The notes below the pieces were generated by a model. That model was not told where the DNA came from and searched no databases. It saw only the letters and a list, made by a program, of their open reading frames with translations. Positions 1-64,000 of a stretch of 64,000 nt of DNA are shown here, in pieces; positions within the stretch are counted from its first letter, which is position 1; every line of letters begins with the position of its first letter. The DNA is from Succinatimonas hippei YIT 12066. GTDB lineage: Bacteria; Pseudomonadota; Gammaproteobacteria; Enterobacterales; Succinivibrionaceae. Both the position numbers and the translations under genes were made by a program. The DNA is taken from contig NZ_GL830979.1 of assembly GCF_000188195.1 (NCBI RefSeq), forward strand, positions 1-64,000. The letters run 5' to 3'.

Positions 1-101
1 TTGGCCGTACAACCCCGGAAAGCACGGAGGAGTGCGGCGCTTAAGAGGAACCTTGAGAAGGCATAAGAGAGTAAGGAAGCTTGAGTGAAGTTAACGAATT
101 C
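1..101 (+). other. rRNA operon spacer upstream of 5S
   Basis: This stretch precedes the 5S rRNA and has no convincing open frame. I could not match it to the conserved 3' end of 23S rRNA, so I read it as the 23S-5S intergenic spacer; the 23S gene would lie to the left of the window. That reading rests on position only. Confidence 0.5.
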
Positions 102-218
102 GCCCGGTGACGATAGCTTTGCAGAACCACCTGTAACCATTCCGAACACAGAAGTGAAATGCAAACACGCCGATGGTAGTGCAACGTACGTTTGCGCGAG
201 AGCAGGTCATTGCCGGGC
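102..218 (+). rRNA. rrf: 5S ribosomal RNA
   Basis: This is the 5S rRNA of the large ribosomal subunit. The ends GCCCGG and CCGGGC pair to form the terminal helix, which sets the boundaries at about 117 nt. Conserved internal blocks are present: CCGAACACAGAAGTGAAA (loop B/C region), GCCGATGGTAGT and GCGAGAGCAGGTCATTGCC. A strong hairpin terminator follows after 13 nt. Exact mature ends could shift by a few bases. Confidence 0.93.
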
Positions 219-231
219 TTATCTTTTTAAG

Positions 232-260
232 AGCCGCTGTCATATTGATAGCGGCTTTTT
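232..260 (+). terminator. rRNA operon terminator
   Basis: The stem AGCCGCT / AGCGGCT has an 11-nt loop and is followed by a run of T. It lies just after the 5S gene and should end the rRNA transcript ahead of pgpA. Confidence 0.85.
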
Positions 261-331
261 CGTTTTCCTGTCTTTTATTTTGGTTTCTCTTTGGGTAAAT
301 TAGTTTATATATTTTTCTTTAAGGATTTACC

Positions 332-814
332 ATGGCATCCCGTGAATTACTGCGTAAATTAAATTTAAAAAATCTTTGGCACTTGTTGGCAGTAGGTTTC
401 GGAGCCGGTCTTGCTCCTAAAGCTCCCGGAACATTCGGCTCTTTAGCCGCAATTCCGATTTGCATGGTTCTTTTATATATAGATCCGATTATCTCTGCTT
501 TGTTTATAGTTTTAAGCTTCTTTATCGGGGTTAAGGCTTGCTCTGAAGCAGAGAAGACTATGGGCGTGCACGATCACGGCGGAATCGTTATTGACGAATT
601 TGTCGGTATGTTTATAAGTGTTATGTGTTATCCGGCAAACTACTGGTATGCCTTTTTAGCTTTTGTGTTATTTAGAATTTTTGATATTTTAAAACCGTTT
701 CCGGTTTCCTTGGCTGATAAAAAAGTTGCCGGCGGTTTCGGTATTATGATAGACGATGTTTTAGCCGGCATATACGCTTTTATTTGCGGAAGTGTGATTT
801 TATCTTTTATTTAG
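332..814 (+). CDS. pgpA: Phosphatidylglycerophosphatase A
   Basis: PgpA is an inner-membrane phosphatase that converts phosphatidylglycerophosphate to phosphatidylglycerol, in the same phospholipid pathway as cdsA further along. The 160-aa protein has the family's N-terminal block (GFGAGLAPKAPGTFGS), the acidic HDHGGIVIDEFVGM segment and the terminal IDDVLAGIYA motif, with about four hydrophobic stretches. Length fits the family. The ATG at 332 has an AAGGA site just upstream (tttaaggatttaccATG). It stands alone between the rRNA terminator and a convergent gene, so it probably has its own promoter. Confidence 0.93.
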   Translation: MASRELLRKLNLKNLWHLLAVGFGAGLAPKAPGTFGSLAAIPICMVLLYIDPIISALFIVLSFFIGVKACSEAEKTMGVHDHGGIVIDEFVGMFISVMCYPANYWYAFLAFVLFRIFDILKPFPVSLADKKVAGGFGIMIDDVLAGIYAFICGSVILSFI

Positions 815-819
815 TTAGT

Positions 820-1428
820 TTATTTCGGATTTACTTTAAAGCTGTTAATTACGCTTTTACATAGTGATAGGTTGCTGTTGAATATGAATTTGGTTACGGC
901 AGCTTCGCTTTGACGTCCTGATACTTGACAGCTTAGACGATGAAAATCATTAAACATCAGATCAGTGCGCTGATAGAAGTGATTTTCAGAATCAGGAAGA
1001 TATTCGTCTTCAGGTTTTTTTAAAAAACCGGTTAGTATGATGCTGTAGTGATCTTTAGCATATTGTTCTTTTATCAGATTATATTGTCCATATAACAAGT
1101 TTTCTTTGTCGGAAAAAGGCTTTAATATGCTGTCTTTAAAATGCTGTTTATCTTTTAGGTAGTTAAGTTCTTCCTTGTTTAATTTAATGTTTGTATATGA
1201 AATAGTAAGTTTGTTATTTTCATTGCTCAAAATAATGCTTAGCATGTTGTCATGTTTGAACACACTGTCTTTAAATTCTTTAGGACAATTAAAACTTACG
1301 GTGTAGTCTCTGTCATCAAGATTAAAAGAGAGTTGTTTAATTGATTGATTTGATGCTTTATCAGCTGCATGGGCGCTAAGCGTGATAAGAAGAGCAGATA
1401 AAAGAGAAATTTTTAATATATTTTTCAT
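820..1428 (-). CDS. Exported protein of unknown function
   Basis: I do not recognise this 202-aa protein. It starts with a clear Sec signal peptide (positive MKNILK, hydrophobic SLLSALLITL, then SAHAAD with a likely cut after AHA), so it should reach the periplasm. The mature part is rich in Lys, Asn and Asp, contains no lipobox and no transmembrane segment, and has two cysteines near residues 48 and 163-190 that could pair. It is the last gene downstream of ppnN, after a short hairpin, and converges on pgpA with only 5 nt between stop codons. Confidence 0.7.
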   Translation of the reverse strand: MKNILKISLLSALLITLSAHAADKASNQSIKQLSFNLDDRDYTVSFNCPKEFKDSVFKHDNMLSIILSNENNKLTISYTNIKLNKEELNYLKDKQHFKDSILKPFSDKENLLYGQYNLIKEQYAKDHYSIILTGFLKKPEDEYLPDSENHFYQRTDLMFNDFHRLSCQVSGRQSEAAVTKFIFNSNLSLCKSVINSFKVNPK

Positions 1429-1444
1429 AATAAAAAAAAGAAGA

Positions 1445-1462
1445 ACCGGAATCTCTCCCGGT
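1445..1462 (-). terminator. Possible terminator after ppnN
   Basis: Read on the minus strand, ACCGG-N8-CCGGT is followed by a T-rich run (TTCTTCTTTTTTTT). The stem is only 5 bp, so this may be a weak terminator or attenuator between ppnN and the downstream exported-protein gene. Confidence 0.45.
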
Positions 1463-1473
1463 CACAGGTTAAC

Positions 1474-2847
1474 TTACTTATCGTGTTCAAAACGGTAGCA
1501 CGGTTTATATTTGCGCTCAGATAAAAGAATGCGTCCCTGGGCAATAAAGTCGCGCATCAATTTATCCATATTATCAATGATTTCTTTATCCCCATGAAGG
1601 GTAAACGGACCCTTTTCCGCAACCATTTTTATGCCGTACTCTTTAACGTTGCCGGTGACTATTCCTGAAAAAGCGCGGCGTAAGGCGGCAGCAAGCTTCC
1701 ACGGCTCTTGATCTTTATGCAGATCAAGGGCACTCATATTCTCATGATTGACTTCAAAAGGTTTTTGCAACTCTTCAGGAATGGTTAAAGACCAGTTAAA
1801 GCAATAGGATTCATGCACAAGATTACGGTGTTCGTGGACAGTCTCAAGACCTTTGCTTACTTCAATTGCTACAGCTTTAGGATCATTTATTATGATTTGA
1901 TAATAACGCGAGATTTCATCGCCAAGTGAAGATTTTAAAAATGAATCTAAGGCCTCAAAATAGGGACGGCTCTTATCATTGCCGGTCAAAATCAGAGGAA
2001 CAGGATTATGACGATTTTCTCTTAATAATTTAATTCCGAGAATAAAAAGCAGCTCTTCAGCTGTACCGGGACCGCCGGGAAATACAATAAGAACGTGTCC
2101 CAAGCGCACGAAAGCTTCCAGACGCTTTTCGATATCAGGCAAGATAACGAGTTCGGATACCATGGAGTTAGGCGGCTCCGCGGCAATAATTGACGGCTCT
2201 GTAAGTCCGATGCGGCGGCAATATTCAGCACTCTGCTGAATATGTCCCATAATGCTGCCGCGCATCGGCGCTTCCATTATTCCCGGTCCGCATCCCGTGC
2301 AGATGTCAATCTTGCGTAAGCCTAACTCTTTTCCGACTTTATAGGCGTAATTATATTCTTCCGTGCTTATTGAATGACCGCCCCAGCAAACAGCGATATT
2401 AGGCTGCGTATCGGCAAGCAGCGCTCCTGCATTGCGCAGAATTAAAAATATCCAATTGGTTATGCCTTGAGATTTAGACAATTTGTCGGATGAAAGCTTT
2501 AAGAGCTCTTTGTGGGCAACGTTCGTTAAAACAATATCGCGCAGTACTGAAAACAGATGCTTTTGCAGCATGGATACTATTTCACCGTCAACGATTGAAG
2601 ACTCCGGCGGGTTTATTAATTCAATTTTAAGTCCGCGCTCGTTTCTTACCACATTGATTTCAAAATTCTGATAATTTTCAAGCAGTTCTTTTGAATTATC
2701 TGTAAGGTTGCCGCTGTTTAAGACTGCAAGTGAGCAATTACGATACAAATCGTATAATTCACCTCTTGAATTAAGAGAGATGCTGTCGGCTTCAAGCTGC
2801 GTTAAAAGGGCCATTGAGCCTTGGGGCCATACTACTTTTACACTCAT
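1474..2847 (-). CDS. ppnN: Nucleotide 5'-monophosphate nucleosidase PpnN
   Basis: PpnN (YgdH) is a cytosolic LOG-family enzyme that cleaves purine and pyrimidine nucleoside monophosphates into base plus ribose-5-phosphate; in E. coli it responds to (p)ppGpp. The 457-aa length matches the E. coli enzyme (454). The central LOG domain carries CGPGIMEAPMRG and the diagnostic PGGPGTAEEL motif near residues 255-265. N- and C-terminal extensions typical of PpnN, rather than short LOG cytokinin enzymes, are present. The gene follows queF on the same strand after about 70 nt. Confidence 0.92.
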   Translation of the reverse strand: MSVKVVWPQGSMALLTQLEADSISLNSRGELYDLYRNCSLAVLNSGNLTDNSKELLENYQNFEINVVRNERGLKIELINPPESSIVDGEIVSMLQKHLFSVLRDIVLTNVAHKELLKLSSDKLSKSQGITNWIFLILRNAGALLADTQPNIAVCWGGHSISTEEYNYAYKVGKELGLRKIDICTGCGPGIMEAPMRGSIMGHIQQSAEYCRRIGLTEPSIIAAEPPNSMVSELVILPDIEKRLEAFVRLGHVLIVFPGGPGTAEELLFILGIKLLRENRHNPVPLILTGNDKSRPYFEALDSFLKSSLGDEISRYYQIIINDPKAVAIEVSKGLETVHEHRNLVHESYCFNWSLTIPEELQKPFEVNHENMSALDLHKDQEPWKLAAALRRAFSGIVTGNVKEYGIKMVAEKGPFTLHGDKEIIDNMDKLMRDFIAQGRILLSERKYKPCYRFEHDK

Positions 2848-2917
2848 ACTTTTGTCCTTATGTTGATCTTTTTTTTATTGTAACTATTTAATCGTTTTTT
2901 TTCAGTTAAAACAATGA

Positions 2918-3730
2918 TTATTGGCGGATAGTCCTTACAGGAATTATGTCTTCACTAAATTCATTACGAATAGGATTGATGTCAATTCCGCCGCGGCGGG
3001 TAAAACATGCCATAACGCAGAGCTTTACCGGACGCAGATTTTGTTTTATGTCATTGAAAATCTGTTCACAGCATTGCTCGTGAAAGCCTCTGTGACGCCG
3101 ATATGAGACAATATAGGAAAGAAGTGCTTTTTTGTCTATTTGTTCACCTTCGTACCTAATCATGATTGAAGCATGATCGGGTTGTCCAGTTACCGGACAT
3201 AATGTTCTTAACAAATCAGATCTTAAAGTTTCAATAACGTAATGACCGTTTGAGGGAACAAGCAATTTAGGATCGGGCTCATAGACCGGCTTTTCTATAG
3301 GTTCTTGGTCAATTGATGTACCGCTTAGCATTTGAATATTAAAGCACTCGTTATTTTCGTTTAAAGCAAATAATTTAACTTCAACATTGGTTTCAAGAAC
3401 CTTGCTCAGATCATGGGCGATAATAGCTGTAACTTCTTCTTTATTGCTGAATTTAGTTTGGGTAAAAGATCCGATATAGAGTTTTAATGATTTTGATTCG
3501 ACAATATAAGGAGAGGTTGCCGGAACTTTTATTGTTCCTACGGCAATCTGCGGGATCCCTTGGCGATTTAAATAAGTAATTTCATAAAGGCGCCATAAGT
3601 CGTATCCCAAACTTACGTTGCTTTTTAATTGAGCGCGACCTAAATTGCGTCCGATAGGCTGCAGCACGGTAGGATCGTATTCTTCAAGATAAGAAGTTGC
3701 TTTTCCAAGGAGTAATTCATTTTTTTGCAT
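2918..3730 (-). CDS. queF: NADPH-dependent 7-cyano-7-deazaguanine reductase
   Basis: QueF reduces preQ0 to preQ1 in queuosine tRNA biosynthesis. At 270 aa this is the long, two-domain (YqcD-type) form. The N-terminal half has the QueF substrate motif around ESKSLKLYIGSF; the C-terminal half carries CPVTGQPDHAS and SYRRHRGFHEQC, both diagnostic. The start lies 1 nt after the stop of rsmE, so the two genes are very probably co-transcribed and perhaps translationally coupled. Both enzymes act on RNA modification. Confidence 0.95.
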   Translation of the reverse strand: MQKNELLLGKATSYLEEYDPTVLQPIGRNLGRAQLKSNVSLGYDLWRLYEITYLNRQGIPQIAVGTIKVPATSPYIVESKSLKLYIGSFTQTKFSNKEEVTAIIAHDLSKVLETNVEVKLFALNENNECFNIQMLSGTSIDQEPIEKPVYEPDPKLLVPSNGHYVIETLRSDLLRTLCPVTGQPDHASIMIRYEGEQIDKKALLSYIVSYRRHRGFHEQCCEQIFNDIKQNLRPVKLCVMACFTRRGGIDINPIRNEFSEDIIPVRTIRQ

Positions 3731-3731
3731 G

Positions 3732-4460
3732 TTATAAATCTCCGAAGTGACTGCCTAGAATTGATAAGGCAACTAAGGCTGCAGTTTCAGTACGTAAAAT
3801 ACGCGGTCCTAAACTTACGCCGATAAATCCGTTTTCAGCGGCATCGTTAATTTCATCTTGCGATAATCCCCCTTCAGGACCTATAAGCAAGCGAATTTTT
3901 GCCGCTGTCGGTTTTAAATTTTTAAGTCGTAAGGAAGATAAAGGATCAAGAGTTAAATTTAAAGCTTCTCGGTCTTTGCTGCACCAAGTTTTAAGATCGG
4001 TGATCTCGTTAACTTTGGGGACAAAAGATCTTCCGGATTGCTCGCAAGCGCTGACGGCAATTTTTTGCCATGAATCAACTTTTTTAAAAGATCTTTTTTC
4101 ATCAAGTTTTACATTGCAGCGAATTGAAGTTAAGGGGGTTATCTCAAAAATTCCAAGCTCTACCGCTTTTTGAACGGTTAAGTCCATTTTATCCCCACGG
4201 CTTATTACTTGGCCGAGTTCAATCTGCAGCGGAGATTCGCTGCTGTTTGCGACAGTTTCTAATATCTGTGCTGCAGCTTTATTGCCGGAACGAACTAATT
4301 TAGCCTTAAACTCATGACCGATTCCGTCAAAAATGTTGAATAGATCTCCTTCTTTAAAACGCAGAACTCGACAAAGATGTCCCGATCCGTTTTCACTAAG
4401 TGTAATTTCCATATTTTCATGAAGATTGCCTTGCGGCTCGTATATGCGTACTGTTCTCAC
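3732..4460 (-). CDS. rsmE: 16S rRNA m3U1498 methyltransferase
   Basis: RsmE methylates N3 of U1498 in 16S rRNA using SAM. The 242-aa protein has an N-terminal PUA-like domain (RVLRFKEGDLFNIFDG) and a C-terminal SPOUT knot with the expected LLIGPEGGLSQDE and LGPRILRTETA motifs that form the SAM pocket. Length matches the family (243 in E. coli). First gene of an rsmE-queF pair on the minus strand. Confidence 0.95.
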   Translation of the reverse strand: MRTVRIYEPQGNLHENMEITLSENGSGHLCRVLRFKEGDLFNIFDGIGHEFKAKLVRSGNKAAAQILETVANSSESPLQIELGQVISRGDKMDLTVQKAVELGIFEITPLTSIRCNVKLDEKRSFKKVDSWQKIAVSACEQSGRSFVPKVNEITDLKTWCSKDREALNLTLDPLSSLRLKNLKPTAAKIRLLIGPEGGLSQDEINDAAENGFIGVSLGPRILRTETAALVALSILGSHFGDL

Positions 4461-4496
4461 TTTTAACTCACTTAAAATAAAGAATTTTCCTTTAAG

Positions 4497-4526
4497 AAAA
4501 GAGCAATGTTATTGTTCGGCTCTTTT
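4497..4526 (-). terminator. Hairpin, possible terminator
   Basis: AAAAGAGC and GCTCTTTT form an 8-bp stem with a 14-nt loop between rsmE and the small reading frame at 4586. On the minus strand the T-rich arm runs into TTTTCTT, so it could end a transcript from that small frame. Equally it may be a leader element upstream of rsmE. Confidence 0.4.
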
Positions 4527-4585
4527 GTATATTTAAATTTTCCCAAAATTTTTGTTTTTTTACCTGATAATGACACGCCCTGAGA

Positions 4586-4780
4586 TTAGGGCAATAGGTA
4601 TTGTTTATTAAAAAATAAAGGGACATTAATAATATACGGTTTTAGTTTTTCAAGCTCACCTAATATATCGGGTAATATTTTACGGGTTTTAGGGTGGCAG
4701 GACACCCTTGCCGCATTATAAAGTTGATTGGCAGTAATGTTTGCTAAACAAAAAGGAATTAAAATATGACGCAGCTTCAT
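4586..4780 (-). CDS. Small hypothetical protein (doubtful)
   Basis: This is a 64-aa open frame in the roughly 400-bp gap between rsmE and a DUF5718-like gene. It has no signal peptide, no membrane segment and no motif I recognise. Its start has only a poor ribosome site (TTTTAGGT directly abutting ATG). A hairpin that could act as a terminator lies about 60 nt downstream. It may be a chance frame; the rest of this gap appears to be promoter DNA for the flanking divergent genes. Confidence 0.25.
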   Translation of the reverse strand: MKLRHILIPFCLANITANQLYNAARVSCHPKTRKILPDILGELEKLKPYIINVPLFFNKQYLLP

Positions 4781-4862
4781 ACCTAAAAGCGCTTAATTTT
4801 GTTAATCTAATCTTTAAATAATCTCATAAATTGAATTTAAAAACAGTCTCTAAGGAGAGTAT

Positions 4863-5705
4863 ATGTTCATTGATTTAAAACAATTGGCAACTTTCGGCGT
4901 TGCCGGTAATTTTACCGGTCATTTGGAACAAGCCGGAGAAGCACGTGATTTTACTCAGGTTAAAACCGCAGAGAAAAATGCTCCGAAGGCTGTTTTCCCT
5001 ACTTATCTGCCTAAAAGCGGAAATTCAATTCCTGCTTTTTTAAATGTTTTTCCTTTTGATGAATATAAAATTGAATTTCCCAAAGGAGAAAGCAAACTGC
5101 AAATTGAACCGGAGTGTGCAATTGTCTGTGATTTAACTTGGGAGAACGGAAAAGTCACATCTATAACTCCTCTGGTTTTCGGTGCAAGCAATGATTGCTC
5201 GATTCGTAAAGAGGGAGCAAAAAAGATTAGTGAGAAGAAAAACTGGGGAAGCGCATCCAAGGGCTTTGCTTCAAATTTAATTAAGATTGATAAGTTTACC
5301 GAAGGCGGCATTTTAGACAGATATCGTATTGCCAGCTTCCTGGTGCGTAACGGAGAAGTTTTTGTGTACGGTGAGGACAGCCCGGTACGCGACTACAGTT
5401 ATTTTTATGAGAAGCTTATTACATGGCTTATCGATAAATTCAATAACCAGGAGAATGCTGGTCCTGCTGAGAACATTAATTTATATTTAAATGAGGCAGG
5501 CTGTCCTAAGCAGGTAATGATTTCAGTAGGTGCAACGCGTTATACCGACTACGGTGAGCATAATTTCCTGCAGCATGGCGATAAAGCCGTAGTAGTTGTA
5601 TATCCTGAGGATGTTTATTCACAGGAAGAGATAATTAAGCGGGTCGGTAAAGATAATCTTGAAGAGGATGATATTTCTGTTCTGATTCAGGAAGTAATCG
5701 TTTAA
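4863..5705 (+). CDS. DUF5718-like protein, FAH-type fold suspected
   Basis: The 280-aa protein resembles the DUF5718 family, recognised from its conserved start FGVAGNFTGHLEQAGEARDF. Its function is not known to me. The layout (N-terminal PTYLPKSGNSIPAFLNVFPF, then PECAIVCDLTWENGKV with conserved acidic residues) recalls the fumarylacetoacetate-hydrolase fold, which uses acidic metal ligands; that is inference. It has no signal peptide, so it is probably cytosolic. AAGGAG precedes ATG with 7 nt spacing. It stands as a single plus-strand gene between minus-strand neighbours and ends at a bidirectional terminator shared with metK. Confidence 0.72.
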   Translation: MFIDLKQLATFGVAGNFTGHLEQAGEARDFTQVKTAEKNAPKAVFPTYLPKSGNSIPAFLNVFPFDEYKIEFPKGESKLQIEPECAIVCDLTWENGKVTSITPLVFGASNDCSIRKEGAKKISEKKNWGSASKGFASNLIKIDKFTEGGILDRYRIASFLVRNGEVFVYGEDSPVRDYSYFYEKLITWLIDKFNNQENAGPAENINLYLNEAGCPKQVMISVGATRYTDYGEHNFLQHGDKAVVVVYPEDVYSQEEIIKRVGKDNLEEDDISVLIQEVIV

Positions 5706-5724
5706 TTGAATCTGCTTTTTTGAT

Positions 5725-5755
5725 AAAAGAACGGCCCTTAACGGGCCGCTCTTTT
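5725..5755. terminator. Bidirectional terminator
   Basis: The stem AAAGA-N-CGGCCC / GGGCCG-N-TCTTT has an A-run on the left and a T-run on the right. It lies between the convergent DUF5718-like gene and metK, and can end transcripts from both sides. Confidence 0.85.
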
Positions 5756-5771
5756 AAATGCTAAAGGTAAA

Positions 5772-6920
5772 CTAAGATAAAGCAGCTTTTAAAGCATCGA
5801 CTTTATCGGTTTTTTCCCACGGGAAGTTATCTCTGCCGAAGTGTCCGTAAGCTGCCGTTTCTTTATAGATAGGACGAATCAAATCCAGCATCTTGATTAA
5901 GCCGTAAGGTCTTAAATCGAAAACTTCATTGACGGCTGCCGCTATCTTTTCATCACAAATGACTCCGGTGCCGAAGGTGTTGACGGAAACGGAAACCGGC
6001 TTGGCTACGCCGATAGCATATGACACTTGAATTTCACAGCGCTTGGCAAGTCCTGCCGCAACGACGTTTTTAGCAGCATAACGAGCGGCATAGGCTGCAG
6101 AACGATCAACTTTTGACGGATCTTTTCCTGAGAATGCACCGCCTCCGTGGCGAGCTGCTCCGCCGTATGTATCAACGATGATTTTACGTCCGGTGAGACC
6201 GCAGTCGCCGACCGGCCCGCCGATTACGAAACGTCCGGTCGGGTTAATGAAATATTTGGTGTTTTTGGTCAGATATTTTGCCGGAATGACTTTTTTGATG
6301 ATTTCTTCCTGGACTCCTTCTATGACGGAGCTTAAAGAAACATCAGGACTGTGCTGGGTAGACAAGACAACGGTATCAACGGATTCAATGGCTCCGTTGT
6401 CGTCGTAAACGAAGGTAACCTGGCTTTTTGCATCTGGACGCAGCCAAGGTATGATGCCCATACGTCTTACTTCAGCTTGGCGTTTGACCAACAGATGAGC
6501 ATAGGTAATGGCAGCCGGCATTAAAACCGCAGTTTCAGAGCAGGCATAGCCGAACATAAGTCCTTGATCTCCTGCTCCCTGATCTTCCGGATTTTCACGA
6601 TCGACGCCTTGATTAATATCGGGAGACTGTTTGCCGATAGCATTTAAGAAAGCACAGTAACGACCGTCAAAACCGACCTCGGTACTGTTGTAGCCGATAG
6701 CACAGACGGTTTTTCTGACTACATCTTCAAGATCGACGTTAGCTGTTGTAGTGATTTCTCCTGCTAAAACCACCATACCGGTTTTAACCAGAGTTTCACA
6801 GGCAACACGAGCCTTTTTATCTTGGGCTAAGATGGCATCCAGTACCGCATCGGAAATCTGATCGGCAACTTTATCAGGATGTCCTTCTGAAACGGATTCT
6901 GAGGTAAAAAGTCTTGACAT
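5772..6920 (-). CDS. metK: S-adenosylmethionine synthetase
   Basis: MetK makes SAM from methionine and ATP in the cytosol and feeds methylation, including RsmE encoded nearby. The 382-aa length matches the family (384 in E. coli). Visible motifs are [19 protein letters not shown] at the N-terminus (ATP-binding His), [12 protein letters not shown], and the glycine-rich [17 protein letters not shown]-loop-like segment. It is a monocistronic gene with its own TATAAT-type promoter and a terminator shared with the convergent gene. Confidence 0.97.
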
Positions 6921-6967
6921 AGATGGATATTACCGGGAGTTATTAAACAATAAATTTCAAACGCTGA

Positions 6968-6973
6968 ATTATA
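6968..6973 (-). promoter_or_regulatory. Likely metK promoter -10 box
   Basis: A perfect TATAAT on the minus strand lies 47 nt before the metK start. The -35 is not clear (an AT-rich segment at the right distance). I saw no tandem MetJ box or SAM riboswitch in the 6921-7192 gap, and the rest of that gap holds no gene I can support. Confidence 0.5.
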
Positions 6974-7192
6974 CCGCAAAGATATGCGATTTTCTTAATT
7001 CATAAGATTAATTTTGTTAGTTTAAGCTAATTTAGGTTACCTATAGACAATAATTTTTCAAAAATATAAATGAGATTTGTATTACAATGATAAGACGGCG
7101 TTTCCTGATAGAGATATCGAATGTATTTTTAACGATATTATGTATTATTAAACTAAAGACGTGTATAAAAAGGATTAGATTTTTAATATAAC

Positions 7193-7214
7193 AAACCCGC
7201 GAAAATGCGGGTTT
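7193..7214 (-). terminator. dapD operon terminator
   Basis: AAACCCGC / GCGGGTTT form an 8-bp stem with a 6-nt loop; on the minus strand it runs into TTTGTTATATT. It follows the dapD stop by about 20 nt. Confidence 0.8.
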
Positions 7215-7234
7215 GAAAATCTTTAACGGAAAAA

Positions 7235-8080
7235 TTATTGACGGGCCTCTTCTTCAGCCTGACGCAGTAATTCATTAAGACCGATTTTAGAACGGGTTTT
7301 TTCATCAACGTGTTTTACGATGATGGCTGCATAAAGTGAATATTTGCCGTCTTTTGAAGGCAGATTACCTGAAACGACAACTGAGTACGGAGGAACTTTA
7401 CCGTACATGATTTCACCGGTGGTACGATCGTAGATCTTGGTTGATTTGCCGATAAATACGCCCATGGAAATAACAGAGCCTTCGCCGACGATAACACCTT
7501 CGACAATTTCGGAACGTGCGCCGATAAAGCAATTATCTTCAATAATAGTAGGACCTGCCTGAACCGGTTCTAAAACGCCGCCGATACCGGCTCCGCCTGA
7601 TAAATGAACATGTTTGCCTACTTGTGCGCAGGAGCCGACTGTTGCCCAGGTATCAACCATTGTGCCGGACCCGACGCGTGCACCGATATTAACGAAAGAA
7701 GGCATCAAAACGGCATTGGGCTCAATATAGCTGCCGCGACGGACGACGGCGCCCGGAACTACGCGTAATCCTTCTTTTGCAAATCTTTCTGCAGTATAAC
7801 CGTCAAATTTTAAAGGAACTTTGTCATAGAAAGCGCCGCCCGGAGCCTCGGTTACGAAATTGTCCTGAATTCTAAAAGAAAGCAATACCGCTTTTTTAAT
7901 CCACTGATTAGTAACCCATTCACCGTCAACTTTTTCGGCAACGCGTAAAGAGCCGTCATCAAGACCTGCGATTACGTCGTTAATTGCATCACGGACATTT
8001 GCGTCAACAGAGGTTGCACTGATAGCGGCACGATTATCAAAAGCGTTTTCGATGATTTCTATAAGTTTGGTGTCAGACAT
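7235..8080 (-). CDS. dapD: Tetrahydrodipicolinate N-succinyltransferase
   Basis: DapD transfers succinyl from succinyl-CoA to tetrahydrodipicolinate in the succinylase branch of lysine/meso-DAP synthesis. The 281-aa protein (274 in E. coli) has the N-terminal helical domain and then a left-handed beta-helix of hexapeptide repeats ([21 protein letters not shown] through [16 protein letters not shown]). It lies 9 nt after glnD in the order map-glnD-dapD that is conserved in gammaproteobacteria, so it is probably in the same operon. Confidence 0.97.
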
Positions 8081-8089
8081 TTTGTCTCC

Positions 8090-10747
8090 TTAATTTTTTG
8101 AATCGGATTTCTGGTCAAGCACTTTATGCAGCTCTTCGGTTAATTCATCTTTCAAGCTCTGACTTAAGGCGGTGCCTTCTTTGTTGGTAAGCGTGAAAAA
8201 GTCGTCAGCGCGTTCTCCCGTGGTGGTGATGCGTGCTGCCAGAATATTACATCCGCAAGCCTCTAAAGTAATGCCGATCTTAGCTAATAGACCGGATCTG
8301 TCAAGCGTCGAAACTTCAAGATTGGAGTGGTTGGCTCCCGAGTCTTTTAAAAAAGATATGACGGTCGGGATCTTAAATAAAGAATTAGTTTCTTCTAAAC
8401 CTTTAGGGAGAGCGGGTTTGCGTTCAAACCCCGCGATTATTGCTTTTCTTAAAGTGTGCAGGCGATCGTTATCAATTAAAGCACCATTTTTAGTCTGAAA
8501 TTTTATAGAACACAGACAATGATCTTTTTTGGTGCGTACTATCTGTGCACTTTGGATGTTTATTTTCTTTAAAGCCATTACCGAGGCAACGGCAGCAAAA
8601 TCAAAAGGAGCTCTTTTTTGATAGATAAACATTTCTGTACCGACGTTTTCGTGCTGAGCAAAAAGCACTAACGGAGTATCTTCATACGGGTATTTGATTA
8701 TATTGCGCGCATGCCAGGCAAGTTCCAAAGGGGAAAAACGAATAAAGTAACCTTCATGGAAATCATTCCACAGTTCCTTAACGTCATTTTCTTTTAGATC
8801 CGCAATGTATTGCAGTGCGATTTGCATATTCTCGTTAACATGCAGCGCTATATCCTGAGGGTGTTCAAGACCGTGCCGCAAGGCCTGACGGGTGGAAAAG
8901 TAAAGCTGTCTGAAAATTGATTCTTTCCATGAATTCCATTCGTGATCGTTGGTTGCCGCAATATCGGCAACGGACAGGCAGTAAAGCAGATTTAAATGTT
9001 CTTCATCTTGAACCAGTTTGGCAAAGTCGTTAACCACTTCAGGATCGGAAATATCGCGGCGCATGGCGATTGCCGACATGGTTAGATGGTTTTGCACGAG
9101 CCAAGACACGGTACGATTCTGATATTGAGTGTAATCATGGAGCTGACAGAAATAGATGGCTTCATGAGCACCTATATCTGCGTGATGGCCTCCGCGGCCT
9201 TTACCTATATCATGAAGCAGTGCTGCTACGTTTAGCAGTTCAGGCTCGTTTATTTGATGGTAGACATTGCGGAATAAACTGTATTTGCTTTCTTGGGTTT
9301 GATTGAGTTCTTGAATATTTTTTATGACATGAATCGTGTGTTCATCAACCGTATAGGTATGAAACATGTCAAATTGAGACAGCCCTTCAATTTTTTCCCA
9401 TTGCGGCATATAAGCGGATAGTACACGGTGTTCATGCATGAGCGTAATTGCAGATGCAAGGTTGGGACTGTTTTGCAGCAGGCGCTTAAAAGTCTCACGG
9501 CATTTGGGAATTTCAATTAAATAATGATGCAGGGAACGGCGAGCTTCGCGCAGCAGCCTTAGGCAGTTGACATGCAGACCCAGAAGGTCGGGCGTCTCCG
9601 CCATGACGACGAAAATCTCCAGCATTTTATCAGGATTAGTATTGAAAATATCCGGATCGGATATATCAATAAGCGGACCGCGTTTTATGAAGTAGCTATT
9701 GATAAAAACGGGAGAATCGGCTCCTAAATGTCCTGTTATACGCAGAGTTTCAAGCTGCAGAGCCATAGAGTTTAATTCGCGCACGCGCCTTATGGACCGG
9801 AAAAAAGTACGCATCATTTTTTCGACGGCAAGCGTTCCGTCTCCGGTGAAGCCTAAAAGCTTGGCGACGGTTTTTTGCATATCCAAAGTAAGTCTGTCAT
9901 CTTCTTTGGTTAAAGACAGATGTAAAGCGCAGCGGGTTTCCCATAAAAAATTACGGCAAGAAATAAGCTCGTCAAATTCGCTTCTGGTCAGCAATCCTAA
10001 AGACAGCATGTCATTTATGGTTTTGGCATGAAAGTGGAAATTGGCAATCCACTGCATGATTTGTATGTCGCGAAGGCCTCCGGGATTGTTTTTGATGTCA
10101 GGTTCCAACAAATATGCCGAGTCTTTGTAGGAGTGATGCCGATCAAGCTGCTCATGAAGCTTGGCGTTTAAAAAGCGCAGCGGATCCCAATACAGATCGC
10201 TTGCAAGTTTTTGCAGCAGTTTGCCGTATGTATAGTAGGATCCGCAAATCAGCCTGGTTTCAAGCAGGTTGGTCTTAATGGTTAAATCCTGACGGCTTTC
10301 TAAAACACATTCGGAAATCGTACGTACCGATGATCCGATATCAAGTTTTAAATCCCATAAAAAGGAAATTAAAGACTCAATAGACTCGGTGCTTTCAGCA
10401 GGAAGCTTGTCATAATCGCCGACTATTAAGATATCAATGTCAGACAGGGGAAATAATTCTCCGCGTCCGTAACCTCCTACTGCGGCAAGCGCAAAATTGT
10501 CAAATGCGGTCAGATTAAAGTGATGATAAAGTCCTGACAGGAGTTTATCAATCACATAGGTACGGCAGGATAAAAGCTCAGCGACCGCATAACCGTCTTT
10601 AAAGCGCTCCTCAAGATAACAGCGCAGCTTACTAAGATACTCTCGACCGGCTTTAACACTGTATTCACTAAGCTCTTCCGTAAAAGGACAAGTTTGTTTT
10701 AATTTGTCGGGTCTTACTTTACGGGGGACGGTTATCGGTTCAAACAT
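8090..10747 (-). CDS. glnD: PII uridylyltransferase/uridylyl-removing enzyme
   Basis: GlnD senses glutamine and adds or removes UMP on PII, setting nitrogen status. The 885-aa length matches E. coli (890). Domains in order: nucleotidyltransferase with GGYGRGELFPLSDIDIL near residues 90-107; a central helical linker; an HD phosphohydrolase domain with LLHDIGKGRGGHHADIG near 510-527; and two C-terminal ACT domains (about 700-780 and 805-880) that bind glutamine. All catalytic motifs look intact. The gene lies 3 nt after map and 9 nt before dapD. Confidence 0.97.
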   Translation of the reverse strand: MFEPITVPRKVRPDKLKQTCPFTEELSEYSVKAGREYLSKLRCYLEERFKDGYAVAELLSCRTYVIDKLLSGLYHHFNLTAFDNFALAAVGGYGRGELFPLSDIDILIVGDYDKLPAESTESIESLISFLWDLKLDIGSSVRTISECVLESRQDLTIKTNLLETRLICGSYYTYGKLLQKLASDLYWDPLRFLNAKLHEQLDRHHSYKDSAYLLEPDIKNNPGGLRDIQIMQWIANFHFHAKTINDMLSLGLLTRSEFDELISCRNFLWETRCALHLSLTKEDDRLTLDMQKTVAKLLGFTGDGTLAVEKMMRTFFRSIRRVRELNSMALQLETLRITGHLGADSPVFINSYFIKRGPLIDISDPDIFNTNPDKMLEIFVVMAETPDLLGLHVNCLRLLREARRSLHHYLIEIPKCRETFKRLLQNSPNLASAITLMHEHRVLSAYMPQWEKIEGLSQFDMFHTYTVDEHTIHVIKNIQELNQTQESKYSLFRNVYHQINEPELLNVAALLHDIGKGRGGHHADIGAHEAIYFCQLHDYTQYQNRTVSWLVQNHLTMSAIAMRRDISDPEVVNDFAKLVQDEEHLNLLYCLSVADIAATNDHEWNSWKESIFRQLYFSTRQALRHGLEHPQDIALHVNENMQIALQYIADLKENDVKELWNDFHEGYFIRFSPLELAWHARNIIKYPYEDTPLVLFAQHENVGTEMFIYQKRAPFDFAAVASVMALKKINIQSAQIVRTKKDHCLCSIKFQTKNGALIDNDRLHTLRKAIIAGFERKPALPKGLEETNSLFKIPTVISFLKDSGANHSNLEVSTLDRSGLLAKIGITLEACGCNILAARITTTGERADDFFTLTNKEGTALSQSLKDELTEELHKVLDQKSDSKN

Positions 10748-10750
10748 TTT

Positions 10751-11542
10751 TTAAACGTTTTTCACATAGCGCTCAAAATTTTCATTGCTGCGCAAAGTTA
10801 GGATTTCACAACCGTAGTCGGTTACCAGGATAGTATGTTCATATTGTGCCGACGGCTGATGATCTGCCGTGGTAACCGTCCATCCGTCTTTACGATTTAC
10901 CTTGCATTTCCAGGTTCCGGCATTAATCATCGGCTCAATGGTAAAAGTCATGCCGGGCTCTAATAAAACGTCTAAATCGTTAGGATAGTGCAGAACTTGC
11001 GGATCTTCATGAAATTGTGTTCCGATGCCGTGGCCGCAGTAGTCGCGGACGATGGAGAAGCCGTAACGGCGGGCTATTTTGCCGATAGCCGTGCCGATAT
11101 CGGCTAAATTGCTGCCGGGGCGTACGGTTTTAATGCCTGCGTAAAGGGACTCTTGCGCGCATTCGCATAATTTGTGATTTCGTACGGAGGTTTCGTCGCC
11201 TACGATAAACATCATGGAAGTGTCGCCGTAATATTTATCTTTGATTACGGTAACGTCAATATTGACGATATCTCCTTTATGCAGATGCTTCTTTCCGGGG
11301 ATACCGTGGCAAACCACTTCGTTTACGCTGATGCAGGTACATTTGGGGTAGCCGTTATAACCAAGACATGCTGAAATTGCATGCTGGGTTTTTTCAATGT
11401 ATTCAAGGCAGCGGTCATCAAGTTCTTCTGTAGTAACACCGGGGACTACATACGGGGTAATCATTTCAAGAACGTCAGCGGCAAGTTTGCCGGCAACGCG
11501 CATTTTTTCAATTTCGCCTGCTGATTTTAAGGAAATATCCAT
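10751..11542 (-). CDS. map: Methionine aminopeptidase, type I
   Basis: Map removes the initiator methionine from nascent proteins. The 263-aa protein carries the five metal ligands of the pita-bread fold: Asp in NIDVTV, Asp in YYGDTS, His in CGHGIGTQFHE, Glu in TIEPMI and Glu in QYEHTI. Type I length. It heads the map-glnD-dapD operon. In most gammaproteobacteria rpsB lies divergently just upstream; here an accessory block of about 9 kb separates the two. Confidence 0.97.
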   Translation of the reverse strand: MDISLKSAGEIEKMRVAGKLAADVLEMITPYVVPGVTTEELDDRCLEYIEKTQHAISACLGYNGYPKCTCISVNEVVCHGIPGKKHLHKGDIVNIDVTVIKDKYYGDTSMMFIVGDETSVRNHKLCECAQESLYAGIKTVRPGSNLADIGTAIGKIARRYGFSIVRDYCGHGIGTQFHEDPQVLHYPNDLDVLLEPGMTFTIEPMINAGTWKCKVNRKDGWTVTTADHQPSAQYEHTILVTDYGCEILTLRSNENFERYVKNV

Positions 11543-11619
11543 TTTTGTAATGTCCTTTTTTAGTTTTAGGAAAATTATATGAAAAAAGCGAGGTTTGTGA
11601 CACGTTGCGTTAAAGATTA

Positions 11620-12702
11620 TCAGTCAATTTTATGGCGGAAAAGATACATGGTAAGCGGCATTAGTGCCAAACCGACCAGAATAAGCGGTATAAGCAGCGG
11701 TGCTATTTCATAAAAATTCTGCCCTTCAAGGTATACGCGCTGCAGTGCCGTCATGCCGTAATAGAGCGGATTTAATTTAGTAATAGATTGAAACCATGCC
11801 GGCATGGCGGAAATCGGGGTCAGCATACCTGAAAGAATAATTGAGGGGAGAATTAAGGTAAATACAAATACGAGAGATTGCTGTGGGCTTTTAGCCAAAG
11901 CTGAAATCGCAAGGCCCAAGCTTACGATGCTGATGCTGAATAAAGATAGTATAAAAATGACGTTCAATAAGCTTCCTGCAAACGGGATTTCAAAATAAAA
12001 ACGGCAAATGATAAACAGCATAAGTCCTTGCATTATTGCAACCAATGTAGGAGGAACGGCTTTGCCGATTAAAATTTCCGCGGGATTTGCCGGAGTCATT
12101 AAGAGCATATCAAAAGTGCCGTCCTCGCGTTCGCGGGAAACGCTGAAACTTGACAGAAGCATGACTTGAATGAAGGATAAAGCCAAGATCATTCCCGTCA
12201 TAATGCTAAAGCGCGAAATATTGTTTTCGTTAAATCTAAGGCGAGTATTAATGTTGATCTGTTCACTATTGTAGTGTTTGTGGTTAAACGCAGCGACAAT
12301 TGATGTTAAATAGCCTATGGCGATATTGGCCGATGTAGTATTGCGTGCATCTGCTATTACGAAAATTTTAGGATCTTTTTCAAAATCGCTTTTTACGTAA
12401 ATTCCGATTAAAGCGTTGCCGTCACTGACGGAATTTTTTAGACAGTACGGGTTATAACAAAAGTCTGTAAGTTTAAACAAGGTGGAATTTATATCGTTAA
12501 AAAGCTCAGTTGTTTTAGCGCTTTTGGCTTCATCGTAAAAAGCAAAAGGGATGATTTCCGGGTTAAAAGAGGCTCCGTAGCCGAAAATGAAAGATTGGAT
12601 GATAATCGGCAGAATCAGGATTTTGCGGGTTCCTTTATCCATCCACATTGCTACAAATTCTTTCTTTATTAAGGCAATAATGCGCAGCAAAGATTTAATC
12701 AT
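11620..12702 (-). CDS. ABC-2 type exporter permease (YbhR-like)
   Basis: This 360-aa inner-membrane permease has one N-terminal membrane segment (ILILPIIIQSFIFGYG), a large periplasmic loop and then five C-terminal segments, the ABC-2 pattern. SREREDGTFDMLLMTPANP is the typical cytoplasmic coupling region. It overlaps the second permease gene by 8 nt and is last in the operon, matching the place of YbhR in the E. coli cecR-ybhGFSR operon. The substrate is unknown; YbhFSR exports cations and some drugs in E. coli. Confidence 0.85.
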   Translation of the reverse strand: MIKSLLRIIALIKKEFVAMWMDKGTRKILILPIIIQSFIFGYGASFNPEIIPFAFYDEAKSAKTTELFNDINSTLFKLTDFCYNPYCLKNSVSDGNALIGIYVKSDFEKDPKIFVIADARNTTSANIAIGYLTSIVAAFNHKHYNSEQININTRLRFNENNISRFSIMTGMILALSFIQVMLLSSFSVSREREDGTFDMLLMTPANPAEILIGKAVPPTLVAIMQGLMLFIICRFYFEIPFAGSLLNVIFILSLFSISIVSLGLAISALAKSPQQSLVFVFTLILPSIILSGMLTPISAMPAWFQSITKLNPLYYGMTALQRVYLEGQNFYEIAPLLIPLILVGLALMPLTMYLFRHKID

Positions 12703-13813
12703 GGCGTCCTCCTTTAATACCGCTGCGTTTTAGCAGTAAAACTGTAAGGGAGGAGAAGAAAACTATATAGAAAATTATGATGCCTAGGTTAATAAGCAGG
12801 GTATCGGTATTTCCTCCTGATAAAAAGCAGATCCTAAAGGACTCAACTGCATAAGTAGGAGGAATTAAATAGCCGATAAAAGCAATAAAAGGGGGCACGC
12901 TTCTTAAATCAAATAAAGATCCTGAAAGCAAGATTGCAGGCAGGAAGCTTAAAATAATCGCGTATTCCGTTGCAAGGAATTGATCTTTCATTAAAGCGGA
13001 AATAAACAGCCCTAAAGCAGCGCTTGAAAGAGTATAGGCACAAACGGTCAGGATAAGGAGAAGTACCGATCCTTGTATCGGGATCTTAAATAAAAGCTCG
13101 GTTAAAATTAAGGTCAGAAAAGATCCCCATAAAGACATAAAAAAGTACGGAATAGTTTTTGACAGCATGATTTCAAATGCCGTGACATTAGAAGCAATCA
13201 GCGACTCAAAGGTGCCGCGATTTATTTCACGCGCGATGACAAGACTGCACATAAAAGCGCCGACAAGCGTAATAATGCCGACGGTTTGTCCGGGAAGAAT
13301 ATAGCGGTTTGAAATGTTTGCCTCGTTAAACCAATTACGGGATATTATTTCAACCGATTGTGTTTTTACTGTTTGATAGGATGAAAGCGCTCCGCTTATT
13401 GCCTGCTGTAAATAACTTTGGGCGTTGATGCCGAAAATTCCTGAAGATCCGTTGACGGTGATTAAAATTTCTCTTTGGCTTAAATTAAGAGGACTTTTAA
13501 GATCGGATTTGATGTCAATGATTGCGTCAATTTTATGCCGTTTTAAAAGATCTTCGCCCTCCTGATGAGAATAGACTGTTGTTATTTGTAAATACTCTGA
13601 ACCTTGCAGCCTTGAGTACAGCAAGGTTGAAACAGAGCTGTTGTTTTCTAAGACCAAAGCCGCTTTTACCGGTTTTATATCCATGCTCATGCCGTAGCCG
13701 TAAATTAAAATAAGTAAAAACGGCACGATAAAAGCAATAATAAGAATTGATTTATCTTTGTTTATTTGTTCGATTTCTTTTTTTATAAGATATTTAAGCC
13801 TAAGGAGACTCAT
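12695..13813 (-). CDS. ABC-2 type exporter permease (YbhS-like)
   Basis: The 372-aa permease is a paralogue of its downstream neighbour, with the same arrangement: N-terminal segment (SILIIAFIVPFLLILIYGYG), periplasmic domain of about 140 residues, then five membrane segments. The coupling region reads AREINRGTFESLIASNVTAFE. It overlaps the ATPase gene by 14 nt and the next permease by 8 nt, so translation is probably coupled and the two permeases likely form a heterodimer with the ATPase. Confidence 0.86.
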   Translation of the reverse strand: MSLLRLKYLIKKEIEQINKDKSILIIAFIVPFLLILIYGYGMSMDIKPVKAALVLENNSSVSTLLYSRLQGSEYLQITTVYSHQEGEDLLKRHKIDAIIDIKSDLKSPLNLSQREILITVNGSSGIFGINAQSYLQQAISGALSSYQTVKTQSVEIISRNWFNEANISNRYILPGQTVGIITLVGAFMCSLVIAREINRGTFESLIASNVTAFEIMLSKTIPYFFMSLWGSFLTLILTELLFKIPIQGSVLLLILTVCAYTLSSAALGLFISALMKDQFLATEYAIILSFLPAILLSGSLFDLRSVPPFIAFIGYLIPPTYAVESFRICFLSGGNTDTLLINLGIIIFYIVFFSSLTVLLLKRSGIKGGRHD

Positions 13814-15563
13814 TTGCCGCCTCCTTTGTTTTTAATCTGAACTCTTCTACTTTCTGCATAAATGTTTCTTCAACACTTATGCGCTTGCCATCTTTTACGC
13901 AGATTTTATCAGGTGCCCCCAGGCAAAGGATTGTTCCCTGATCTTGGATTAAAAAACGATCGCAGTATTCAGCCTCTTCCATGAAGTGGGTTGTGACGAT
14001 AACGCTTGTTCCTTGTGCCGAGAGCTCAATGATTCTCTGCCAGAAAATTCGTCTTGCCGAAGGATCTGCTCCTGAAGTGGCTTCATCTAAAAATAAAATT
14101 TTAGGCTTATGCAGCAGTGCGCAGGCCATTGACAGTTGTCTTTGAATGCCAAAGGGCAGATCTTCTCCTAAAACTTCGCAATAAGGCCGCAGCAGAAAAT
14201 CATCAATAAGATAATTGATGCGTTCGGTTTTTTCTTTGCCGTAAAGTCCGTAGCTGCCGGCAAAGTATTCGATATTTTGTTTTAGCGTCAGTTTTTTATA
14301 TAAAGAAAATTTCTGCGAGACGTAACCGATTTGGCCGCGGACGGCAGCTTTGGCTTTTCTTAAATCAAAACCGTTTATCAGAATATTGCCATAAGTCGGA
14401 TTTAATAAACCGCACATCATTCTGAAAGTAGTGGTCTTGCCGGCCCCGTTGGGTCCAAGCAGTCCGAAAATTTCACCTCTTTGTACGGTAAAAGAAGAAT
14501 GATGTACGGCGGTAAAATTACCGAATTTCTTTTTGATTCCGCTTACTTTGATGATGTCTTCATTATTGTTTTGCGCCTTGATGATATTGCTGCTGTTTAC
14601 TTCATGCAGCGCTTTTTTGTATTCCGGAAGATTTGTATTTTCGTTAAGGGCGATGTAAACATCTTCAAGAAAAGGCCGGCGTAGGACAAGCTTAAAGTCA
14701 ATAAACGGCAAAAGTTTTTTTAGTTCGGCGTCAAGTTCTGCAATACTGCAGCTTTTTACGGTTAAAAGATCGATTCGACCCTGTCTTGGAAAAATATCGC
14801 TTAAAAAATTAAAGTATTTTTCTTTATTTAATATAAAAAAGTGCAGCAAATCTTTGTAATGATCATTACACATGAATGAGAAACAGCGCGCGGTGATATT
14901 TTTAAGTAAATTATCAGGGGGAGCACAGCTTATAATTTTTCCGTCTTTTAAAAAGATGCAGATTTGGGCTTTTTGCGCTTCTTCTAAATAGGAGGTGGAG
15001 AAGATACAGAAAGCATTGTTACTTTTTATATATTCAAAAATAATGTCCCAGATTTCTCTGCGCGACAAAGGATCGACGCCTACGGTAGGAGCGTCCAGAA
15101 TAATGATTTTAGGCTCGGTTGCCAAGGTACAGCATAAGGCAAGTTTCTGTTTCATGCCGCCTGACAGAGCGCTAACCTGATAGTCTTTAAATTTAATCAG
15201 TCCGACCTTGGTTAAAAGCTTATTAAGCTTGTCTTCGTTTTGTGCCGGATCTTTATCTTTTATCGCGCAGAAAAAATGCAGGTTATGGATAACCGACAGC
15301 TCTTCATAAAGTCCGAGTTTTTCAGGCATATAGCCGAAAGCAGCGTGTTTTTTAAGAGCATTGTCTAAAATCAGACAGTCTCCGGATGTAGGTTTTAAGT
15401 TTCCGGCTAGAAGCTTTAAAAGCGTAGTTTTGCCGGAACCGTCCGGCCCGGTGATACTGATAAGATTGCCTTCAATTTTAAGATTAAGTCCTGAGAACAC
15501 GGGCTTTTTCTTACCTTCTTTCAGGTAGGAAAAATAAAGCTTGTCAAGCTTTAATCCGGCCAT
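13800..15563 (-). CDS. Tandem ABC exporter ATPase (YbhF-like)
   Basis: A 587-aa protein with two fused nucleotide-binding domains that powers the two ABC-2 permeases. NBD1 has Walker A GPDGSGKTT (about residue 40), signature LSGGMKQKL and Walker B IIILDAPTVGVDP. NBD2 has Walker A GPNGAGKTT (about residue 372), the degenerate signature LPFGIQRQL and Walker B ILFLDEATSGADP. The degenerate second signature is also seen in E. coli YbhF. In NBD1 the usual catalytic Glu after the Walker B Asp is Ala, so ATP hydrolysis at that site may be impaired. The gene lies 11 nt after the membrane fusion protein gene. Confidence 0.9.
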   Translation of the reverse strand: MAGLKLDKLYFSYLKEGKKKPVFSGLNLKIEGNLISITGPDGSGKTTLLKLLAGNLKPTSGDCLILDNALKKHAAFGYMPEKLGLYEELSVIHNLHFFCAIKDKDPAQNEDKLNKLLTKVGLIKFKDYQVSALSGGMKQKLALCCTLATEPKIIILDAPTVGVDPLSRREIWDIIFEYIKSNNAFCIFSTSYLEEAQKAQICIFLKDGKIISCAPPDNLLKNITARCFSFMCNDHYKDLLHFFILNKEKYFNFLSDIFPRQGRIDLLTVKSCSIAELDAELKKLLPFIDFKLVLRRPFLEDVYIALNENTNLPEYKKALHEVNSSNIIKAQNNNEDIIKVSGIKKKFGNFTAVHHSSFTVQRGEIFGLLGPNGAGKTTTFRMMCGLLNPTYGNILINGFDLRKAKAAVRGQIGYVSQKFSLYKKLTLKQNIEYFAGSYGLYGKEKTERINYLIDDFLLRPYCEVLGEDLPFGIQRQLSMACALLHKPKILFLDEATSGADPSARRIFWQRIIELSAQGTSVIVTTHFMEEAEYCDRFLIQDQGTILCLGAPDKICVKDGKRISVEETFMQKVEEFRLKTKEAANESP

Positions 15564-15574
15564 TTTCAGTTTCC

Positions 15575-16546
15575 TTATTCAAAAATAACGCTTACGCTTT
15601 GCCCAAGGCGCAATAATTCATCAGGATCGGCAACATCGACCCGTATTTCGTAGACGAGATCGGGACGCAGCTCTTCTGTTTGTACGGTTTTAGGGGTAAA
15701 CATTGCAGTGTCGCTTATTACTGCAACAATTCCTTTAATGTCGGTGCCGCTTGCAGTTTGTACCGTAACTTCATTTCCGGTTTTTACTTTAATAAGCTGC
15801 ATTTCAGATAAATAACAACGTACAAATTTACGGTCAAGCTGAGATAAGGTAAAGACCGGAGTTTGTGGGGATGCCATATCGCCCAGCTCAAGGTTGCGCG
15901 TACGGATCTTGCCGTCATACGGGGCTTTAATGACGCTTTGATCTTCAATCTTGTAATTTATATAGTTAAGTTCATTGATACAGGTTTTATATTCTTCCCT
16001 TTTAGCTTCGATCTCTTCGCTTCTATATCCGTTTACAAGTAATTCAAGACTTGCTTTGGCCGTATTTAAATTTTCTTTTAAGGCGTTTAGCTTAAAGAAG
16101 TCACTGTCATGGGTTTGGGCGCTGACTGCATCTTTTTTATATAAGTTATCGGTTCTGACAAAAGTTTTTTCCTGAAGCTTGACTTCATTTTCAAGTGCTT
16201 TGACTTCAGCTTTCGCTTTAGCTATTTCTTCTTTTCTGTACCCGTTTTCAAGAAGATTAAGTTCGGCTTTTAATCCTTTGCAGGATGACAGCTTAATTGC
16301 TTTTTCATGCTCAAGAGCTTTTGTATCAATTGTGGCAAGAACTTCATCTTTAGAAACTTTTTGTCCTTCATCAAAGAAAAGAGCATTGATTTTGCCGCTT
16401 GCCTCAAATGCAAGAGAACTTTCGCGAATATCGACGTTGCCGTAAGCTTTAAGCTTTGCGTCTTCTTTATTTTGATTAAAAAATAAGACAATGCCTAAAA
16501 TAATAAGAGTTATTAAAAACAAAAAAGCCAGAATTTTCTTTTTCAT
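15575..16546 (-). CDS. HlyD-type membrane fusion protein (YbhG-like)
   Basis: The 323-aa periplasmic adaptor is anchored by an N-terminal membrane segment (ILAFLFLITLIILGIVLFF). It shows the family's split lipoyl half-motifs (AFEASGKINALFFDEGQKV and VIKAPYDGKIRTRNLELGD) flanking a Lys/Glu-rich coiled-coil hairpin of about 110 residues, then a beta-barrel domain. It should link the inner-membrane ABC exporter to an outer-membrane channel that is not encoded here. Second gene of the operon, 2 nt after the TetR-type regulator. Confidence 0.9.
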   Translation of the reverse strand: MKKKILAFLFLITLIILGIVLFFNQNKEDAKLKAYGNVDIRESSLAFEASGKINALFFDEGQKVSKDEVLATIDTKALEHEKAIKLSSCKGLKAELNLLENGYRKEEIAKAKAEVKALENEVKLQEKTFVRTDNLYKKDAVSAQTHDSDFFKLNALKENLNTAKASLELLVNGYRSEEIEAKREEYKTCINELNYINYKIEDQSVIKAPYDGKIRTRNLELGDMASPQTPVFTLSQLDRKFVRCYLSEMQLIKVKTGNEVTVQTASGTDIKGIVAVISDTAMFTPKTVQTEELRPDLVYEIRVDVADPDELLRLGQSVSVIFE

Positions 16547-16548
16547 AC

Positions 16549-17178
16549 TTACTCCTTTGCGTCAGGTGAAGGAGCCTTACTCAAGCTGTTTAAAATCAGC
16601 TTCGGCAGCATTTCCTTAAGCGTCTGTCTTGAGGGCAGGAAATTTCCTTTTTTCGTCAGTATCATGGTGGACAATGATGAAATAAAAAAAGATCCGGCGA
16701 TCATGGCAAGGATCACGTCGCAAATTTCTTTGGTTTCTTTAGTGCTTTTAAACAGTTCTTTGGCAGGATTGGTTATTTTGCTGACGATTTCAGTGAAAAA
16801 TATTTGTTGCAAGAAAGGATTATTAGCGCTTTCAGTAATGAAAATAAGCAGCAGCCTTAAATAATTCTGATCGCCTGTGGTAGTAAAAACCAACTCAACG
16901 ATATTATGGATATTTTGTCTTAAATCTTCATTGCTTTGAGCATTAATTTTTTGTATTTGAGCAGAGTGTTTGTGGATAGTTGTACGTACAACCTGTAAAA
17001 ACAGATCTTCTTTGGTTTTGTAATAAAGATAAATTGTGCTGCGTGAAATTCCGGCTTTTTTGGCTATATCAAGCAAAGTTGTCTGGTTAAAACCGTTATT
17101 TAAGAAAATATCTACGGCAGCCTCGAGGATTTCACCGGGGCGGGCGTCTTTACGCCGTACTCTTTTTGATTCTGCCAT
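16549..17178 (-). CDS. TetR-family repressor (CecR-like)
   Basis: The 209-aa regulator has an N-terminal helix-turn-helix (TTLLDIAKKAGISRSTIYLYYKTKEDLF, residues about 38-65) and a helical ligand domain. It is the first gene of the exporter operon, with only 2 nt before the adaptor gene. The arrangement equals E. coli cecR (ybiH)-ybhGFSR. A perfect 22-bp palindrome ends 14 nt upstream of its start, the expected place for autorepression. The inducer is unknown. Confidence 0.9.
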   Translation of the reverse strand: MAESKRVRRKDARPGEILEAAVDIFLNNGFNQTTLLDIAKKAGISRSTIYLYYKTKEDLFLQVVRTTIHKHSAQIQKINAQSNEDLRQNIHNIVELVFTTTGDQNYLRLLLIFITESANNPFLQQIFFTEIVSKITNPAKELFKSTKETKEICDVILAMIAGSFFISSLSTMILTKKGNFLPSRQTLKEMLPKLILNSLSKAPSPDAKE

Positions 17179-17191
17179 ATAAAGACCTCAG

Positions 17192-17213
17192 TTAATGACA
17201 CTAGTGTCATTAA
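17192..17213. promoter_or_regulatory. TetR-type operator palindrome
   Basis: A perfect 22-bp inverted repeat with half-site TTAATGACACT lies 14 nt before the TetR-family start codon. Length, symmetry and position fit the autoregulatory operator of the exporter operon. It may also affect the divergent lipoprotein gene 180 bp away. Confidence 0.75.
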
Positions 17214-17394
17214 TTAGTTTAGAAGAAAAAAAGAGAATTAAAAACTCATGAAATGAAAATTGCCGCCCAAGTCACACAAATTTAAAGCCGGAATATAGCA
17301 AACATCAGTACAAGACTAAGGCTTTAGCTGATGCTAATTTGCCGCTAAGCATTGTCTTTCATACTAAAAGAAAATAATTTTGAAGGAGATAAAT

Positions 17395-17577
17395 ATGAAA
17401 GGAAACAAAATTGCTGCAGTGATTGGAATAGGCATTACTGTTTTATTGTTAAACGGCTGCACCGTTCATTATGATCGGGGCCCGCAAAGACCGCATCGTA
17501 TTGAAAGACCGATGCATAAAGCTCCTCCGCCTCTGTTTCATCCTGTAATACCTGCACCGGTGCGTCCGCATCCGTGA
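17395..17577 (+). CDS. Small Pro/His-rich lipoprotein
   Basis: A 60-aa predicted lipoprotein. The ATG at 17395 follows a strong GAAGGAGAT site with 5 nt spacing; an in-frame TTG 15 nt upstream lies within that site and is rejected. The signal peptide (KGNKIAAVIGIGITVLLL) ends in the lipobox LLNGC, so Cys22 should be lipidated. The short mature part is rich in Pro, His and Arg (IERPMHKAPPPLFHPV), which could bind metal or lie along the envelope; function unknown. It lies upstream of the autotransporter gene and may be expressed with it. Confidence 0.72.
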   Translation: MKGNKIAAVIGIGITVLLLNGCTVHYDRGPQRPHRIERPMHKAPPPLFHPVIPAPVRPHP

Positions 17578-17596
17578 CAATGGGACAGTTGAATTG

Positions 17597-17633
17597 AGGC
17601 AAAAAAAAAGAAGAGCAGAGAAATTTTTTGCCT
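17597..17633. repeat. A/T-rich inverted repeat
   Basis: AGGCAAAAAA and TTTTTTGCCT form a 10-bp stem with a 17-nt loop, 20 nt after the lipoprotein stop. There is no T-run after it, so it is either a weak terminator or a processing hairpin ahead of the autotransporter gene. A nine-A run is part of the left arm. Confidence 0.4.
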
Positions 17634-17742
17634 TAAGTCTTAGTAAAAAGTAACGGGAACTTGCGTAAAAAGCGCAACTGATAACAGAAAGGAATAGATA
17701 AGCCTAATATAGGAGGTAGATACAAAAAGATTTGGAGTTATT

Positions 17743-20361
17743 TTGAAAAATTGTAAAAAAATTTCAGCAATCGCGGTTTTGCTGGCTTTAAGCTCTGCAG
17801 GTCAGGCTGCAGTTTTAAATTTTGATAGAGAAAGTCAGGCGTACCCGGCAGACAATAATCCTATTGCACAGAATGTAAAATGGTTTGGGCCTTCTTTAAA
17901 TAGCGGCAATACCGTAAGGCGAAACGAGGTAAATATCGATGCTAATTTTAGCGGCGGTACGGTTTTTGGAGGTTGGACACAAAGTTCGGTTAATGTTACG
18001 GATAATGAGCTTACTGTTTTAGACGGTGCTAAAGTCGGCAGTGCTATAGGCGGATTTAATTCAAATGCCTCAGCGATGTATAACATGGTGACGGTAAAAG
18101 GTCAGGCACAGAATGTTATCGGCGGATATACGACGGAAAGGGGCTATGCTCGCGGCAACAGTGTCGAAATTGCATCTAATGCTTCAGTTTCCGATAGTGT
18201 TTTAGGCGGTTATGCACAAAAAGCCTTCGCAGACAGCAATGAGGTTATTGTTAACGGCGATGTTAAGGGCAAAGTATACGGAGGTTTCGGTTCTAACGGA
18301 GCTCAAAGCAATTACGTAGAAATAAACGGTACAGTTGGCGATGCTTCTTATGCCGGGTATGCGCAAAACGGCGACGTCTTATATAACAGCCTTATTTTAA
18401 ATTCAGAGGCACACGCTTTAGATGTTTTTGGGGCCTATGCTAAAAGCGGTACGGCTGCATCTAATTTTATAACCGTGAATGAAGGAGCTGAAGCTAAAAG
18501 TGTAATAGGCGCTAAAAGTGACAATGGCGACGTTTCATACAATACCGTTGATGTAGCAGGTCATGCAGGCAAAATTGTAGGTGGTGAAAGTGCCGGCGGC
18601 AAAGCCCTTAATAATTCGGTTACGTTAAATGCAGGTTCACTTGTTTCAACAAATGTAATTGCCGGAAGCGGAACGACGCAGGCTTTTGGCAACCAGCTGC
18701 GAATAAAGCAAGGCGCAGAAGTTTCGGGGAATGCTTATGCCGGATTTTCCGCAAACGGTGCTGCCGGCTACAACTATATGGAAGTAAACGGCAGCGTTGC
18801 AAGCGCAGCCGGCGGCTGGAGTAATACAGGCAGCGCGGATTTTAACTACGTCAACGTGCTTGATGATGCTAAGATCAACGGCACTGTTTACGGCGGAAGA
18901 GGCGAAATAAGTGCATCCCACAATACCATATTAATTAAAAATGCTAGCGTTTCAGGGGATGTTTACGGCGGCTACGGGCAAAAAGCGCAGTCAAATATCG
19001 TTATTTTGTCAGGTAAAACTGATGTTGATGGTACAGTATTTGGTGGCGGAAACGGAAACAACGCTATCGATGACTACAATATTATAAGTGCTGAAGGAAA
19101 TGTTCAGGTTCAAAGCATAGAAGGTTTTAAGGTCTTAAAGCTTACGGTTAACGAGAATAATATTAAAGTAAGCCATGATAAAGAAGGTGTTAGAAACCAG
19201 TACATTCTTGAGGTCAGTAAACATATTGATCTTAAAAATAAAACTTTAGTCGTAGCTTCGCATAAGGTTGATCCTAAACAGGATATTGCCCTTTTATGGT
19301 CGGATGGATATATTCATACTGATGATCACACCGTGGTGGAGGGTGATAATACCTTTGTGTTCAAGCGCTGGACTTCAAAGGATAGTCATGATTATGAGAA
19401 TGAGCTTGGGGTTGAAGATATCGTCAACGATGATGATTTTATTGAGGAAACGGTAATAAGCCCGCAGGCGCGAACTTTATCTAAAGCCGCATTAAGCTCA
19501 ACGGCATTAATTAAGCAAGGAGCTGATTTTATTATTGAGGATGCTAAGAGTGCAGCATTGAGATCGCTTGAAGGAAGAAACGGTACTGCTTTATTTGCTG
19601 CAGTATCAGGCAGTTATTTTAACTATGACGGTGACAGTGATTTTTCTTTGCGCGGGTATCATCTTGCGGCAGGCAGTTCCTTTAAATCTGATAATCTTAT
19701 GTGGTCGCTGTTTGCCGAAACCGGCATCGGCAGTGCGAGTTTAAAAGAAGGAGCTGATGTTGACACTGATATAAGTTATGCAGGTTTAGGCGCTTTGGTT
19801 GATTACAGCTTTAACAACGGGATGTATGCTGATGCTGCCGTACGCTTTGGTTATATCAAAACTGATTTTGATGCAGTTTATGAAGAAGATCAGGCTGATT
19901 TTGTCAGCCGGGGCTTTTACGGCAGTATTCAGGCAGGCGGAGGTTACCGCTTTGCTGTAAATGATTTTACTAAAGCTGATATTTACATACGCTATCTGGG
20001 TCTTTATGAAACTTCGGATCGCTTCGGACTTAATAATAAAGATAGTGACAATATGAGCATCGATCCGCGTTTTGCGCATGCCGTACGAGCAGGAGGAGAA
20101 TTTAATTTTAAGCTAAATGCTTGCGTAAGTTTATCAGCAGGAGCCGCTTTAGAACGCAGTTTCGGCTCATCAGTTGAAACCTATGTAAACGGTTATGCAT
20201 TGGATAAGGAAGATTTGGACGGAACTTCTTATATAGGAAGCCTGGGTTTGGATTTTGCCTTAAAAGATTATCCTGACTTTGCGTTAAGCTCCGATCTTCA
20301 TGCGGTAACCGGCGATAGAGATGGCTTGGCGGTGTCACTGGCTGCTATATATAAGTTTTGA
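17743..20361 (+). CDS. Autotransporter (type Va) surface protein
   Basis: An 872-aa surface protein. It starts at TTG 17743 with GGAG 6 nt upstream and encodes a signal peptide (CKKISAIAVLLALSSAGQA). Residues about 60-480 are degenerate repeats of about 24 residues with the pattern GG-(F/Y)-x-n-G-x-A-x-x-N-x-V-x-(V/I)-x-G, probably a beta-helix passenger. Residues about 480-610 form a linker. Residues about 613-872 form the 12-strand translocator barrel, ending in the outer-membrane signature AAIYKF with terminal Phe. No protease or known adhesin motif is visible, so its role (adhesion, aggregation) is a guess. It lies in the accessory block between map and rpsB. Confidence 0.88.
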   Translation: MKNCKKISAIAVLLALSSAGQAAVLNFDRESQAYPADNNPIAQNVKWFGPSLNSGNTVRRNEVNIDANFSGGTVFGGWTQSSVNVTDNELTVLDGAKVGSAIGGFNSNASAMYNMVTVKGQAQNVIGGYTTERGYARGNSVEIASNASVSDSVLGGYAQKAFADSNEVIVNGDVKGKVYGGFGSNGAQSNYVEINGTVGDASYAGYAQNGDVLYNSLILNSEAHALDVFGAYAKSGTAASNFITVNEGAEAKSVIGAKSDNGDVSYNTVDVAGHAGKIVGGESAGGKALNNSVTLNAGSLVSTNVIAGSGTTQAFGNQLRIKQGAEVSGNAYAGFSANGAAGYNYMEVNGSVASAAGGWSNTGSADFNYVNVLDDAKINGTVYGGRGEISASHNTILIKNASVSGDVYGGYGQKAQSNIVILSGKTDVDGTVFGGGNGNNAIDDYNIISAEGNVQVQSIEGFKVLKLTVNENNIKVSHDKEGVRNQYILEVSKHIDLKNKTLVVASHKVDPKQDIALLWSDGYIHTDDHTVVEGDNTFVFKRWTSKDSHDYENELGVEDIVNDDDFIEETVISPQARTLSKAALSSTALIKQGADFIIEDAKSAALRSLEGRNGTALFAAVSGSYFNYDGDSDFSLRGYHLAAGSSFKSDNLMWSLFAETGIGSASLKEGADVDTDISYAGLGALVDYSFNNGMYADAAVRFGYIKTDFDAVYEEDQADFVSRGFYGSIQAGGGYRFAVNDFTKADIYIRYLGLYETSDRFGLNNKDSDNMSIDPRFAHAVRAGGEFNFKLNACVSLSAGAALERSFGSSVETYVNGYALDKEDLDGTSYIGSLGLDFALKDYPDFALSSDLHAVTGDRDGLAVSLAAIYKF

Positions 20362-20383
20362 CAGCTGTAGAGCTTTATCGGTT

Positions 20384-20423
20384 ATAACGAACAAAAAGAA
20401 AAAACATAAATTTTGTTCGTTAT
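20384..20423. terminator. Hairpin after the autotransporter
   Basis: ATAACGAACAAAA and TTTTGTTCGTTAT form a perfect 13-bp stem with a 14-nt loop, 23 nt after the stop codon. There is no clean T-run, so termination is likely but not certain. Confidence 0.5.
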
Positions 20424-20670
20424 ATCGAATAACAATTGCAAATATAAAGATAATTTTCAGTATATATGCCGCATCTTTTGATGGTGTTGATATGAGCAGG
20501 GACGGTGTTGTGCATAAAAATGCTATAGATTTTTTACTCATGGACGATTGGACTTAATATTTTTATTTAAAAATGATAAGTAAGACACTCTTATTTGATG
20601 CTTTTTGTTCTGATAAAAATCAGATATTTTTCGTGGTATTTCATTAAAAATTATTATTTGCATGATAAAA

Positions 20671-20698
20671 TACGCAAGACTTTGCGTATGGTACGCAA
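20671..20698. repeat. TACGCAA inverted triplet upstream of rpsB
   Basis: TACGCAA, its complement TTGCGTA and TACGCAA again are packed within 28 bp, about 120 bp before rpsB. TTGCGT could double as a -35 box, although no well-spaced -10 is obvious. It is possibly a regulator site at the rpsB promoter. The rest of the 20424-20670 stretch holds nothing I can name. Confidence 0.4.
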
Positions 20699-20728
20699 AG
20701 GTTTTAAGTGTAATTTTTAAAAACACAC

Positions 20729-20815
20729 ACTGCTTATAAACGCTTTTCCCGGGTGCCTTTTAAGGTTGGGGAAACGGAGCAGTGGAGGCATAACCCAATT
20801 TAAAGAGGAAATCTC
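20729..20815 (+). promoter_or_regulatory. Structured rpsB leader, candidate S2 autoregulatory site
   Basis: The leader can fold as nested stems: CTGC (20730-20733) with GCAG (20779-20782); TTTTCCC (20744-20750) with GGGGAAA (20768-20774); and an inner CCTT/AAGG. It is followed by AGAGGAA, the ribosome site. In E. coli ribosomal protein S2 represses rpsB-tsf through a conserved structured leader. That this leader does the same is inference from position and structure. Confidence 0.5.
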
Positions 20816-21595
20816 ATGTCATCTATTTCTATGCGCGACATGCTTAAAGCAGGCGTTCACTTCGGTCACCAAACCCGTTACTGGAATCCTAAGATGAAGT
20901 CCTATATTTTCGGACATCGTAACGGCGTTCATATCATTAACCTTGAGAAGACCGTACAGTGCTACGAAGACGCTCTTAATTTCTTAAGCAGCGTAGTCGC
21001 TCATAAGGGTAAAGTTTTGTTTGTCGGTACCAAGCGCGCCGCCTGCGATCAAATCGGACCTGCCGCTACCTCCTGCGGTCAGTTCTATGTCGATCATCGC
21101 TGGCTTGGCGGTATGCTTACCAACTGGAAGACCGTTCGTCAGTCCATCAAGCGTTTGAAGGAGCTCGAGATTCAGTCAACCGACGGTACTTTTGACAAGC
21201 TTACCAAGAAAGAAGCATTATTACGTACTCGTGAACTTGCCAAGTTGAACCGTTCTTTGGGCGGTATCAAGGATATGGGCGGTTTGCCTGATGCTTTGTT
21301 TGTTATCGACGCTGAAGTTGAGCATATTGCTATCAAAGAAGCTAACAACCTTGGTATTCCGGTTGTTGCTGTTGTCGATACCAACTCCGATCCTGACGGC
21401 GTAAATTACGTAATTCCGGGTAACGATGACGCTATTCGTGCTGTTGAGCTTTATTTAAAGGGCGCAGTTGAAGTTATCAATGCCGCTCGTGCTCAGATGA
21501 ATCACGTTGAAGCTGAGCAGCCTGCAGAGGCTCAAGAGGAAGCCGAGCCTGCCGAGGAAGCTAAAGAAGAAGCTGCTGAAGCAAAGGCTGAGTAA
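20816..21595 (+). CDS. rpsB: 30S ribosomal protein S2
   Basis: S2 binds the 30S subunit head-body junction and is needed for S1 assembly. The 259-aa protein starts with the conserved [22 protein letters not shown], contains [16 protein letters not shown] and [15 protein letters not shown], and has an acidic Ala/Glu-rich C-terminal tail. Codon use is visibly more biased than in neighbouring genes, as expected for a highly expressed protein. AGAGGAA lies 5-6 nt before ATG. Followed by a partial terminator and tsf. Confidence 0.98.
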
Positions 21596-21650
21596 TTATC
21601 GGCTTATTTAGATAAAGTCGTCAGACTTAATTTTAAAGCTGTTAATTTTT

Positions 21651-21670
21651 AGGGCCGGATAACCGGCCCT
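21651..21670 (+). terminator. rpsB-tsf intergenic attenuator
   Basis: AGGGCCGG / CCGGCCCT form an 8-bp GC-rich stem with an ATAA loop and a short T-run, between rpsB and tsf. It would lower tsf output relative to rpsB while allowing readthrough. Confidence 0.75.
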
Positions 21671-21692
21671 TTACGAATTTGAGGATTAAAAA

Positions 21693-22571
21693 ATGGCAAA
21701 CGTAACTGCCGCTATGGTTAAAGAACTGCGCGACATTACCGGCGCAGGCTTTATGGACTGCAAAAAAGCTTTGGTTGCTGCTGACGGCAATATCGAAGCT
21801 GCTATTGAAGCAATGCGTAAGAGCGGTGCTCTTAAGGCTGCTAAGAAAGCTACCCGTACCGCCGCTGAAGGTGTTATTGCCGTAGCTCACGAAGGCAATA
21901 CCGTCGTAATGCTCGAGTTGAACTCTGAGACCGACTTTGCCGCAAAGAACGCAGAGTTTACCTCTTTTGCTCAGAAAGCTGCCGACGTTGCTTTAAAGAG
22001 CGGTGCTGCTGACGTTGAAGCATTAAAAGCTGCTGATTTCGGCGGTATGACCGTAGCAGATGCTTTAACTGCATTAATTGCCAAAGTCGGCGAAAACATG
22101 AACTTGCGTCGTCTTGTTCGCGTAACCGGCGATGTTTTGGGCATCTATGTCCATTCAAACCGCCGCATCGGCGTTGTTACCGTTTTAAACGGCGGCACCG
22201 AGGATTTGGCAAAAGATATTGCTATGCATGTTTGCGCCAACAAGCCTGACTTCGTTCATCCTGAAGATGTCTCTGCAGAGGTTGTTGAGAAAGAGCGTCA
22301 GATTCAGATTGAGATCGCCGTTAAGTCCGGCAAGCCTCACGCTATTGCCGAGAAAATGGTTGAAGGCCGCATGAAGAAGTTTACCGGTGAAGTTTCTTTG
22401 ACCGGTCAGCCTTTCGTTAAGGATCCTTCAGTTACTGTCGGTGAGTTGTTAAAGAGCCACAATGCTGATGCAGTAAGCTTCGTTCGCTACGAAGTAGGCG
22501 AAGGCATCGCTAAGAAAGAAGAGAACTTTGCAGAAGAAGTTCAGGCTCAGATCGCTGCCGCTAACAAGTAA
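21693..22571 (+). CDS. tsf: Translation elongation factor Ts
   Basis: EF-Ts is the guanine nucleotide exchange factor for EF-Tu. The 292-aa protein has the N-terminal UBA-like domain and signature [19 protein letters not shown], then [27 protein letters not shown], which contacts EF-Tu (TDFAAKN motif). Length is close to E. coli (283). GAGGAT lies before ATG. It is the second gene of rpsB-tsf, with pyrH starting 9 nt after its stop. Confidence 0.98.
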
Positions 22572-22580
22572 TTGACCTTA

Positions 22581-23306
22581 ATGACTTCAGGACAAGCAGA
22601 CAATATGCGTAGAATTTTGCTGAAAATATCCGGCGAAGCTTTAGGCGGAAGTGCCGGCTTCGGAATCGAACCGCAAATTCTGGCTCATGCGGCATCAGAG
22701 ATCCGCAAGGTTCAGGATGACGGCGTTCAAGTGGCTTTAGTTATCGGCGGCGGAAATATTTTCCGCGGTGCCGCATTGCAAAAAGCCGGACTTGATCGCG
22801 TTGCTGGCGATCAAATGGGTATGCTCGCAACTGTAATGAACGGACTTGCCATGCGCGATGAACTTATCCGTCAGGGCGGCAAGTGCGTTTTGATGAGTGC
22901 ATACGGAATTCCTTCCATCAGCGCTCAATATAGTGCCGTTGCCGGCAGAAAGGCTCTTGAAGACGGAAATGTCGTGATTGTCGCAGGTGGTACCGGTTCT
23001 CCTTTTTTCACTACCGATACTACGGCGGTTTTACGCGCAATTGAGCTTAAATGCGATGAAGTCATGAAAGGAACTAAAGTGGACGGCGTATATACAGCAG
23101 ATCCGGTCAAGGATCCGTCTGCCGTCCGCTATACTTCGCTTAGTTTTAACGAAGTTTTAGCAAAAGAACTGCAGGTTATGGATTTAACCGCTTTTGTTTT
23201 GGCCCGTGATCATCACATGCCGATCCGTGTTTTTTCAATGAATAATGAAGGTGCTTTATTACGTGCCGCGACTGGCAAGGATGAGGGCACTTTAGTTTCA
23301 GACTAA
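22581..23306 (+). CDS. pyrH: UMP kinase
   Basis: PyrH phosphorylates UMP to UDP and is the bacterial hexameric amino-acid-kinase type. I chose ATG 22581 because the resulting 241-aa protein equals the E. coli length and aligns at the N-terminus; ATG 22605 (MRRILLK) is an alternative. Motifs include RRILLKISGEALGG, VIGGGNIFRGA, GTGSPFFTTDTTAVLRA and KVDGVYTADPVKDPSA. It follows tsf closely and is probably in the same transcript. Confidence 0.96.
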   Translation: MTSGQADNMRRILLKISGEALGGSAGFGIEPQILAHAASEIRKVQDDGVQVALVIGGGNIFRGAALQKAGLDRVAGDQMGMLATVMNGLAMRDELIRQGGKCVLMSAYGIPSISAQYSAVAGRKALEDGNVVIVAGGTGSPFFTTDTTAVLRAIELKCDEVMKGTKVDGVYTADPVKDPSAVRYTSLSFNEVLAKELQVMDLTAFVLARDHHMPIRVFSMNNEGALLRAATGKDEGTLVSD

Positions 23307-23318
23307 GGAGAATGTTTG

Positions 23319-23876
23319 ATGCTTAACGATGTTAAACAAGATGCAAGCGTTCGCATGCAAAAAGCTATTGATTCTTTAAGCAGCCGTCTTGCCAAGATCC
23401 GTACCGGCCGTGCTCAGCCCGGAATTTTAGACGGTATCATGGTTGACTATTACGGCAGTCCGACCCCGCTGCGTCAGGTTGCACAGGTTAATGTTGAAGA
23501 CGCTCGTACCTTAAAATTGACCGTTTTTGACCGCAACGCCATTAAAGATGTAGAAAAGGCTATTCAGAAGTCTGATTTAGGCTTGAACCCTGTCGTTGCC
23601 GGAATTGATATTCGCGTCCCGCTCCCTCCTTTAACCGAGGAACGTCGTAAGGATTTAGTTAAAGTCGTTCGCGGTGAAATTGAGCAGACTCGCGTAGAGA
23701 TTCGTAATATTCGTCGTGATGCCAACAATGAGCTTAAGGCTTTGGAAAAAGCAAAAGAGATTTCCGAAGACGAGCAGCACGGCGGTGAAGATCAAATCCA
23801 GAAACTTACCGATGCTTCAGTTAAGAAGTGTGATGAGCTTTTGGCTGCCAAAGAAAAAGAGCTGATGGAAATATAA
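23319..23876 (+). CDS. frr: Ribosome recycling factor
   Basis: RRF splits post-termination ribosomes with EF-G. ATG 23319 follows AAGGAG and gives 185 aa, identical in length to E. coli RRF; an in-frame TTG one codon earlier is rejected. Conserved segments are [28 protein letters not shown] near the N-terminus and the helical C-terminus [16 protein letters not shown]. It lies 12 nt after pyrH. Confidence 0.97.
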
Positions 23877-23884
23877 TTGTCCTG

Positions 23885-24628
23885 ATGCTTACTGACAAAG
23901 AAATGACGGGAGAGATTAAGATCCCCCGTCATGTTGCCATTATTATGGACGGTAACGGTCGATGGGCCGAACAGCGCGGAATGTCGCGCGTCAAAGGCCA
24001 TAAAGAAGGAGCCGCTGCTGTCAGACGTACCATTGAAGCCGCTGCAAAGCTCGGCGTTCACTCCCTTACTCTTTTTGCCTTCTCCAGTGAAAATTGGAAG
24101 CGTCCGCAAACTGAAGTTTCAGCTTTAATGGAACTTTTTTCACTTTCTTTGAAAAAAGAAACTCCGGTTTTACATAAAAACAACATAAAAGCCAAAGTAA
24201 TAGGCGACGTTTTACGCTTTAATTCAGGACTGCAGAAAGCTATCCATGTGCTTGAAGAAACAACAGCGGGAAATACCGGACTTGAGCTTAATATAGCAGC
24301 CAATTACGGCGGTCGCTGGGATATAGTTGAGGCTTGCCGCAAAATATTAGATCAAATCTCTTGCGGGCAGGTCACAAAAAATGATCTTAATGAAGAGTAT
24401 TTTAATAAACAGTTAAGTTTGCCGCAGGATATCGATTTATTGATTCGTACCGGCGGTGAAATGCGCATCAGCAATTTTTTATTATGGCAATGTGCATATA
24501 GCGAATTATACGTAACGGACGTTTTATGGCCTGATTTTGATGAAGAAGAGCTTACAAAAGCCTTTTTGTTTTTCTCAGGCCGCGAGCGTCGTTTCGGCAT
24601 GACTTCGGCTCAAATTAGAGGAAAATAA
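23885..24628 (+). CDS. uppS: Undecaprenyl diphosphate synthase
   Basis: UppS builds the C55 lipid carrier for peptidoglycan and O-antigen. The 247-aa cis-prenyltransferase has HVAIIMDGNGRWAEQRG with the catalytic Asp, LFAFSSENWKRP, and LLIRTGGEMRISNFLLWQCAYSELY with the diphosphate-binding Arg residues. It lies 8 nt after frr, and its stop touches the cdsA start. Confidence 0.97.
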   Translation: MLTDKEMTGEIKIPRHVAIIMDGNGRWAEQRGMSRVKGHKEGAAAVRRTIEAAAKLGVHSLTLFAFSSENWKRPQTEVSALMELFSLSLKKETPVLHKNNIKAKVIGDVLRFNSGLQKAIHVLEETTAGNTGLELNIAANYGGRWDIVEACRKILDQISCGQVTKNDLNEEYFNKQLSLPQDIDLLIRTGGEMRISNFLLWQCAYSELYVTDVLWPDFDEEELTKAFLFFSGRERRFGMTSAQIRGK

Positions 24629-25489
24629 ATGGTTACCCGTATTATTACCGGCATCGTATTAATCGCTGCTGTAATTGCGTGGCTTTTTTTTGCCGATTTC
24701 CCGATTTTTACCATGGGCGCACTTTTTATTTATATGGTCGGCGCCTATGAGTTAGGTCCGATTTTTAAGTTTAAGCAGCGCTATTTGTTTTTATTTTTGG
24801 CAGTTGCAGCTGCTGTATGCTGCTTTGTAATTGCACCGCCAGGTGAGTTCGTGTCAGGACACATTCCTCCGGTCGTCAAATATATAATTGCACTAAGCAT
24901 TCCTTTATGGATTGGCGTTGTTCCGCTTATAAAGGCATATCCGCATAAAAGTTCATGGTATGAAAATAAAGTTATATGCGCGATTTTAGGTTTGCTGATG
25001 TTAGTCCCTTTCTTGGAGGGACTATTGGTTTTGCGCGCAACTGATATTGCACTTGATGCAAACACCGGTGCATATTTGGTGCTTGCCGTAATGGCTTTAG
25101 TGTGGGCCGCAGATTCAGGAGCATATTTTGCCGGAGTATTTTTCGGAAAAAACAAACTGATCCCTGCAGTCAGTCCTAAAAAAACCAGGGAAGGATTATA
25201 CGGCGGTCTTATTTTAGCTTTTGCCGCGCTGATCCTTTTTATGCATCTTGGCCTTTTTTCTGTTTACGCCGATAGTTCTCCCGCGTTAATTGCTTCAGGC
25301 ATTATCGCCATCGTTTTTTCCGTGATTGGTGATTTGCTTGAGAGTATGATTAAGCGCTTGGGCGGAGTTAAAGATTCAGGCAAAATTTTCCCGGGGCATG
25401 GCGGTATGCTCGATCGTATTGACTCGCAGCTTGCGGCGGTTCCTTTGTTTTTATCCGTAAATTGGTTAATTAGCGGCAATTTGGCATGA
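24629..25489 (+). CDS. cdsA: Phosphatidate cytidylyltransferase
   Basis: CdsA makes CDP-diacylglycerol from phosphatidate and CTP at the inner membrane; it is upstream of PgpA in phosphatidylglycerol synthesis. The 286-aa protein has about eight membrane segments and the C-terminal family signature SMIKRLGGVKDSGKIFPGHGG followed by LDRIDS. The start lies directly after the uppS stop, and the end overlaps dxr by 4 nt (ATGA). Confidence 0.96.
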   Translation: MVTRIITGIVLIAAVIAWLFFADFPIFTMGALFIYMVGAYELGPIFKFKQRYLFLFLAVAAAVCCFVIAPPGEFVSGHIPPVVKYIIALSIPLWIGVVPLIKAYPHKSSWYENKVICAILGLLMLVPFLEGLLVLRATDIALDANTGAYLVLAVMALVWAADSGAYFAGVFFGKNKLIPAVSPKKTREGLYGGLILAFAALILFMHLGLFSVYADSSPALIASGIIAIVFSVIGDLLESMIKRLGGVKDSGKIFPGHGGMLDRIDSQLAAVPLFLSVNWLISGNLA

Positions 25490-26679
25490 AAACCAAGATA
25501 ACTTTATTAGGCGCTACCGGATCTATAGGCAGCAGCACATTAGATGTAATAGCGGCAAATCCAGACAAATATGAGCTTTACGCCGCCGCGTGCGGGCACA
25601 ATGTTGAAAAAATGCTTGATATTATCAGGAATTTTTCGCCCAAGCGGGTTGCCGTCTATGATAAAGATGCAGCCTGTCGTTTGAAAGACGCTTGTACGCT
25701 TAATAATTTATCTTGTGATATTTTAGCAGGTGCTAACGGAGTAGTGGAAATTGCTGCCGACCAAGAGGGTGGTTATGTCGTAGCTGCCATTGTCGGAGCG
25801 ATGGGTCTTCCTCCGGTGCTGGCAGCGGTAAAGCGCGGAGCCGTAATTGGTCTTGCCAATAAAGAAGCGCTGGTGATGTCAGGCAAATTATTTTTTAATG
25901 AAGTTAAAAAATACGGCGCTAAAGTTTTGCCGATTGACAGTGAACACAGTGCAATTTTTCAATGTTTGCCGCAAAGTGCCCAAGAGAATCTCGGCAGTTG
26001 TGACTTAAAAGGCTGCGGCGTGGATAAGATTTTGCTTACCGGCTCAGGCGGGCCTTTTCGCACTATTGAACTTGAAAAATTACAAGATGTCACTCCTTCC
26101 ATGGCGGTAAATCATCCGGTCTGGTCAATGGGACCGAAGATTTCGGTTGACTCGTCGACAATGATGAATAAAGGTCTTGAGTTTATTGAAGCAAGATATT
26201 TATTTAATGCCTCCGACGATGACGTAAAGGTTGTTGTCCATCCGCAGTCGGTAGTTCATTCGATGGTTTCGTATATTGACGGAGCGGTGCTGGCCCAGCT
26301 TGGCAATCCTGATATGAAAACCCCGATAGCAAGAGCTCTTGCTTATCCGCAAAGAGTAGTATCCGGAGTCGGCGGACTTGATTTTTGTTCGCTTAAAGCT
26401 CTTACTTTTGAACAGCCTGATTTTAAACGTTATCCGTGTCTTGCTCTTGCCATGCAGGCAAGTAAATTAGGACAGGGAGCAACTACAGCACTTAACGCAG
26501 CCAATGAGGTAGCAGTAGAGGCGTTTTTAAATGGTGCCTGCCGTTATTTGGATATAGCGTCTCTATGCGCTCAAAGTCTCGATGCTTTCGGCGGAGAATC
26601 TCCTTATTCTCTTGAGGAGATTTTTGAGCTTGACGCTAAAGTCAGGGATTATATTAAAGCTGCGGTAGCGAGGATGTAA
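25486..26679 (+). CDS. dxr: 1-deoxy-D-xylulose 5-phosphate reductoisomerase
   Basis: Dxr converts DXP to MEP, the first committed step of the non-mevalonate isoprenoid pathway that feeds UppS. The 397-aa protein shows the NADPH motif LLGATGSIGSST, GLANKEALVMSG, the metal-binding DSEHSAIFQCL, and the flexible-loop region HPVWSMGPKISVDSSTMMNK. It overlaps cdsA by 4 nt and rseP by 1 nt, so translation is probably coupled. Confidence 0.97.
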   Translation: MKTKITLLGATGSIGSSTLDVIAANPDKYELYAAACGHNVEKMLDIIRNFSPKRVAVYDKDAACRLKDACTLNNLSCDILAGANGVVEIAADQEGGYVVAAIVGAMGLPPVLAAVKRGAVIGLANKEALVMSGKLFFNEVKKYGAKVLPIDSEHSAIFQCLPQSAQENLGSCDLKGCGVDKILLTGSGGPFRTIELEKLQDVTPSMAVNHPVWSMGPKISVDSSTMMNKGLEFIEARYLFNASDDDVKVVVHPQSVVHSMVSYIDGAVLAQLGNPDMKTPIARALAYPQRVVSGVGGLDFCSLKALTFEQPDFKRYPCLALAMQASKLGQGATTALNAANEVAVEAFLNGACRYLDIASLCAQSLDAFGGESPYSLEEIFELDAKVRDYIKAAVARM

Positions 26680-28037
26680 TGGGCTCTTTTTTGTGGAACC
26701 TGCTGTTTTTCGGAATCGCTATCGGTATTTTAGTGACTATTCATGAAGCAGGTCACTTTTTTGCTGCTAGGTTTTGCAAAGTTAAAATTTTGCGCTTTTC
26801 CATAGGTTTTGGCAAAGTATTATGGTCGCGCAAGGGAAAAGACGGCTGTGAGTATGCCGTATCTGCAATTCCTTTGGGCGGTTATGTAAAAATGTACGGA
26901 GAAAACAAACAGGAAGCAGCTGCGCTTACCGACGTTTCTGGATCTTTTTACGCCAAGTCTTTGAAAGCAAGAGCTTTTATTATTGCGGCAGGACCTTTGT
27001 GTAATATCCTGCTTGCTTTCTTTTTATATTGCTTCGTTAATTTAAGCGGCGTTACTTTAATAAAGCCGGTTATTGGTGATGTGGTTCCTAATTCGGTAGC
27101 ATCCGCAGCCGGTTTTAAAGAATATGATTTAATTGAAAGTATCGGCGGAATTGAGACAGCTGATTGGAAAAACGCCCTCTTGACCTTAGTTTCACACTCA
27201 GGAGAGAAAAACGTATTAATTGAAGTTAAGCGCGATTTAGGTCATGGCGATGATATTGCGCTTAATATGGATTTAAGTACGTTTAAGCTGGAGCCGGATA
27301 AAGATCCTTTAGGGATATTGGGGCTTAAAGTCTGCGTCGGGAGAATTTTAAATGTTATAAGCTCGGTAAATCAGGATAGTCCTGCTTTTCGTGCAGGGCT
27401 TAAAGCCGGAGACGAAATTGTTTCAGTAAACGGCGTTGCTTCTGATTCTTGGTATCGCACGCAGGAAATGATAGCCGCTTCGAACGGTCAGCCTTTGACC
27501 TTGGTTATAAAGCGTGACGGCGTTTTATATACCACTACGCTTACTGCAGATCTTGTTTATGATGAGGCGGCAAAGATTTACCGTCCTTTAATCGGGGTGC
27601 TTGCCCAAGCTGAGCCGATCCCTGAGCTCACCCAAAAGGTGCAGTACGGATTATCCGATTCAGTAATTAAAGCGGCATCAGACACCTACGAAATGTCCTT
27701 AATTATTGTAAAATCAGCAGTAAAATTAATTACGGGACAAATTTCGGCGCAAAATATAGCCGGACCTATTGCTATAGCTAAAGGCGCGGGAGAAAGTGCC
27801 ACTATCGGGCTTACTTTCTTTATAAGTTTTTTGGCTGCTATTAGTGTAAACTTAGGTATCCTTAATTTGATTCCGATTCCGGTTTTGGACGGCGGACAGC
27901 TTTTATTCATTGCCTATGAGGCTGTTTTCCGTAAAGCACCGAACGAAAAATTGCAGTACATATTGTCATTATTCGGACTTAGTTTGCTGCTTTTTATTTC
28001 GTTCTTGGCGATTTTTAATGATTTAAAAGCTCTATGA
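26679..28037 (+). CDS. rseP: Site-2 protease RseP
   Basis: RseP is an inner-membrane zinc protease that cleaves anti-sigma factor RseA and cleans remnant signal peptides. The 452-aa protein has HEAGH in the first membrane segment (zinc ligands and catalytic Glu), two PDZ domains (about residues 115-210 and 215-300) and NLIPIPVLDGGQL near the C-terminus with the third metal ligand. Length equals the E. coli enzyme (450). Followed by bamA. Confidence 0.96.
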   Translation: MGSFLWNLLFFGIAIGILVTIHEAGHFFAARFCKVKILRFSIGFGKVLWSRKGKDGCEYAVSAIPLGGYVKMYGENKQEAAALTDVSGSFYAKSLKARAFIIAAGPLCNILLAFFLYCFVNLSGVTLIKPVIGDVVPNSVASAAGFKEYDLIESIGGIETADWKNALLTLVSHSGEKNVLIEVKRDLGHGDDIALNMDLSTFKLEPDKDPLGILGLKVCVGRILNVISSVNQDSPAFRAGLKAGDEIVSVNGVASDSWYRTQEMIAASNGQPLTLVIKRDGVLYTTTLTADLVYDEAAKIYRPLIGVLAQAEPIPELTQKVQYGLSDSVIKAASDTYEMSLIIVKSAVKLITGQISAQNIAGPIAIAKGAGESATIGLTFFISFLAAISVNLGILNLIPIPVLDGGQLLFIAYEAVFRKAPNEKLQYILSLFGLSLLLFISFLAIFNDLKAL

Positions 28038-28062
28038 AAATTAGGCAAAGTGGAATTTGAAG

Positions 28063-30486
28063 ATGAAATTTAAAGCAAAAAAACCTCTTGCTTTGGCATT
28101 GACGGCAATTGTCGGAAGTTTAATGTTTGTTCCGCTGTCATTTGCTGCAGATGATTCAAGCTTTGTAATTGACAATATTCAGGTACGAGGTCTAAATCGT
28201 GTTACGGTAGGTGCAGTACTGCTTGCGATGCCTGTAAGACAAGGCGATGTAATGAATGCCGAAAACTCGGCTCTTACCATGCGCCGCTTATATGAAACCG
28301 GCAATTTTGATGACATAAGTCTGTCGCGTGAGGGCAATACCGTAATAGTTAACGTTAAAGAGCGTCCTACTATCGGTAATATTGAGTTTGCCGGAAATTC
28401 ACAACTTAGCGAGTCAGCGCTGCGCCCTGTAATTGAGCAGCAGGGACTCAAAGCGGGAGAAGCTTTAAACGTCCAGACTTTGTCGCAAATTCAGAAGTCT
28501 CTTGAAGATTTTTACCATTCTGCAGGCATGTATCAGGCTAAGGTCAAGCCGGTTTTAACTTATTTGCCGCGTAACCGCGTGGATATCAAACTTGAGTTTA
28601 CCGAAGGCGTTTCTGCAGAGATTGAGCAGATTAATATCGTCGGCAACAAGAGTTTTGACGAGGATGTGCTTTTAGCGCAGATGCAGCTGCGTGACGATGT
28701 GCCGTGGTGGAACTTTCTTGCCAATCGCCGTTATGAAAGCCAGAAGTTTTCCGCAGACTTGGAGAGTTTGCGTTCTTACTACATGGATAGAGGTTATGTG
28801 CGCTTTAAGATTGACGATACCTCGGTTGAAATGACGCCTGACCGCAAGGGCCTATACCTTACCATTGCGGTTACGGAAGGAGAGCAGTACACGGTAGGCA
28901 AGACTTCGCTGCGCGGTGATACCTTAAAATACGGCGAGCAGATGAAAGAGCTTTTGAATTTTGAAGAAGGTGAAGTTTATTCTGCCGCTAAAGTAGCTTC
29001 CGTAGAAAAAGCTTTAAGCGATTATCTCGGCAAATACGGTTACGCTTACTCAAGAGTCAGGGCTTTCCCGACTTTTGATGATGAAAACAAAGTCGTTAAT
29101 CTGGATTTTAATGTTGAACCAGGTTCCCGCGTATATGTAAGTCAGATCAATATTACCGGCAATACTTCAACTGATGATACCGTTATTCGTCGTGAATTGC
29201 GTCAAATGGACGGAACATGGCTGTCAAATGAAGCTGTTGATCTGTCGGAAGCTCGTTTGAACCGTACCGGTTTCTTTGAAACGGTTGAGCTTGATACCAA
29301 GCGTGCGGGAAATACTCCCGATACGGTAAATCTTGATGTAAAAGTTAAAGAACAGCCTACAGGCTCTATTTCAGGCGGTATCGGTTACGGAACCAACTCC
29401 GGTATGCTCCTGCAGGCCGGTATCTCGCAAAACAACGTATTCGGCTGGGGCTCCCGTGCCTCCATTATGGCTTATGACAATGACTACCGCCAGCATATCG
29501 AATTAGGCTACACCGATCCGTATTTCACGGTGGATCGCATCAGTTTAGGCGGACGTGCGTACTATGATAAGTTTGAAGGCGATAACGCAGACGTCGTTTC
29601 TTATGACAATGAGACTGTGGGTATTGAGATAACGTCAGGATATCCGCTTAATGAAACTATGTCGGTATCCTATTCCGTCGGCTTTGAACAAAATAAAATC
29701 GATAATACCGGCGACAATTTTATTCAATCTCAAGTTTTTTGGCGTGATTATAGTGATAACGCGATGGATGATAGCGGTACGTTTAACAACTTTACCGCAA
29801 GCTTCGGTTTTTCGCGCAATAATTTAGACCGTTCGGTTTTCCCGACCAAAGGCAGCAGGCAGTCTTTCTCGGCTTTTGCCACCGTACCCGGATCTGATTT
29901 GCAGTACTATAAGCTTTCTGCCGAAACAGCGCATTATTTCCCGCTTGACAGCGAGCGCAATTTCGTTTTCACCATTCGCGGACGCGTGGCTTTCGGTGAC
30001 GGTTACGGTACTATCAACGGTCACGATCAGCGCCTGCCGTTCTTTAACAATTTCTACTTAGGCGGCAACGATTGGCTGCGCGGCTTTGACAACAACTCCA
30101 TCGGTCCTAAAGCCGTTTATCCTGGAAGCGGTGATTCCGATACCTCGGTAGGCGGTAACGCTTTGTATGCCGGTACCGTAGAAATCTCGGTGCCGACTCC
30201 GTTTATTTCCGAGGCCTATAAGCGTCAGGTGCGTACTTCATTCTTCCTTGATGTCGGCGCGCTGTGGGATACACGTGAGGACGATTACAAGGATTATATG
30301 CGCGAAAACAATATAGGAGGTGGAGGCTTCAGCAGCGACAACGACAAGATGCGCGCTTCCGTCGGTGTTTCGCTTAACTGGATGTCGCCGATAGGCCCTT
30401 TGGTATTCTCGCTGGCTAAACCCATTAAGGATTACTCGGGAGACGACTCTCAGACCTTTAACTTTAATATCGGCGGTCGTTTCTAA
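28063..30486 (+). CDS. bamA: Outer membrane assembly factor BamA
   Basis: BamA is the Omp85 core of the BAM complex that inserts beta-barrel proteins, including the autotransporters of this window. ATG 28063 gives 807 aa (810 in E. coli) with signal peptide [22 protein letters not shown]; an in-frame TTG two codons earlier is less likely. Five POTRA domains span about residues 30-425, then the 16-strand barrel. The conserved lid motif is DWLRGFDNN and the protein ends in FNIGGRF with terminal Phe. Confidence 0.97.
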
Positions 30487-30509
30487 AGAATTTAAGGAGA
30501 AATATAACT

Positions 30510-31028
30510 ATGTTTAAGAAATTTGCTTTGGCTGTCGCGGTAGCGGCTGCAGTATCCGTTCCTGCAATGGCGGCTGAAAAGGCCCAGACCCCTACTATTG
30601 CAGTTATTAACGTGCCGCTTATCATGCACGAAATTCCGCAGGCTAAGACCACCCGTGATAATCTTGCTAAGGAATTTGCTCCCCGTGAGCGTGAACTGCA
30701 GAATCTTGAGGCCGAAGGCAGCAAACTTGCCCAGCGTCTTAAAGAAGGCAAATTAAGTGAAAAGGAAAGAGTTGATCTGCAGCGACGTTTTGCTCAGATG
30801 CAGTCTGATTTTAATTTAAAAGCTCAGGCTTTGCAGGAAGATCAGAGAAAGCGTGTTTCCGATGAAAATTTAAAACTTGCACAGGAAGTGCAAAAAGCCA
30901 TTGATGCAATCGCCAAAGAGCGCGGAATTCAGCTTGTTCTGCGCGGTGAGTCGGTAGCTTATACCGTTAATGCTTTGGATATTTCTCAGGATGTTATTGA
31001 GCGTGTCGGCAAATCCGGCAAGAAGTAA
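30510..31028 (+). CDS. skp: Periplasmic chaperone Skp (OmpH)
   Basis: Skp is a trimeric periplasmic chaperone that holds unfolded outer-membrane proteins on their way to BamA. The 172-aa precursor has a signal peptide (KFALAVAVAAAVSVPAMAA) and a Lys/Glu/Gln-rich middle (about residues 55-130) that forms the coiled-coil tentacles. AAGGAG precedes ATG. It follows bamA by 23 nt and precedes lpxD by 3 nt, the conserved order. Confidence 0.95.
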   Translation: MFKKFALAVAVAAAVSVPAMAAEKAQTPTIAVINVPLIMHEIPQAKTTRDNLAKEFAPRERELQNLEAEGSKLAQRLKEGKLSEKERVDLQRRFAQMQSDFNLKAQALQEDQRKRVSDENLKLAQEVQKAIDAIAKERGIQLVLRGESVAYTVNALDISQDVIERVGKSGKK

Positions 31029-31031
31029 TTC

Positions 31032-32075
31032 ATGATGAAGCTTCAGGATATCGCAAATAAAATCGGTGCCAAGCTGCACGGAAACGGTGACGTCGAGATC
31101 CGCCGCGTTGCCAACTTAAAGACCGCAAAAACGGGAGAGATAAGCTTTCTTTCCGATCCTAAATATCGAAGCGTTCTGGAAGAAAGTCAGGCAAGTGCGG
31201 TGATTATCCGGGAAGGAGATGTTCCGCATGTAAAAAGTGCGGCACTTATCGTTAAAGATCCGTATCTCGGCTTTGCTAAAGTCGCTCAGCTTTTGGATAC
31301 GACCCCGGCAATTGCCGTCGGAATTGATGCTTCTGCCGTAATTGATAAAAGCGCGGTTTTAGGCAGCAATGTCGCAGTCGGTCCTAATGCCTGCATCAGT
31401 GCGGGGGCTCAGATCGGCGATGACGTGCAAATCGGCGCGGGATGCTTTGTCGGTCCTAATGCTAAAATCGGAAAAGGAACCAAACTTTATCCTAATGTAA
31501 GCATTTATCATGACGTTGTCATCGGAGAGCACTGTCTGTTTCAATCAAATGCCGTTATCGGCGGTGACGGCTTCGGCTACGCTAATGAATCCGGCAAATG
31601 GGTCAAAATACCGCAGACCGGACGCGTGGTTATAGGCAATATGGTTGAGATCGGTGCTTGTACTTGTATCGATCGCGGTGCAATAGATGATACCGTTATC
31701 GAAGATAATGTAATTATTGATAATCTATGTCAAGTCGCTCATAATGTACATATCGGATACGGCACAGCCGTAGCCGGCGGCACTACTTTTGCCGGCAGCG
31801 TTAAAATCGGCAAGTTCTGTATTATAGGCGGAACTTCCGTGTTTAACGGACATATTGAAATTTGTGATCAGGCTGTGATTAGCGGAATGTGCATGGTTAT
31901 GCGCTCTATAGACAAGCCCGGTGTTTACTCTTCGGGCATCCCTGCGCAGTCTAATAAAGAGTGGCGTATTACTGCAGCCCGCGTACTGCATATCAACGAT
32001 ATGTATCACAAAGTAAATGACATGGAAAAGCAGATTGAAAATTTAAAATCGGCTTTGGCAGAATTAAAGAAATAA
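31032..32075 (+). CDS. lpxD: UDP-3-O-acylglucosamine N-acyltransferase
   Basis: LpxD adds the second hydroxyacyl chain during lipid A synthesis. The 347-aa protein has the uridine-binding N-terminal domain, then a left-handed beta-helix with the catalytic His in [18 protein letters not shown] and a conserved [19 protein letters not shown] loop, and a C-terminal coiled coil. Length fits E. coli (341). ATG 31032 and ATG 31035 are both possible; neither has a strong ribosome site, consistent with coupling to skp. Confidence 0.96.
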
Positions 32076-32091
32076 GAGTAAGGTGGCGCAA

Positions 32092-32556
32092 GTGACAGGA
32101 AATCCGGAAAAAACTTTAAAAATTGAACAAATCATGAATCTGTTGCCTCATCGTTATCCGTTTTTAATGGTCGACAGAGTAATCGACTATTCCATTACCG
32201 ATGAGCATAAGACTTTACGTGCCATTAAAAATATTTCTTTTAATGAGCCTTTTTTCCAAGGCCATTTTCCCGGCAAGCCGGTTCTCCCCGGTGTTTTGAT
32301 TTTAGAAGCAATGGCGCAGGCAACCGGAGTTTTGGCTTTTACCATGGTCGGAAAGCCTGAACCAGATGAGCTTTATTATTTTGCCGCAATCGATAATGCC
32401 CGTTTCAAACGTCCGGTAGTTCCGGGTGATCAATTGGTGCTTGACGTTGAATTCTTAAAAGAAAAGCGCGGTATTGCAAGTTTTAAAGGCGTTGCAACTG
32501 TTGACGGTGAAATCGTCTGCTCTGCAGATTTGATGTGCGCAAAACGTCGCGGCTAA
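32092..32556 (+). CDS. fabZ: (3R)-hydroxyacyl-ACP dehydratase FabZ
   Basis: FabZ dehydrates 3-hydroxyacyl-ACP in fatty acid elongation and competes with LpxA/LpxD for hydroxyacyl-ACP. I chose GTG 32092 (154 aa, close to 151 in E. coli) because AAGGTGG lies 6 nt before it, the same arrangement used by the next gene lpxA; GTG 32083 sits inside that site. Active-site motifs are [14 protein letters not shown] (His) and [20 protein letters not shown] (Glu). Cytosolic. Confidence 0.95.
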
Positions 32557-32590
32557 GAATCAAAATAGAGAAAAAGAGTAAGGTGAAGCT

Positions 32591-33378
32591 GTGATTGACA
32601 GTACTGCAAAAATAGACCCATCCGCTAAAATAAGCGATAAAGCTGTTATAGGTGCGAATGTCGTTATTAAAGAAAACGTGATCATCGAAGATGACGTTAC
32701 CATAGGTGAAGGCTGCGTTATTGAGCCGTTTTGCGTGTTCCGCGGACCTACTGTCATCGGAAAGCGTAATCACTTCTATCAATTCTGCTCTATAGGTGAG
32801 GCTTGTCAGGATTTAAAATACAATAATGAGCCTACTCGTCTTGTCATAGGAGATGATAACGTAATCCCGAACATTGCACGATGCACCGCGGTACCGTTCA
32901 GGGCAGATCGGTAACTACCGTAGGTTCGCATAACCTGTTTATGGTCAACGTTCACGTAGCGCATGACTGCATCGTAGGCGACAATTGTATTTTCTCCAAT
33001 AATGCTACATTAGCCGGACATGTCGTTATCGGTGATTGGGTTATTTTCGGCGGGCTTAGTGCCATTCATCAGTTCGGACGCGTCGGCAGCCATGCCTTTA
33101 TCGGCGGAATGGCGGCTTTGAATATGGATGTTCCTCCGTATGTTATGGCGGCAGGCCATTATGCCAAGGCTCACGGCATCAATAAAGTGGGACTTGCGCG
33201 CCGCGGCTTTTCAGAGCAGGCTATAAATGCCATTCGCAAGGCATATATGATTATTTATCATAAGCATAAGACGATCGAAGAGGCAATTCCGCTGCTTGAA
33301 GAGTTGGCTAAGACCGAAAGCGCCGTAACTCCTTTGGTTGAGTTTTTAAAAGAAAGCGGAAGAGGCATTGTCCGTTAA
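32591..33378 (+). pseudogene. lpxA: UDP-N-acetylglucosamine acyltransferase LpxA, frameshifted
   Basis: LpxA performs the first step of lipid A synthesis. The gene is split: residues 1-90 read in one frame from GTG 32591, and the rest (from MHRGTVQG at 32881, including catalytic His in NVHVAHDC) reads in another. The break is at 32866-32869, where ATCCCGAAC stands where ATCCGCGAAC would encode the conserved V-I-R-E-H-C-T. Restoring one G gives exactly 262 aa, the E. coli length. As lpxA is normally essential, sequencing error is a strong alternative to true loss. A restart at 32881 would lack the N-terminal coils. Confidence 0.9.
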
Positions 33379-34682
33379 TGCCCACTCAAGTTTCAGCGGC
33401 AGTTAATACTGCTCATCTTTATGCATTAGTCGCCGGAGAATCTTCCGGCGATACTTTAGGCGCGGGCTTAATGCGCGCTATTTTACGCTCCGATCCTAAA
33501 GCAAGCTTTATCGGTATCGGCGGTGAGAAAATGATAAAAGCGGGGCTTACTCCGCTTGGCAGGATGGAAGTCCTGTCGGTGATGGGAATTTTTGAAGTCG
33601 CCTCTCATCTTATGCCCATACTTAAGCTGCGCTCTGAGCTTATAAAACAATTATTAAAAGCCCGTCCCTGCGTGGTGATTGGCATTGATTCCCCTGATTT
33701 TAATTTGGGTCTTGAAAAACGCATGCGCCGTGCCGGTATTCCGACGGTTCATTATGTCAGCCCGTCTGTATGGGCGTGGCGTGAAGGTCGCATGAAAAAA
33801 ATCAAAGAAGCCTGCGATGAAGTGTTGGCATTGCTGCCTTTTGAAAAAGAATTTTATGATAGGGAAGGTATGCCCTGTACTTATGTCGGACATACTTTAG
33901 CCAATCAAATCCCTTTGCAGGTTTCTCAGGATGAGTCCAAAGCTCAAATCGAGCTTGAAAAAACCAGTGTTGAACCCGTACAGGGCAAGGTAATGGCTAT
34001 TCTGGCAGGATCCCGTAAAAATGAGTTGGTGCATATGGTTCCCGTATATGCGCAAACGGCGAGGATCGTTAAGGAAAAAATGCCGGATGTGGTTTTTATT
34101 TCAGCCTGTCCAGATAAAGAGCGGGCGGAAATGCTCAAGGATTTATGGTTAAGTCACGCACCCGACTTGTCTTTAACCATTTACATCGGCTGCACGCATG
34201 CTGTTATCGGAGCTGCTGACGCGGTGCTGCTTACTTCAGGAACGATTGCTTTTGAAACAATGCTTTTAAAGCGTCCGATGGCCGTTGCGTATAAAGTAAA
34301 TCCGTTGACTGCGCTCATAGGCAGGCGCCTGCTTAAAATCAATATGTTTTCCTTGCCGAATTTATTGGCTAAAAGACGTATTGTTGCGGAATTTATTCAA
34401 GAGCAGTGTACCCCTGAGGCTTTAGCTCAGGAAATGCTGAAGCTTTTGACTTCAGATAATTTGCTGATGAAGAATGAGTTTTTGAGCATGCATAAAGCCA
34501 TGATTAAAAATTCTGATGAAATTGCTGCAAAAGCCGTATTGTCCTTAATCAAAAAAAGCGGGATCAAAACCGTTGAAAGTAAAGATAATAAAGCTTTTAA
34601 CGGAATGGTGGAGCCTTCTTTTACCGTTCCGGCAAATATAGCCGGTACTGATCGTGCCGCAAGACAAGAGCCGCGACTTTAA
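33378..34682 (+). CDS. lpxB: Lipid-A-disaccharide synthase
   Basis: LpxB joins UDP-diacylglucosamine and lipid X into the lipid A disaccharide at the inner-membrane face (GT19 family). Motifs: AGESSGDTLGAGLM at the N-terminus, IGIDSPDFNLGLEKRMR, HYVSPSVWAWREGR and LLTSGTIAFETMLLKRPMAVAYK. At 434 aa it is about 50 residues longer than E. coli LpxB (382); the extra lies in a C-terminal tail of low complexity after about residue 385. Start and stop overlap the neighbours by one base each. Confidence 0.96.
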   Translation: MPTQVSAAVNTAHLYALVAGESSGDTLGAGLMRAILRSDPKASFIGIGGEKMIKAGLTPLGRMEVLSVMGIFEVASHLMPILKLRSELIKQLLKARPCVVIGIDSPDFNLGLEKRMRRAGIPTVHYVSPSVWAWREGRMKKIKEACDEVLALLPFEKEFYDREGMPCTYVGHTLANQIPLQVSQDESKAQIELEKTSVEPVQGKVMAILAGSRKNELVHMVPVYAQTARIVKEKMPDVVFISACPDKERAEMLKDLWLSHAPDLSLTIYIGCTHAVIGAADAVLLTSGTIAFETMLLKRPMAVAYKVNPLTALIGRRLLKINMFSLPNLLAKRRIVAEFIQEQCTPEALAQEMLKLLTSDNLLMKNEFLSMHKAMIKNSDEIAAKAVLSLIKKSGIKTVESKDNKAFNGMVEPSFTVPANIAGTDRAARQEPRL

Positions 34683-35323
34683 TGGCAAAAAAAGTTTTAG
34701 AGCCTTTTATCTATCCCATAGATCCGCAAGTTCATTTGGTTTGCGGAGCAGATGAAGCAGGTCGCGGTCCGCTGGTCGGCAATGTTGTTGCAGCGTGTGT
34801 AATCTTAGATCCGTCTCGTCCTATTTCAGGTCTTGCCGATTCAAAAAAACTATCGGAAAAAAAGCGCGATGCTTTGGCTTTGCAGATTAAGGAAAACGCT
34901 TTGGCCTACGGGATAGGACAATGTACTCCAAAAGAAATTGACAGAATGAACATTCTGTACGCTTCACTTGAGGCGATGCGGCGTGCTTATGTAAATATGC
35001 ACAAAACCTGTGAGCTGATGTTAATTGACGGAAATAAACTTATTCCGGATTTTCCGCTTGCAATGCAGGCTGTGGTTAAAGGTGATGCACGCGTTCCTGA
35101 AATTTCGGCAGCATCTATTTTAGCTAAGACCGAGCGTGACGCCCAGCTTTATGCTTTAGATAAACAATATCCCGAGTACGGTTTTGCCAGGCACAAAGGA
35201 TATCCGACTGCCGCTCATTTTGAAGTTTTGCATAAACTTCCTTTGCTCTCATGTTATCGGATGACATACGCTCCTATAAGAAAGCTGCTAGCTGAGGGCA
35301 AGGGGATTATAGAGACGATTTAA
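34682..35323 (+). CDS. rnhB: Ribonuclease HII
   Basis: RNase HII cuts at ribonucleotides in DNA. The 213-aa protein has CGADEAGRGPLVGNVVAA with the acidic active-site pair, LADSKKLSEKKRDAL, and LMLIDGN with a further acidic ligand. It overlaps lpxB by 1 nt as in other gammaproteobacteria. The usual next gene, dnaE, is absent here and an SDR gene follows. Confidence 0.96.
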   Translation: MAKKVLEPFIYPIDPQVHLVCGADEAGRGPLVGNVVAACVILDPSRPISGLADSKKLSEKKRDALALQIKENALAYGIGQCTPKEIDRMNILYASLEAMRRAYVNMHKTCELMLIDGNKLIPDFPLAMQAVVKGDARVPEISAASILAKTERDAQLYALDKQYPEYGFARHKGYPTAAHFEVLHKLPLLSCYRMTYAPIRKLLAEGKGIIETI

Positions 35324-35362
35324 GGTATTTTTGCGTCTTTTTACTGGTATATGGAGGCGCTT

Positions 35363-36100
35363 ATGGAAAATAACAAAAAAGCGGTTATCGTCGGAGCGAC
35401 GTCAGGGATCGGATATGCTGTTGCTTTAGAGTTGATAAATAAGGGCTGGATCTTAGGAATTGCCGGCAGAAGAGTTGATAAATTAAAAGAACTTCAGTCA
35501 CTTGCTCCCAATCGGATTAAATATAGAGAAATTGATGTCCAAAGCTGTAATTCCTGCGCAGAGCTCAATAAGCTCATAGCCGATCTGGGAGGAATTGATT
35601 TGTATTTGCATTGCTCAGGGATAGGCAAGCAGAATTATTCTTTAAAAAGCGAAATCGAACTTAATACCGTTGCAACTAATGTTGACGGTTTCGTCAGGAT
35701 GGTAACTTGCGCCTTTAATTATTTTGCGGCAAAAGGAAATGGGCATATAGCTGTAATAAGTTCAATAGCCGGTACTAAAGGCTTAGGCGCTGCTGCAGCT
35801 TATTCAGCGTCAAAGCGCTTTCAGAATACCTATATAGATTGTCTTGATCAGCTGTGTCATATAAGAAAGCTAAATATTGATTTTACCGATATCCGTCCCG
35901 GGTTTGTCGCTACTCCTTTACTTGACGGAGGCGGCAAATATCCGATGGTTATGGATGTTAGTAAGGTTGCAAGAAGAATCGTGACAGCGTTAAATAAGAA
36001 AGAAAGGGTTACGGTTATAGATTGGCGTTATCGTATTTTGGTCTTTTTCTGGAGACTGATTCCTTTATGGTTATGGAGACGCTTGCCTATTTGCAATTAA
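35363..36100 (+). CDS. SDR-family NAD(P)-dependent oxidoreductase
   Basis: The 245-aa protein is a classical short-chain dehydrogenase. It has the cofactor motif VIVGATSGIGYAVAL, the catalytic Ser in VISSIAGTKG and Tyr/Lys in YSASK. ATG 35363 follows GGAGG at the right distance; ATG 35351 overlaps that site and is rejected. The C-terminus ends in an aromatic, basic amphipathic stretch (LVFFWRLIPLWLWRRL) that may associate with the membrane. The substrate cannot be told. It lies between rnhB and accA, where dnaE sits in E. coli. Confidence 0.87.
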   Translation: MENNKKAVIVGATSGIGYAVALELINKGWILGIAGRRVDKLKELQSLAPNRIKYREIDVQSCNSCAELNKLIADLGGIDLYLHCSGIGKQNYSLKSEIELNTVATNVDGFVRMVTCAFNYFAAKGNGHIAVISSIAGTKGLGAAAAYSASKRFQNTYIDCLDQLCHIRKLNIDFTDIRPGFVATPLLDGGGKYPMVMDVSKVARRIVTALNKKERVTVIDWRYRILVFFWRLIPLWLWRRLPICN

Positions 36101-36293
36101 TGAGCTGTCCATGTGGTGAATTCTGCCGGTGCTTAGTTTTCATATGAGCATATACATAGCCATGCAGTTCGTAAAATGTTAAACTATCAACTTATGGGCA
36201 GTTACTGCTATAAGTTTTTTCGTGAAATAAAGCTAATGCCGGGCTATCGAATTTTAAAGCTGAGGATAAGTTTTACTTTTGCAAAAGCTTAAA

Positions 36294-36315
36294 GTTAAAT
36301 CAAAAATGATTTAAC
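36294..36315 (+). promoter_or_regulatory. Hairpin in the accA leader
   Basis: GTTAAATCA / TGATTTAAC form a perfect 9-bp stem with an AAAA loop, 35 nt before the accA start. CTTTTGCAAAAG, a 12-bp palindrome, lies just upstream at 36277-36288. Either could be a regulator site or a leader structure. The remainder of the 36101-36350 gap holds no gene. Confidence 0.4.
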
Positions 36316-36350
36316 GGCATATCTTGCCTGCAAGATTAGAGAGAAGGTTT

Positions 36351-37307
36351 ATGAATATCAATTATTTGGATTTTGAACAGCCTATTGCTGATTTGCTTGC
36401 TCATATTGAGGAGTTGAAGCGGTTAAGCAATACGGTCGGCGCCGATGTCGACATGTCAAAAGAGTTGGCACAACTTGAAAAGAAAAATGTTGAATTAACC
36501 AAGAAACTTTACTCCTCCTTGTCTGCATGGCAGATATCTCAGTTATCCCGTCATCCGATGCGTCCTTATACTTTAGATTACGTTCAGCGCATCTTTACTG
36601 ATTTCCAAGAATTAGCCGGCGACAGAGCCTTTGCCGATGATAAAGCTATTGTCGGCGGTCTTGCACGTCTTGACGGCACTTCCGTTATGGTGATCGGTCA
36701 TCAGAAAGGACGTGATACTCGTGAGCGTACTTTACGCAATTTCGGTATGCCTCGTCCTGAGGGGTATCGTAAAGCTATGCGCTTAATGCGCCTTGCCGAG
36801 CGTTTTAATCTGCCGATTATTACTTTTGTCGATACTCCGGGCGCATATCCCGGTGTCGGAGCGGAAGAGCGTTCTCAGGCAGGAGCCATTGCTGAAAGCT
36901 TAAAGTGTATGTCTGAGCTTAAAGTTCCTATTATTTCAACAGTTATCGGTGAAGGCGGTTCAGGCGGTGCTTTGGCAATCGGCGTCGGCGATAGAGTGAA
37001 TATGCTGCAGTATTCAACATACTCGGTTATTTCTCCTGAAGGTTGTGCTTCAATTCTGTGGAAGAGTGCAGATAAAGCCTCTCTTGCCGCAGAGGCTATG
37101 AATATTACCGCAGATCGCTTAAAGTCGTTAAAGCTTATTGATAATGTCGTAAAAGAGCCTTTAGGCGGTGCGCATCGCGATTATGACACAATGGCTGAGA
37201 ATCTTAAGGCACGTTTGCTTCTTGATTTACGCGAGCTTGCCGATACTCCCAGTGATACTCTTGTTGAACAGCGTTTTGAACGCTTAATGCATTACGGCTA
37301 TTGTTAA
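36351..37307 (+). CDS. accA: Acetyl-CoA carboxylase carboxyltransferase subunit alpha
   Basis: AccA pairs with AccD to transfer CO2 from carboxybiotin to acetyl-CoA, the first step of fatty acid synthesis. ATG 36351 follows AGAGAAGG and gives 318 aa (319 in E. coli); a longer frame opening upstream has no ribosome site. Motifs: [19 protein letters not shown] at the N-terminus, [33 protein letters not shown] and [15 protein letters not shown] (oxyanion hole). Its end overlaps the tilS start. Confidence 0.97.
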
Positions 37308-38650
37308 CCTCAAAAGCAAGGCAGGAGCTTAATCGTCTTGCCTTTTCCCTTATACATAAGTTAAAGCCTGCTCCTATAACCGTCGGGTTATCGGGAGGGG
37401 CTGATTCTACTCTTGCGCTTTTAGTTGCCTGTAAACTGCAGGAAACAGATCCGCGTTTTAGTGTATTAGCCTGTCATTGTATCCATGGCCTTGATGCGGA
37501 TGATCCTATTTGGCTAAAGCATTGTCAGGATCTGTGTCAGCGATTAAAAGTAAAGTTAGTAACCCCTAAGCTGAATATTGTATACGGCAACGGGGTTTCG
37601 CCTGAGGATGCATCCCGTAAGGAACGATATCGGGCGCTGCTTGAGAATTTAAGCCCTAACGGCTATTTGATGCTGGGTCATCAATCAGATGATCAGGTTG
37701 AAAATCTTTTGCTTGCATTAAAACGCGGCTCGGGGCCGCGAGGCCTTGGCGGAATGAGTACTGTAACCTGTGATAATCGGGGAACTATCATAAGGCCGCT
37801 GTTGGATTTAAGCAAAAAGGATATCGAAAATATTTTAACGGCGCTCGGTTTTGATTGGGTTTTTGACATCTCTAATACTTATTTAAAGTTTGAGCGTAAT
37901 TTTATTCGTTTAAAAGTTCTGCCTCTTTTGCGTCAACGTTTTATAGGTATTGATAAAGCGATTTTAAAAAGTGCTAAATTGTGTGCTTTTGAACATGATT
38001 TAGCCTCGCGTTATGCCGAAACCTTTTATACACAAGCTGTAGCTGATGATATTTTTTATATTGATAAGATAGATATTGAAGATCAGGCTTTAACCTTTTT
38101 TGTTTTAAGGCGATTTTTATTTAATTTTTTATCATCCGCCCCTGATTTTAATACCGTTGCCGCTTGCTATGATCTTATTAAAGCTTCAAACGATCAGGAG
38201 GGAGTGGTTGAATTTGCCGATAAAGAGATCCGCCGCTATTTAAATACGCTAAGAATTGTCAGTAAAGCTATAACTCCTAACAAAGACAGCATATTAATTC
38301 TGCATAAAAATGAAACTCTTTGTCTTAATGATTTTGCATATTCTCTTATAAAAGGCAGGGCAAAAAATAAGAGTTTTATTTTGAAATCTGATTGTGTCAC
38401 ACTCGATTTTACATATTCAGGAAGTTTTAAAATAAAACCGGTAAATAGAGTTCATCGGCGCGAGATTAAAAAGATTTTCGGTGAAAATTTTATTCCTTAT
38501 TGGGAGCGGGCGGCATATCCGCTGGTAAAGGATAAAGATAGCGTTCTTGCTCTAGGATCGGTTTGTGCTTTAGGGAAAAAGGAAGATCTTAAAGCTGAAG
38601 ATGTTTACTATCTTGAGATTAAGAATCTAAAAACCGGAAAAGTAATTTAA
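37301..38650 (+). CDS. tilS: tRNA(Ile)-lysidine synthase
   Basis: TilS converts C34 of the CAU-anticodon tRNA(Ile) to lysidine. The 449-aa protein has the N-type PP-loop [14 protein letters not shown] (about residue 30), the [21 protein letters not shown] catalytic segment and a linker plus C-terminal domain typical of gammaproteobacterial TilS. No ATG precedes the PP-loop, so TTG 37301, overlapping the last codons of accA, is the most reasonable start and suggests translational coupling and low expression. Confidence 0.93.
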
Positions 38651-38654
38651 CAGC

Positions 38655-38843
38655 AAAAAATAAGCCGATACTTTTAAGTATCGGCCAAAGCGGGATTTTC
38701 AATCAGAAGTCGTAAATAAATCTGCGATTCAATTGAATCTGAAACTTAGAGGGGATTGTGTAAAAAAAGTTTCAAAAAATATTAAATATTTTTTAAATAA
38801 ATTTATCTTATTGATTTAAATAAATTTTATTTTTAGATGAAAG
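38655..38843 (-). repeat. Porin 3'-end repeat, copy 1
   Basis: This is copy 1 of a roughly 190-bp direct repeat with a period of exactly 260 bp. On the minus strand it reads: an AT-rich upstream part, then about 16 codons ending FQIQLNRRFIYDF-stop (38703-38750), then the terminator stem GCCGATACTT / AAGTATCGGC (38664-38685) with a T-run. The peptide fits the outer-membrane beta-signal (terminal Phe, Tyr at -2, alternating hydrophobics). A stop codon lies about 27 nt upstream in frame, so no whole gene remains. It may be a porin remnant, a small RNA that grew from one, or recombination seed DNA. Confidence 0.7.
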
Positions 38844-38912
38844 TTAATTTTCTGCAGGCAACATTTTGTAAGGATTATTTTTGTACAGAGAGTCGAATTT
38901 TGTTTGGAAGAA

Positions 38913-39105
38913 GAAAATAAAAAGCCGATACTTTTAAGTATCGGCCAAAGCGGGATTTTTAATCAGAAGTCGTAAACAAATCTGCGATTCAATTGAATCT
39001 GATAATTAGAGTGCACCTTTAAAGAAAAGTTCCAAAAAATATGAAAAATTTTTAAATAAATTTTAACTTAATGATTTATAAATAATTTTTATTTAATTAC
39101 GGGCG
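38913..39105 (-). repeat. Porin 3'-end repeat, copy 2
   Basis: Copy 2 of the repeat, diverged by scattered substitutions. The tail reads YQIQLNRRFVYDF-stop (38963-39010), the terminator stem (38924-38945) is identical, and the internal palindrome GATTCAATTGAATC is kept. Homology extends about 90 bp beyond the tail into AT-rich DNA, so the duplicated unit included non-coding sequence. No full porin gene lies within the window. Confidence 0.7.
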
Positions 39106-39177
39106 GATTTTTTTTATTTAAAAAATTTTTTTATAAAAGCTATTGCTTTTTTTTAACAAAATGGTTAGCATTAAGTT

Positions 39178-39294
39178 ATGGCAGTTAGCCAAAACTAACT
39201 GAGGCAAATTGACTTTTTGCATGTGTATTTAGGTGGTTCACCTTTTGCTGTTCTTGCAGACATTTAGACTCCTACTAAGTGTCTGCATTTTTTT
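39178..39294 (+). ncRNA. Candidate small RNA
   Basis: A possible promoter (TTGCTT 39143-39148, 17-bp spacer, TAGCAT 39166-39171) is followed by three hairpins: AGTTAG-CCAAAA-CTAACT (39183-39200), AGGTG-GTT-CACCT (39231-39243), and a strong terminator TGCAGACA / TGTCTGCA (39255-39287) with seven T. No open frame of note is present. The transcript would be about 115 nt, lying convergent to rpsT. I do not recognise a known family. Structure and terminator are seen; transcription is inferred. Confidence 0.55.
39255..39294 (+). terminator. Strong plus-strand terminator
   Basis: TGCAGACA / TGTCTGCA, with further pairing of TTAG with CTAA inside, followed by TTTTTTT. No annotated plus-strand gene ends here except the candidate small RNA, which is why that RNA is suspected. 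Confidence 0.85.
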
Positions 39295-39313
39295 GTCGTT
39301 ATAAAAAACAAAA

Positions 39314-39331
39314 CCCCGCAATTTTGCGGGG
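39314..39331 (-). terminator. rpsT terminator
   Basis: CCCCGCAA / TTGCGGGG hairpin, reading into TTTTGTTTTTT on the minus strand, 25 nt after the rpsT stop. Confidence 0.88.
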
Positions 39332-39355
39332 CTTATCTTTTAGATCTGCTCTAAA

Positions 39356-39619
39356 TTAGGCAATTGCCTTAATCTTGGCAGCAAGATCGCTCTTATGACG
39401 AGCAGCCTTATTCTTGTGGATAAGACCTTTGCAAGCGGCACGGTCCAAAACCGGCTCTGCTTCTTTAAAGGCAGCCTGAGCTGCAGCTTTGTCATTGTTA
39501 GCACAAGCGGCTAAAACTTTTTTAATCAAAGTGCGCATCTTGGAACGAGCAGCTACATTACGCTGACGTGCTTTCTCAGAGATAATAACGCGCTTCTTTG
39601 CAGACTTAATATTAGGCAC
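39356..39619 (-). CDS. rpsT: 30S ribosomal protein S20
   Basis: S20 is a primary 16S rRNA-binding protein. The GTG at 39619 follows AGGAGC with 5 nt spacing and yields [21 protein letters not shown] and 87 aa, exactly the E. coli length; a longer open frame upstream is not used. The protein is Lys/Ala-rich and helical, as expected. Rare GTG or TTG starts are also known for rpsT in E. coli, where S20 autoregulates. The 39620-39870 gap upstream is AT-rich and presumably holds its promoter; no other gene is visible there. Confidence 0.96.
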
Positions 39620-39870
39620 AAATAGCTCCTGATTATTATTTACACTTGCCACATTCCAATTCACTAGGTGGCACTAGACGCGATATTTTACCAGTTTTAC
39701 TATCTTTTGTAAAAATTAAAAATACTTTTTTTAATGAAAAATAAGTGATTTTAATGTTTTTATTCTTAGAAAAAAGGAGTTCTCGCGCTATTTAATTATT
39801 TTTTGAAGTTAAAATACTTGAAAAGTAGTATTTTAATCAAAGATTTTTACTGAATATTTTATGTAAAAAA

Positions 39871-39898
39871 ACGCCCGTTAAGGGAGAAACACGGGCGT
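39871..39898 (-). terminator. Terminator of the catabolic/TTT operon
   Basis: ACGCCCGT / ACGGGCGT, 8-bp stem with a 12-nt loop; reads into TTTTTTT on the minus strand, 14 nt after the tctC stop. Confidence 0.87.
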
Positions 39899-39912
39899 TA
39901 ACTTTAAAAAGC

Positions 39913-40893
39913 TTACTGCAAGTACTCTGCGTATGACATCATGTGCTCGCGAAGCTCTTTAAGACGGTTTATTGAGTCTTGAACGTTCAAGGCATAAGGC
40001 TCTTGGAAGTTATAGACTTTAATGGCTTCTTTGTACTCTTCGCTGTTATTGACTATTTTAAGAACGGCAGCATTGAGTTTCTCGACAACTGCAGGATCGG
40101 TTCCTTTAGGTGCCAAGATAGCGTACAGGGTATCAATAACAAGATTAGGAACGCCTGATTCCTTAGCAGTCGGAATGGACGGGACTGCCGGCAGACGCTC
40201 TGACATTAAGGTGCAGATTGATTTTACTTTGCCGCTTTCAATGTATTCTTTTGCCAAAGTATACGGAGCGATGGTAACGTCAATATGTCCGCCTAAAAGG
40301 GAGGTCATACGTTCGGCACCGTCACCGCCGGCGTCAACCAATGCAAATTGAGCTCCTTTGTCCTGGGCCATGATTAAAGCTGCAACATAAGAGGAGCCTC
40401 CCATGGCGATACCGAGCTTGATGGTTTCAGGCTTTTCTTTTGATGCGTTGATTAACTCTTCAAGGGTGTTGGACGGATCGTCGGCTCTAACCAACAGATT
40501 TTCACCGCACTGTTTGCCGTAAACAGCGACGGGTTCAAAAGCCTCATAACCGTAATCACTAAGGCCGCTTGCCTCATTTGAAGACAAGGACATAGCGTTA
40601 GTGGCGATTAATGTATATCCGTCCGGATTTTCGTCCTTGTATTGGGTAAGAGCGATAGATCCGTTGGCGCCTGGAACATTATTGACGACTACGGAAACAC
40701 CGAGCTCTTTTTCAAGCAGACGGGAAATCAAACGGGCATTGTAGTCGGTATCGCCGCCGGCACCGTGAGTGCAGATCATATTGATGGTCTTATTAGGATA
40801 GTCGGCAGCAGCGTCTGCGGCAAAAGCAGGAGCAACTGCGCACATAGCCATTACTGCGGCACCTAATAACAGTTTGTTTGATTTAAATTTCAT
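39913..40893 (-). CDS. tctC: TTT-family solute-binding protein TctC
   Basis: Periplasmic receptor of a tripartite tricarboxylate transporter. The 326-aa precursor has a signal peptide (LLLGAAVMAMCAVAPAFA) and the TctC fold: YPNKTINMICTHGAGGDTDYNARLI at the start of the mature protein, VVNNVPGANGSIALTQY, and PSIPTAKESGVPNLVIDT. The ligand is a carboxylate, not further defined. It is the last gene of the minus-strand operon (order tctB-tctA-tctC); the receptor is more often encoded first. Confidence 0.92.
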   Translation of the reverse strand: MKFKSNKLLLGAAVMAMCAVAPAFAADAAADYPNKTINMICTHGAGGDTDYNARLISRLLEKELGVSVVVNNVPGANGSIALTQYKDENPDGYTLIATNAMSLSSNEASGLSDYGYEAFEPVAVYGKQCGENLLVRADDPSNTLEELINASKEKPETIKLGIAMGGSSYVAALIMAQDKGAQFALVDAGGDGAERMTSLLGGHIDVTIAPYTLAKEYIESGKVKSICTLMSERLPAVPSIPTAKESGVPNLVIDTLYAILAPKGTDPAVVEKLNAAVLKIVNNSEEYKEAIKVYNFQEPYALNVQDSINRLKELREHMMSYAEYLQ

Positions 40894-40896
40894 TTT

Positions 40897-42408
40897 TTAC
40901 TCCTCATCAGATACAAGAATTGATTTGGCTTCTTTGCGTTGACGGATTAAAGAGTAGATGACTACTACTATAGTGAAGACAAAGAAGAAGATGGCAATAG
41001 GGTGGCTGAAGAAGCCCATCGGCTCGAATTGAGCGTGCTGGAATGCGCGACGGAAGTTAAGTTCGAAGATAGGTCCCAAGATGAATCCTAAGATCATAGG
41101 AACATGCGGGATCTTGGCTTTAAGCAGAACATAGCCTAAAACGCCGAATATCAGTACGCACCAGACATCGAAGATACGGTTGGCGTTGCCGAAAGCACCG
41201 ATAATGCACAGAATAATGATGATAGGCATTAAAAGATACTTGGGAACTTTTAATACGCGGATAAATACCTTGATGCCGAAAAGCTCGATAAAGAGTATGG
41301 CAATAGCTGAAAGACCCAAGGCAAAGAAGATACCGAATACTTCAGGACCGTTTTTGTCAAAAATGAGCGGGCCGGGAGCAATTTGGTGAACCATGAGACC
41401 GCCAAGGAGCATAGCAGTTGCAGCATCTCCCGGAATTCCTAAGGTCAGCATAGGGATCATGGCGCCGCCGATACCTGCGTTATTAGCGGTTTCTGAGGCG
41501 ACAACGCCGTCGGCAATGCCGGTACCGAATTTCTCAGGATGCTTGGATTGGTTTTTGGCTGTAGTGTAGGACAACATGCCGGAGATGGCGCCGCCGATAC
41601 CCGGAAGAATACCGATAACAATACCGATAATGGAAGATCTGACCATGTTCCATTTTTGTTCGATAAACTCTTTCCAGGTAAAGCCGAAGCCTTTGATCTT
41701 GACGTTTGACTCAATTTCCGCCTTAACCGGATTTCTGACATCTTCTGCCGCTTTAATGACCTCGGTGATGGCAAAAAGACCGATAAGTAAAGTTAAAAGA
41801 GCAAAGCCTGCATTAAGCTCGGTCATGCCGAAAGTAAATCTTTTTGCCGAGTCAATCGGAGCCAGGCCTACGGTAGCAAGCATTACGCCTAAAAGACCGC
41901 TGATAAGGCCTTTTACCAGATCGCGTCCGGTCAGGGAAATTACCAAAGACAATGCTAGCAGAGCCAAAGTGCAGTACTCGTAAGGACCGAACTTAATGGC
42001 AAGGCTTGCAAGCAGCGGGGCTACCAAGACTAAAACCAGGAGTCCCAAGATGGTTCCGCAGAAAGAAAATACTACACCAACACCTAAAGCTTTACCGGCT
42101 TGTCCTTTCATAGCCATAGGACGACCGTCAAAGCAGGTGGCTATTGAAGACGGGGTTCCCGGAATGTTCAGCAAAATCGCTGATATCAAGCCTCCCGATA
42201 TACCGCCTACATACAAAGCTACCAAGGTGGATACGCCCTGCAGCGGAGTCATGGTATAGGTCAAAGGCAGGAACATGACGATCGCCATGGTTGCGGTAAG
42301 ACCCGGAATAGAGCCGAAAATAATACCGATAAAGACGCCGATAAGGATGAACAGAATCACCAACGGATCCATTACCATCATTAGGCCTTGAATTACATCT
42401 GATCCCAT
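40897..42408 (-). CDS. tctA: TTT-family large membrane subunit TctA
   Basis: The 503-aa protein is the main transmembrane subunit, with about 11-12 hydrophobic segments and the glycine-rich family motifs GSIPGLTATMAIVMFLPLTY near the N-terminus, YVGGISGGLISAILLNIPGTPSSIATCFDG, and GGAMIPMLTLGIPGDAATAMLLGGLMVHQI. Energy comes from ion gradients in characterised members. It lies 13 nt after tctB and 3 nt before tctC. Confidence 0.94.
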   Translation of the reverse strand: MGSDVIQGLMMVMDPLVILFILIGVFIGIIFGSIPGLTATMAIVMFLPLTYTMTPLQGVSTLVALYVGGISGGLISAILLNIPGTPSSIATCFDGRPMAMKGQAGKALGVGVVFSFCGTILGLLVLVLVAPLLASLAIKFGPYEYCTLALLALSLVISLTGRDLVKGLISGLLGVMLATVGLAPIDSAKRFTFGMTELNAGFALLTLLIGLFAITEVIKAAEDVRNPVKAEIESNVKIKGFGFTWKEFIEQKWNMVRSSIIGIVIGILPGIGGAISGMLSYTTAKNQSKHPEKFGTGIADGVVASETANNAGIGGAMIPMLTLGIPGDAATAMLLGGLMVHQIAPGPLIFDKNGPEVFGIFFALGLSAIAILFIELFGIKVFIRVLKVPKYLLMPIIIILCIIGAFGNANRIFDVWCVLIFGVLGYVLLKAKIPHVPMILGFILGPIFELNFRRAFQHAQFEPMGFFSHPIAIFFFVFTIVVVIYSLIRQRKEAKSILVSDEE

Positions 42409-42421
42409 AGGTGCTCCTTAA

Positions 42422-42910
42422 TTACTCGAAAATAGCGCCGGCAGGCAGCAGGACTGCAAGCCAGTATACGAAGATATAGTAAGTGGCAACCGAGAAGATG
42501 ACAGCTATAATTCCCGCTTTTACATAGCTCTTCTCACCTTTGGGCATCAAAATCAATGTCTGCACGAAGATGTAGAAGATGCTGGCGATAATAAAGCCGA
42601 CAAAATCCATGATTGCGATGTAAATCAATAAAGCGCCGAAAGTTTCGACTACTTCAAGATTCTTGTTAAACCAGGCGCTAAAAGAAAAAGGTTCGCCTTT
42701 GGCGTCTTTATCTTTATTGCGCAGTCCTCTGACGATAAGGGCAATTGCCAGCAGCAGCATGCAGACTGCCCAAATCTTCGGCATTGAGGTGGAGTTAACC
42801 GCGGATTTACTAAAAGCCTTCATCACGCGAATGTTGGAGGCTTCAAAGTAATACCACAGAGAAAACACCGCAATGACGATACCGGTTATAAGGTCATTAC
42901 GTTTGCTCAT
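42422..42910 (-). CDS. tctB: TTT-family small membrane subunit TctB
   Basis: The 162-aa protein has four hydrophobic segments and fits the TctB (DUF1468) family in length and layout: N-terminal segment LITGIVIAVFSLWYYF, then a mid-protein polar loop, and C-terminal VKAGIIAVIFSVATYYIFVYWLAVLLPAG. It directly precedes tctA in the operon. Confidence 0.88.
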   Translation of the reverse strand: MSKRNDLITGIVIAVFSLWYYFEASNIRVMKAFSKSAVNSTSMPKIWAVCMLLLAIALIVRGLRNKDKDAKGEPFSFSAWFNKNLEVVETFGALLIYIAIMDFVGFIIASIFYIFVQTLILMPKGEKSYVKAGIIAVIFSVATYYIFVYWLAVLLPAGAIFE

Positions 42911-42939
42911 GTGTCCTTCCTTTTTTTATTGTCAGGAAT

Positions 42940-44106
42940 TTATTGATTGGCGGCGATGAGTTTGAGATAAATCTCTTTCATTTCATCGCGGGTTAAATCT
43001 TTAGGATTATTGCCAAGCAGTCTGGTGACTTTGGAGGCGGCTTCTACCAGTTCGTCGACGATATCGACGGTGATGCCTTTTTCTTTAAGATCGCATTTGA
43101 TTTCAAGATCGGCATTTAAGCTGTAGAGCTCTTTTACAAACAGATCGGCAATTTCTTCATCGCTCTTGCCTTCGGTATCAAGTTCCATAGCTTTGGCCAT
43201 GTCTACATATTTTTTGATGCAGCAAGGCTTGTTTACGTCCATGACAAGAGGCATTAGGATGGCGTTAGATAGTCCGTGCGGAATGTGATAGCGGCCGCCT
43301 AGCGGGTATGACAAGGCGTGAATTGCCGTGGTGCTTGATGATGCGATGGCAATGCCGCCGAAGCAGGAGGCCAGCAGCATATCTTCACGGGCATCCAAAT
43401 CCTGACCGTTTTGATAGGCTTTACGTAAACTTCTTGCTACCTTTTTAATGCCTGAAAGAGCAAAAGTATCCGAAAGAGGATTGGCCTTCTTTGAAATGTA
43501 ACATTCCATTAAATGACACAGAGCATCAATGCCGGTATTAGCGGTGATCCGCGGCGGAAGACCTGCGGTCATTTCCGGATCCAGGATAACCGTATCGCTA
43601 ATCATCAAATCGGTAACGATGCCGACTTTAAGGTTTTCCTCCGGTACAAGTACGATAGCATTCGGAGTAGCCTCAGATCCGGTTCCTGCAGTAGTGGGGA
43701 CCATGACGGTAGGAACGCCGCGAACCTTCGGTTTTTGGCCTTTTAACATGTCTTCAAGAGTAATGTCATTTTTAAGCATTAATGACACTAGTTTTGAAGT
43801 ATCCATGGCAGAGCCGCCGCCGATTGCAACAATGAAATCGCAGGCATGATCTTTTGCCTGCTGATAAATGCCGTTGACCTGCATGTATGAAGGCTCAGGC
43901 GGAACGTCATTAATGACGCTGACATTGCATCCGGCTTCTTTTAAAAGAGCTTCGGCCTTTACGGTAAGACCTGCTTTAAATACTCCGGCGTCGGTTATTA
44001 CAACGGCATTTTTTGCATTTAAAGATGCAACGATCTCACTAAGAGCGTTTAAAGCTCCTTTGCCGCTTACTATTTTTCTGATTTGACCTAGTGAATAAAT
44101 TGACAT
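42940..44106 (-). CDS. Iron-containing alcohol dehydrogenase
   Basis: The 388-aa group III dehydrogenase has the NAD(P)-binding loop IGGGSAMDTSK and PTTAGTGSEATPNA, and the four metal ligands Asp/His in GIDALCHLMECY and two His in IHALSYPLGGRYHIPHG. Family members interconvert lactaldehyde/propanediol, glycolaldehyde, succinic semialdehyde or hydroxybutyrate. In this operon it probably handles an aldehyde or ketone product of acid-sugar breakdown. It lies 9 nt after the hydroxyacid dehydrogenase gene. Confidence 0.93.
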   Translation of the reverse strand: MSIYSLGQIRKIVSGKGALNALSEIVASLNAKNAVVITDAGVFKAGLTVKAEALLKEAGCNVSVINDVPPEPSYMQVNGIYQQAKDHACDFIVAIGGGSAMDTSKLVSLMLKNDITLEDMLKGQKPKVRGVPTVMVPTTAGTGSEATPNAIVLVPEENLKVGIVTDLMISDTVILDPEMTAGLPPRITANTGIDALCHLMECYISKKANPLSDTFALSGIKKVARSLRKAYQNGQDLDAREDMLLASCFGGIAIASSSTTAIHALSYPLGGRYHIPHGLSNAILMPLVMDVNKPCCIKKYVDMAKAMELDTEGKSDEEIADLFVKELYSLNADLEIKCDLKEKGITVDIVDELVEAASKVTRLLGNNPKDLTRDEMKEIYLKLIAANQ

Positions 44107-44115
44107 TTTTATCTC

Positions 44116-45096
44116 CTACTTATTTGCCCAGCGCGGGTGTTTGTAGACATCAGGATTGCAAACATAAGGCCATTTTTCTCCTGCAATAATGGCAGCAACG
44201 CCTTTTGCGGCCATTGTTGCGACATTGGAGGCGGCTTCCTTAGTTTGACCCGCCATGTGCGGATACACGATGACATTGTCAAGACTTAAAAGAGGATCAT
44301 CGGCAGGAACCGGCTCTTTATCAAAGACATCAAGAGCGGCGCACTGAATGACGTTGTTCTTTAAAGCGTTATAAAGATCTTGCTCGTTAATGATTCCGCC
44401 GCGTGCGCAATTGATTAGAATTGCGGTTTTCTTCATCTTGGCAAGTTCATCTTTGGCAATGAGATTGCGGGTTTTATCGGTTAACGGTACGTGTACGGAA
44501 ATAACATCGGCATTTACCAGAATCGGTTCAATGGTTTCACAGTAGGTATAGCCTTTTTCTTCAACGGCTTCTTTCTTTACGAAAGGATCGTAAACCATGA
44601 TCGACATGCCTACGGCTTTGCACAATTCAGCTAAAATGCCGCCGATATGACCGTAGCCGATAAGACCTAAGGTTTTGCCGAAAATTTCGTAGGCTTTGTA
44701 TTCACTGCGCATTGCCCAATTGCCTTTACGTAACTCTTTATCCGCTCTTACCATATCCTTGGCTGCAGCAAACATCATGGCAAAAGCGCATTCGGCAACG
44801 GAGCGGGTATTGGCGCCCGGGGCAATAACCACGGGGATGCCAAGCTCGGTTGCGGCTTTGACATCAACATTGTCGACGCCGACGCCGGGGCGGCCGATAG
44901 CTTTAAGGTTGGGGCAAGCTTCCATAGTGGCTCGGTCGATATGGCCGATACGGATGATAAGGCCGTCAGCGTCTTTGACAAAAGGTAAATATTCTTTAGG
45001 CTCACCTGAATTGGATACCGCAGTTTCCAAATTGGCCGCGTTTAATACGGCCATTCCGTCTTTGTGCAGAGGTTGAGTGATTACTACTTTACTCAT
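44116..45096 (-). CDS. D-isomer-specific 2-hydroxyacid dehydrogenase
   Basis: A 326-aa cytosolic oxidoreductase interconverting 2-hydroxy and 2-keto acids with NAD(P)H. The Rossmann motif is LGLIGYGHIGG (about residue 146); catalytic Arg is in NCARGG, Glu in FDKEP and His in YPHMAGQT. It resembles phosphoglycerate, hydroxypyruvate and glyoxylate reductases; the exact substrate cannot be fixed. It lies between a DapA-type aldolase and an iron alcohol dehydrogenase in the catabolic operon. Confidence 0.92.
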   Translation of the reverse strand: MSKVVITQPLHKDGMAVLNAANLETAVSNSGEPKEYLPFVKDADGLIIRIGHIDRATMEACPNLKAIGRPGVGVDNVDVKAATELGIPVVIAPGANTRSVAECAFAMMFAAAKDMVRADKELRKGNWAMRSEYKAYEIFGKTLGLIGYGHIGGILAELCKAVGMSIMVYDPFVKKEAVEEKGYTYCETIEPILVNADVISVHVPLTDKTRNLIAKDELAKMKKTAILINCARGGIINEQDLYNALKNNVIQCAALDVFDKEPVPADDPLLSLDNVIVYPHMAGQTKEAASNVATMAAKGVAAIIAGEKWPYVCNPDVYKHPRWANK

Positions 45097-45106
45097 TTTC
45101 TATGCC

Positions 45107-45985
45107 TTATTTATAGAGTTTGAAAACATCAAGCAGGGCTTTGTCGATAGCTTCGTTTTGTACGTTGGACGGAGCGCGGGCAGGTCCTACTTCATAGCCT
45201 AAAAGCTGAGCAGCGCGTTTGACGACGCTGTTGGGGTTGCCCATCTGCATGACGTTGCGGAACGGACGGATCTTCTTTTGGGCTTCGTTGGCAGCTTCAA
45301 AATCACCTTTCTTAAACAGTTCGTAGATGGAAACCATAAGCTCAGGGAAGACATTGGAGCATCCGGAGATAGCGCCTGAACCGCCGGCTTTTAAGGTCCA
45401 GAGAATAAGGGAGTCGGAGCCGGCAAGAACATGCAGGCGCGGATCGGTGTTTTCAATGTACTTTAAAGTATTGTCAAAGTTGCCGGAGCTGTCTTTAATA
45501 CCGATGATATTGTCAAACTCGGCTAACTTCTTAACAGTGGTAAAGGCAATGTTATTGCCGGTACGAGCAGGAATGTTATAAAGGAGAATCGGTAAATTTA
45601 CGGCTTTGGCGACAGCACTGTAGTGACGATATAAATCATCCTGAGTGATGGCGGTGAAATAAGGAGAGATAACGGATAAGCAGTCAACTCCGCCTAAAGC
45701 TTCAACGGCCTTTGACAATTCAACGGTTTCTTTGGTAGTAACGCAACCAGTTCCTGCATATACGGGAACGCGTCCGTCAACGGCTTCGACTGCGGCTTTG
45801 ATGATTTCAAGCTTTTCTTCAAAGGAGAAAGCATAGAACTCACCGTTGGTGCCCAAAGAGAAGATGCCGTGAACGCCTGATTTGATGAGGTGATCGATAA
45901 ATTTCTGATAAGCATCTTTATTGAAGTTTTCGTTTTCATCAAGGGCGGTTAATACCGGAGTGATAACGCCATAAGGTTTAAACAT
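45107..45985 (-). CDS. DapA-family aldolase
   Basis: The 292-aa TIM-barrel protein belongs to the dihydrodipicolinate synthase/N-acetylneuraminate lyase family. It has the keto-acid-binding GTNGEFYAFS motif, the Tyr in LLYNIPARTGNN and the Schiff-base Lys in IGIKDSSGN. Because it sits in a sugar-acid operon, it is more probably a catabolic 2-keto-acid aldolase or lyase (pyruvate-releasing) than the lysine enzyme; that is inference. It lies 13 nt after the fusion gene. Confidence 0.9.
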   Translation of the reverse strand: MFKPYGVITPVLTALDENENFNKDAYQKFIDHLIKSGVHGIFSLGTNGEFYAFSFEEKLEIIKAAVEAVDGRVPVYAGTGCVTTKETVELSKAVEALGGVDCLSVISPYFTAITQDDLYRHYSAVAKAVNLPILLYNIPARTGNNIAFTTVKKLAEFDNIIGIKDSSGNFDNTLKYIENTDPRLHVLAGSDSLILWTLKAGGSGAISGCSNVFPELMVSIYELFKKGDFEAANEAQKKIRPFRNVMQMGNPNSVVKRAAQLLGYEVGPARAPSNVQNEAIDKALLDVFKLYK

Positions 45986-45998
45986 GATTTGAGCTCCT

Positions 45999-48383
45999 TT
46001 AATTATTTAATAAATCTTTGAATTTGACATTAGCCATTTGTGCGCCGAGATTTAAGGCGACGGTCATGGATTCGGGATCGGCAATGCCTTTGCCGGCAAT
46101 TTCAAAAGCGGTTCCGTGATCAACGGAAGTACGGATGCACGGCAGACCGACGGTTACGTTGACGCCGGTGCTAAAGCCTAAGACTTTAAGCGGAATGTGG
46201 CCTTGATCGTGGTACATTACGACTACGATATCGAATTCACCTTTATTGGCTGCACGATGGAATACGGTGTCGGGGGCAATAGGTCCTACGACATTTATTC
46301 CTTCTTCTTGAGCTGCCTTTACTGCAGGAACAATTTCCTCTGCATCTTCGGTACCGAACATGCCGCCTTCGCCGCAGTGCGGGTTGAGCCCTGAAACTGC
46401 AATACGCGGTTTTTCAAAACCCATCAGTTTTAAAGTGTCATCGGCAAGGTGAATTACCTTAAGCACACGATCTTTTTTGACTAAGTCGCAGGCTTTTCTT
46501 AAAGAAACGTGGGTTGAAACGTGAATGACGCGCAGTTTGTCGCCTACAAGCATCATGGAATAGTCTTTGGTACCGGTTAAATTTGCCAGGATTTCAGTGT
46601 GACCGGGGTGCGGGCATCCGCCTAAATGCAGAGCCTCTTTATTAAGCGGAGCGGTGACGATAGCGTGAATTTTTCCTGCTTTTACAAATTCAACTGCTTT
46701 AGCGATGAACTCATAGGCGCCTTTTCCGCAGGCGGCATTGATTTTTCCGAATTCAATGTCGTGAGGAATATTGTCAAGAGATATTACTTCAATCTGTTCA
46801 GGACTCGGATTGGCCTTTGCAGGGTCGGTGATTTTATGAACTTTAACGTTCGCGCCGATGATTTTTGCTGCTCTTTCCAGCTGATATGCATCCCCGAATA
46901 CGACGGGAATTGCTTTTTCATAAAGTTTCGGATCGGATAACGCTTTTACGGTGATTTCGGATCCGATGCCAGCTGCATCACCCATAGTGATGCCCAGTAC
47001 CGGTTTTTTCATGGTGATATTTCCTTTGTGGAGATTAAAAAGATTGGTAACTGTTTTGGTAAATACTTGGGGTGTGCCTAAAGCTCCGGCTTTGGTAACC
47101 AGGACGCAGTTTTGCGGAATGCCGCTGTCGATAAGGCAAAGCGGGATGCCTTTTTCTATTTCACCTAAAACTTTAAAAGAGTTGGCTCCGACTTCTTTGC
47201 AGGCATGGACTGCGGTGTCACCGCCGGTCATGATGAATGCATTAAAAGAGGGAGCCAGGGCGGCCATCAGATCACCCATAAGCTTGGCCATGCGTTCGCC
47301 AACATTAAAAAATTCGATGTTAAGTTTTTGTCCGCACTCTTTGGATTTAGCTACATCATTTTCGTCAAGAGCACCAGCAATTAAGACAATAAGTTTTTCA
47401 TCAAAGGCTAAAGCAGCAAAAGAAGAGGTAACCGATGCAATGATGCGCTCCAGTTCTTTTTTAGGATCGGTTAAAAATTGTTCCGGATCTATTCTTTCTA
47501 ATAAAACACGGATTTTTTGTTCTTTGTTATTACTGCTGAAGTTTTGCAGTAAATTTTGACATTGCGCTCTGGTAACCGCACTTATTGAACCTGCCAGAAT
47601 CAAAATTTTTGACAGATTGTAAAAAGACGGAGTATTTCTATTTACGGTTTTTTCTTTATTTTTAAAAACAAGAGAAGCTATTGCATCGGCAAGCCCTGCC
47701 GAGCCTACAAACAACGGAGTTTTGAAATTGAGGAAAGACGCTGCAACAGCTTCTAAATCTTCTTTTTCTGTGACATCGCAAACGATTACTTTTACTCCTG
47801 CATTTTTTAAGTAAAGAGCTTTTTCATAAATAAAAGCACTTCCTTTGTGGATGTCTTCAAGAGTGATTATTGCTGTATCAAGATTACTTTGTTTTTTGAT
47901 AATATCTGGGATAAAGGAAGTAGTGATTGGGCTTTTGGGGATATTCTTAAGTTCGGTTTCTTCAAGCCTTATTCCGTTTAATAATTGATAGCCGTTTTCG
48001 GTGGTACGACCGGATTGGGGAAAAGCCGGAGCAAATACTGTTATTTCCGGTTCAATAGCGTCAATAGCTGCTTGTAATTCGCTTCCTATATTGCCCCTAA
48101 CTGTGGAGTCGATTTTTTTATAAATAATTGATCTTTTTTGATCAAAAGTATCAATTTTTTCTTCAAAACGTTCTTTTTTGATTAATTTTGCAATTTTAAA
48201 TACGTTTGTATAAGCGCTTTGTGCGTCGATATCTCGGCTTTCGGTATCAAAAACGGCTGTTGAAACTTTAGTCAGCTTTATGTTTTCTGTAGGTAAAAAT
48301 ACTTTTGTATCAATGTGTAGAGCAAATTGAGCGGCGCAATCATTAGCACCTGTCAAATCGTCTGCGATAACAGAAATTTGCAT
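45999..48383 (-). CDS. Fused four-carbon acid-sugar kinase and PdxA2 dehydrogenase
   Basis: A 794-aa two-domain protein. Residues 1-457 are a DUF1537 kinase (OtnK/DtnK type: ISVIADDLTGANDCAAQFA at the start, IMTGGDTAVHACKEVGA near 395, GIPLCLIDSG). Residues 458-794 are PdxA-like (GITMGDAAGIGSEITVKAL, TAPLNKEALHLGGCPHPGHTE, VVMYHDQGHIPLK with metal His). In known pathways such a kinase makes 4-phospho-D-threonate or -erythronate and PdxA2 oxidises and decarboxylates it to dihydroxyacetone phosphate. The PdxA part keeps its own ATG (47012) with AAGGA 8 nt before it, so free PdxA2 may also be made. First gene of the operon. Confidence 0.92.
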   Translation of the reverse strand: MQISVIADDLTGANDCAAQFALHIDTKVFLPTENIKLTKVSTAVFDTESRDIDAQSAYTNVFKIAKLIKKERFEEKIDTFDQKRSIIYKKIDSTVRGNIGSELQAAIDAIEPEITVFAPAFPQSGRTTENGYQLLNGIRLEETELKNIPKSPITTSFIPDIIKKQSNLDTAIITLEDIHKGSAFIYEKALYLKNAGVKVIVCDVTEKEDLEAVAASFLNFKTPLFVGSAGLADAIASLVFKNKEKTVNRNTPSFYNLSKILILAGSISAVTRAQCQNLLQNFSSNNKEQKIRVLLERIDPEQFLTDPKKELERIIASVTSSFAALAFDEKLIVLIAGALDENDVAKSKECGQKLNIEFFNVGERMAKLMGDLMAALAPSFNAFIMTGGDTAVHACKEVGANSFKVLGEIEKGIPLCLIDSGIPQNCVLVTKAGALGTPQVFTKTVTNLFNLHKGNITMKKPVLGITMGDAAGIGSEITVKALSDPKLYEKAIPVVFGDAYQLERAAKIIGANVKVHKITDPAKANPSPEQIEVISLDNIPHDIEFGKINAACGKGAYEFIAKAVEFVKAGKIHAIVTAPLNKEALHLGGCPHPGHTEILANLTGTKDYSMMLVGDKLRVIHVSTHVSLRKACDLVKKDRVLKVIHLADDTLKLMGFEKPRIAVSGLNPHCGEGGMFGTEDAEEIVPAVKAAQEEGINVVGPIAPDTVFHRAANKGEFDIVVVMYHDQGHIPLKVLGFSTGVNVTVGLPCIRTSVDHGTAFEIAGKGIADPESMTVALNLGAQMANVKFKDLLNN

Positions 48384-48425
48384 ATTTTTCTCCCTTTATT
48401 TGATGATGATTATATTTAATATTTT

Positions 48426-48443
48426 TTGATTGTAAATAATCAA
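48426..48443. promoter_or_regulatory. Regulon operator 1
   Basis: Perfect TTGATT-N6-AATCAA palindrome in the 212-bp gap between the kinase-PdxA operon and the divergent DeoR-family gene. One of five sites in this island and the likely target of that regulator. Confidence 0.65.
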
Positions 48444-48540
48444 TAGTGGCTAAATGTGAATATCGTCACGCATAATTTAGATATTTATGACAGCTTTAGA
48501 AAAATTGTGAGCAAATTCAATCAGAAAAATTTTTTTGTTC

Positions 48541-48549
48541 TGTTATAAT
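48541..48549 (+). promoter_or_regulatory. Likely extended -10 promoter of the DeoR gene
   Basis: TGTTATAAT (TGn plus perfect TATAAT) lies 47 bp before the start codon. No good -35 is seen, which is usual for extended -10 promoters. Confidence 0.55.
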
Positions 48550-48595
48550 CTTTGATGATGAGGATAAGAATATATGATGAATAAGACGGTGTAGT

Positions 48596-49351
48596 ATGGC
48601 TCAAGAAAGATCAAAGCAAATAGTAGAATATTTAAAGATGCATAATTTAGTAACCGTAGATGAATTGGTTTCTATTACCGGGGCATCTCCTGCTACGATT
48701 AGGCGGGAATTAATTAAACTAGATAAAGAAGGAGCAGTATACCGTGTTCATGGTGGAGTGACATTAAATCGTTTTGTTCCCAATCAACCTACGACTTCAG
48801 AAAAGCAAGGCCAGCATCATAAAGAAAAACTGATGATAGCGGCTGCTGCGTCAAAACTTGTAAAACCTGGTGATTCCATTGTCCTTGATGCAGGAACTAC
48901 CACAATTGAAATAGCCAGAAATCTTATAGATATACCTCTTAGAGTTATTACCAACGATCTTCATATTGGACTTTTGCTTGCAGATTACCAGCAAATTGAA
49001 GTTTCTGTTACCGGAGGAAGCGTAGACTGGTCAAGCCAATCCTGTATCGGAGATGTTGCCGTAAACTTTTTATCGAAAGTTCATCCTACATACACTTTTA
49101 TAAGCTGTAATGCGTTTAAGGTGGATACAGGAATCACTGCGCCGACTTCGGATAAGGCAGCAGTCAAACGGGTTATGACACAGCATTCTTCAAAGAGAGT
49201 TTTAGTAGCTGACAGCAGTAAATACGGTCTAACTCAGCTTTTTGAAGTAAGTCCGCTTACAAGTGTAGATATGATTATTACAGACAGCGCTCTTGATGGA
49301 AAAGAGGCGGATGAAATAAGAAAGCTTGGTATTGAGCTTATCTTATGCTGA
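48596..49351 (+). CDS. DeoR-family transcriptional regulator
   Basis: The 251-aa regulator has the N-terminal winged helix-turn-helix (VTVDELVSITGASPATIRRELIKLDKEGAVYRVHGG, residues about 18-54), the DeoR signature, and a C-terminal sensor domain with DAGTTTIEIARNL, the sugar-phosphate-binding loop of the family. Its ligand is probably a phosphorylated acid sugar made by the divergent kinase; that is inference. It sits divergent from the catabolic operon, and palindromes of one type occur at all three island promoters. Confidence 0.93.
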   Translation: MAQERSKQIVEYLKMHNLVTVDELVSITGASPATIRRELIKLDKEGAVYRVHGGVTLNRFVPNQPTTSEKQGQHHKEKLMIAAAASKLVKPGDSIVLDAGTTTIEIARNLIDIPLRVITNDLHIGLLLADYQQIEVSVTGGSVDWSSQSCIGDVAVNFLSKVHPTYTFISCNAFKVDTGITAPTSDKAAVKRVMTQHSSKRVLVADSSKYGLTQLFEVSPLTSVDMIITDSALDGKEADEIRKLGIELILC

Positions 49352-49378
49352 TTTATTTTTTATAAGACAATATGAAGT

Positions 49379-49414
49379 AAAGGCACATGGAGATAAATTC
49401 TTTGTGCCTTTTTT
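49379..49414 (+). terminator. Terminator of the DeoR gene
   Basis: AAAGGCACA / TGTGCCTTT, 9-bp stem with a 15-nt loop and six T after the stem, 27 nt past the stop. Confidence 0.88.
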
Positions 49415-49443
49415 ATTTTTTGATTTTTACAGATTCATTTTTT

Positions 49444-49461
49444 TTGATTAAAAACAATCAA
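49444..49461. promoter_or_regulatory. Regulon operator 2
   Basis: Perfect TTGATT-N6-AATCAA palindrome, about 180 bp upstream of the first TRAP receptor gene, within a 273-bp gap that also holds its promoter region. A weaker relative (TTGATT-N6-GATTCA) lies just upstream at 49420-49437. Confidence 0.65.
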
Positions 49462-49624
49462 ATTTTATTAAATAGCACATAGTTTTAAGCAGTAAGTCAC
49501 GTTTTTGTTGCGTTAAATTAATCATAATGATCGCAATTGATTGCTATTTTCATGCTTAAGCTTGAAATCAATCATATATAGATATTTTTTGTTCAGAGTC
49601 ACTGGGAATACGGTAGGTGTCTTT

Positions 49625-50676
49625 ATGCTTAAGAAAACTACGATTTTGATGGCTCAATTTTGGCAGGGGTTTTTTCTTTGTCCGGATGCGGGGAAGAGGA
49701 AAAAGCTGCAGCTCCTACAGCTGCAGCAGAAGAAAAACCACAGACAGTAGAACCTATCGTGATCCGCGTAGGTCATGATGCCCATCCGGGTGAGCCTTTT
49801 TACGCCGGCTGCGAGAAATGGAAAGAACTATTGGAAGCCAAATCTAACGGTACTATGCAGCTTGAGCTGTATCCTTCAGGACAGCTTGGAAGCAAAGATG
49901 ATTTATTAGACCAAATAGCTACCGGAGAAGCAATTTGTACCTTGGCGGACGGAGCTTATTTTTATGATCGTGGTGTAAAAGATTTCGGTATTGTCTTCGG
50001 ACCTTATTTGTTTGATTCTTGGGATGAGGCGTATAAGCTTTATGAAAGCTCTTGGTATCAGGAGCAAGCGGATAAACTTGCAGAGGTTGCCAAGCTTAAA
50101 ATTGTTGCCTCTAATTGGCGTTTCGGCGTACGTCATACATTAACAACTAAACCGGTACAAAGTCTTGCTGATTTCCACGGAATAAAATTGCGTGTTCCTA
50201 CAAATGTAATTCAGTTAAAAGGTATGGAGGTTTTAGGAACTGCTCCGACTCCGATGGCTTTAGGTGAGGTATACACAGCTCTTCAGCAGGGAACGATTGA
50301 CGGCGTAGAGAATCCTGTGGCGCTGCTTTATTATGGAAAATTCCATGAAGTTGCAAAATATCTGTTGCTCGATTCGCATGTCTACAACATTACCAATTTG
50401 GTTGTAGGCGTTGATTTCTTTAATTCTTTAACTAAAGAACAGCAGCAGATGCTGATGGATACTTGTAAGGAAGCAGGTTTATATCAGAATAAACTCTCTG
50501 AAGAATCAGATACTGCTCTTATTAAGAAAATGCAGGATGAAGGGGTTACTGTGATTGAACCTACTCCTGAATTCAAGCAGGAACTGAAAGAGGCATCTAA
50601 GAAATTTTACACGCTGCCTGATTTTAAAGATTGGTCTCCTAATTTGTATGAGACCGTAAAGGCTGCAATGAAATAA
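49625..50676 (+). CDS. dctP: TRAP transporter solute receptor DctP, signal peptide frameshifted
   Basis: Periplasmic (lipid-anchored) receptor of TRAP cassette 1. The mature part, IVIRVGHDAHPGEPFYAGCEKWKELL through ALGEVYTALQQGTIDGVENP, is a standard DctP. The signal peptide is broken: MLKKTTILMA from ATG 49625 is in one frame and LAGVFSLSGCGEEE (lipobox LSGC) in another. ATGGCTCAATTTTGG stands where GCT-GCA-ATT-TTG would give MAAILAG; one added G after 49654 restores a 350-aa lipoprotein. As written, translation would need the TTG at 49660 and would lose most of the signal. Error or true mutation both possible. Confidence 0.85.
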
Positions 50677-50689
50677 CATGTTAAGAATA

Positions 50690-50727
50690 AAGCTGTCTTT
50701 AAAAATTGCCTTAAAGACAGCTTTTTT
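50690..50727 (+). terminator. Attenuator between dctP and dctQ, cassette 1
   Basis: AAGCTGTCTTTAA / TTAAAGACAGCTT, 13-bp stem with an 8-nt loop and a T-run. It lies inside the cassette, so it probably reduces downstream transcription and leaves receptor in excess over membrane subunits. Confidence 0.85.
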
Positions 50728-50747
50728 ATTTAAAGAGGCTCAATCTG

Positions 50748-51236
50748 ATGAAAGATAAATTTAAGATTTTGTTAAATCTGGATTTGATTATTGCCTGTAT
50801 ATTTTTCGTTATCCTGGTCGCCGTTACCTTTTTCGGCGTGATTATGCGCTATTTTTTATCCGATCCTTTGCATTGGACAGAAGAAGTTCAGTTGGGCTGC
50901 TTCTTATGGATATCTTTTTTAGGAGCGGGAGCTGCTTTTCGCTACGGATCCCATGTGTCAATTGAGATTGTGTATGACATGCTTCCGAAAAAATATCAGC
51001 TTATTCTTTCAGTAGTCAACTACGTGTTAATGACTCTTTTGTTTGTTTATCTCTCGGTATTAAGTTTTGAACTTGTGCAGATTATGTTTAATCTGAATAA
51101 AGCAACTTATATTCTGCAGATCCCTACTGGATTTATCAACATGGTAGTTCCGATAAGCTGCGTAATTATGATCGTCAGTTCGTCAGTTCAGGCTTATCGG
51201 GAAATTGCGGCAAAAAGAATCGAAATTAAGGGGTAA
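50748..51236 (+). CDS. dctQ: TRAP transporter small permease DctQ
   Basis: The 162-aa inner-membrane protein has four hydrophobic segments and the DctQ family features FFGVIMRYFLSDPLHWTEEVQLGCFLW and GSHVSIEIVYDMLP. It bridges the receptor and DctM. AAAGAGG lies before ATG. It ends 3 nt before dctM. Confidence 0.92.
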   Translation: MKDKFKILLNLDLIIACIFFVILVAVTFFGVIMRYFLSDPLHWTEEVQLGCFLWISFLGAGAAFRYGSHVSIEIVYDMLPKKYQLILSVVNYVLMTLLFVYLSVLSFELVQIMFNLNKATYILQIPTGFINMVVPISCVIMIVSSSVQAYREIAAKRIEIKG

Positions 51237-51239
51237 GAC

Positions 51240-52526
51240 ATGGATATAGCTATTTTTTTATGCTGCTTTGCTTTACTGCTTTTTCTTTTTATGCGGCAGC
51301 CGGTTTTTGTGGCTATTTTAGGCGCTACGGCAATTTATTTTTTGTTCCATACGGAGCTTAATTCCGCTTTTATGGTGCAAAGGGTTATAGCAGGAACGCA
51401 ATCAATACCTCTTTTGGCGATTCCTTTCTTTGTGTGTGCCGGTGTGTTTATGAATTACACCGGTGTTACTAAGAGAATTATTGATTTTTGCGAGGCTTTA
51501 ATCGGTAATGTAATCGGGGGTATAGGTCATGTGACGGTATTGGTTGCTACCATTATGGGAGGACTTTCCGGATCAAATTTAGCCGATGCGGCCATGGAAG
51601 CGAAAATGCTTGTTCCGGAGATGAGAAAGAGAGGCTTTTCAAATGAGTTTGCTTCAGTTTTGGTTGCAACGGCTGCAATTATTACTCCGCTTATTCCTCC
51701 CGGGATCGCAATGATTATTTACGGTTCAATTGCAAATGTTTCAATCGGTAAGCTGTTTGTTGCAGGAATCGGACCTGGTTTATTATTATGCGTCACTTTA
51801 ATGATTTTGGTGGCTGTGATTTCATATAAACGGGGCTATACCAACAAACATCCTGTAGATACGTCATTTAAGCGGGTTGTTAAAACTTTTAAAGGAGCCT
51901 TTTTGCCGCTTTGCTTGCCGATCGTAATTATCGGCGGTATTCGTATCGGTGCTTTTACTCCTACTGAAGCAGGATCTGTTGCTATTGTTTATTCGCTTCT
52001 TTTAGGAATTATTTACCGCGAGATGAGTTTTAAAAATATCATGCAGGGGCTAAAAGAAACAGTTTTGACTTCTGCCAGCATTATGCTGATTGTTGGCGCA
52101 GCTTCTGCTTTTGCTTGGATTTTAACTCGCGAACGCGTTCCTCAATATTTGACGGGATTGTTTATCCATCATTTAAACAGCGGCGTATTATTTTTGATTT
52201 GCGTCAATCTGTTCCTTATTTTTATCGGCATGTTTATTGAAAGTACTGCGGCTATGATTATTTTAGTTCCGCTTTTAACGCCGATTGCAGCTCATTTCGG
52301 GATTGATGAAATTCAATTTGCCATGGTGGTGATTTTTAATTTCTCAATCGGAGTGTTGTCACCGCCTATGGGAACTTTGATGTTTGTTACTTGCTCAATT
52401 ACCAAGTGTCCGATGCTTAATTTCATTAAAGAAGCGGTTCCTTTCTATTTGCTCTTGGTATTTTGCTTGATTCTTTTGACATTTGTACCGGTATTTACTA
52501 CGGGACTTGTAAATTTGGTCTATTAG
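51240..52526 (+). CDS. dctM: TRAP transporter large permease DctM
   Basis: The 428-aa large subunit has about 12 hydrophobic segments and family motifs LLAIPFFVCAGVFMNYTGVT, GGLSGSNLADAAMEAKML, PLIPPGIAMIIYGSIANVS and IGVLSPPMGTLMFVTCSI. It carries out Na+- or H+-coupled uptake of the carboxylate captured by DctP. Intact, unlike its counterpart in cassette 2. Confidence 0.95.
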   Translation: MDIAIFLCCFALLLFLFMRQPVFVAILGATAIYFLFHTELNSAFMVQRVIAGTQSIPLLAIPFFVCAGVFMNYTGVTKRIIDFCEALIGNVIGGIGHVTVLVATIMGGLSGSNLADAAMEAKMLVPEMRKRGFSNEFASVLVATAAIITPLIPPGIAMIIYGSIANVSIGKLFVAGIGPGLLLCVTLMILVAVISYKRGYTNKHPVDTSFKRVVKTFKGAFLPLCLPIVIIGGIRIGAFTPTEAGSVAIVYSLLLGIIYREMSFKNIMQGLKETVLTSASIMLIVGAASAFAWILTRERVPQYLTGLFIHHLNSGVLFLICVNLFLIFIGMFIESTAAMIILVPLLTPIAAHFGIDEIQFAMVVIFNFSIGVLSPPMGTLMFVTCSITKCPMLNFIKEAVPFYLLLVFCLILLTFVPVFTTGLVNLVY

Positions 52527-52542
52527 AAACAGGAGCAAAAAA

Positions 52543-53703
52543 ATGCAGGCAAGTCTTTTAATAAAAAATGCAGAAATCATTTTTCCTGATGAAGGAAGAG
52601 TAAATAAAGGATCTTTGGCAGTTGCCGAAGGTAAGATTTATTTAGTTGAAAACTTGCCTGACATTCAAGCGGATACGGTGATTGATGCTTCAGGGTTGTT
52701 TGTGTCTCCCGGTTTTATTGATCATCATTGTCATGTGTTTTATGGAGGTACCGGAATAGGTTTTCTGCCCGATACAGGATCTTTTCCTTTGGGCTGTACC
52801 GCATTGGCGGATGCCGGGAGCGTAGGAGCGTCAAATTTTAAAGCGTTTTATAACGATATAGTAATTCATAGCAGAACTAAAATTTTTACATATTTAAATG
52901 TTGCGTCGGCAGGACAGGTTAATGAACATTCTCCTGAATATGCCAATCCGCAGTTTTTTGATAAATCGGTAATTAAAGATCTTTTCGGTAAATATAAACA
53001 AATTAGGGGGCTTAAATTAAGATTCGATAAAGCATGCGTAAAAGATCTGGGTTTAAAGGCTTTGGAGGAAGCAAAACAACTTGCCTGTGATTTTAAGGTT
53101 CCTTTAGTCGTACATGTAGCCAATCATCCCGATCGTATTGCCGACATTGTAAGTCTTTTGGATAAGGGAGATGTGGTCTGTCATATTTATCAGAATTTAT
53201 GCGAAGGAATTCTGGATGAAGGCGGTAAAATCTTAAAAGAGGTAAAAGCGGCAAGAGAGCGCGGTGTTTTGTTTGATTCGGCAGACGGATATAGAAATAA
53301 CTCTTTTTCAATTATAAAAAAAGCATTTGCCGAAGGCTTTTTGCCGGATATCATCAGTACCGATTTAACATGTGAAAAACTTTATACCAACCGCGGTTAC
53401 GGCCTTATTTATACCATGTCAAAGTATTTAGCGGCAGGAATGTCTTTGGAAAATGTAATTAAAGCTGTAACTGTAGCGCCTTTTTCTTGTTTGGGAATTC
53501 ATGATTTAGGGATAATAAAAAGCGGAGCTGCAGCTGATATATGTATTTTTAAGCTTGATGATGCCGGAGATTTCGTGTTTAAAGATTATGCAGGGGAACA
53601 AATACAAGCCTCAAAAATTATTCGACCGCTAGTCACGATTGCGGGTGGTGATATTGTTTTTGCTGATTTTGAGATGATTGTCCAAGACAGAATACGCAAA
53701 TAA
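52543..53703 (+). CDS. COG3964-type amidohydrolase/deacetylase
   Basis: A 386-aa binuclear metallohydrolase of the amidohydrolase superfamily. Ligands visible: HxH in FIDHHCHVF, carboxylated Lys in RGLKLRFD, His in VVHVANHP, His in VCHIYQN and Asp in IISTDLT. Members of this group, often mislabelled dihydroorotase or adenine deaminase, have been shown to hydrolyse acetyl esters of 2-hydroxy acids such as acetyl-(R)-mandelate. It closes TRAP cassette 1, so it probably acts on the imported compound. A second copy closes cassette 2. Confidence 0.85.
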   Translation: MQASLLIKNAEIIFPDEGRVNKGSLAVAEGKIYLVENLPDIQADTVIDASGLFVSPGFIDHHCHVFYGGTGIGFLPDTGSFPLGCTALADAGSVGASNFKAFYNDIVIHSRTKIFTYLNVASAGQVNEHSPEYANPQFFDKSVIKDLFGKYKQIRGLKLRFDKACVKDLGLKALEEAKQLACDFKVPLVVHVANHPDRIADIVSLLDKGDVVCHIYQNLCEGILDEGGKILKEVKAARERGVLFDSADGYRNNSFSIIKKAFAEGFLPDIISTDLTCEKLYTNRGYGLIYTMSKYLAAGMSLENVIKAVTVAPFSCLGIHDLGIIKSGAAADICIFKLDDAGDFVFKDYAGEQIQASKIIRPLVTIAGGDIVFADFEMIVQDRIRK

Positions 53704-53753
53704 AATAGATTATTTTATTCTTTAATTCATATTATTGTTTTTGTGAAAATTTC

Positions 53754-53771
53754 TTGATTTTTAACAATCAT
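53754..53771. promoter_or_regulatory. Regulon operator 3
   Basis: TTGATT-N6-AATCAT, one mismatch from the palindrome consensus, in the 298-bp gap upstream of TRAP cassette 2. First of three sites there. Confidence 0.55.
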
Positions 53772-53855
53772 AGATGTTTTTTATAATGTTTAAATGCGGG
53801 AAAGTATATATAAGAACGTTTTTATCGGAATTGTTGTTTCAATCTTGGTTATCGT

Positions 53856-53873
53856 TTGACTAAAAATAATCAA
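53856..53873. promoter_or_regulatory. Regulon operator 4
   Basis: TTGACT-N6-AATCAA, one mismatch from consensus, 102 bp after operator 3 (start to start). Confidence 0.55.
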
Positions 53874-53948
53874 TTTTCGGTGTTAAATCACATTTAATTT
53901 GCTTAATTAAAATCATAATATTCATTAAACGATCGTATTTAATTTTAT

Positions 53949-53966
53949 TTTATTAAATACAATCAA
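53949..53966. promoter_or_regulatory. Regulon operator 5
   Basis: TTTATT-N6-AATCAA, one mismatch from consensus, 93 bp after operator 4 and 36 bp before the start codon. The roughly 100-bp spacing of sites 3-5 would allow looping. Confidence 0.5.
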
Positions 53967-54001
53967 AAGAAATTCAGACTTCAGCATAAGGGAGATACTT
54001 T

Positions 54002-54967
54002 ATGAAATCTTTAGCAAAAGGCTTGGCCTGTACGTTATTTGCCGCATCTTTGTTTACAGCAGGTTCGGCATCCGCAAAATCTAATCTGATGCTTGCATAT
54101 GCAGATCCTGAAGACTCCATTTTCGGAAAAGCCGCAATCGCATTTTCTGAAAAGTTAAGTGAAGTTTCCGGAGGAGAAATGTCTTGCACCATGTTCCCGA
54201 ACGGAACTTTAGGCGCGATCAATGAAATTCCGGCAATGCTGCAGCAGGGAACTTGTGATGTATCTTTAATCGTTACTTCTTCATTGATGGATCTCTGTCC
54301 TGAAATGGGGGTTTTTGATCTGCCTTTTCTTTTTGCTTCTTATGATGATGCCAGAACTACGATTACCGGTGACGTCGGTAAATATCTATCCGACAAGATG
54401 GCTGAACAAAATATGTATGTTGCAAGCTGGCTTACGATGGGATTTAGAGAGATAACTTCAAATAAACCCATCAACTCTTTAGCTGACTTTAAGGGACTTA
54501 AGATCCGCATACAGTCTAATGCTGTTCATCAGGATATTTTCAGTGCTTTAGGCGCTTCTCCGACCGTTATCAGTTTCTCCGAGCTTTATACTGCAATGGA
54601 GCAGGGAACCGTTGATGCTCAGGAAAATCCTTATGTAAATATCTACAGCAATACCTATTATGAAGTGCAAAAATACCTGGTTGAATCTAATCATGTATTC
54701 CAAGTTGCTTCCTTGCTTATTTCGAAACAAACCTATGACGATTTGACTGATGAGCAAAAAGGATGGGTGGATGCAGCTGCTGCCTATGCCGCCGATGTGG
54801 AATGGGAGGCAACCAAGACTGATAATGAAACCGCCAAGCAGGGGGCTATCGATGCCGGCATGACGTTCGTTTCCTTAAATCACGATGAACTTTTGAACGC
54901 CACTAAGGGTGTATATGAGAAATATGCACCGCAGTACGGTGAAATGTTGAAGATGATGGGTAAATAG
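54002..54967 (+). CDS. dctP: TRAP transporter solute receptor DctP, cassette 2
   Basis: A 321-aa periplasmic receptor with a Sec signal peptide (LAKGLACTLFAASLFTAGSASA) and no lipobox, unlike the lipoprotein of cassette 1. Family motifs: EDSIFGKAAIAFSEKLSEVSGG, the ligand-binding Arg in LKIRIQSNAVHQDIF, and SFSELYTAMEQGTVDAQENPY. Intact. The receptors of the two cassettes are clearly different in sequence, so they probably bind different ligands. GGGAG lies before ATG. Confidence 0.95.
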   Translation: MKSLAKGLACTLFAASLFTAGSASAKSNLMLAYADPEDSIFGKAAIAFSEKLSEVSGGEMSCTMFPNGTLGAINEIPAMLQQGTCDVSLIVTSSLMDLCPEMGVFDLPFLFASYDDARTTITGDVGKYLSDKMAEQNMYVASWLTMGFREITSNKPINSLADFKGLKIRIQSNAVHQDIFSALGASPTVISFSELYTAMEQGTVDAQENPYVNIYSNTYYEVQKYLVESNHVFQVASLLISKQTYDDLTDEQKGWVDAAAAYAADVEWEATKTDNETAKQGAIDAGMTFVSLNHDELLNATKGVYEKYAPQYGEMLKMMGK

Positions 54968-54981
54968 TCGTTACTTTAGTA

Positions 54982-55018
54982 AAACCTGCAGTTGTGTTTA
55001 AAAACTTACTGCAGGTTT
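54982..55018 (+). terminator. Attenuator between dctP and dctQ, cassette 2
   Basis: AAACCTGCAGT / ACTGCAGGTTT, 11-bp stem with a 15-nt loop, at the same place as the cassette 1 hairpin but unrelated in sequence. Confidence 0.75.
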
Positions 55019-55045
55019 ATTAGCTTAAAAATAAAGGAATCGCCC

Positions 55046-55573
55046 ATGCTGTATCAAATTTACAAGGCTTTGGTGAAGTTGAGCGACGGTTTGTTTGTAG
55101 TTGAAAAAATACTGCTGTTTATTGCAGTGTTTGTGGTCGTACTCGTAAATTTCGCCAATGTGTGCTTACGTTATATAGCTTCTTACAGCTTGAATTACTG
55201 TGAAACGTTAAGTGTAGTTTTATTTATGTTCATGGTGCTGATAGGAGCAAATATCTCAGTAAAGACCGATAACGAAATAAAAATTGAGTTTTTCAGATCA
55301 AAAGATCCGTTTAAAGACGGTTTGATTCATTTTATCCCCGACATTATAGCCATCATCGCTATTATCGTGTGCTTGTCCGGATTGTTTGATACTGTTGCGG
55401 CTGTAATGCGCAATAAACAAAGATTAACTCCTTTGCCTCTTTATACTTACCACGTGTACATAGTAATGATCGCCGGCTTTTTCCTGGTGCTGCTTGACAG
55501 ATTAATCATAGCCTTAAAGCACTTGTGCCAGATTTGCGGTATTGAAATCAAGGACGAGGTTAAATCAGCATGA
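55046..55573 (+). CDS. dctQ: TRAP transporter small permease DctQ, cassette 2
   Basis: The 175-aa protein has four hydrophobic segments, with NFANVCLRYIASYSLNYCETLSVVLFMFMV matching the DctQ pattern. ATG 55046 follows AAGGAA; a longer frame upstream overlaps the dctP hairpin and is rejected. Its stop overlaps the dctM start by ATGA. Confidence 0.9.
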   Translation: MLYQIYKALVKLSDGLFVVEKILLFIAVFVVVLVNFANVCLRYIASYSLNYCETLSVVLFMFMVLIGANISVKTDNEIKIEFFRSKDPFKDGLIHFIPDIIAIIAIIVCLSGLFDTVAAVMRNKQRLTPLPLYTYHVYIVMIAGFFLVLLDRLIIALKHLCQICGIEIKDEVKSA

Positions 55574-56849
55574 GCCCCATTTTGGTCTTATTAATCGTAT
55601 TTATTGTCACGCTTATTATCGGTGTGCCTTTTTTGTCTGGAGTCTGACGATTTCATGCCTGGCTTCATTATGTCTGATGAACGGTTTTCCGGTAATGACC
55701 ATGGTTCAGAAGATGTATAACGGCGGTGCCCGCTATACTTTGCTTGCCATTTTCTTTTTCATGCTTGCAGGTTCAATTATGCAGCACGGCGGAATTTCAT
55801 CGCGGCTGGTGGAATTTTCAAAAGCATGTTTAGGACATGTTCGCGGCGGATTGTCGATTGTGGTTTTGGCTGTATGCATGATGTTTGCTGCATTGTCGGG
55901 CTCTTCAATTGCGACTACTGCGGCAATCGGAGGTATGCTTTATCCTGAATTGGTTAAGGCAAATTATCCGAAAGGGTATTCGGCAGCTTTACCGGTTGCC
56001 GGAGGTACCTTAGGTATAGTTATTCCTCCTTCAATCGTCTTTGTTGTTTATGGCGCAATCACAGGTACTTCAATTTCACAGCTTTTAATGTCAGGTGTAA
56101 TTCCAGGATTGATGGGCGGTATTTTTATGTGTATTTATGCGTATTTTTACGCTAGAAAACACAATATTCCAAGTTCCAATGAGTTTTCCTGGTCTCGTCT
56201 TGTAGTTGCGACTAAAAACGCATTTTGGGCCTTGCTTATGCCGATCATTATTTTAGGCGGCATTTATACCGGCATTTTTACTCCTACCGAGTCAGCGGCC
56301 GTGGCCGTAATATACGGTTTGTTTGTGGCTTTTTTCATTCATCGTGAGCTTAATCTTAGAAAATTAAAGGATATAGTCGTCGATTCCGTTAAAGGTACTG
56401 CCAATATCCTCATGATTATTATGGCCGCATCCTTGTTTGGGTATGTTCTTACCATTTATCAGGTTCCGACCTTGTTTACCAATGCGGTAAGCTCATTTAT
56501 TACCGGTAAATACTCGTTTATCCTGTTCCTGAACATCCTGTTGCTGTTTTTGGGCATGATTATGGATTCGGGCGCTATTATCTTGATTTTGGCACCGCTT
56601 GTTTACAATATGGCGGTAGGCTATGGAATTGATCCAGTCCATTTAGGCTGCATTATTGTGTTTAACTTAGCTGTAGGTCAGGCTACTCCGCCTTTCGGCA
56701 ACTGTTTATTTGCTGCAATTCCGGCAACAAAACAGGATATCGTTACTTTGTCAAAGAACGCATTCCCGTTTGTCGTTATTCTGTTTGCGACAGTATTGCT
56801 TGTTTCTTACGTGCCGATTTTCGCTATGCTGCTTCCGAGCTTAATGTAG
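55570..56849 (+). pseudogene. dctM: TRAP transporter large permease DctM, cassette 2, frameshifted
   Basis: From ATG 55570 the frame reads MSPILVLLIVFIVTLIIGVPF and then stops at 55645. The rest of DctM (SLTISCLASLCLM through AMLLPSLM) continues one frame over. The break is in a run of six T at 55629-55634; seven T would give GVPFFVWSLTIS and a 426-aa protein, almost the length of the cassette 1 DctM (428). This could be a homopolymer sequencing error, slippage or a true lesion. Other family motifs (AALSGSSIATTAAIGG, GIVIPPSIVFVVYG) are intact. Confidence 0.88.
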
Positions 56850-56862
56850 TGAGGGCGTAAAA

Positions 56863-58032
56863 ATGAAGTACGATTTTTTGATTAAAAACGGACAAGTCTT
56901 CGACAGTGAAGCAGGAAAGTTTTCTGTCGGGGATGTGTATGTACGCGGCGGTAAAATAGCTGCCGCCCCGTCAGTTAATGAAGAATCTGAAGTTAATACC
57001 GTTATTGATGCTAAAGATAAATTTGTGGTGCCGGGACTTATTGACGAACATCTGCACCTTGACCTTTACGGCAGCATGATAGGAGTTAACGGCGATTTGA
57101 TGTGCATTCCGAACGGAATTACTACAGCTTGTGACGGAGGGACCTGCGGAGCTTCGAATTTCAGGCAGTTTTATAACAGCAATATTATAAGATATGAAGC
57201 TTCGACGTACTCATACTTAAATGTACAGACTTTCGGCAACAAGAGTTTGTGCATTCATGAAGAAGATCATGATCCTAAAGATTTCAGACCTGATTTAATT
57301 GAAAATACCTTTGCAAAATATCCTGATGTTTTGCGCGGGCTTAAAGTCAGGATGTGTCTTGGAACTTTAGGTAATGAACAGGGGCTTGCTCCTTTGGTAA
57401 AAGCTAAAGAGATAAGTGAGGATCTTAAATCAAAAGGGTATTACTGTCCTTTGGTTGTGCACTATGACAATTTGCCTGATAACGTGAAAGTTGCCGATTT
57501 ATTTAACGTATTAGGTAAAGGTGATATCGTAGCTCATGTTTTTCAGGTAAAGCGTGAAACTATTTTTGAAGCAAACGGAAAAGTTAAAGACGCGGTGTTA
57601 AAAGCAAGGGAAAGAGGCGTTTTGATGGATGATTGCCACGGACGCGTTCATTGGAGTTTTCCGTCTTTAAGCAGCGCGGTAAAAGAAAATTTTTATCCTG
57701 ATATTATAAGCAGTGACGCTGTTCGAATAAGTGAGTATGTAAGACCGGGATTTTCATTGCTGTTTGCCATGACGGTACAAAGTGCAGCAGGAATGGATCT
57801 TGAAAAAATTCTTAAGGCGGTCACGATAAATCCTGCCAAAGCTTTGGGCATTGCAGATAAAGCTGGAATTATTAAAGAAGGCTATCCTGCGGATATCGCT
57901 ATTTTGGATATTAGGGGTACCGATATGCAGCTTACCGATAATTACGGCAATACTGTTGATGGCAATAAATTATTCGTTCCTCTTTTAACTATGAAGTCAG
58001 GTAGAGTTGCGTTCCGTCAGATATTTTTCTAA
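56863..58032 (+). CDS. COG3964-type amidohydrolase/deacetylase, cassette 2
   Basis: A 389-aa paralogue of the cassette 1 hydrolase. Metal ligands are kept: HxH in IDEHLHLDL, Lys in RGLKVRMC, His in VVHYDNLP, His in VAHVFQV and Asp in IISSDAV. It differs strongly around the active site (LDLYGSMIG in place of VFYGGTGIG), in line with a different acyl or acid substrate. GAGGGCG lies before ATG, 13 nt after dctM. Cytosolic. Confidence 0.85.
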   Translation: MKYDFLIKNGQVFDSEAGKFSVGDVYVRGGKIAAAPSVNEESEVNTVIDAKDKFVVPGLIDEHLHLDLYGSMIGVNGDLMCIPNGITTACDGGTCGASNFRQFYNSNIIRYEASTYSYLNVQTFGNKSLCIHEEDHDPKDFRPDLIENTFAKYPDVLRGLKVRMCLGTLGNEQGLAPLVKAKEISEDLKSKGYYCPLVVHYDNLPDNVKVADLFNVLGKGDIVAHVFQVKRETIFEANGKVKDAVLKARERGVLMDDCHGRVHWSFPSLSSAVKENFYPDIISSDAVRISEYVRPGFSLLFAMTVQSAAGMDLEKILKAVTINPAKALGIADKAGIIKEGYPADIAILDIRGTDMQLTDNYGNTVDGNKLFVPLLTMKSGRVAFRQIFF

Positions 58033-58051
58033 TGAGTCTTCTGTGGTTTTA

Positions 58052-58071
58052 AAGGCGGCGTATGCCGCCTT
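58052..58071 (+). terminator. Terminator of TRAP cassette 2
   Basis: AAGGCGGC-GTAT-GCCGCCTT, an 8-bp GC-rich stem 20 nt past the stop. The following T-run is weak. The rest of the 58072-58373 gap is AT-rich; TGTTAAAAT at about 58300 may be the promoter for the giant autotransporter, and I see no gene there. Confidence 0.7.
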
Positions 58072-58373
58072 ATATGTTGTTATATAAAGATTAATTTTCA
58101 AAAAAAGCAAGTCTTTTCAATATTATGCAAAGCTGTAAGCATATAAATTAATCTGATTTGAAGAAGTTTATAAATTTTTATGCTGTAATCTCATTTTTTT
58201 CTTTTTAATGCACAATAATGTTACATTTTTTAACCTGATTTTGTGATGTTTATTGTGTTTTATTAAAAAATCATACGTCTTAATGTTTCTTTTTTCTTCA
58301 CCTGTTAAAATTTATTTTGGAAGATGGTTAATTAATAATTCCGATATTCAAACACAGTACGAGGCAAATTTTT

Positions 58374-61300
58374 ATGAGACTGACCCGTAGTGCACTTAAT
58401 ATGCTTAAAAGTGCATACAAAGCTATTCTGTTAAATGAATTTATTAAAAAAATCACTGTAGGGGGGGGGTAATTCACAATCTTCATTAGAAGAAAATACC
58501 GACAAACAAAATATTAAATCACGTCTTGCTTTTATACTTCTTCCTTTATCTTTAGCATTATTCAGTTCATCGTCTACTGCAGAAATAATTAAATGGGGAA
58601 ATTTTAGTGGTGGTCTCGGTACAACAATAGATTTAGATACAGGGATAGATCCTAATCTTGGATTCACTATTGGAAACGATAAACCGGCATATAATTATGC
58701 CTCTGATATTGTATGGATAGATGATGATGGTCCGTATACAATTACTTTTTCAGATGGGGCAACACTCAATGATACAGATGGAACTTTATTATTAAATCAG
58801 ACTGTAGGTGATAGCTATAAATTTATTTCAGCAGAATCTGGTATTGCCTTTTATGGAAATGGTATCCAAGCTAAGGATTTTAATTTACAAATAAAAGGGA
58901 AAACGAACAATAAATTTTCCCAAAACATCAGTCAAAACAGTACTAAAGTTGCTACAGCAACATACTCTATAGGTAATGAAGCAGTAAATCTTCTTAAAAG
59001 CAATCAAGATTTTTTTAATAAGTACGGTCATAACTTATTAATTACTAATGAAGACGGCGTAGAAAGAATTATTTTTGATGGAAAGGACTATGATAGCTCT
59101 ACAGGTATCCGTGTTGATTCAACAACTACAATCCTGAGACCTTCATTTGGGACAGAAGGGATACTTGAAGATGTGTTAGAAGGTACTGATACTAGCAATC
59201 ATGGTTTTAGCACTTTATCTGTTCTCACAGAATTAAACATAGAATCAGGACAGATATTATCACTTGCAAGCACTACAACTAATAGAAATAATAATACCAT
59301 GGCTGCTCATTTAACAGGTGATGGTGGTGTTAAATACACAGGCTCAGGTATTTTAAACATAAACTCATGGAATAACGATACGGAGAATGACTATAAAGGA
59401 GATACAACGGTAGAAGGGCAAGATTCAGACCATCAACTTACGGTAAGGATGTATCGTGAAAAGAGTTTCGGAAACTCTTCAAATGTAAGCATTACTAACG
59501 CCAATCTTGAATTCTTAAGAGATACACCATCATTTAACGTATCAAACACCTTATCTCTCGTGGAGAACGCTTCCATTAAAGCAGCTAGAGAAGAAAACGG
59601 ACAGATTGTCGATAACGGAAATCTTACTTCTATAACTGCTACAAATTATAAATTCGGCTCAGAATCCGTTGACACAGCTCTTTCAAATATAGATATTGCA
59701 GTAAACAGCAATACTCTTAATTTTAATCAAAACGGTAAAGTTTCGTTCTCCAATATAAAAGAAAGTAATGACTCTGCATCAGAACTTATATATTCATTTG
59801 CAAGCGGTTCCGGAACCGGTAGTTTAGATGAGGTAACACTCAGTAATTCTAAAATCAGCTATGACGAAAGCATACAAATTGCAACAGAAAAAACCTTGTT
59901 ACAAAATGCATCTAAGCTTACAGTAAGTGCAGGCAGATATCATGATCAACTCGGTAATTCAGTTGAATTCGATGCAAGATCAACCGATACATCTTCTGAT
60001 TATAATCGTCTGGAGCTTAATTCAGAGTCAAATATAACATTAGAGAATATTGTTTTTTCCGGCGGCAATCAATATGATCGCATTTCATTAACCGGTTTAG
60101 GCGGAACTCAAAGCTCTGTAACCATTGAGAATACAGCTGATTTTACTAATTATAACGGTTCTATTTCTCTTACCAATTCAAGTTTTGATTTAACTACTGA
60201 CTTAGCTAATCGCTTATTTAACAACAATAACTCATACCATGGCGGTTTATTGCTTGCAGATAGCTCTAAAGTATCAATATCCGGCAATTCCTCTGTAAAT
60301 GTTAATAATTTCGGTTGGAGCGCAAATTCTGCCGTCGGCGGCGTTCTTGATCTTTCGGGATTTAACTTTGATCAGGTAGATGACAATATTGCAGCACTTA
60401 AAGTAAACGGAACCTACTATGTAGGCAATACAACTGCCACCGTAAAAATTGATGAGTCGGACTTTTCGTTTAACGGTGCTGCACAAACCGATACTCCGAT
60501 TTTCGATATAGTACTTCAAGATGCGCAGCTTCTTATAGAATTACAACAAGGGGATAGATATAACAACGTAACTTTAATTGATAGCAGCGATCAACAAATA
60601 ACTCAAGGAGTACTTACTACTGAATATATCAGTAATGCCGACGAAAACAAACAGAATATTGCCGCCTTGGGAACATGGGGCATGACAACAAATTATCCTT
60701 CTGATGATACGAATACGAAATACGGATTATGGTTGGGATACGGACTTCAGTCCCTTGAATTAAGAAACGGTCATAATGAAAGTGATGCGTCTCCGGCAGC
60801 AAACGAAGCCTTAGACTTATCATCATCATTTATGGCAATATCCTCTGAAACAGCCGCAAATAATCGACTTGCAACTACAATCACAGGTCATGGTATTCTG
60901 TGGTATCAAAATAATGAAGTACTGGGAGATACCGCAAGTGAAATTTATGTTTCAGGGAATAATTCTTATACCGGAATTACCTTAGTTGACAGTGACATCA
61001 AGCTGCACACCCAGTCATCTACCGGCTTAGGAAATTCATCTTTAGTTTTAGTCGGCAATAATTCGGACTTTTACTTCGGAGAAGGAGCTGAAGGTGTAAA
61101 GCTGTCTTTAACCGGACTTGCATCTGATAGCGGAATTCACTCAATAAATATAGGTCAGGCTGATATTCTTACCGTTTTAGGAAATAACTCTTTATTGGCT
61201 AAAGATTTAATTAAATCTATAGAAGAAAAGAATATTTCAACTACATTAATTCAAGGTAATGTTCTTGGTGAAAAAACATCATTAACCGGCAGCGGTACCT

Positions 61301-64000
61301 TACAAATAGGAAATGAATCTTCCGATAAGATAGCTCTAACTTTCAACTCAGCTTCAACCTTAAACGATTTTAACGGCACAGTTAAACTTGTTGGAACTAA
61401 GTCTAAAGTTACTATTAAAGGAGAAGATGTCCTTCAAAACGGTAAATATGAAGGATCTAAAGATGATGTTGTAGAGATTAATACTGATGTGCAAATTGCT
61501 GCAGATAAAGCAGATTTCAGCAAGTTTGAGGGTGTTTTAGATTTAGCAGAAGTAACTGCTACGGTTACATCCACCCTTGATGCGCTAAACAGAAGTGCTG
61601 TTTTAGATCTGGAAAATACAACATTTGTTTTAGATTCCGTAGCAAATAACGGCACTACCGCACCTTTTGATAACACTATTAAAGGAACAGGCACACTCAA
61701 TTTCCAACATACAACCGATGTTAGCATGGACTACACTTCTAAGCTGACAGGTTTTAGCGGTGAGCTGGATCTTGACGACACTTCAAAAGTCACAATTAAA
61801 GACCTTGCTAACATTAATTCCACTATTAGTGCAGATCTTGAGAACGGCACATTGCTTTCTTTAATAACTTCAGCAACTGATGCCGTTGATTGGTCAGGGT
61901 TAACCGGCTCAGGTACGGTTGAACTTGAAAATACTGATGGAAAAACAGCTCTTACTTTCTTTGACGTTAATGAAGGATTTACCGGAACTGCGCATCTTAC
62001 AAACTATACGTTTGATTTCGGTGGAGATGATGTTGAAACTAATCCGAATTCTCAATTAGTTTCTCAAGCCGCAATCGTTGCTGAAAACACCGATTTAACC
62101 GTAACTTCGGCAATTACCTCTCAAGGAATGGAACTTGCCGGAGATTCTTCGCTTAAATTTGAATCTGAAGGAGATATAAAGCTTGGAGGTGATATTTCAA
62201 GTCTGATTACCATGGCGGAGGAAAAAACATTTACAATTTCAGGAAATAATAAAATCATTATTAATCCTGAAACGGTAAATTTAGTTACCTCGGCAATTGC
62301 CGAGGCCGGAGCTCCCGATACTCCCGCAAATTTAGGAATTCTCGGTACTGTCAACTATCTGAATAATGTCGTTGATTCGCGTTATTTGACCTTAGTAAAA
62401 GGCTCTGTTAACGCGACGGAAGGCAGTCTTACTTTCGTGGATGAAGACGGCAATGAAATTGACACCTCCACAGGAATTTCTGTCTCCGTAACGGAAAACG
62501 GACAATCTGTTGCCGATATCGGCTACGGAACAAAATTTAAAACAGGAGCTGCCGGTCAGGATTTATTTGTAAGCGGCGGTGCCGGTAGCCTTGCATTACG
62601 TCAATCAACCGAGCTTAACGCTGAAAAAGAAATCGGATCTGATTTTAATCTTAATGTTACCGTCACTGCAGATCCTGATGTTGATGTCGTAATTGCCGGT
62701 AATAAAGCTTTAACTTTATCAAAATCAAACAACAGCTTTACCGGCTCCGTTACAGTTAACGAAGAGGCAACTTTAAACTTATCTTCAACAAATGCGTTAG
62801 GCGGTAATACTGCCGAAACCTCAGAAACCACTGCGCTTATCGTTAACGGAAAAGTTAATGCAGAAGCAAATCAAAAAGCTCAGACTTTAGTGCTTAATAA
62901 CAGTGGAGAGTTAAACCTTAACGAAAATTCTTTAAGTTTAACTAAAGAGAAGGGGCAATCGTCCTTGTCCGGTAAATTAACTGGTTCAGATAATTCCGCT
63001 TTAAAGCTTGAACAAGGAGCGTCTTTAACAGTTTACGACAGTGCTGATATTTCCGGAATGAAAGGCACCTATGATTTAACTGCAGGAGACAATACATTAG
63101 AGTTTGCTTTTAATTCAAATAAAGCTATTTCAAACAGCTCAATTAAAGGCGGCAATATCGTTAAATCAGGAGCAGGATTACTTACTATCGGCTTTGATAT
63201 GCTTTCAAGCGAAGATGCAAGCTTATCTTCTCTTGAGGTTAAACAAGGTGCTGTAGCATTCGATGGCTGGAACGATAATTCGCTTAATTTACGCAGCGTA
63301 AATCTTGAGAGCAACACCGTTTTTAATTTCACTGGAAAAGAGCTTAACGCAAAAGACGATTTTGCCGCAAACAATGCTACGGTTAACTTCTTTGCAAATT
63401 CTTCTTTAGATCATGTTATAACCGGAGCGGTTTCAGGTTCGGGCAATACCTTTGATTTAACCGCTGACGGTAGCTTCAATAGCCAAAGTTTGACAATTGA
63501 TAAACTTGCATCTGGCAGTGACAATACTTTCGTTGTAGGTATCGACAATACCGGAGCAATTCCTCAAGTTTCGCAAATCATTATTAATGAAGCCGAAGGC
63601 ACTGCTACTCAGAAGGTTGATTTAGCTTATGTCCACGGCGATTATGATTTTGCCGATACGTTGACCTTTGCCACAGTCAAAGGAACTAATGCACAAGGTG
63701 TCGAATTTGTAGGTAGTGATGAATCGCTTCCTTCAAATGTCGTAAGAACTGACAGAACTACCGTCATATCCGCTATTACTCCAGCTTACAGCATTATAAG
63801 TAATAATAACGCTGACCAATCCGTAAATTGGGGCTTTGAACGTAATACCGCATATGATGAAATTTCAATTGTCGGTGACGTTATGACCGATATGGCAAAT
63901 ACCGTATACGCATCAAATGTTTATCTTGATACTTTAAATAAGCGTATGGGTGAGGCGCGTTACGTTAACGGTGAAGATTACGGTGTCTGGGCACGCGTCC
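58374..64000 (+). CDS. Giant autotransporter, phase-off, partial
   Basis: ATG 58374 (GAGG 9 nt upstream) encodes MRLTRSALNMLKSAYK..KKITVGGG and meets a stop directly after nine G (58461-58469). One G fewer or two more continues into NSQSSLEEN, a signal peptide (KSRLAFILLPLSLALFSSSSTA) and an open frame reaching the window end, over 1,800 codons. The passenger holds autotransporter-associated beta-strand repeats (VKYTGSGILNI; SGNNSYTGITLVDSDIKL; KSNNSFTGSVTVNEEATL). The end, TLNKRMGEARYVNGEDYGVWARV, is the usual opening of the translocator barrel. An extended N-terminus before the hydrophobic core is typical of large autotransporters. Function probably adhesion. Confidence 0.88.
58461..58469 (+). 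repeat. Poly-G tract, probable phase-variation switch
   Basis: Nine consecutive G in AT-rich surroundings, 29 codons into the giant autotransporter and before its signal peptide. At nine G the frame is closed; at eight or eleven it is open. Slipped-strand changes in such tracts switch surface genes in Neisseria, Campylobacter and Helicobacter. Confidence 0.8.

Follow-up and report, generated by a model that had tools for sequence, protein, structure and literature searches.

In Succinatimonas hippei YIT 12066, a run of nine guanines stands between the first codons of a giant gene and the signal peptide that the rest of the gene encodes, and the assembled sequence places the two parts in different reading frames. 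This arrangement raises the question of whether the gene has been lost, misread in assembly, or is expressed by way of the tract itself. Phase variation through simple repeats has been studied mainly in pathogens. The original prediction on the window (the whole 64,000-nucleotide stretch of DNA analysed here) was that the locus is a contingency gene held in the OFF phase. We give a probability of roughly 0.9 to the reading that it is a translational phase-variation switch operated by slippage of the tract. Here, we describe the evidence from this locus, its genome, and related genomes that bears on this reading.

The elements of the locus follow one another on the forward strand. The sequence GAGG (58361..58364), 9 bases 5′ of the ATG at 58374, resembles a Shine-Dalgarno element and is equally placed in all three paralogues of the gene. 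The ATG begins a leader of 29 codons (58374..58460, MRLTRSALNMLKSAYKAILLNEFIKKITV), an N-terminal extension conserved across giant surface proteins of the Succinivibrionaceae, which runs into the proposed switch, a G9 tract (58461..58469, GGGGGGGGG) that is out of frame as assembled. This tract is the longest G run in the window, all others being five bases or shorter. It is followed by an approximate signal peptide (58471..58581, NSQSSLEENTDKQNIKSRLAFILLPLSLALFSSSSTA), read by eye from its hydrophobic core and SSTA/E-like site and reached only in the in-frame state, and by an autotransporter passenger (58582..63414) that has no Pfam family and in which nothing convincing as a known passenger domain was found. 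The barrel region begins at 63415 (TIGR01414, 63415..64000) and continues beyond the window, with PF03797 at C41:64006-64704 and the end of the gene at about 64770. The gene separated by the G9 tract thus encodes a type Va autotransporter, since the protein ends in a C-terminal PF03797/TIGR01414 barrel; the Hbp and EspP barrels in the PDB match this barrel by sequence. At about 6.4 kb, with 2099 open codons 3′ of the tract, the gene agrees with the giant autotransporter of more than 5.6 kb that had been predicted. A second PF03797 autotransporter in the window (17743-20361) carries no G tract of six or more bases. The C121 autotransporter (G000, L024) is also tractless, and its N-terminus, KQTVRAKSMLKKAYLAIL, resembles a short leader fused straight to a signal peptide.

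The reading frames around the tract leave a single route into the passenger. Read from the ATG at 58374, the assembled G9 yields MRLTRSALNMLKSAYKAILLNEFIKKITVGGG and then TAA at 58470, one additional G leads to TAG within eleven codons of the same frame, and only tract lengths of 3n+2 open the frame. By this arithmetic, lengthening or shortening the tract switches translation from a truncated peptide to the full open frame and back. A TAG (58459..58461) that overlaps the tract by its G blocks the downstream frame on its 5′ side, and the first ATG, GTG, or TTG in that frame comes no earlier than codon 235, far beyond the signal peptide. The signal peptide is therefore translatable only through the tract. 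The position of the tract, the frame arithmetic, and the closure of the downstream frame are all as originally predicted; the phase-OFF state stands insofar as the assembled G9 is out of frame, and "OFF" here describes the assembly consensus only.

The prediction had also leaned on rarity, holding that a run of nine G was very unlikely to arise by chance, and this argument does not survive a dinucleotide-preserving shuffle, under which GGGGGGG is expected 2.5 times per 64 kb and is observed 3 times. Run length alone is therefore a weak argument. Runs of eight or more G were likewise rejected as a sign of switching in themselves, as relatives carry many of them in ordinary or intergenic places. 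What the prediction overlooked was that the gene is one of a set of four, and that position weighs more than rarity.

This set emerged from searches of the 2.31-Mb genome by pattern and by profile. The genome contains five runs of at least nine G and no G8 runs. One of the five lies at the end of contig C20, and each of the other four lies directly 3′ of a copy of the leader and ahead of a signal peptide. The genome has four copies of the leader in all, exactly at those four tracts, and random placement of four tracts behind four leaders has a probability of about 1e-16. It is this genome-wide coincidence of tract and leader that carries the proof. The tracts are G9 at the window gene (C41), G11 on C44, G10 on C49, and G9 on C120, with frame offsets of +1, -1, +1, and +1, respectively, so that none of the four genes is in frame. 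Lengths of 9, 11, 10, and 9 with unlike offsets are as expected from drifting tracts. Given that a third of the frames are open, finding four OFF copies of four, and hence no ON copy in the genome assembly, has a probability near 0.2. In every case a hydrophobic signal peptide follows the tract, no ATG, GTG, or TTG stands between the two, and a long frame is open 3′ of the tract: 2099 codons on C41, 1480 on C44 and 1526 on C49 (each reaching the contig end), and 1711 on C120. A homopolymer is regarded as a contingency tract when it is about 8 bases or longer and its place in a coding region or promoter is not random, and the present tracts have this length and this placement. With leader, tract, signal peptide, passenger, and barrel all present, and with three paralogues and genes of the Sutterella group built alike, the contingency-gene design that had been proposed is supported.

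The leader is older and more widespread than the switch. The differences among its four copies fall mostly at third codon positions, and this bias, together with its conservation over the family, identifies the leader by sequence as genuine protein-coding DNA. Its family consensus is MKQTxxALxMLxxAYRAVLxNAYxKGLA, and of the 57 family genomes, 29 have it at the start of surface-protein-like open reading frames, most of which span from hundreds to several thousand codons, with up to 28 copies per genome. Among the approximately 150 leader matches listed from the 57 genomes, the frame is shorter than 65 codons only in the four genes described here, in one of G017, and in one of G002 that ends at a contig edge. 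The only match listed beyond this genome that is cut early inside a contig is thus the G017 orthologue, from Ca. Avisuccinivibrio stercorigallinarum, which has GGTGGGGGG at the tract site and a second frameshift downstream; it looks like a broken switch in a gene that is now decaying. The unbroken leader frames elsewhere in the family indicate that the leader is old and that the switched state was acquired locally upon it. A query with the leader against genome contigs gave no relative confirmed by tblastn, and exact leader DNA had no match in viral contigs. Leader-bearing surface proteins form a large and seemingly unnamed family; in G010, G004, and G003 the leader's copy number has risen to 17-28 per genome, often in tandem giant genes (for example at G010:C38, G004:C27, and G003:C5).

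A similar layout occurs outside the family. A scan with the barrel alignment returned three named relatives, including Sutterella massiliensis An829, of a beta-proteobacterial line, whose autotransporter barrel is 42% identical to that of the window gene. In this relative a short leader is followed by an in-frame G11 tract and then the signal peptide, giving an open reading frame of 1738 codons, that is, an ON state. A second An829 autotransporter carries an out-of-frame G11 between a true ESPR (PF13018, 38 bits) and the signal peptide, and ESPR loci in 12 Sutterella genomes provided further Burkholderiales tracts of the same layout, two of them G8 and OFF and one G10 and in frame. A wider sample of Sutterella's family added two OFF tracts separating ESPR from signal peptide, one G10 and one G8, as well as two out-of-frame G9 tracts that lie within the signal peptide or at its end. 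In the set of 12 Sutterella genomes, 12 of 30 ESPR loci have a tract between 400 bases before and 300 bases after the start codon, as against one such run in the remaining 70 kb of these loci. Two Sutterella paralogues have flanks that are 93-95% identical and tracts of 9 and 11, which indicates that such tracts change faster than their surroundings. Additionally, in nine other Sutterella genes a G or C homopolymer of 8-11 bases is found in the 400 bases 5′ of the start codon. Upstream tracts of this kind, 74-177 bases before the start, were noted in the ESPR autotransporters L124, L130, L132, L134, L135, L136, L141, and L144, as if a promoter or leader region were phase-variable too.

The leader of the Succinivibrionaceae was considered as an ESPR and rejected: the 28-residue leader of C120 has no Pfam match, and the family leader has no profile similarity to the ESPRs of Sutterella. 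It nevertheless occupies the ESPR position, so a switch of one kind has come to stand behind two distinct N-terminal extensions. Gut bacteria of the Succinivibrionaceae and the Sutterella group may well share a large, undescribed phase-variable set, in which poly-G where the signal peptide joins its N-terminal extension (an ESPR, or the Succinivibrionaceae leader, which is unrelated to it) serves time and again to switch giant surface proteins. The device would have been acquired separately by each group or transferred from one to the other, and every leader-bearing autotransporter found in the S. hippei lineage would be under it; we hold this wider proposal to be somewhat better than even. 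Since the position recurs in two groups whose leaders differ, convergence or transfer can be tested.

Three other explanations would also place the leader and the passenger in different frames. In the first, the DNA would be fixed and, through programmed ribosomal frameshifting or slippage during transcription, a share of the ribosomes or mRNAs would always join leader to passenger. G runs can indeed slip in transcription or translation, and the region of the C49 tract folds more stably than its shuffles (z -2.1); the other three tract regions fold little better than theirs (z -1.2, 0.2, and 0.1), and no RNA element is consistent across the four genes. A programmed event is also at odds with the unlike offsets that the paralogues would require (three +1 and one -1), with the in-frame copies among Sutterella-group genes, and with the leader genes elsewhere in the family that are read through without a slip, and we consider it improbable.

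An error of sequencing or assembly, with the true tract in frame and the gene always ON, would be natural at homopolymers, the usual site of indel errors, and the finding in S. hippei rests on one draft assembly. Such an error would have to have struck four independent loci, relatives from other assemblies, some with contigs of megabase size, show both frame states, and long G runs at one shared site would be unstable in any case; we regard this account as even less probable. The least probable in our judgement is that the genes are decaying pseudogenes whose frames are permanently lost. All four copies are out of frame, and the stercorigallinarum orthologue, with its interrupted tract and second frameshift, offers a precedent, but in each of the four genes the downstream codons, 1480 to 2099 of them, remain open and free of further lesions, and a lesion confined to one homopolymer in each of four genes is unlike the pattern of pseudogenes.

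Phase variation through the tract remains the favoured explanation, and from the anatomy of the genes, the placement of the tracts, and their frame states we strongly infer that switching occurs. During replication, slipped-strand mispairing at the G tract would shift its length by one or more bases. At one length in three the leader would be in frame with the signal peptide and passenger, and an autotransporter of about 2100 residues would then be made and displayed, whereas at an out-of-frame length translation would stop a few codons past the tract. The tracts of S. hippei presumably change length at a high rate, the protein of the window gene is predicted to be displayed at the surface, and its passenger would probably act as an adhesin or antigen. 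As the four genes lie at separate loci, cells of one population would show a mosaic of surface states, and the surface of these gut bacteria should differ from one cell to the next. Metagenome reads that already exist allow a direct test of switching. Annotation pipelines will label such genes as frameshifted and drop them.

The homopolymer of NalP in Neisseria sits 3′ of the signal peptide, whereas that of the window gene sits 5′ of it. Switching by homopolymers is a long-known mechanism, as in capD, NalP, and the pili of Bifidobacterium breve; the present loci extend it to a lineage for which no report was found, place the tract where an N-terminal signal extension meets the signal peptide, and bring a full set of genes under one device. 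NalP is likewise a type Va autotransporter with a coding homopolymer of similar length, a genic C(9-13) tract (PMC5953494). Campylobacter capD has poly-G inside its coding sequence, and CapC and CapD resemble the proteins described here as autotransporters with poly-G at a conserved position, but they belong to another lineage and are without the Succinivibrionaceae leader; much of the inactivation of capC and capD was found to reflect lineage decay rather than tract length (PMC7168839). In B. breve, a gut commensal, an intragenic G-tract splits the first surface gene of a sortase-pilus locus into two open reading frames, and maximum-depth sequencing demonstrated replication slippage that joins them (PMC9187656), although these are Gram-positive pilus genes and not autotransporters. 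The autotransporters of Sutterella and its relatives found here share the poly-G between N-terminal extension and signal peptide, differing in that most have an ESPR (PF13018) as leader and that tracts also occur 5′ of the start codon. No report of such phase variation in Succinivibrionaceae or Sutterella was found in the literature, where papers that bring up both Sutterella and phase variation refer to either one no more than once or twice. A set of such switches is thereby placed in little-studied gut anaerobes.

Poly-G also divides genes of other kinds in relatives of S. hippei. Tandem arrays of methyltransferase genes resembling type III Mod (PF01555) comprise five genes at L087 (G007:C90:1-12742), three at L088 (G001:C23), and two at L090 (G005:C16), and match Mod and EcoP15I modification subunits in the PDB. 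Each gene is split by a tract of G8-G11 about 180 codons before its end, three being in frame and seven out of frame, and on this sequence pattern the arrays are candidate multi-gene phasevarions of the Succinivibrionaceae. Mixed frames at poly-G in tandem mod genes of the same family were counted in favour of switching. Further genes split by poly-G lie at L091 (G003:C7), L092 (G003:C14), and L096 (G008:C167), and comprise a tandem methyltransferase-like pair with G9 and G8, a tandem AMP-ligase-like pair with G9 and G11, and another methyltransferase-like gene with G9.
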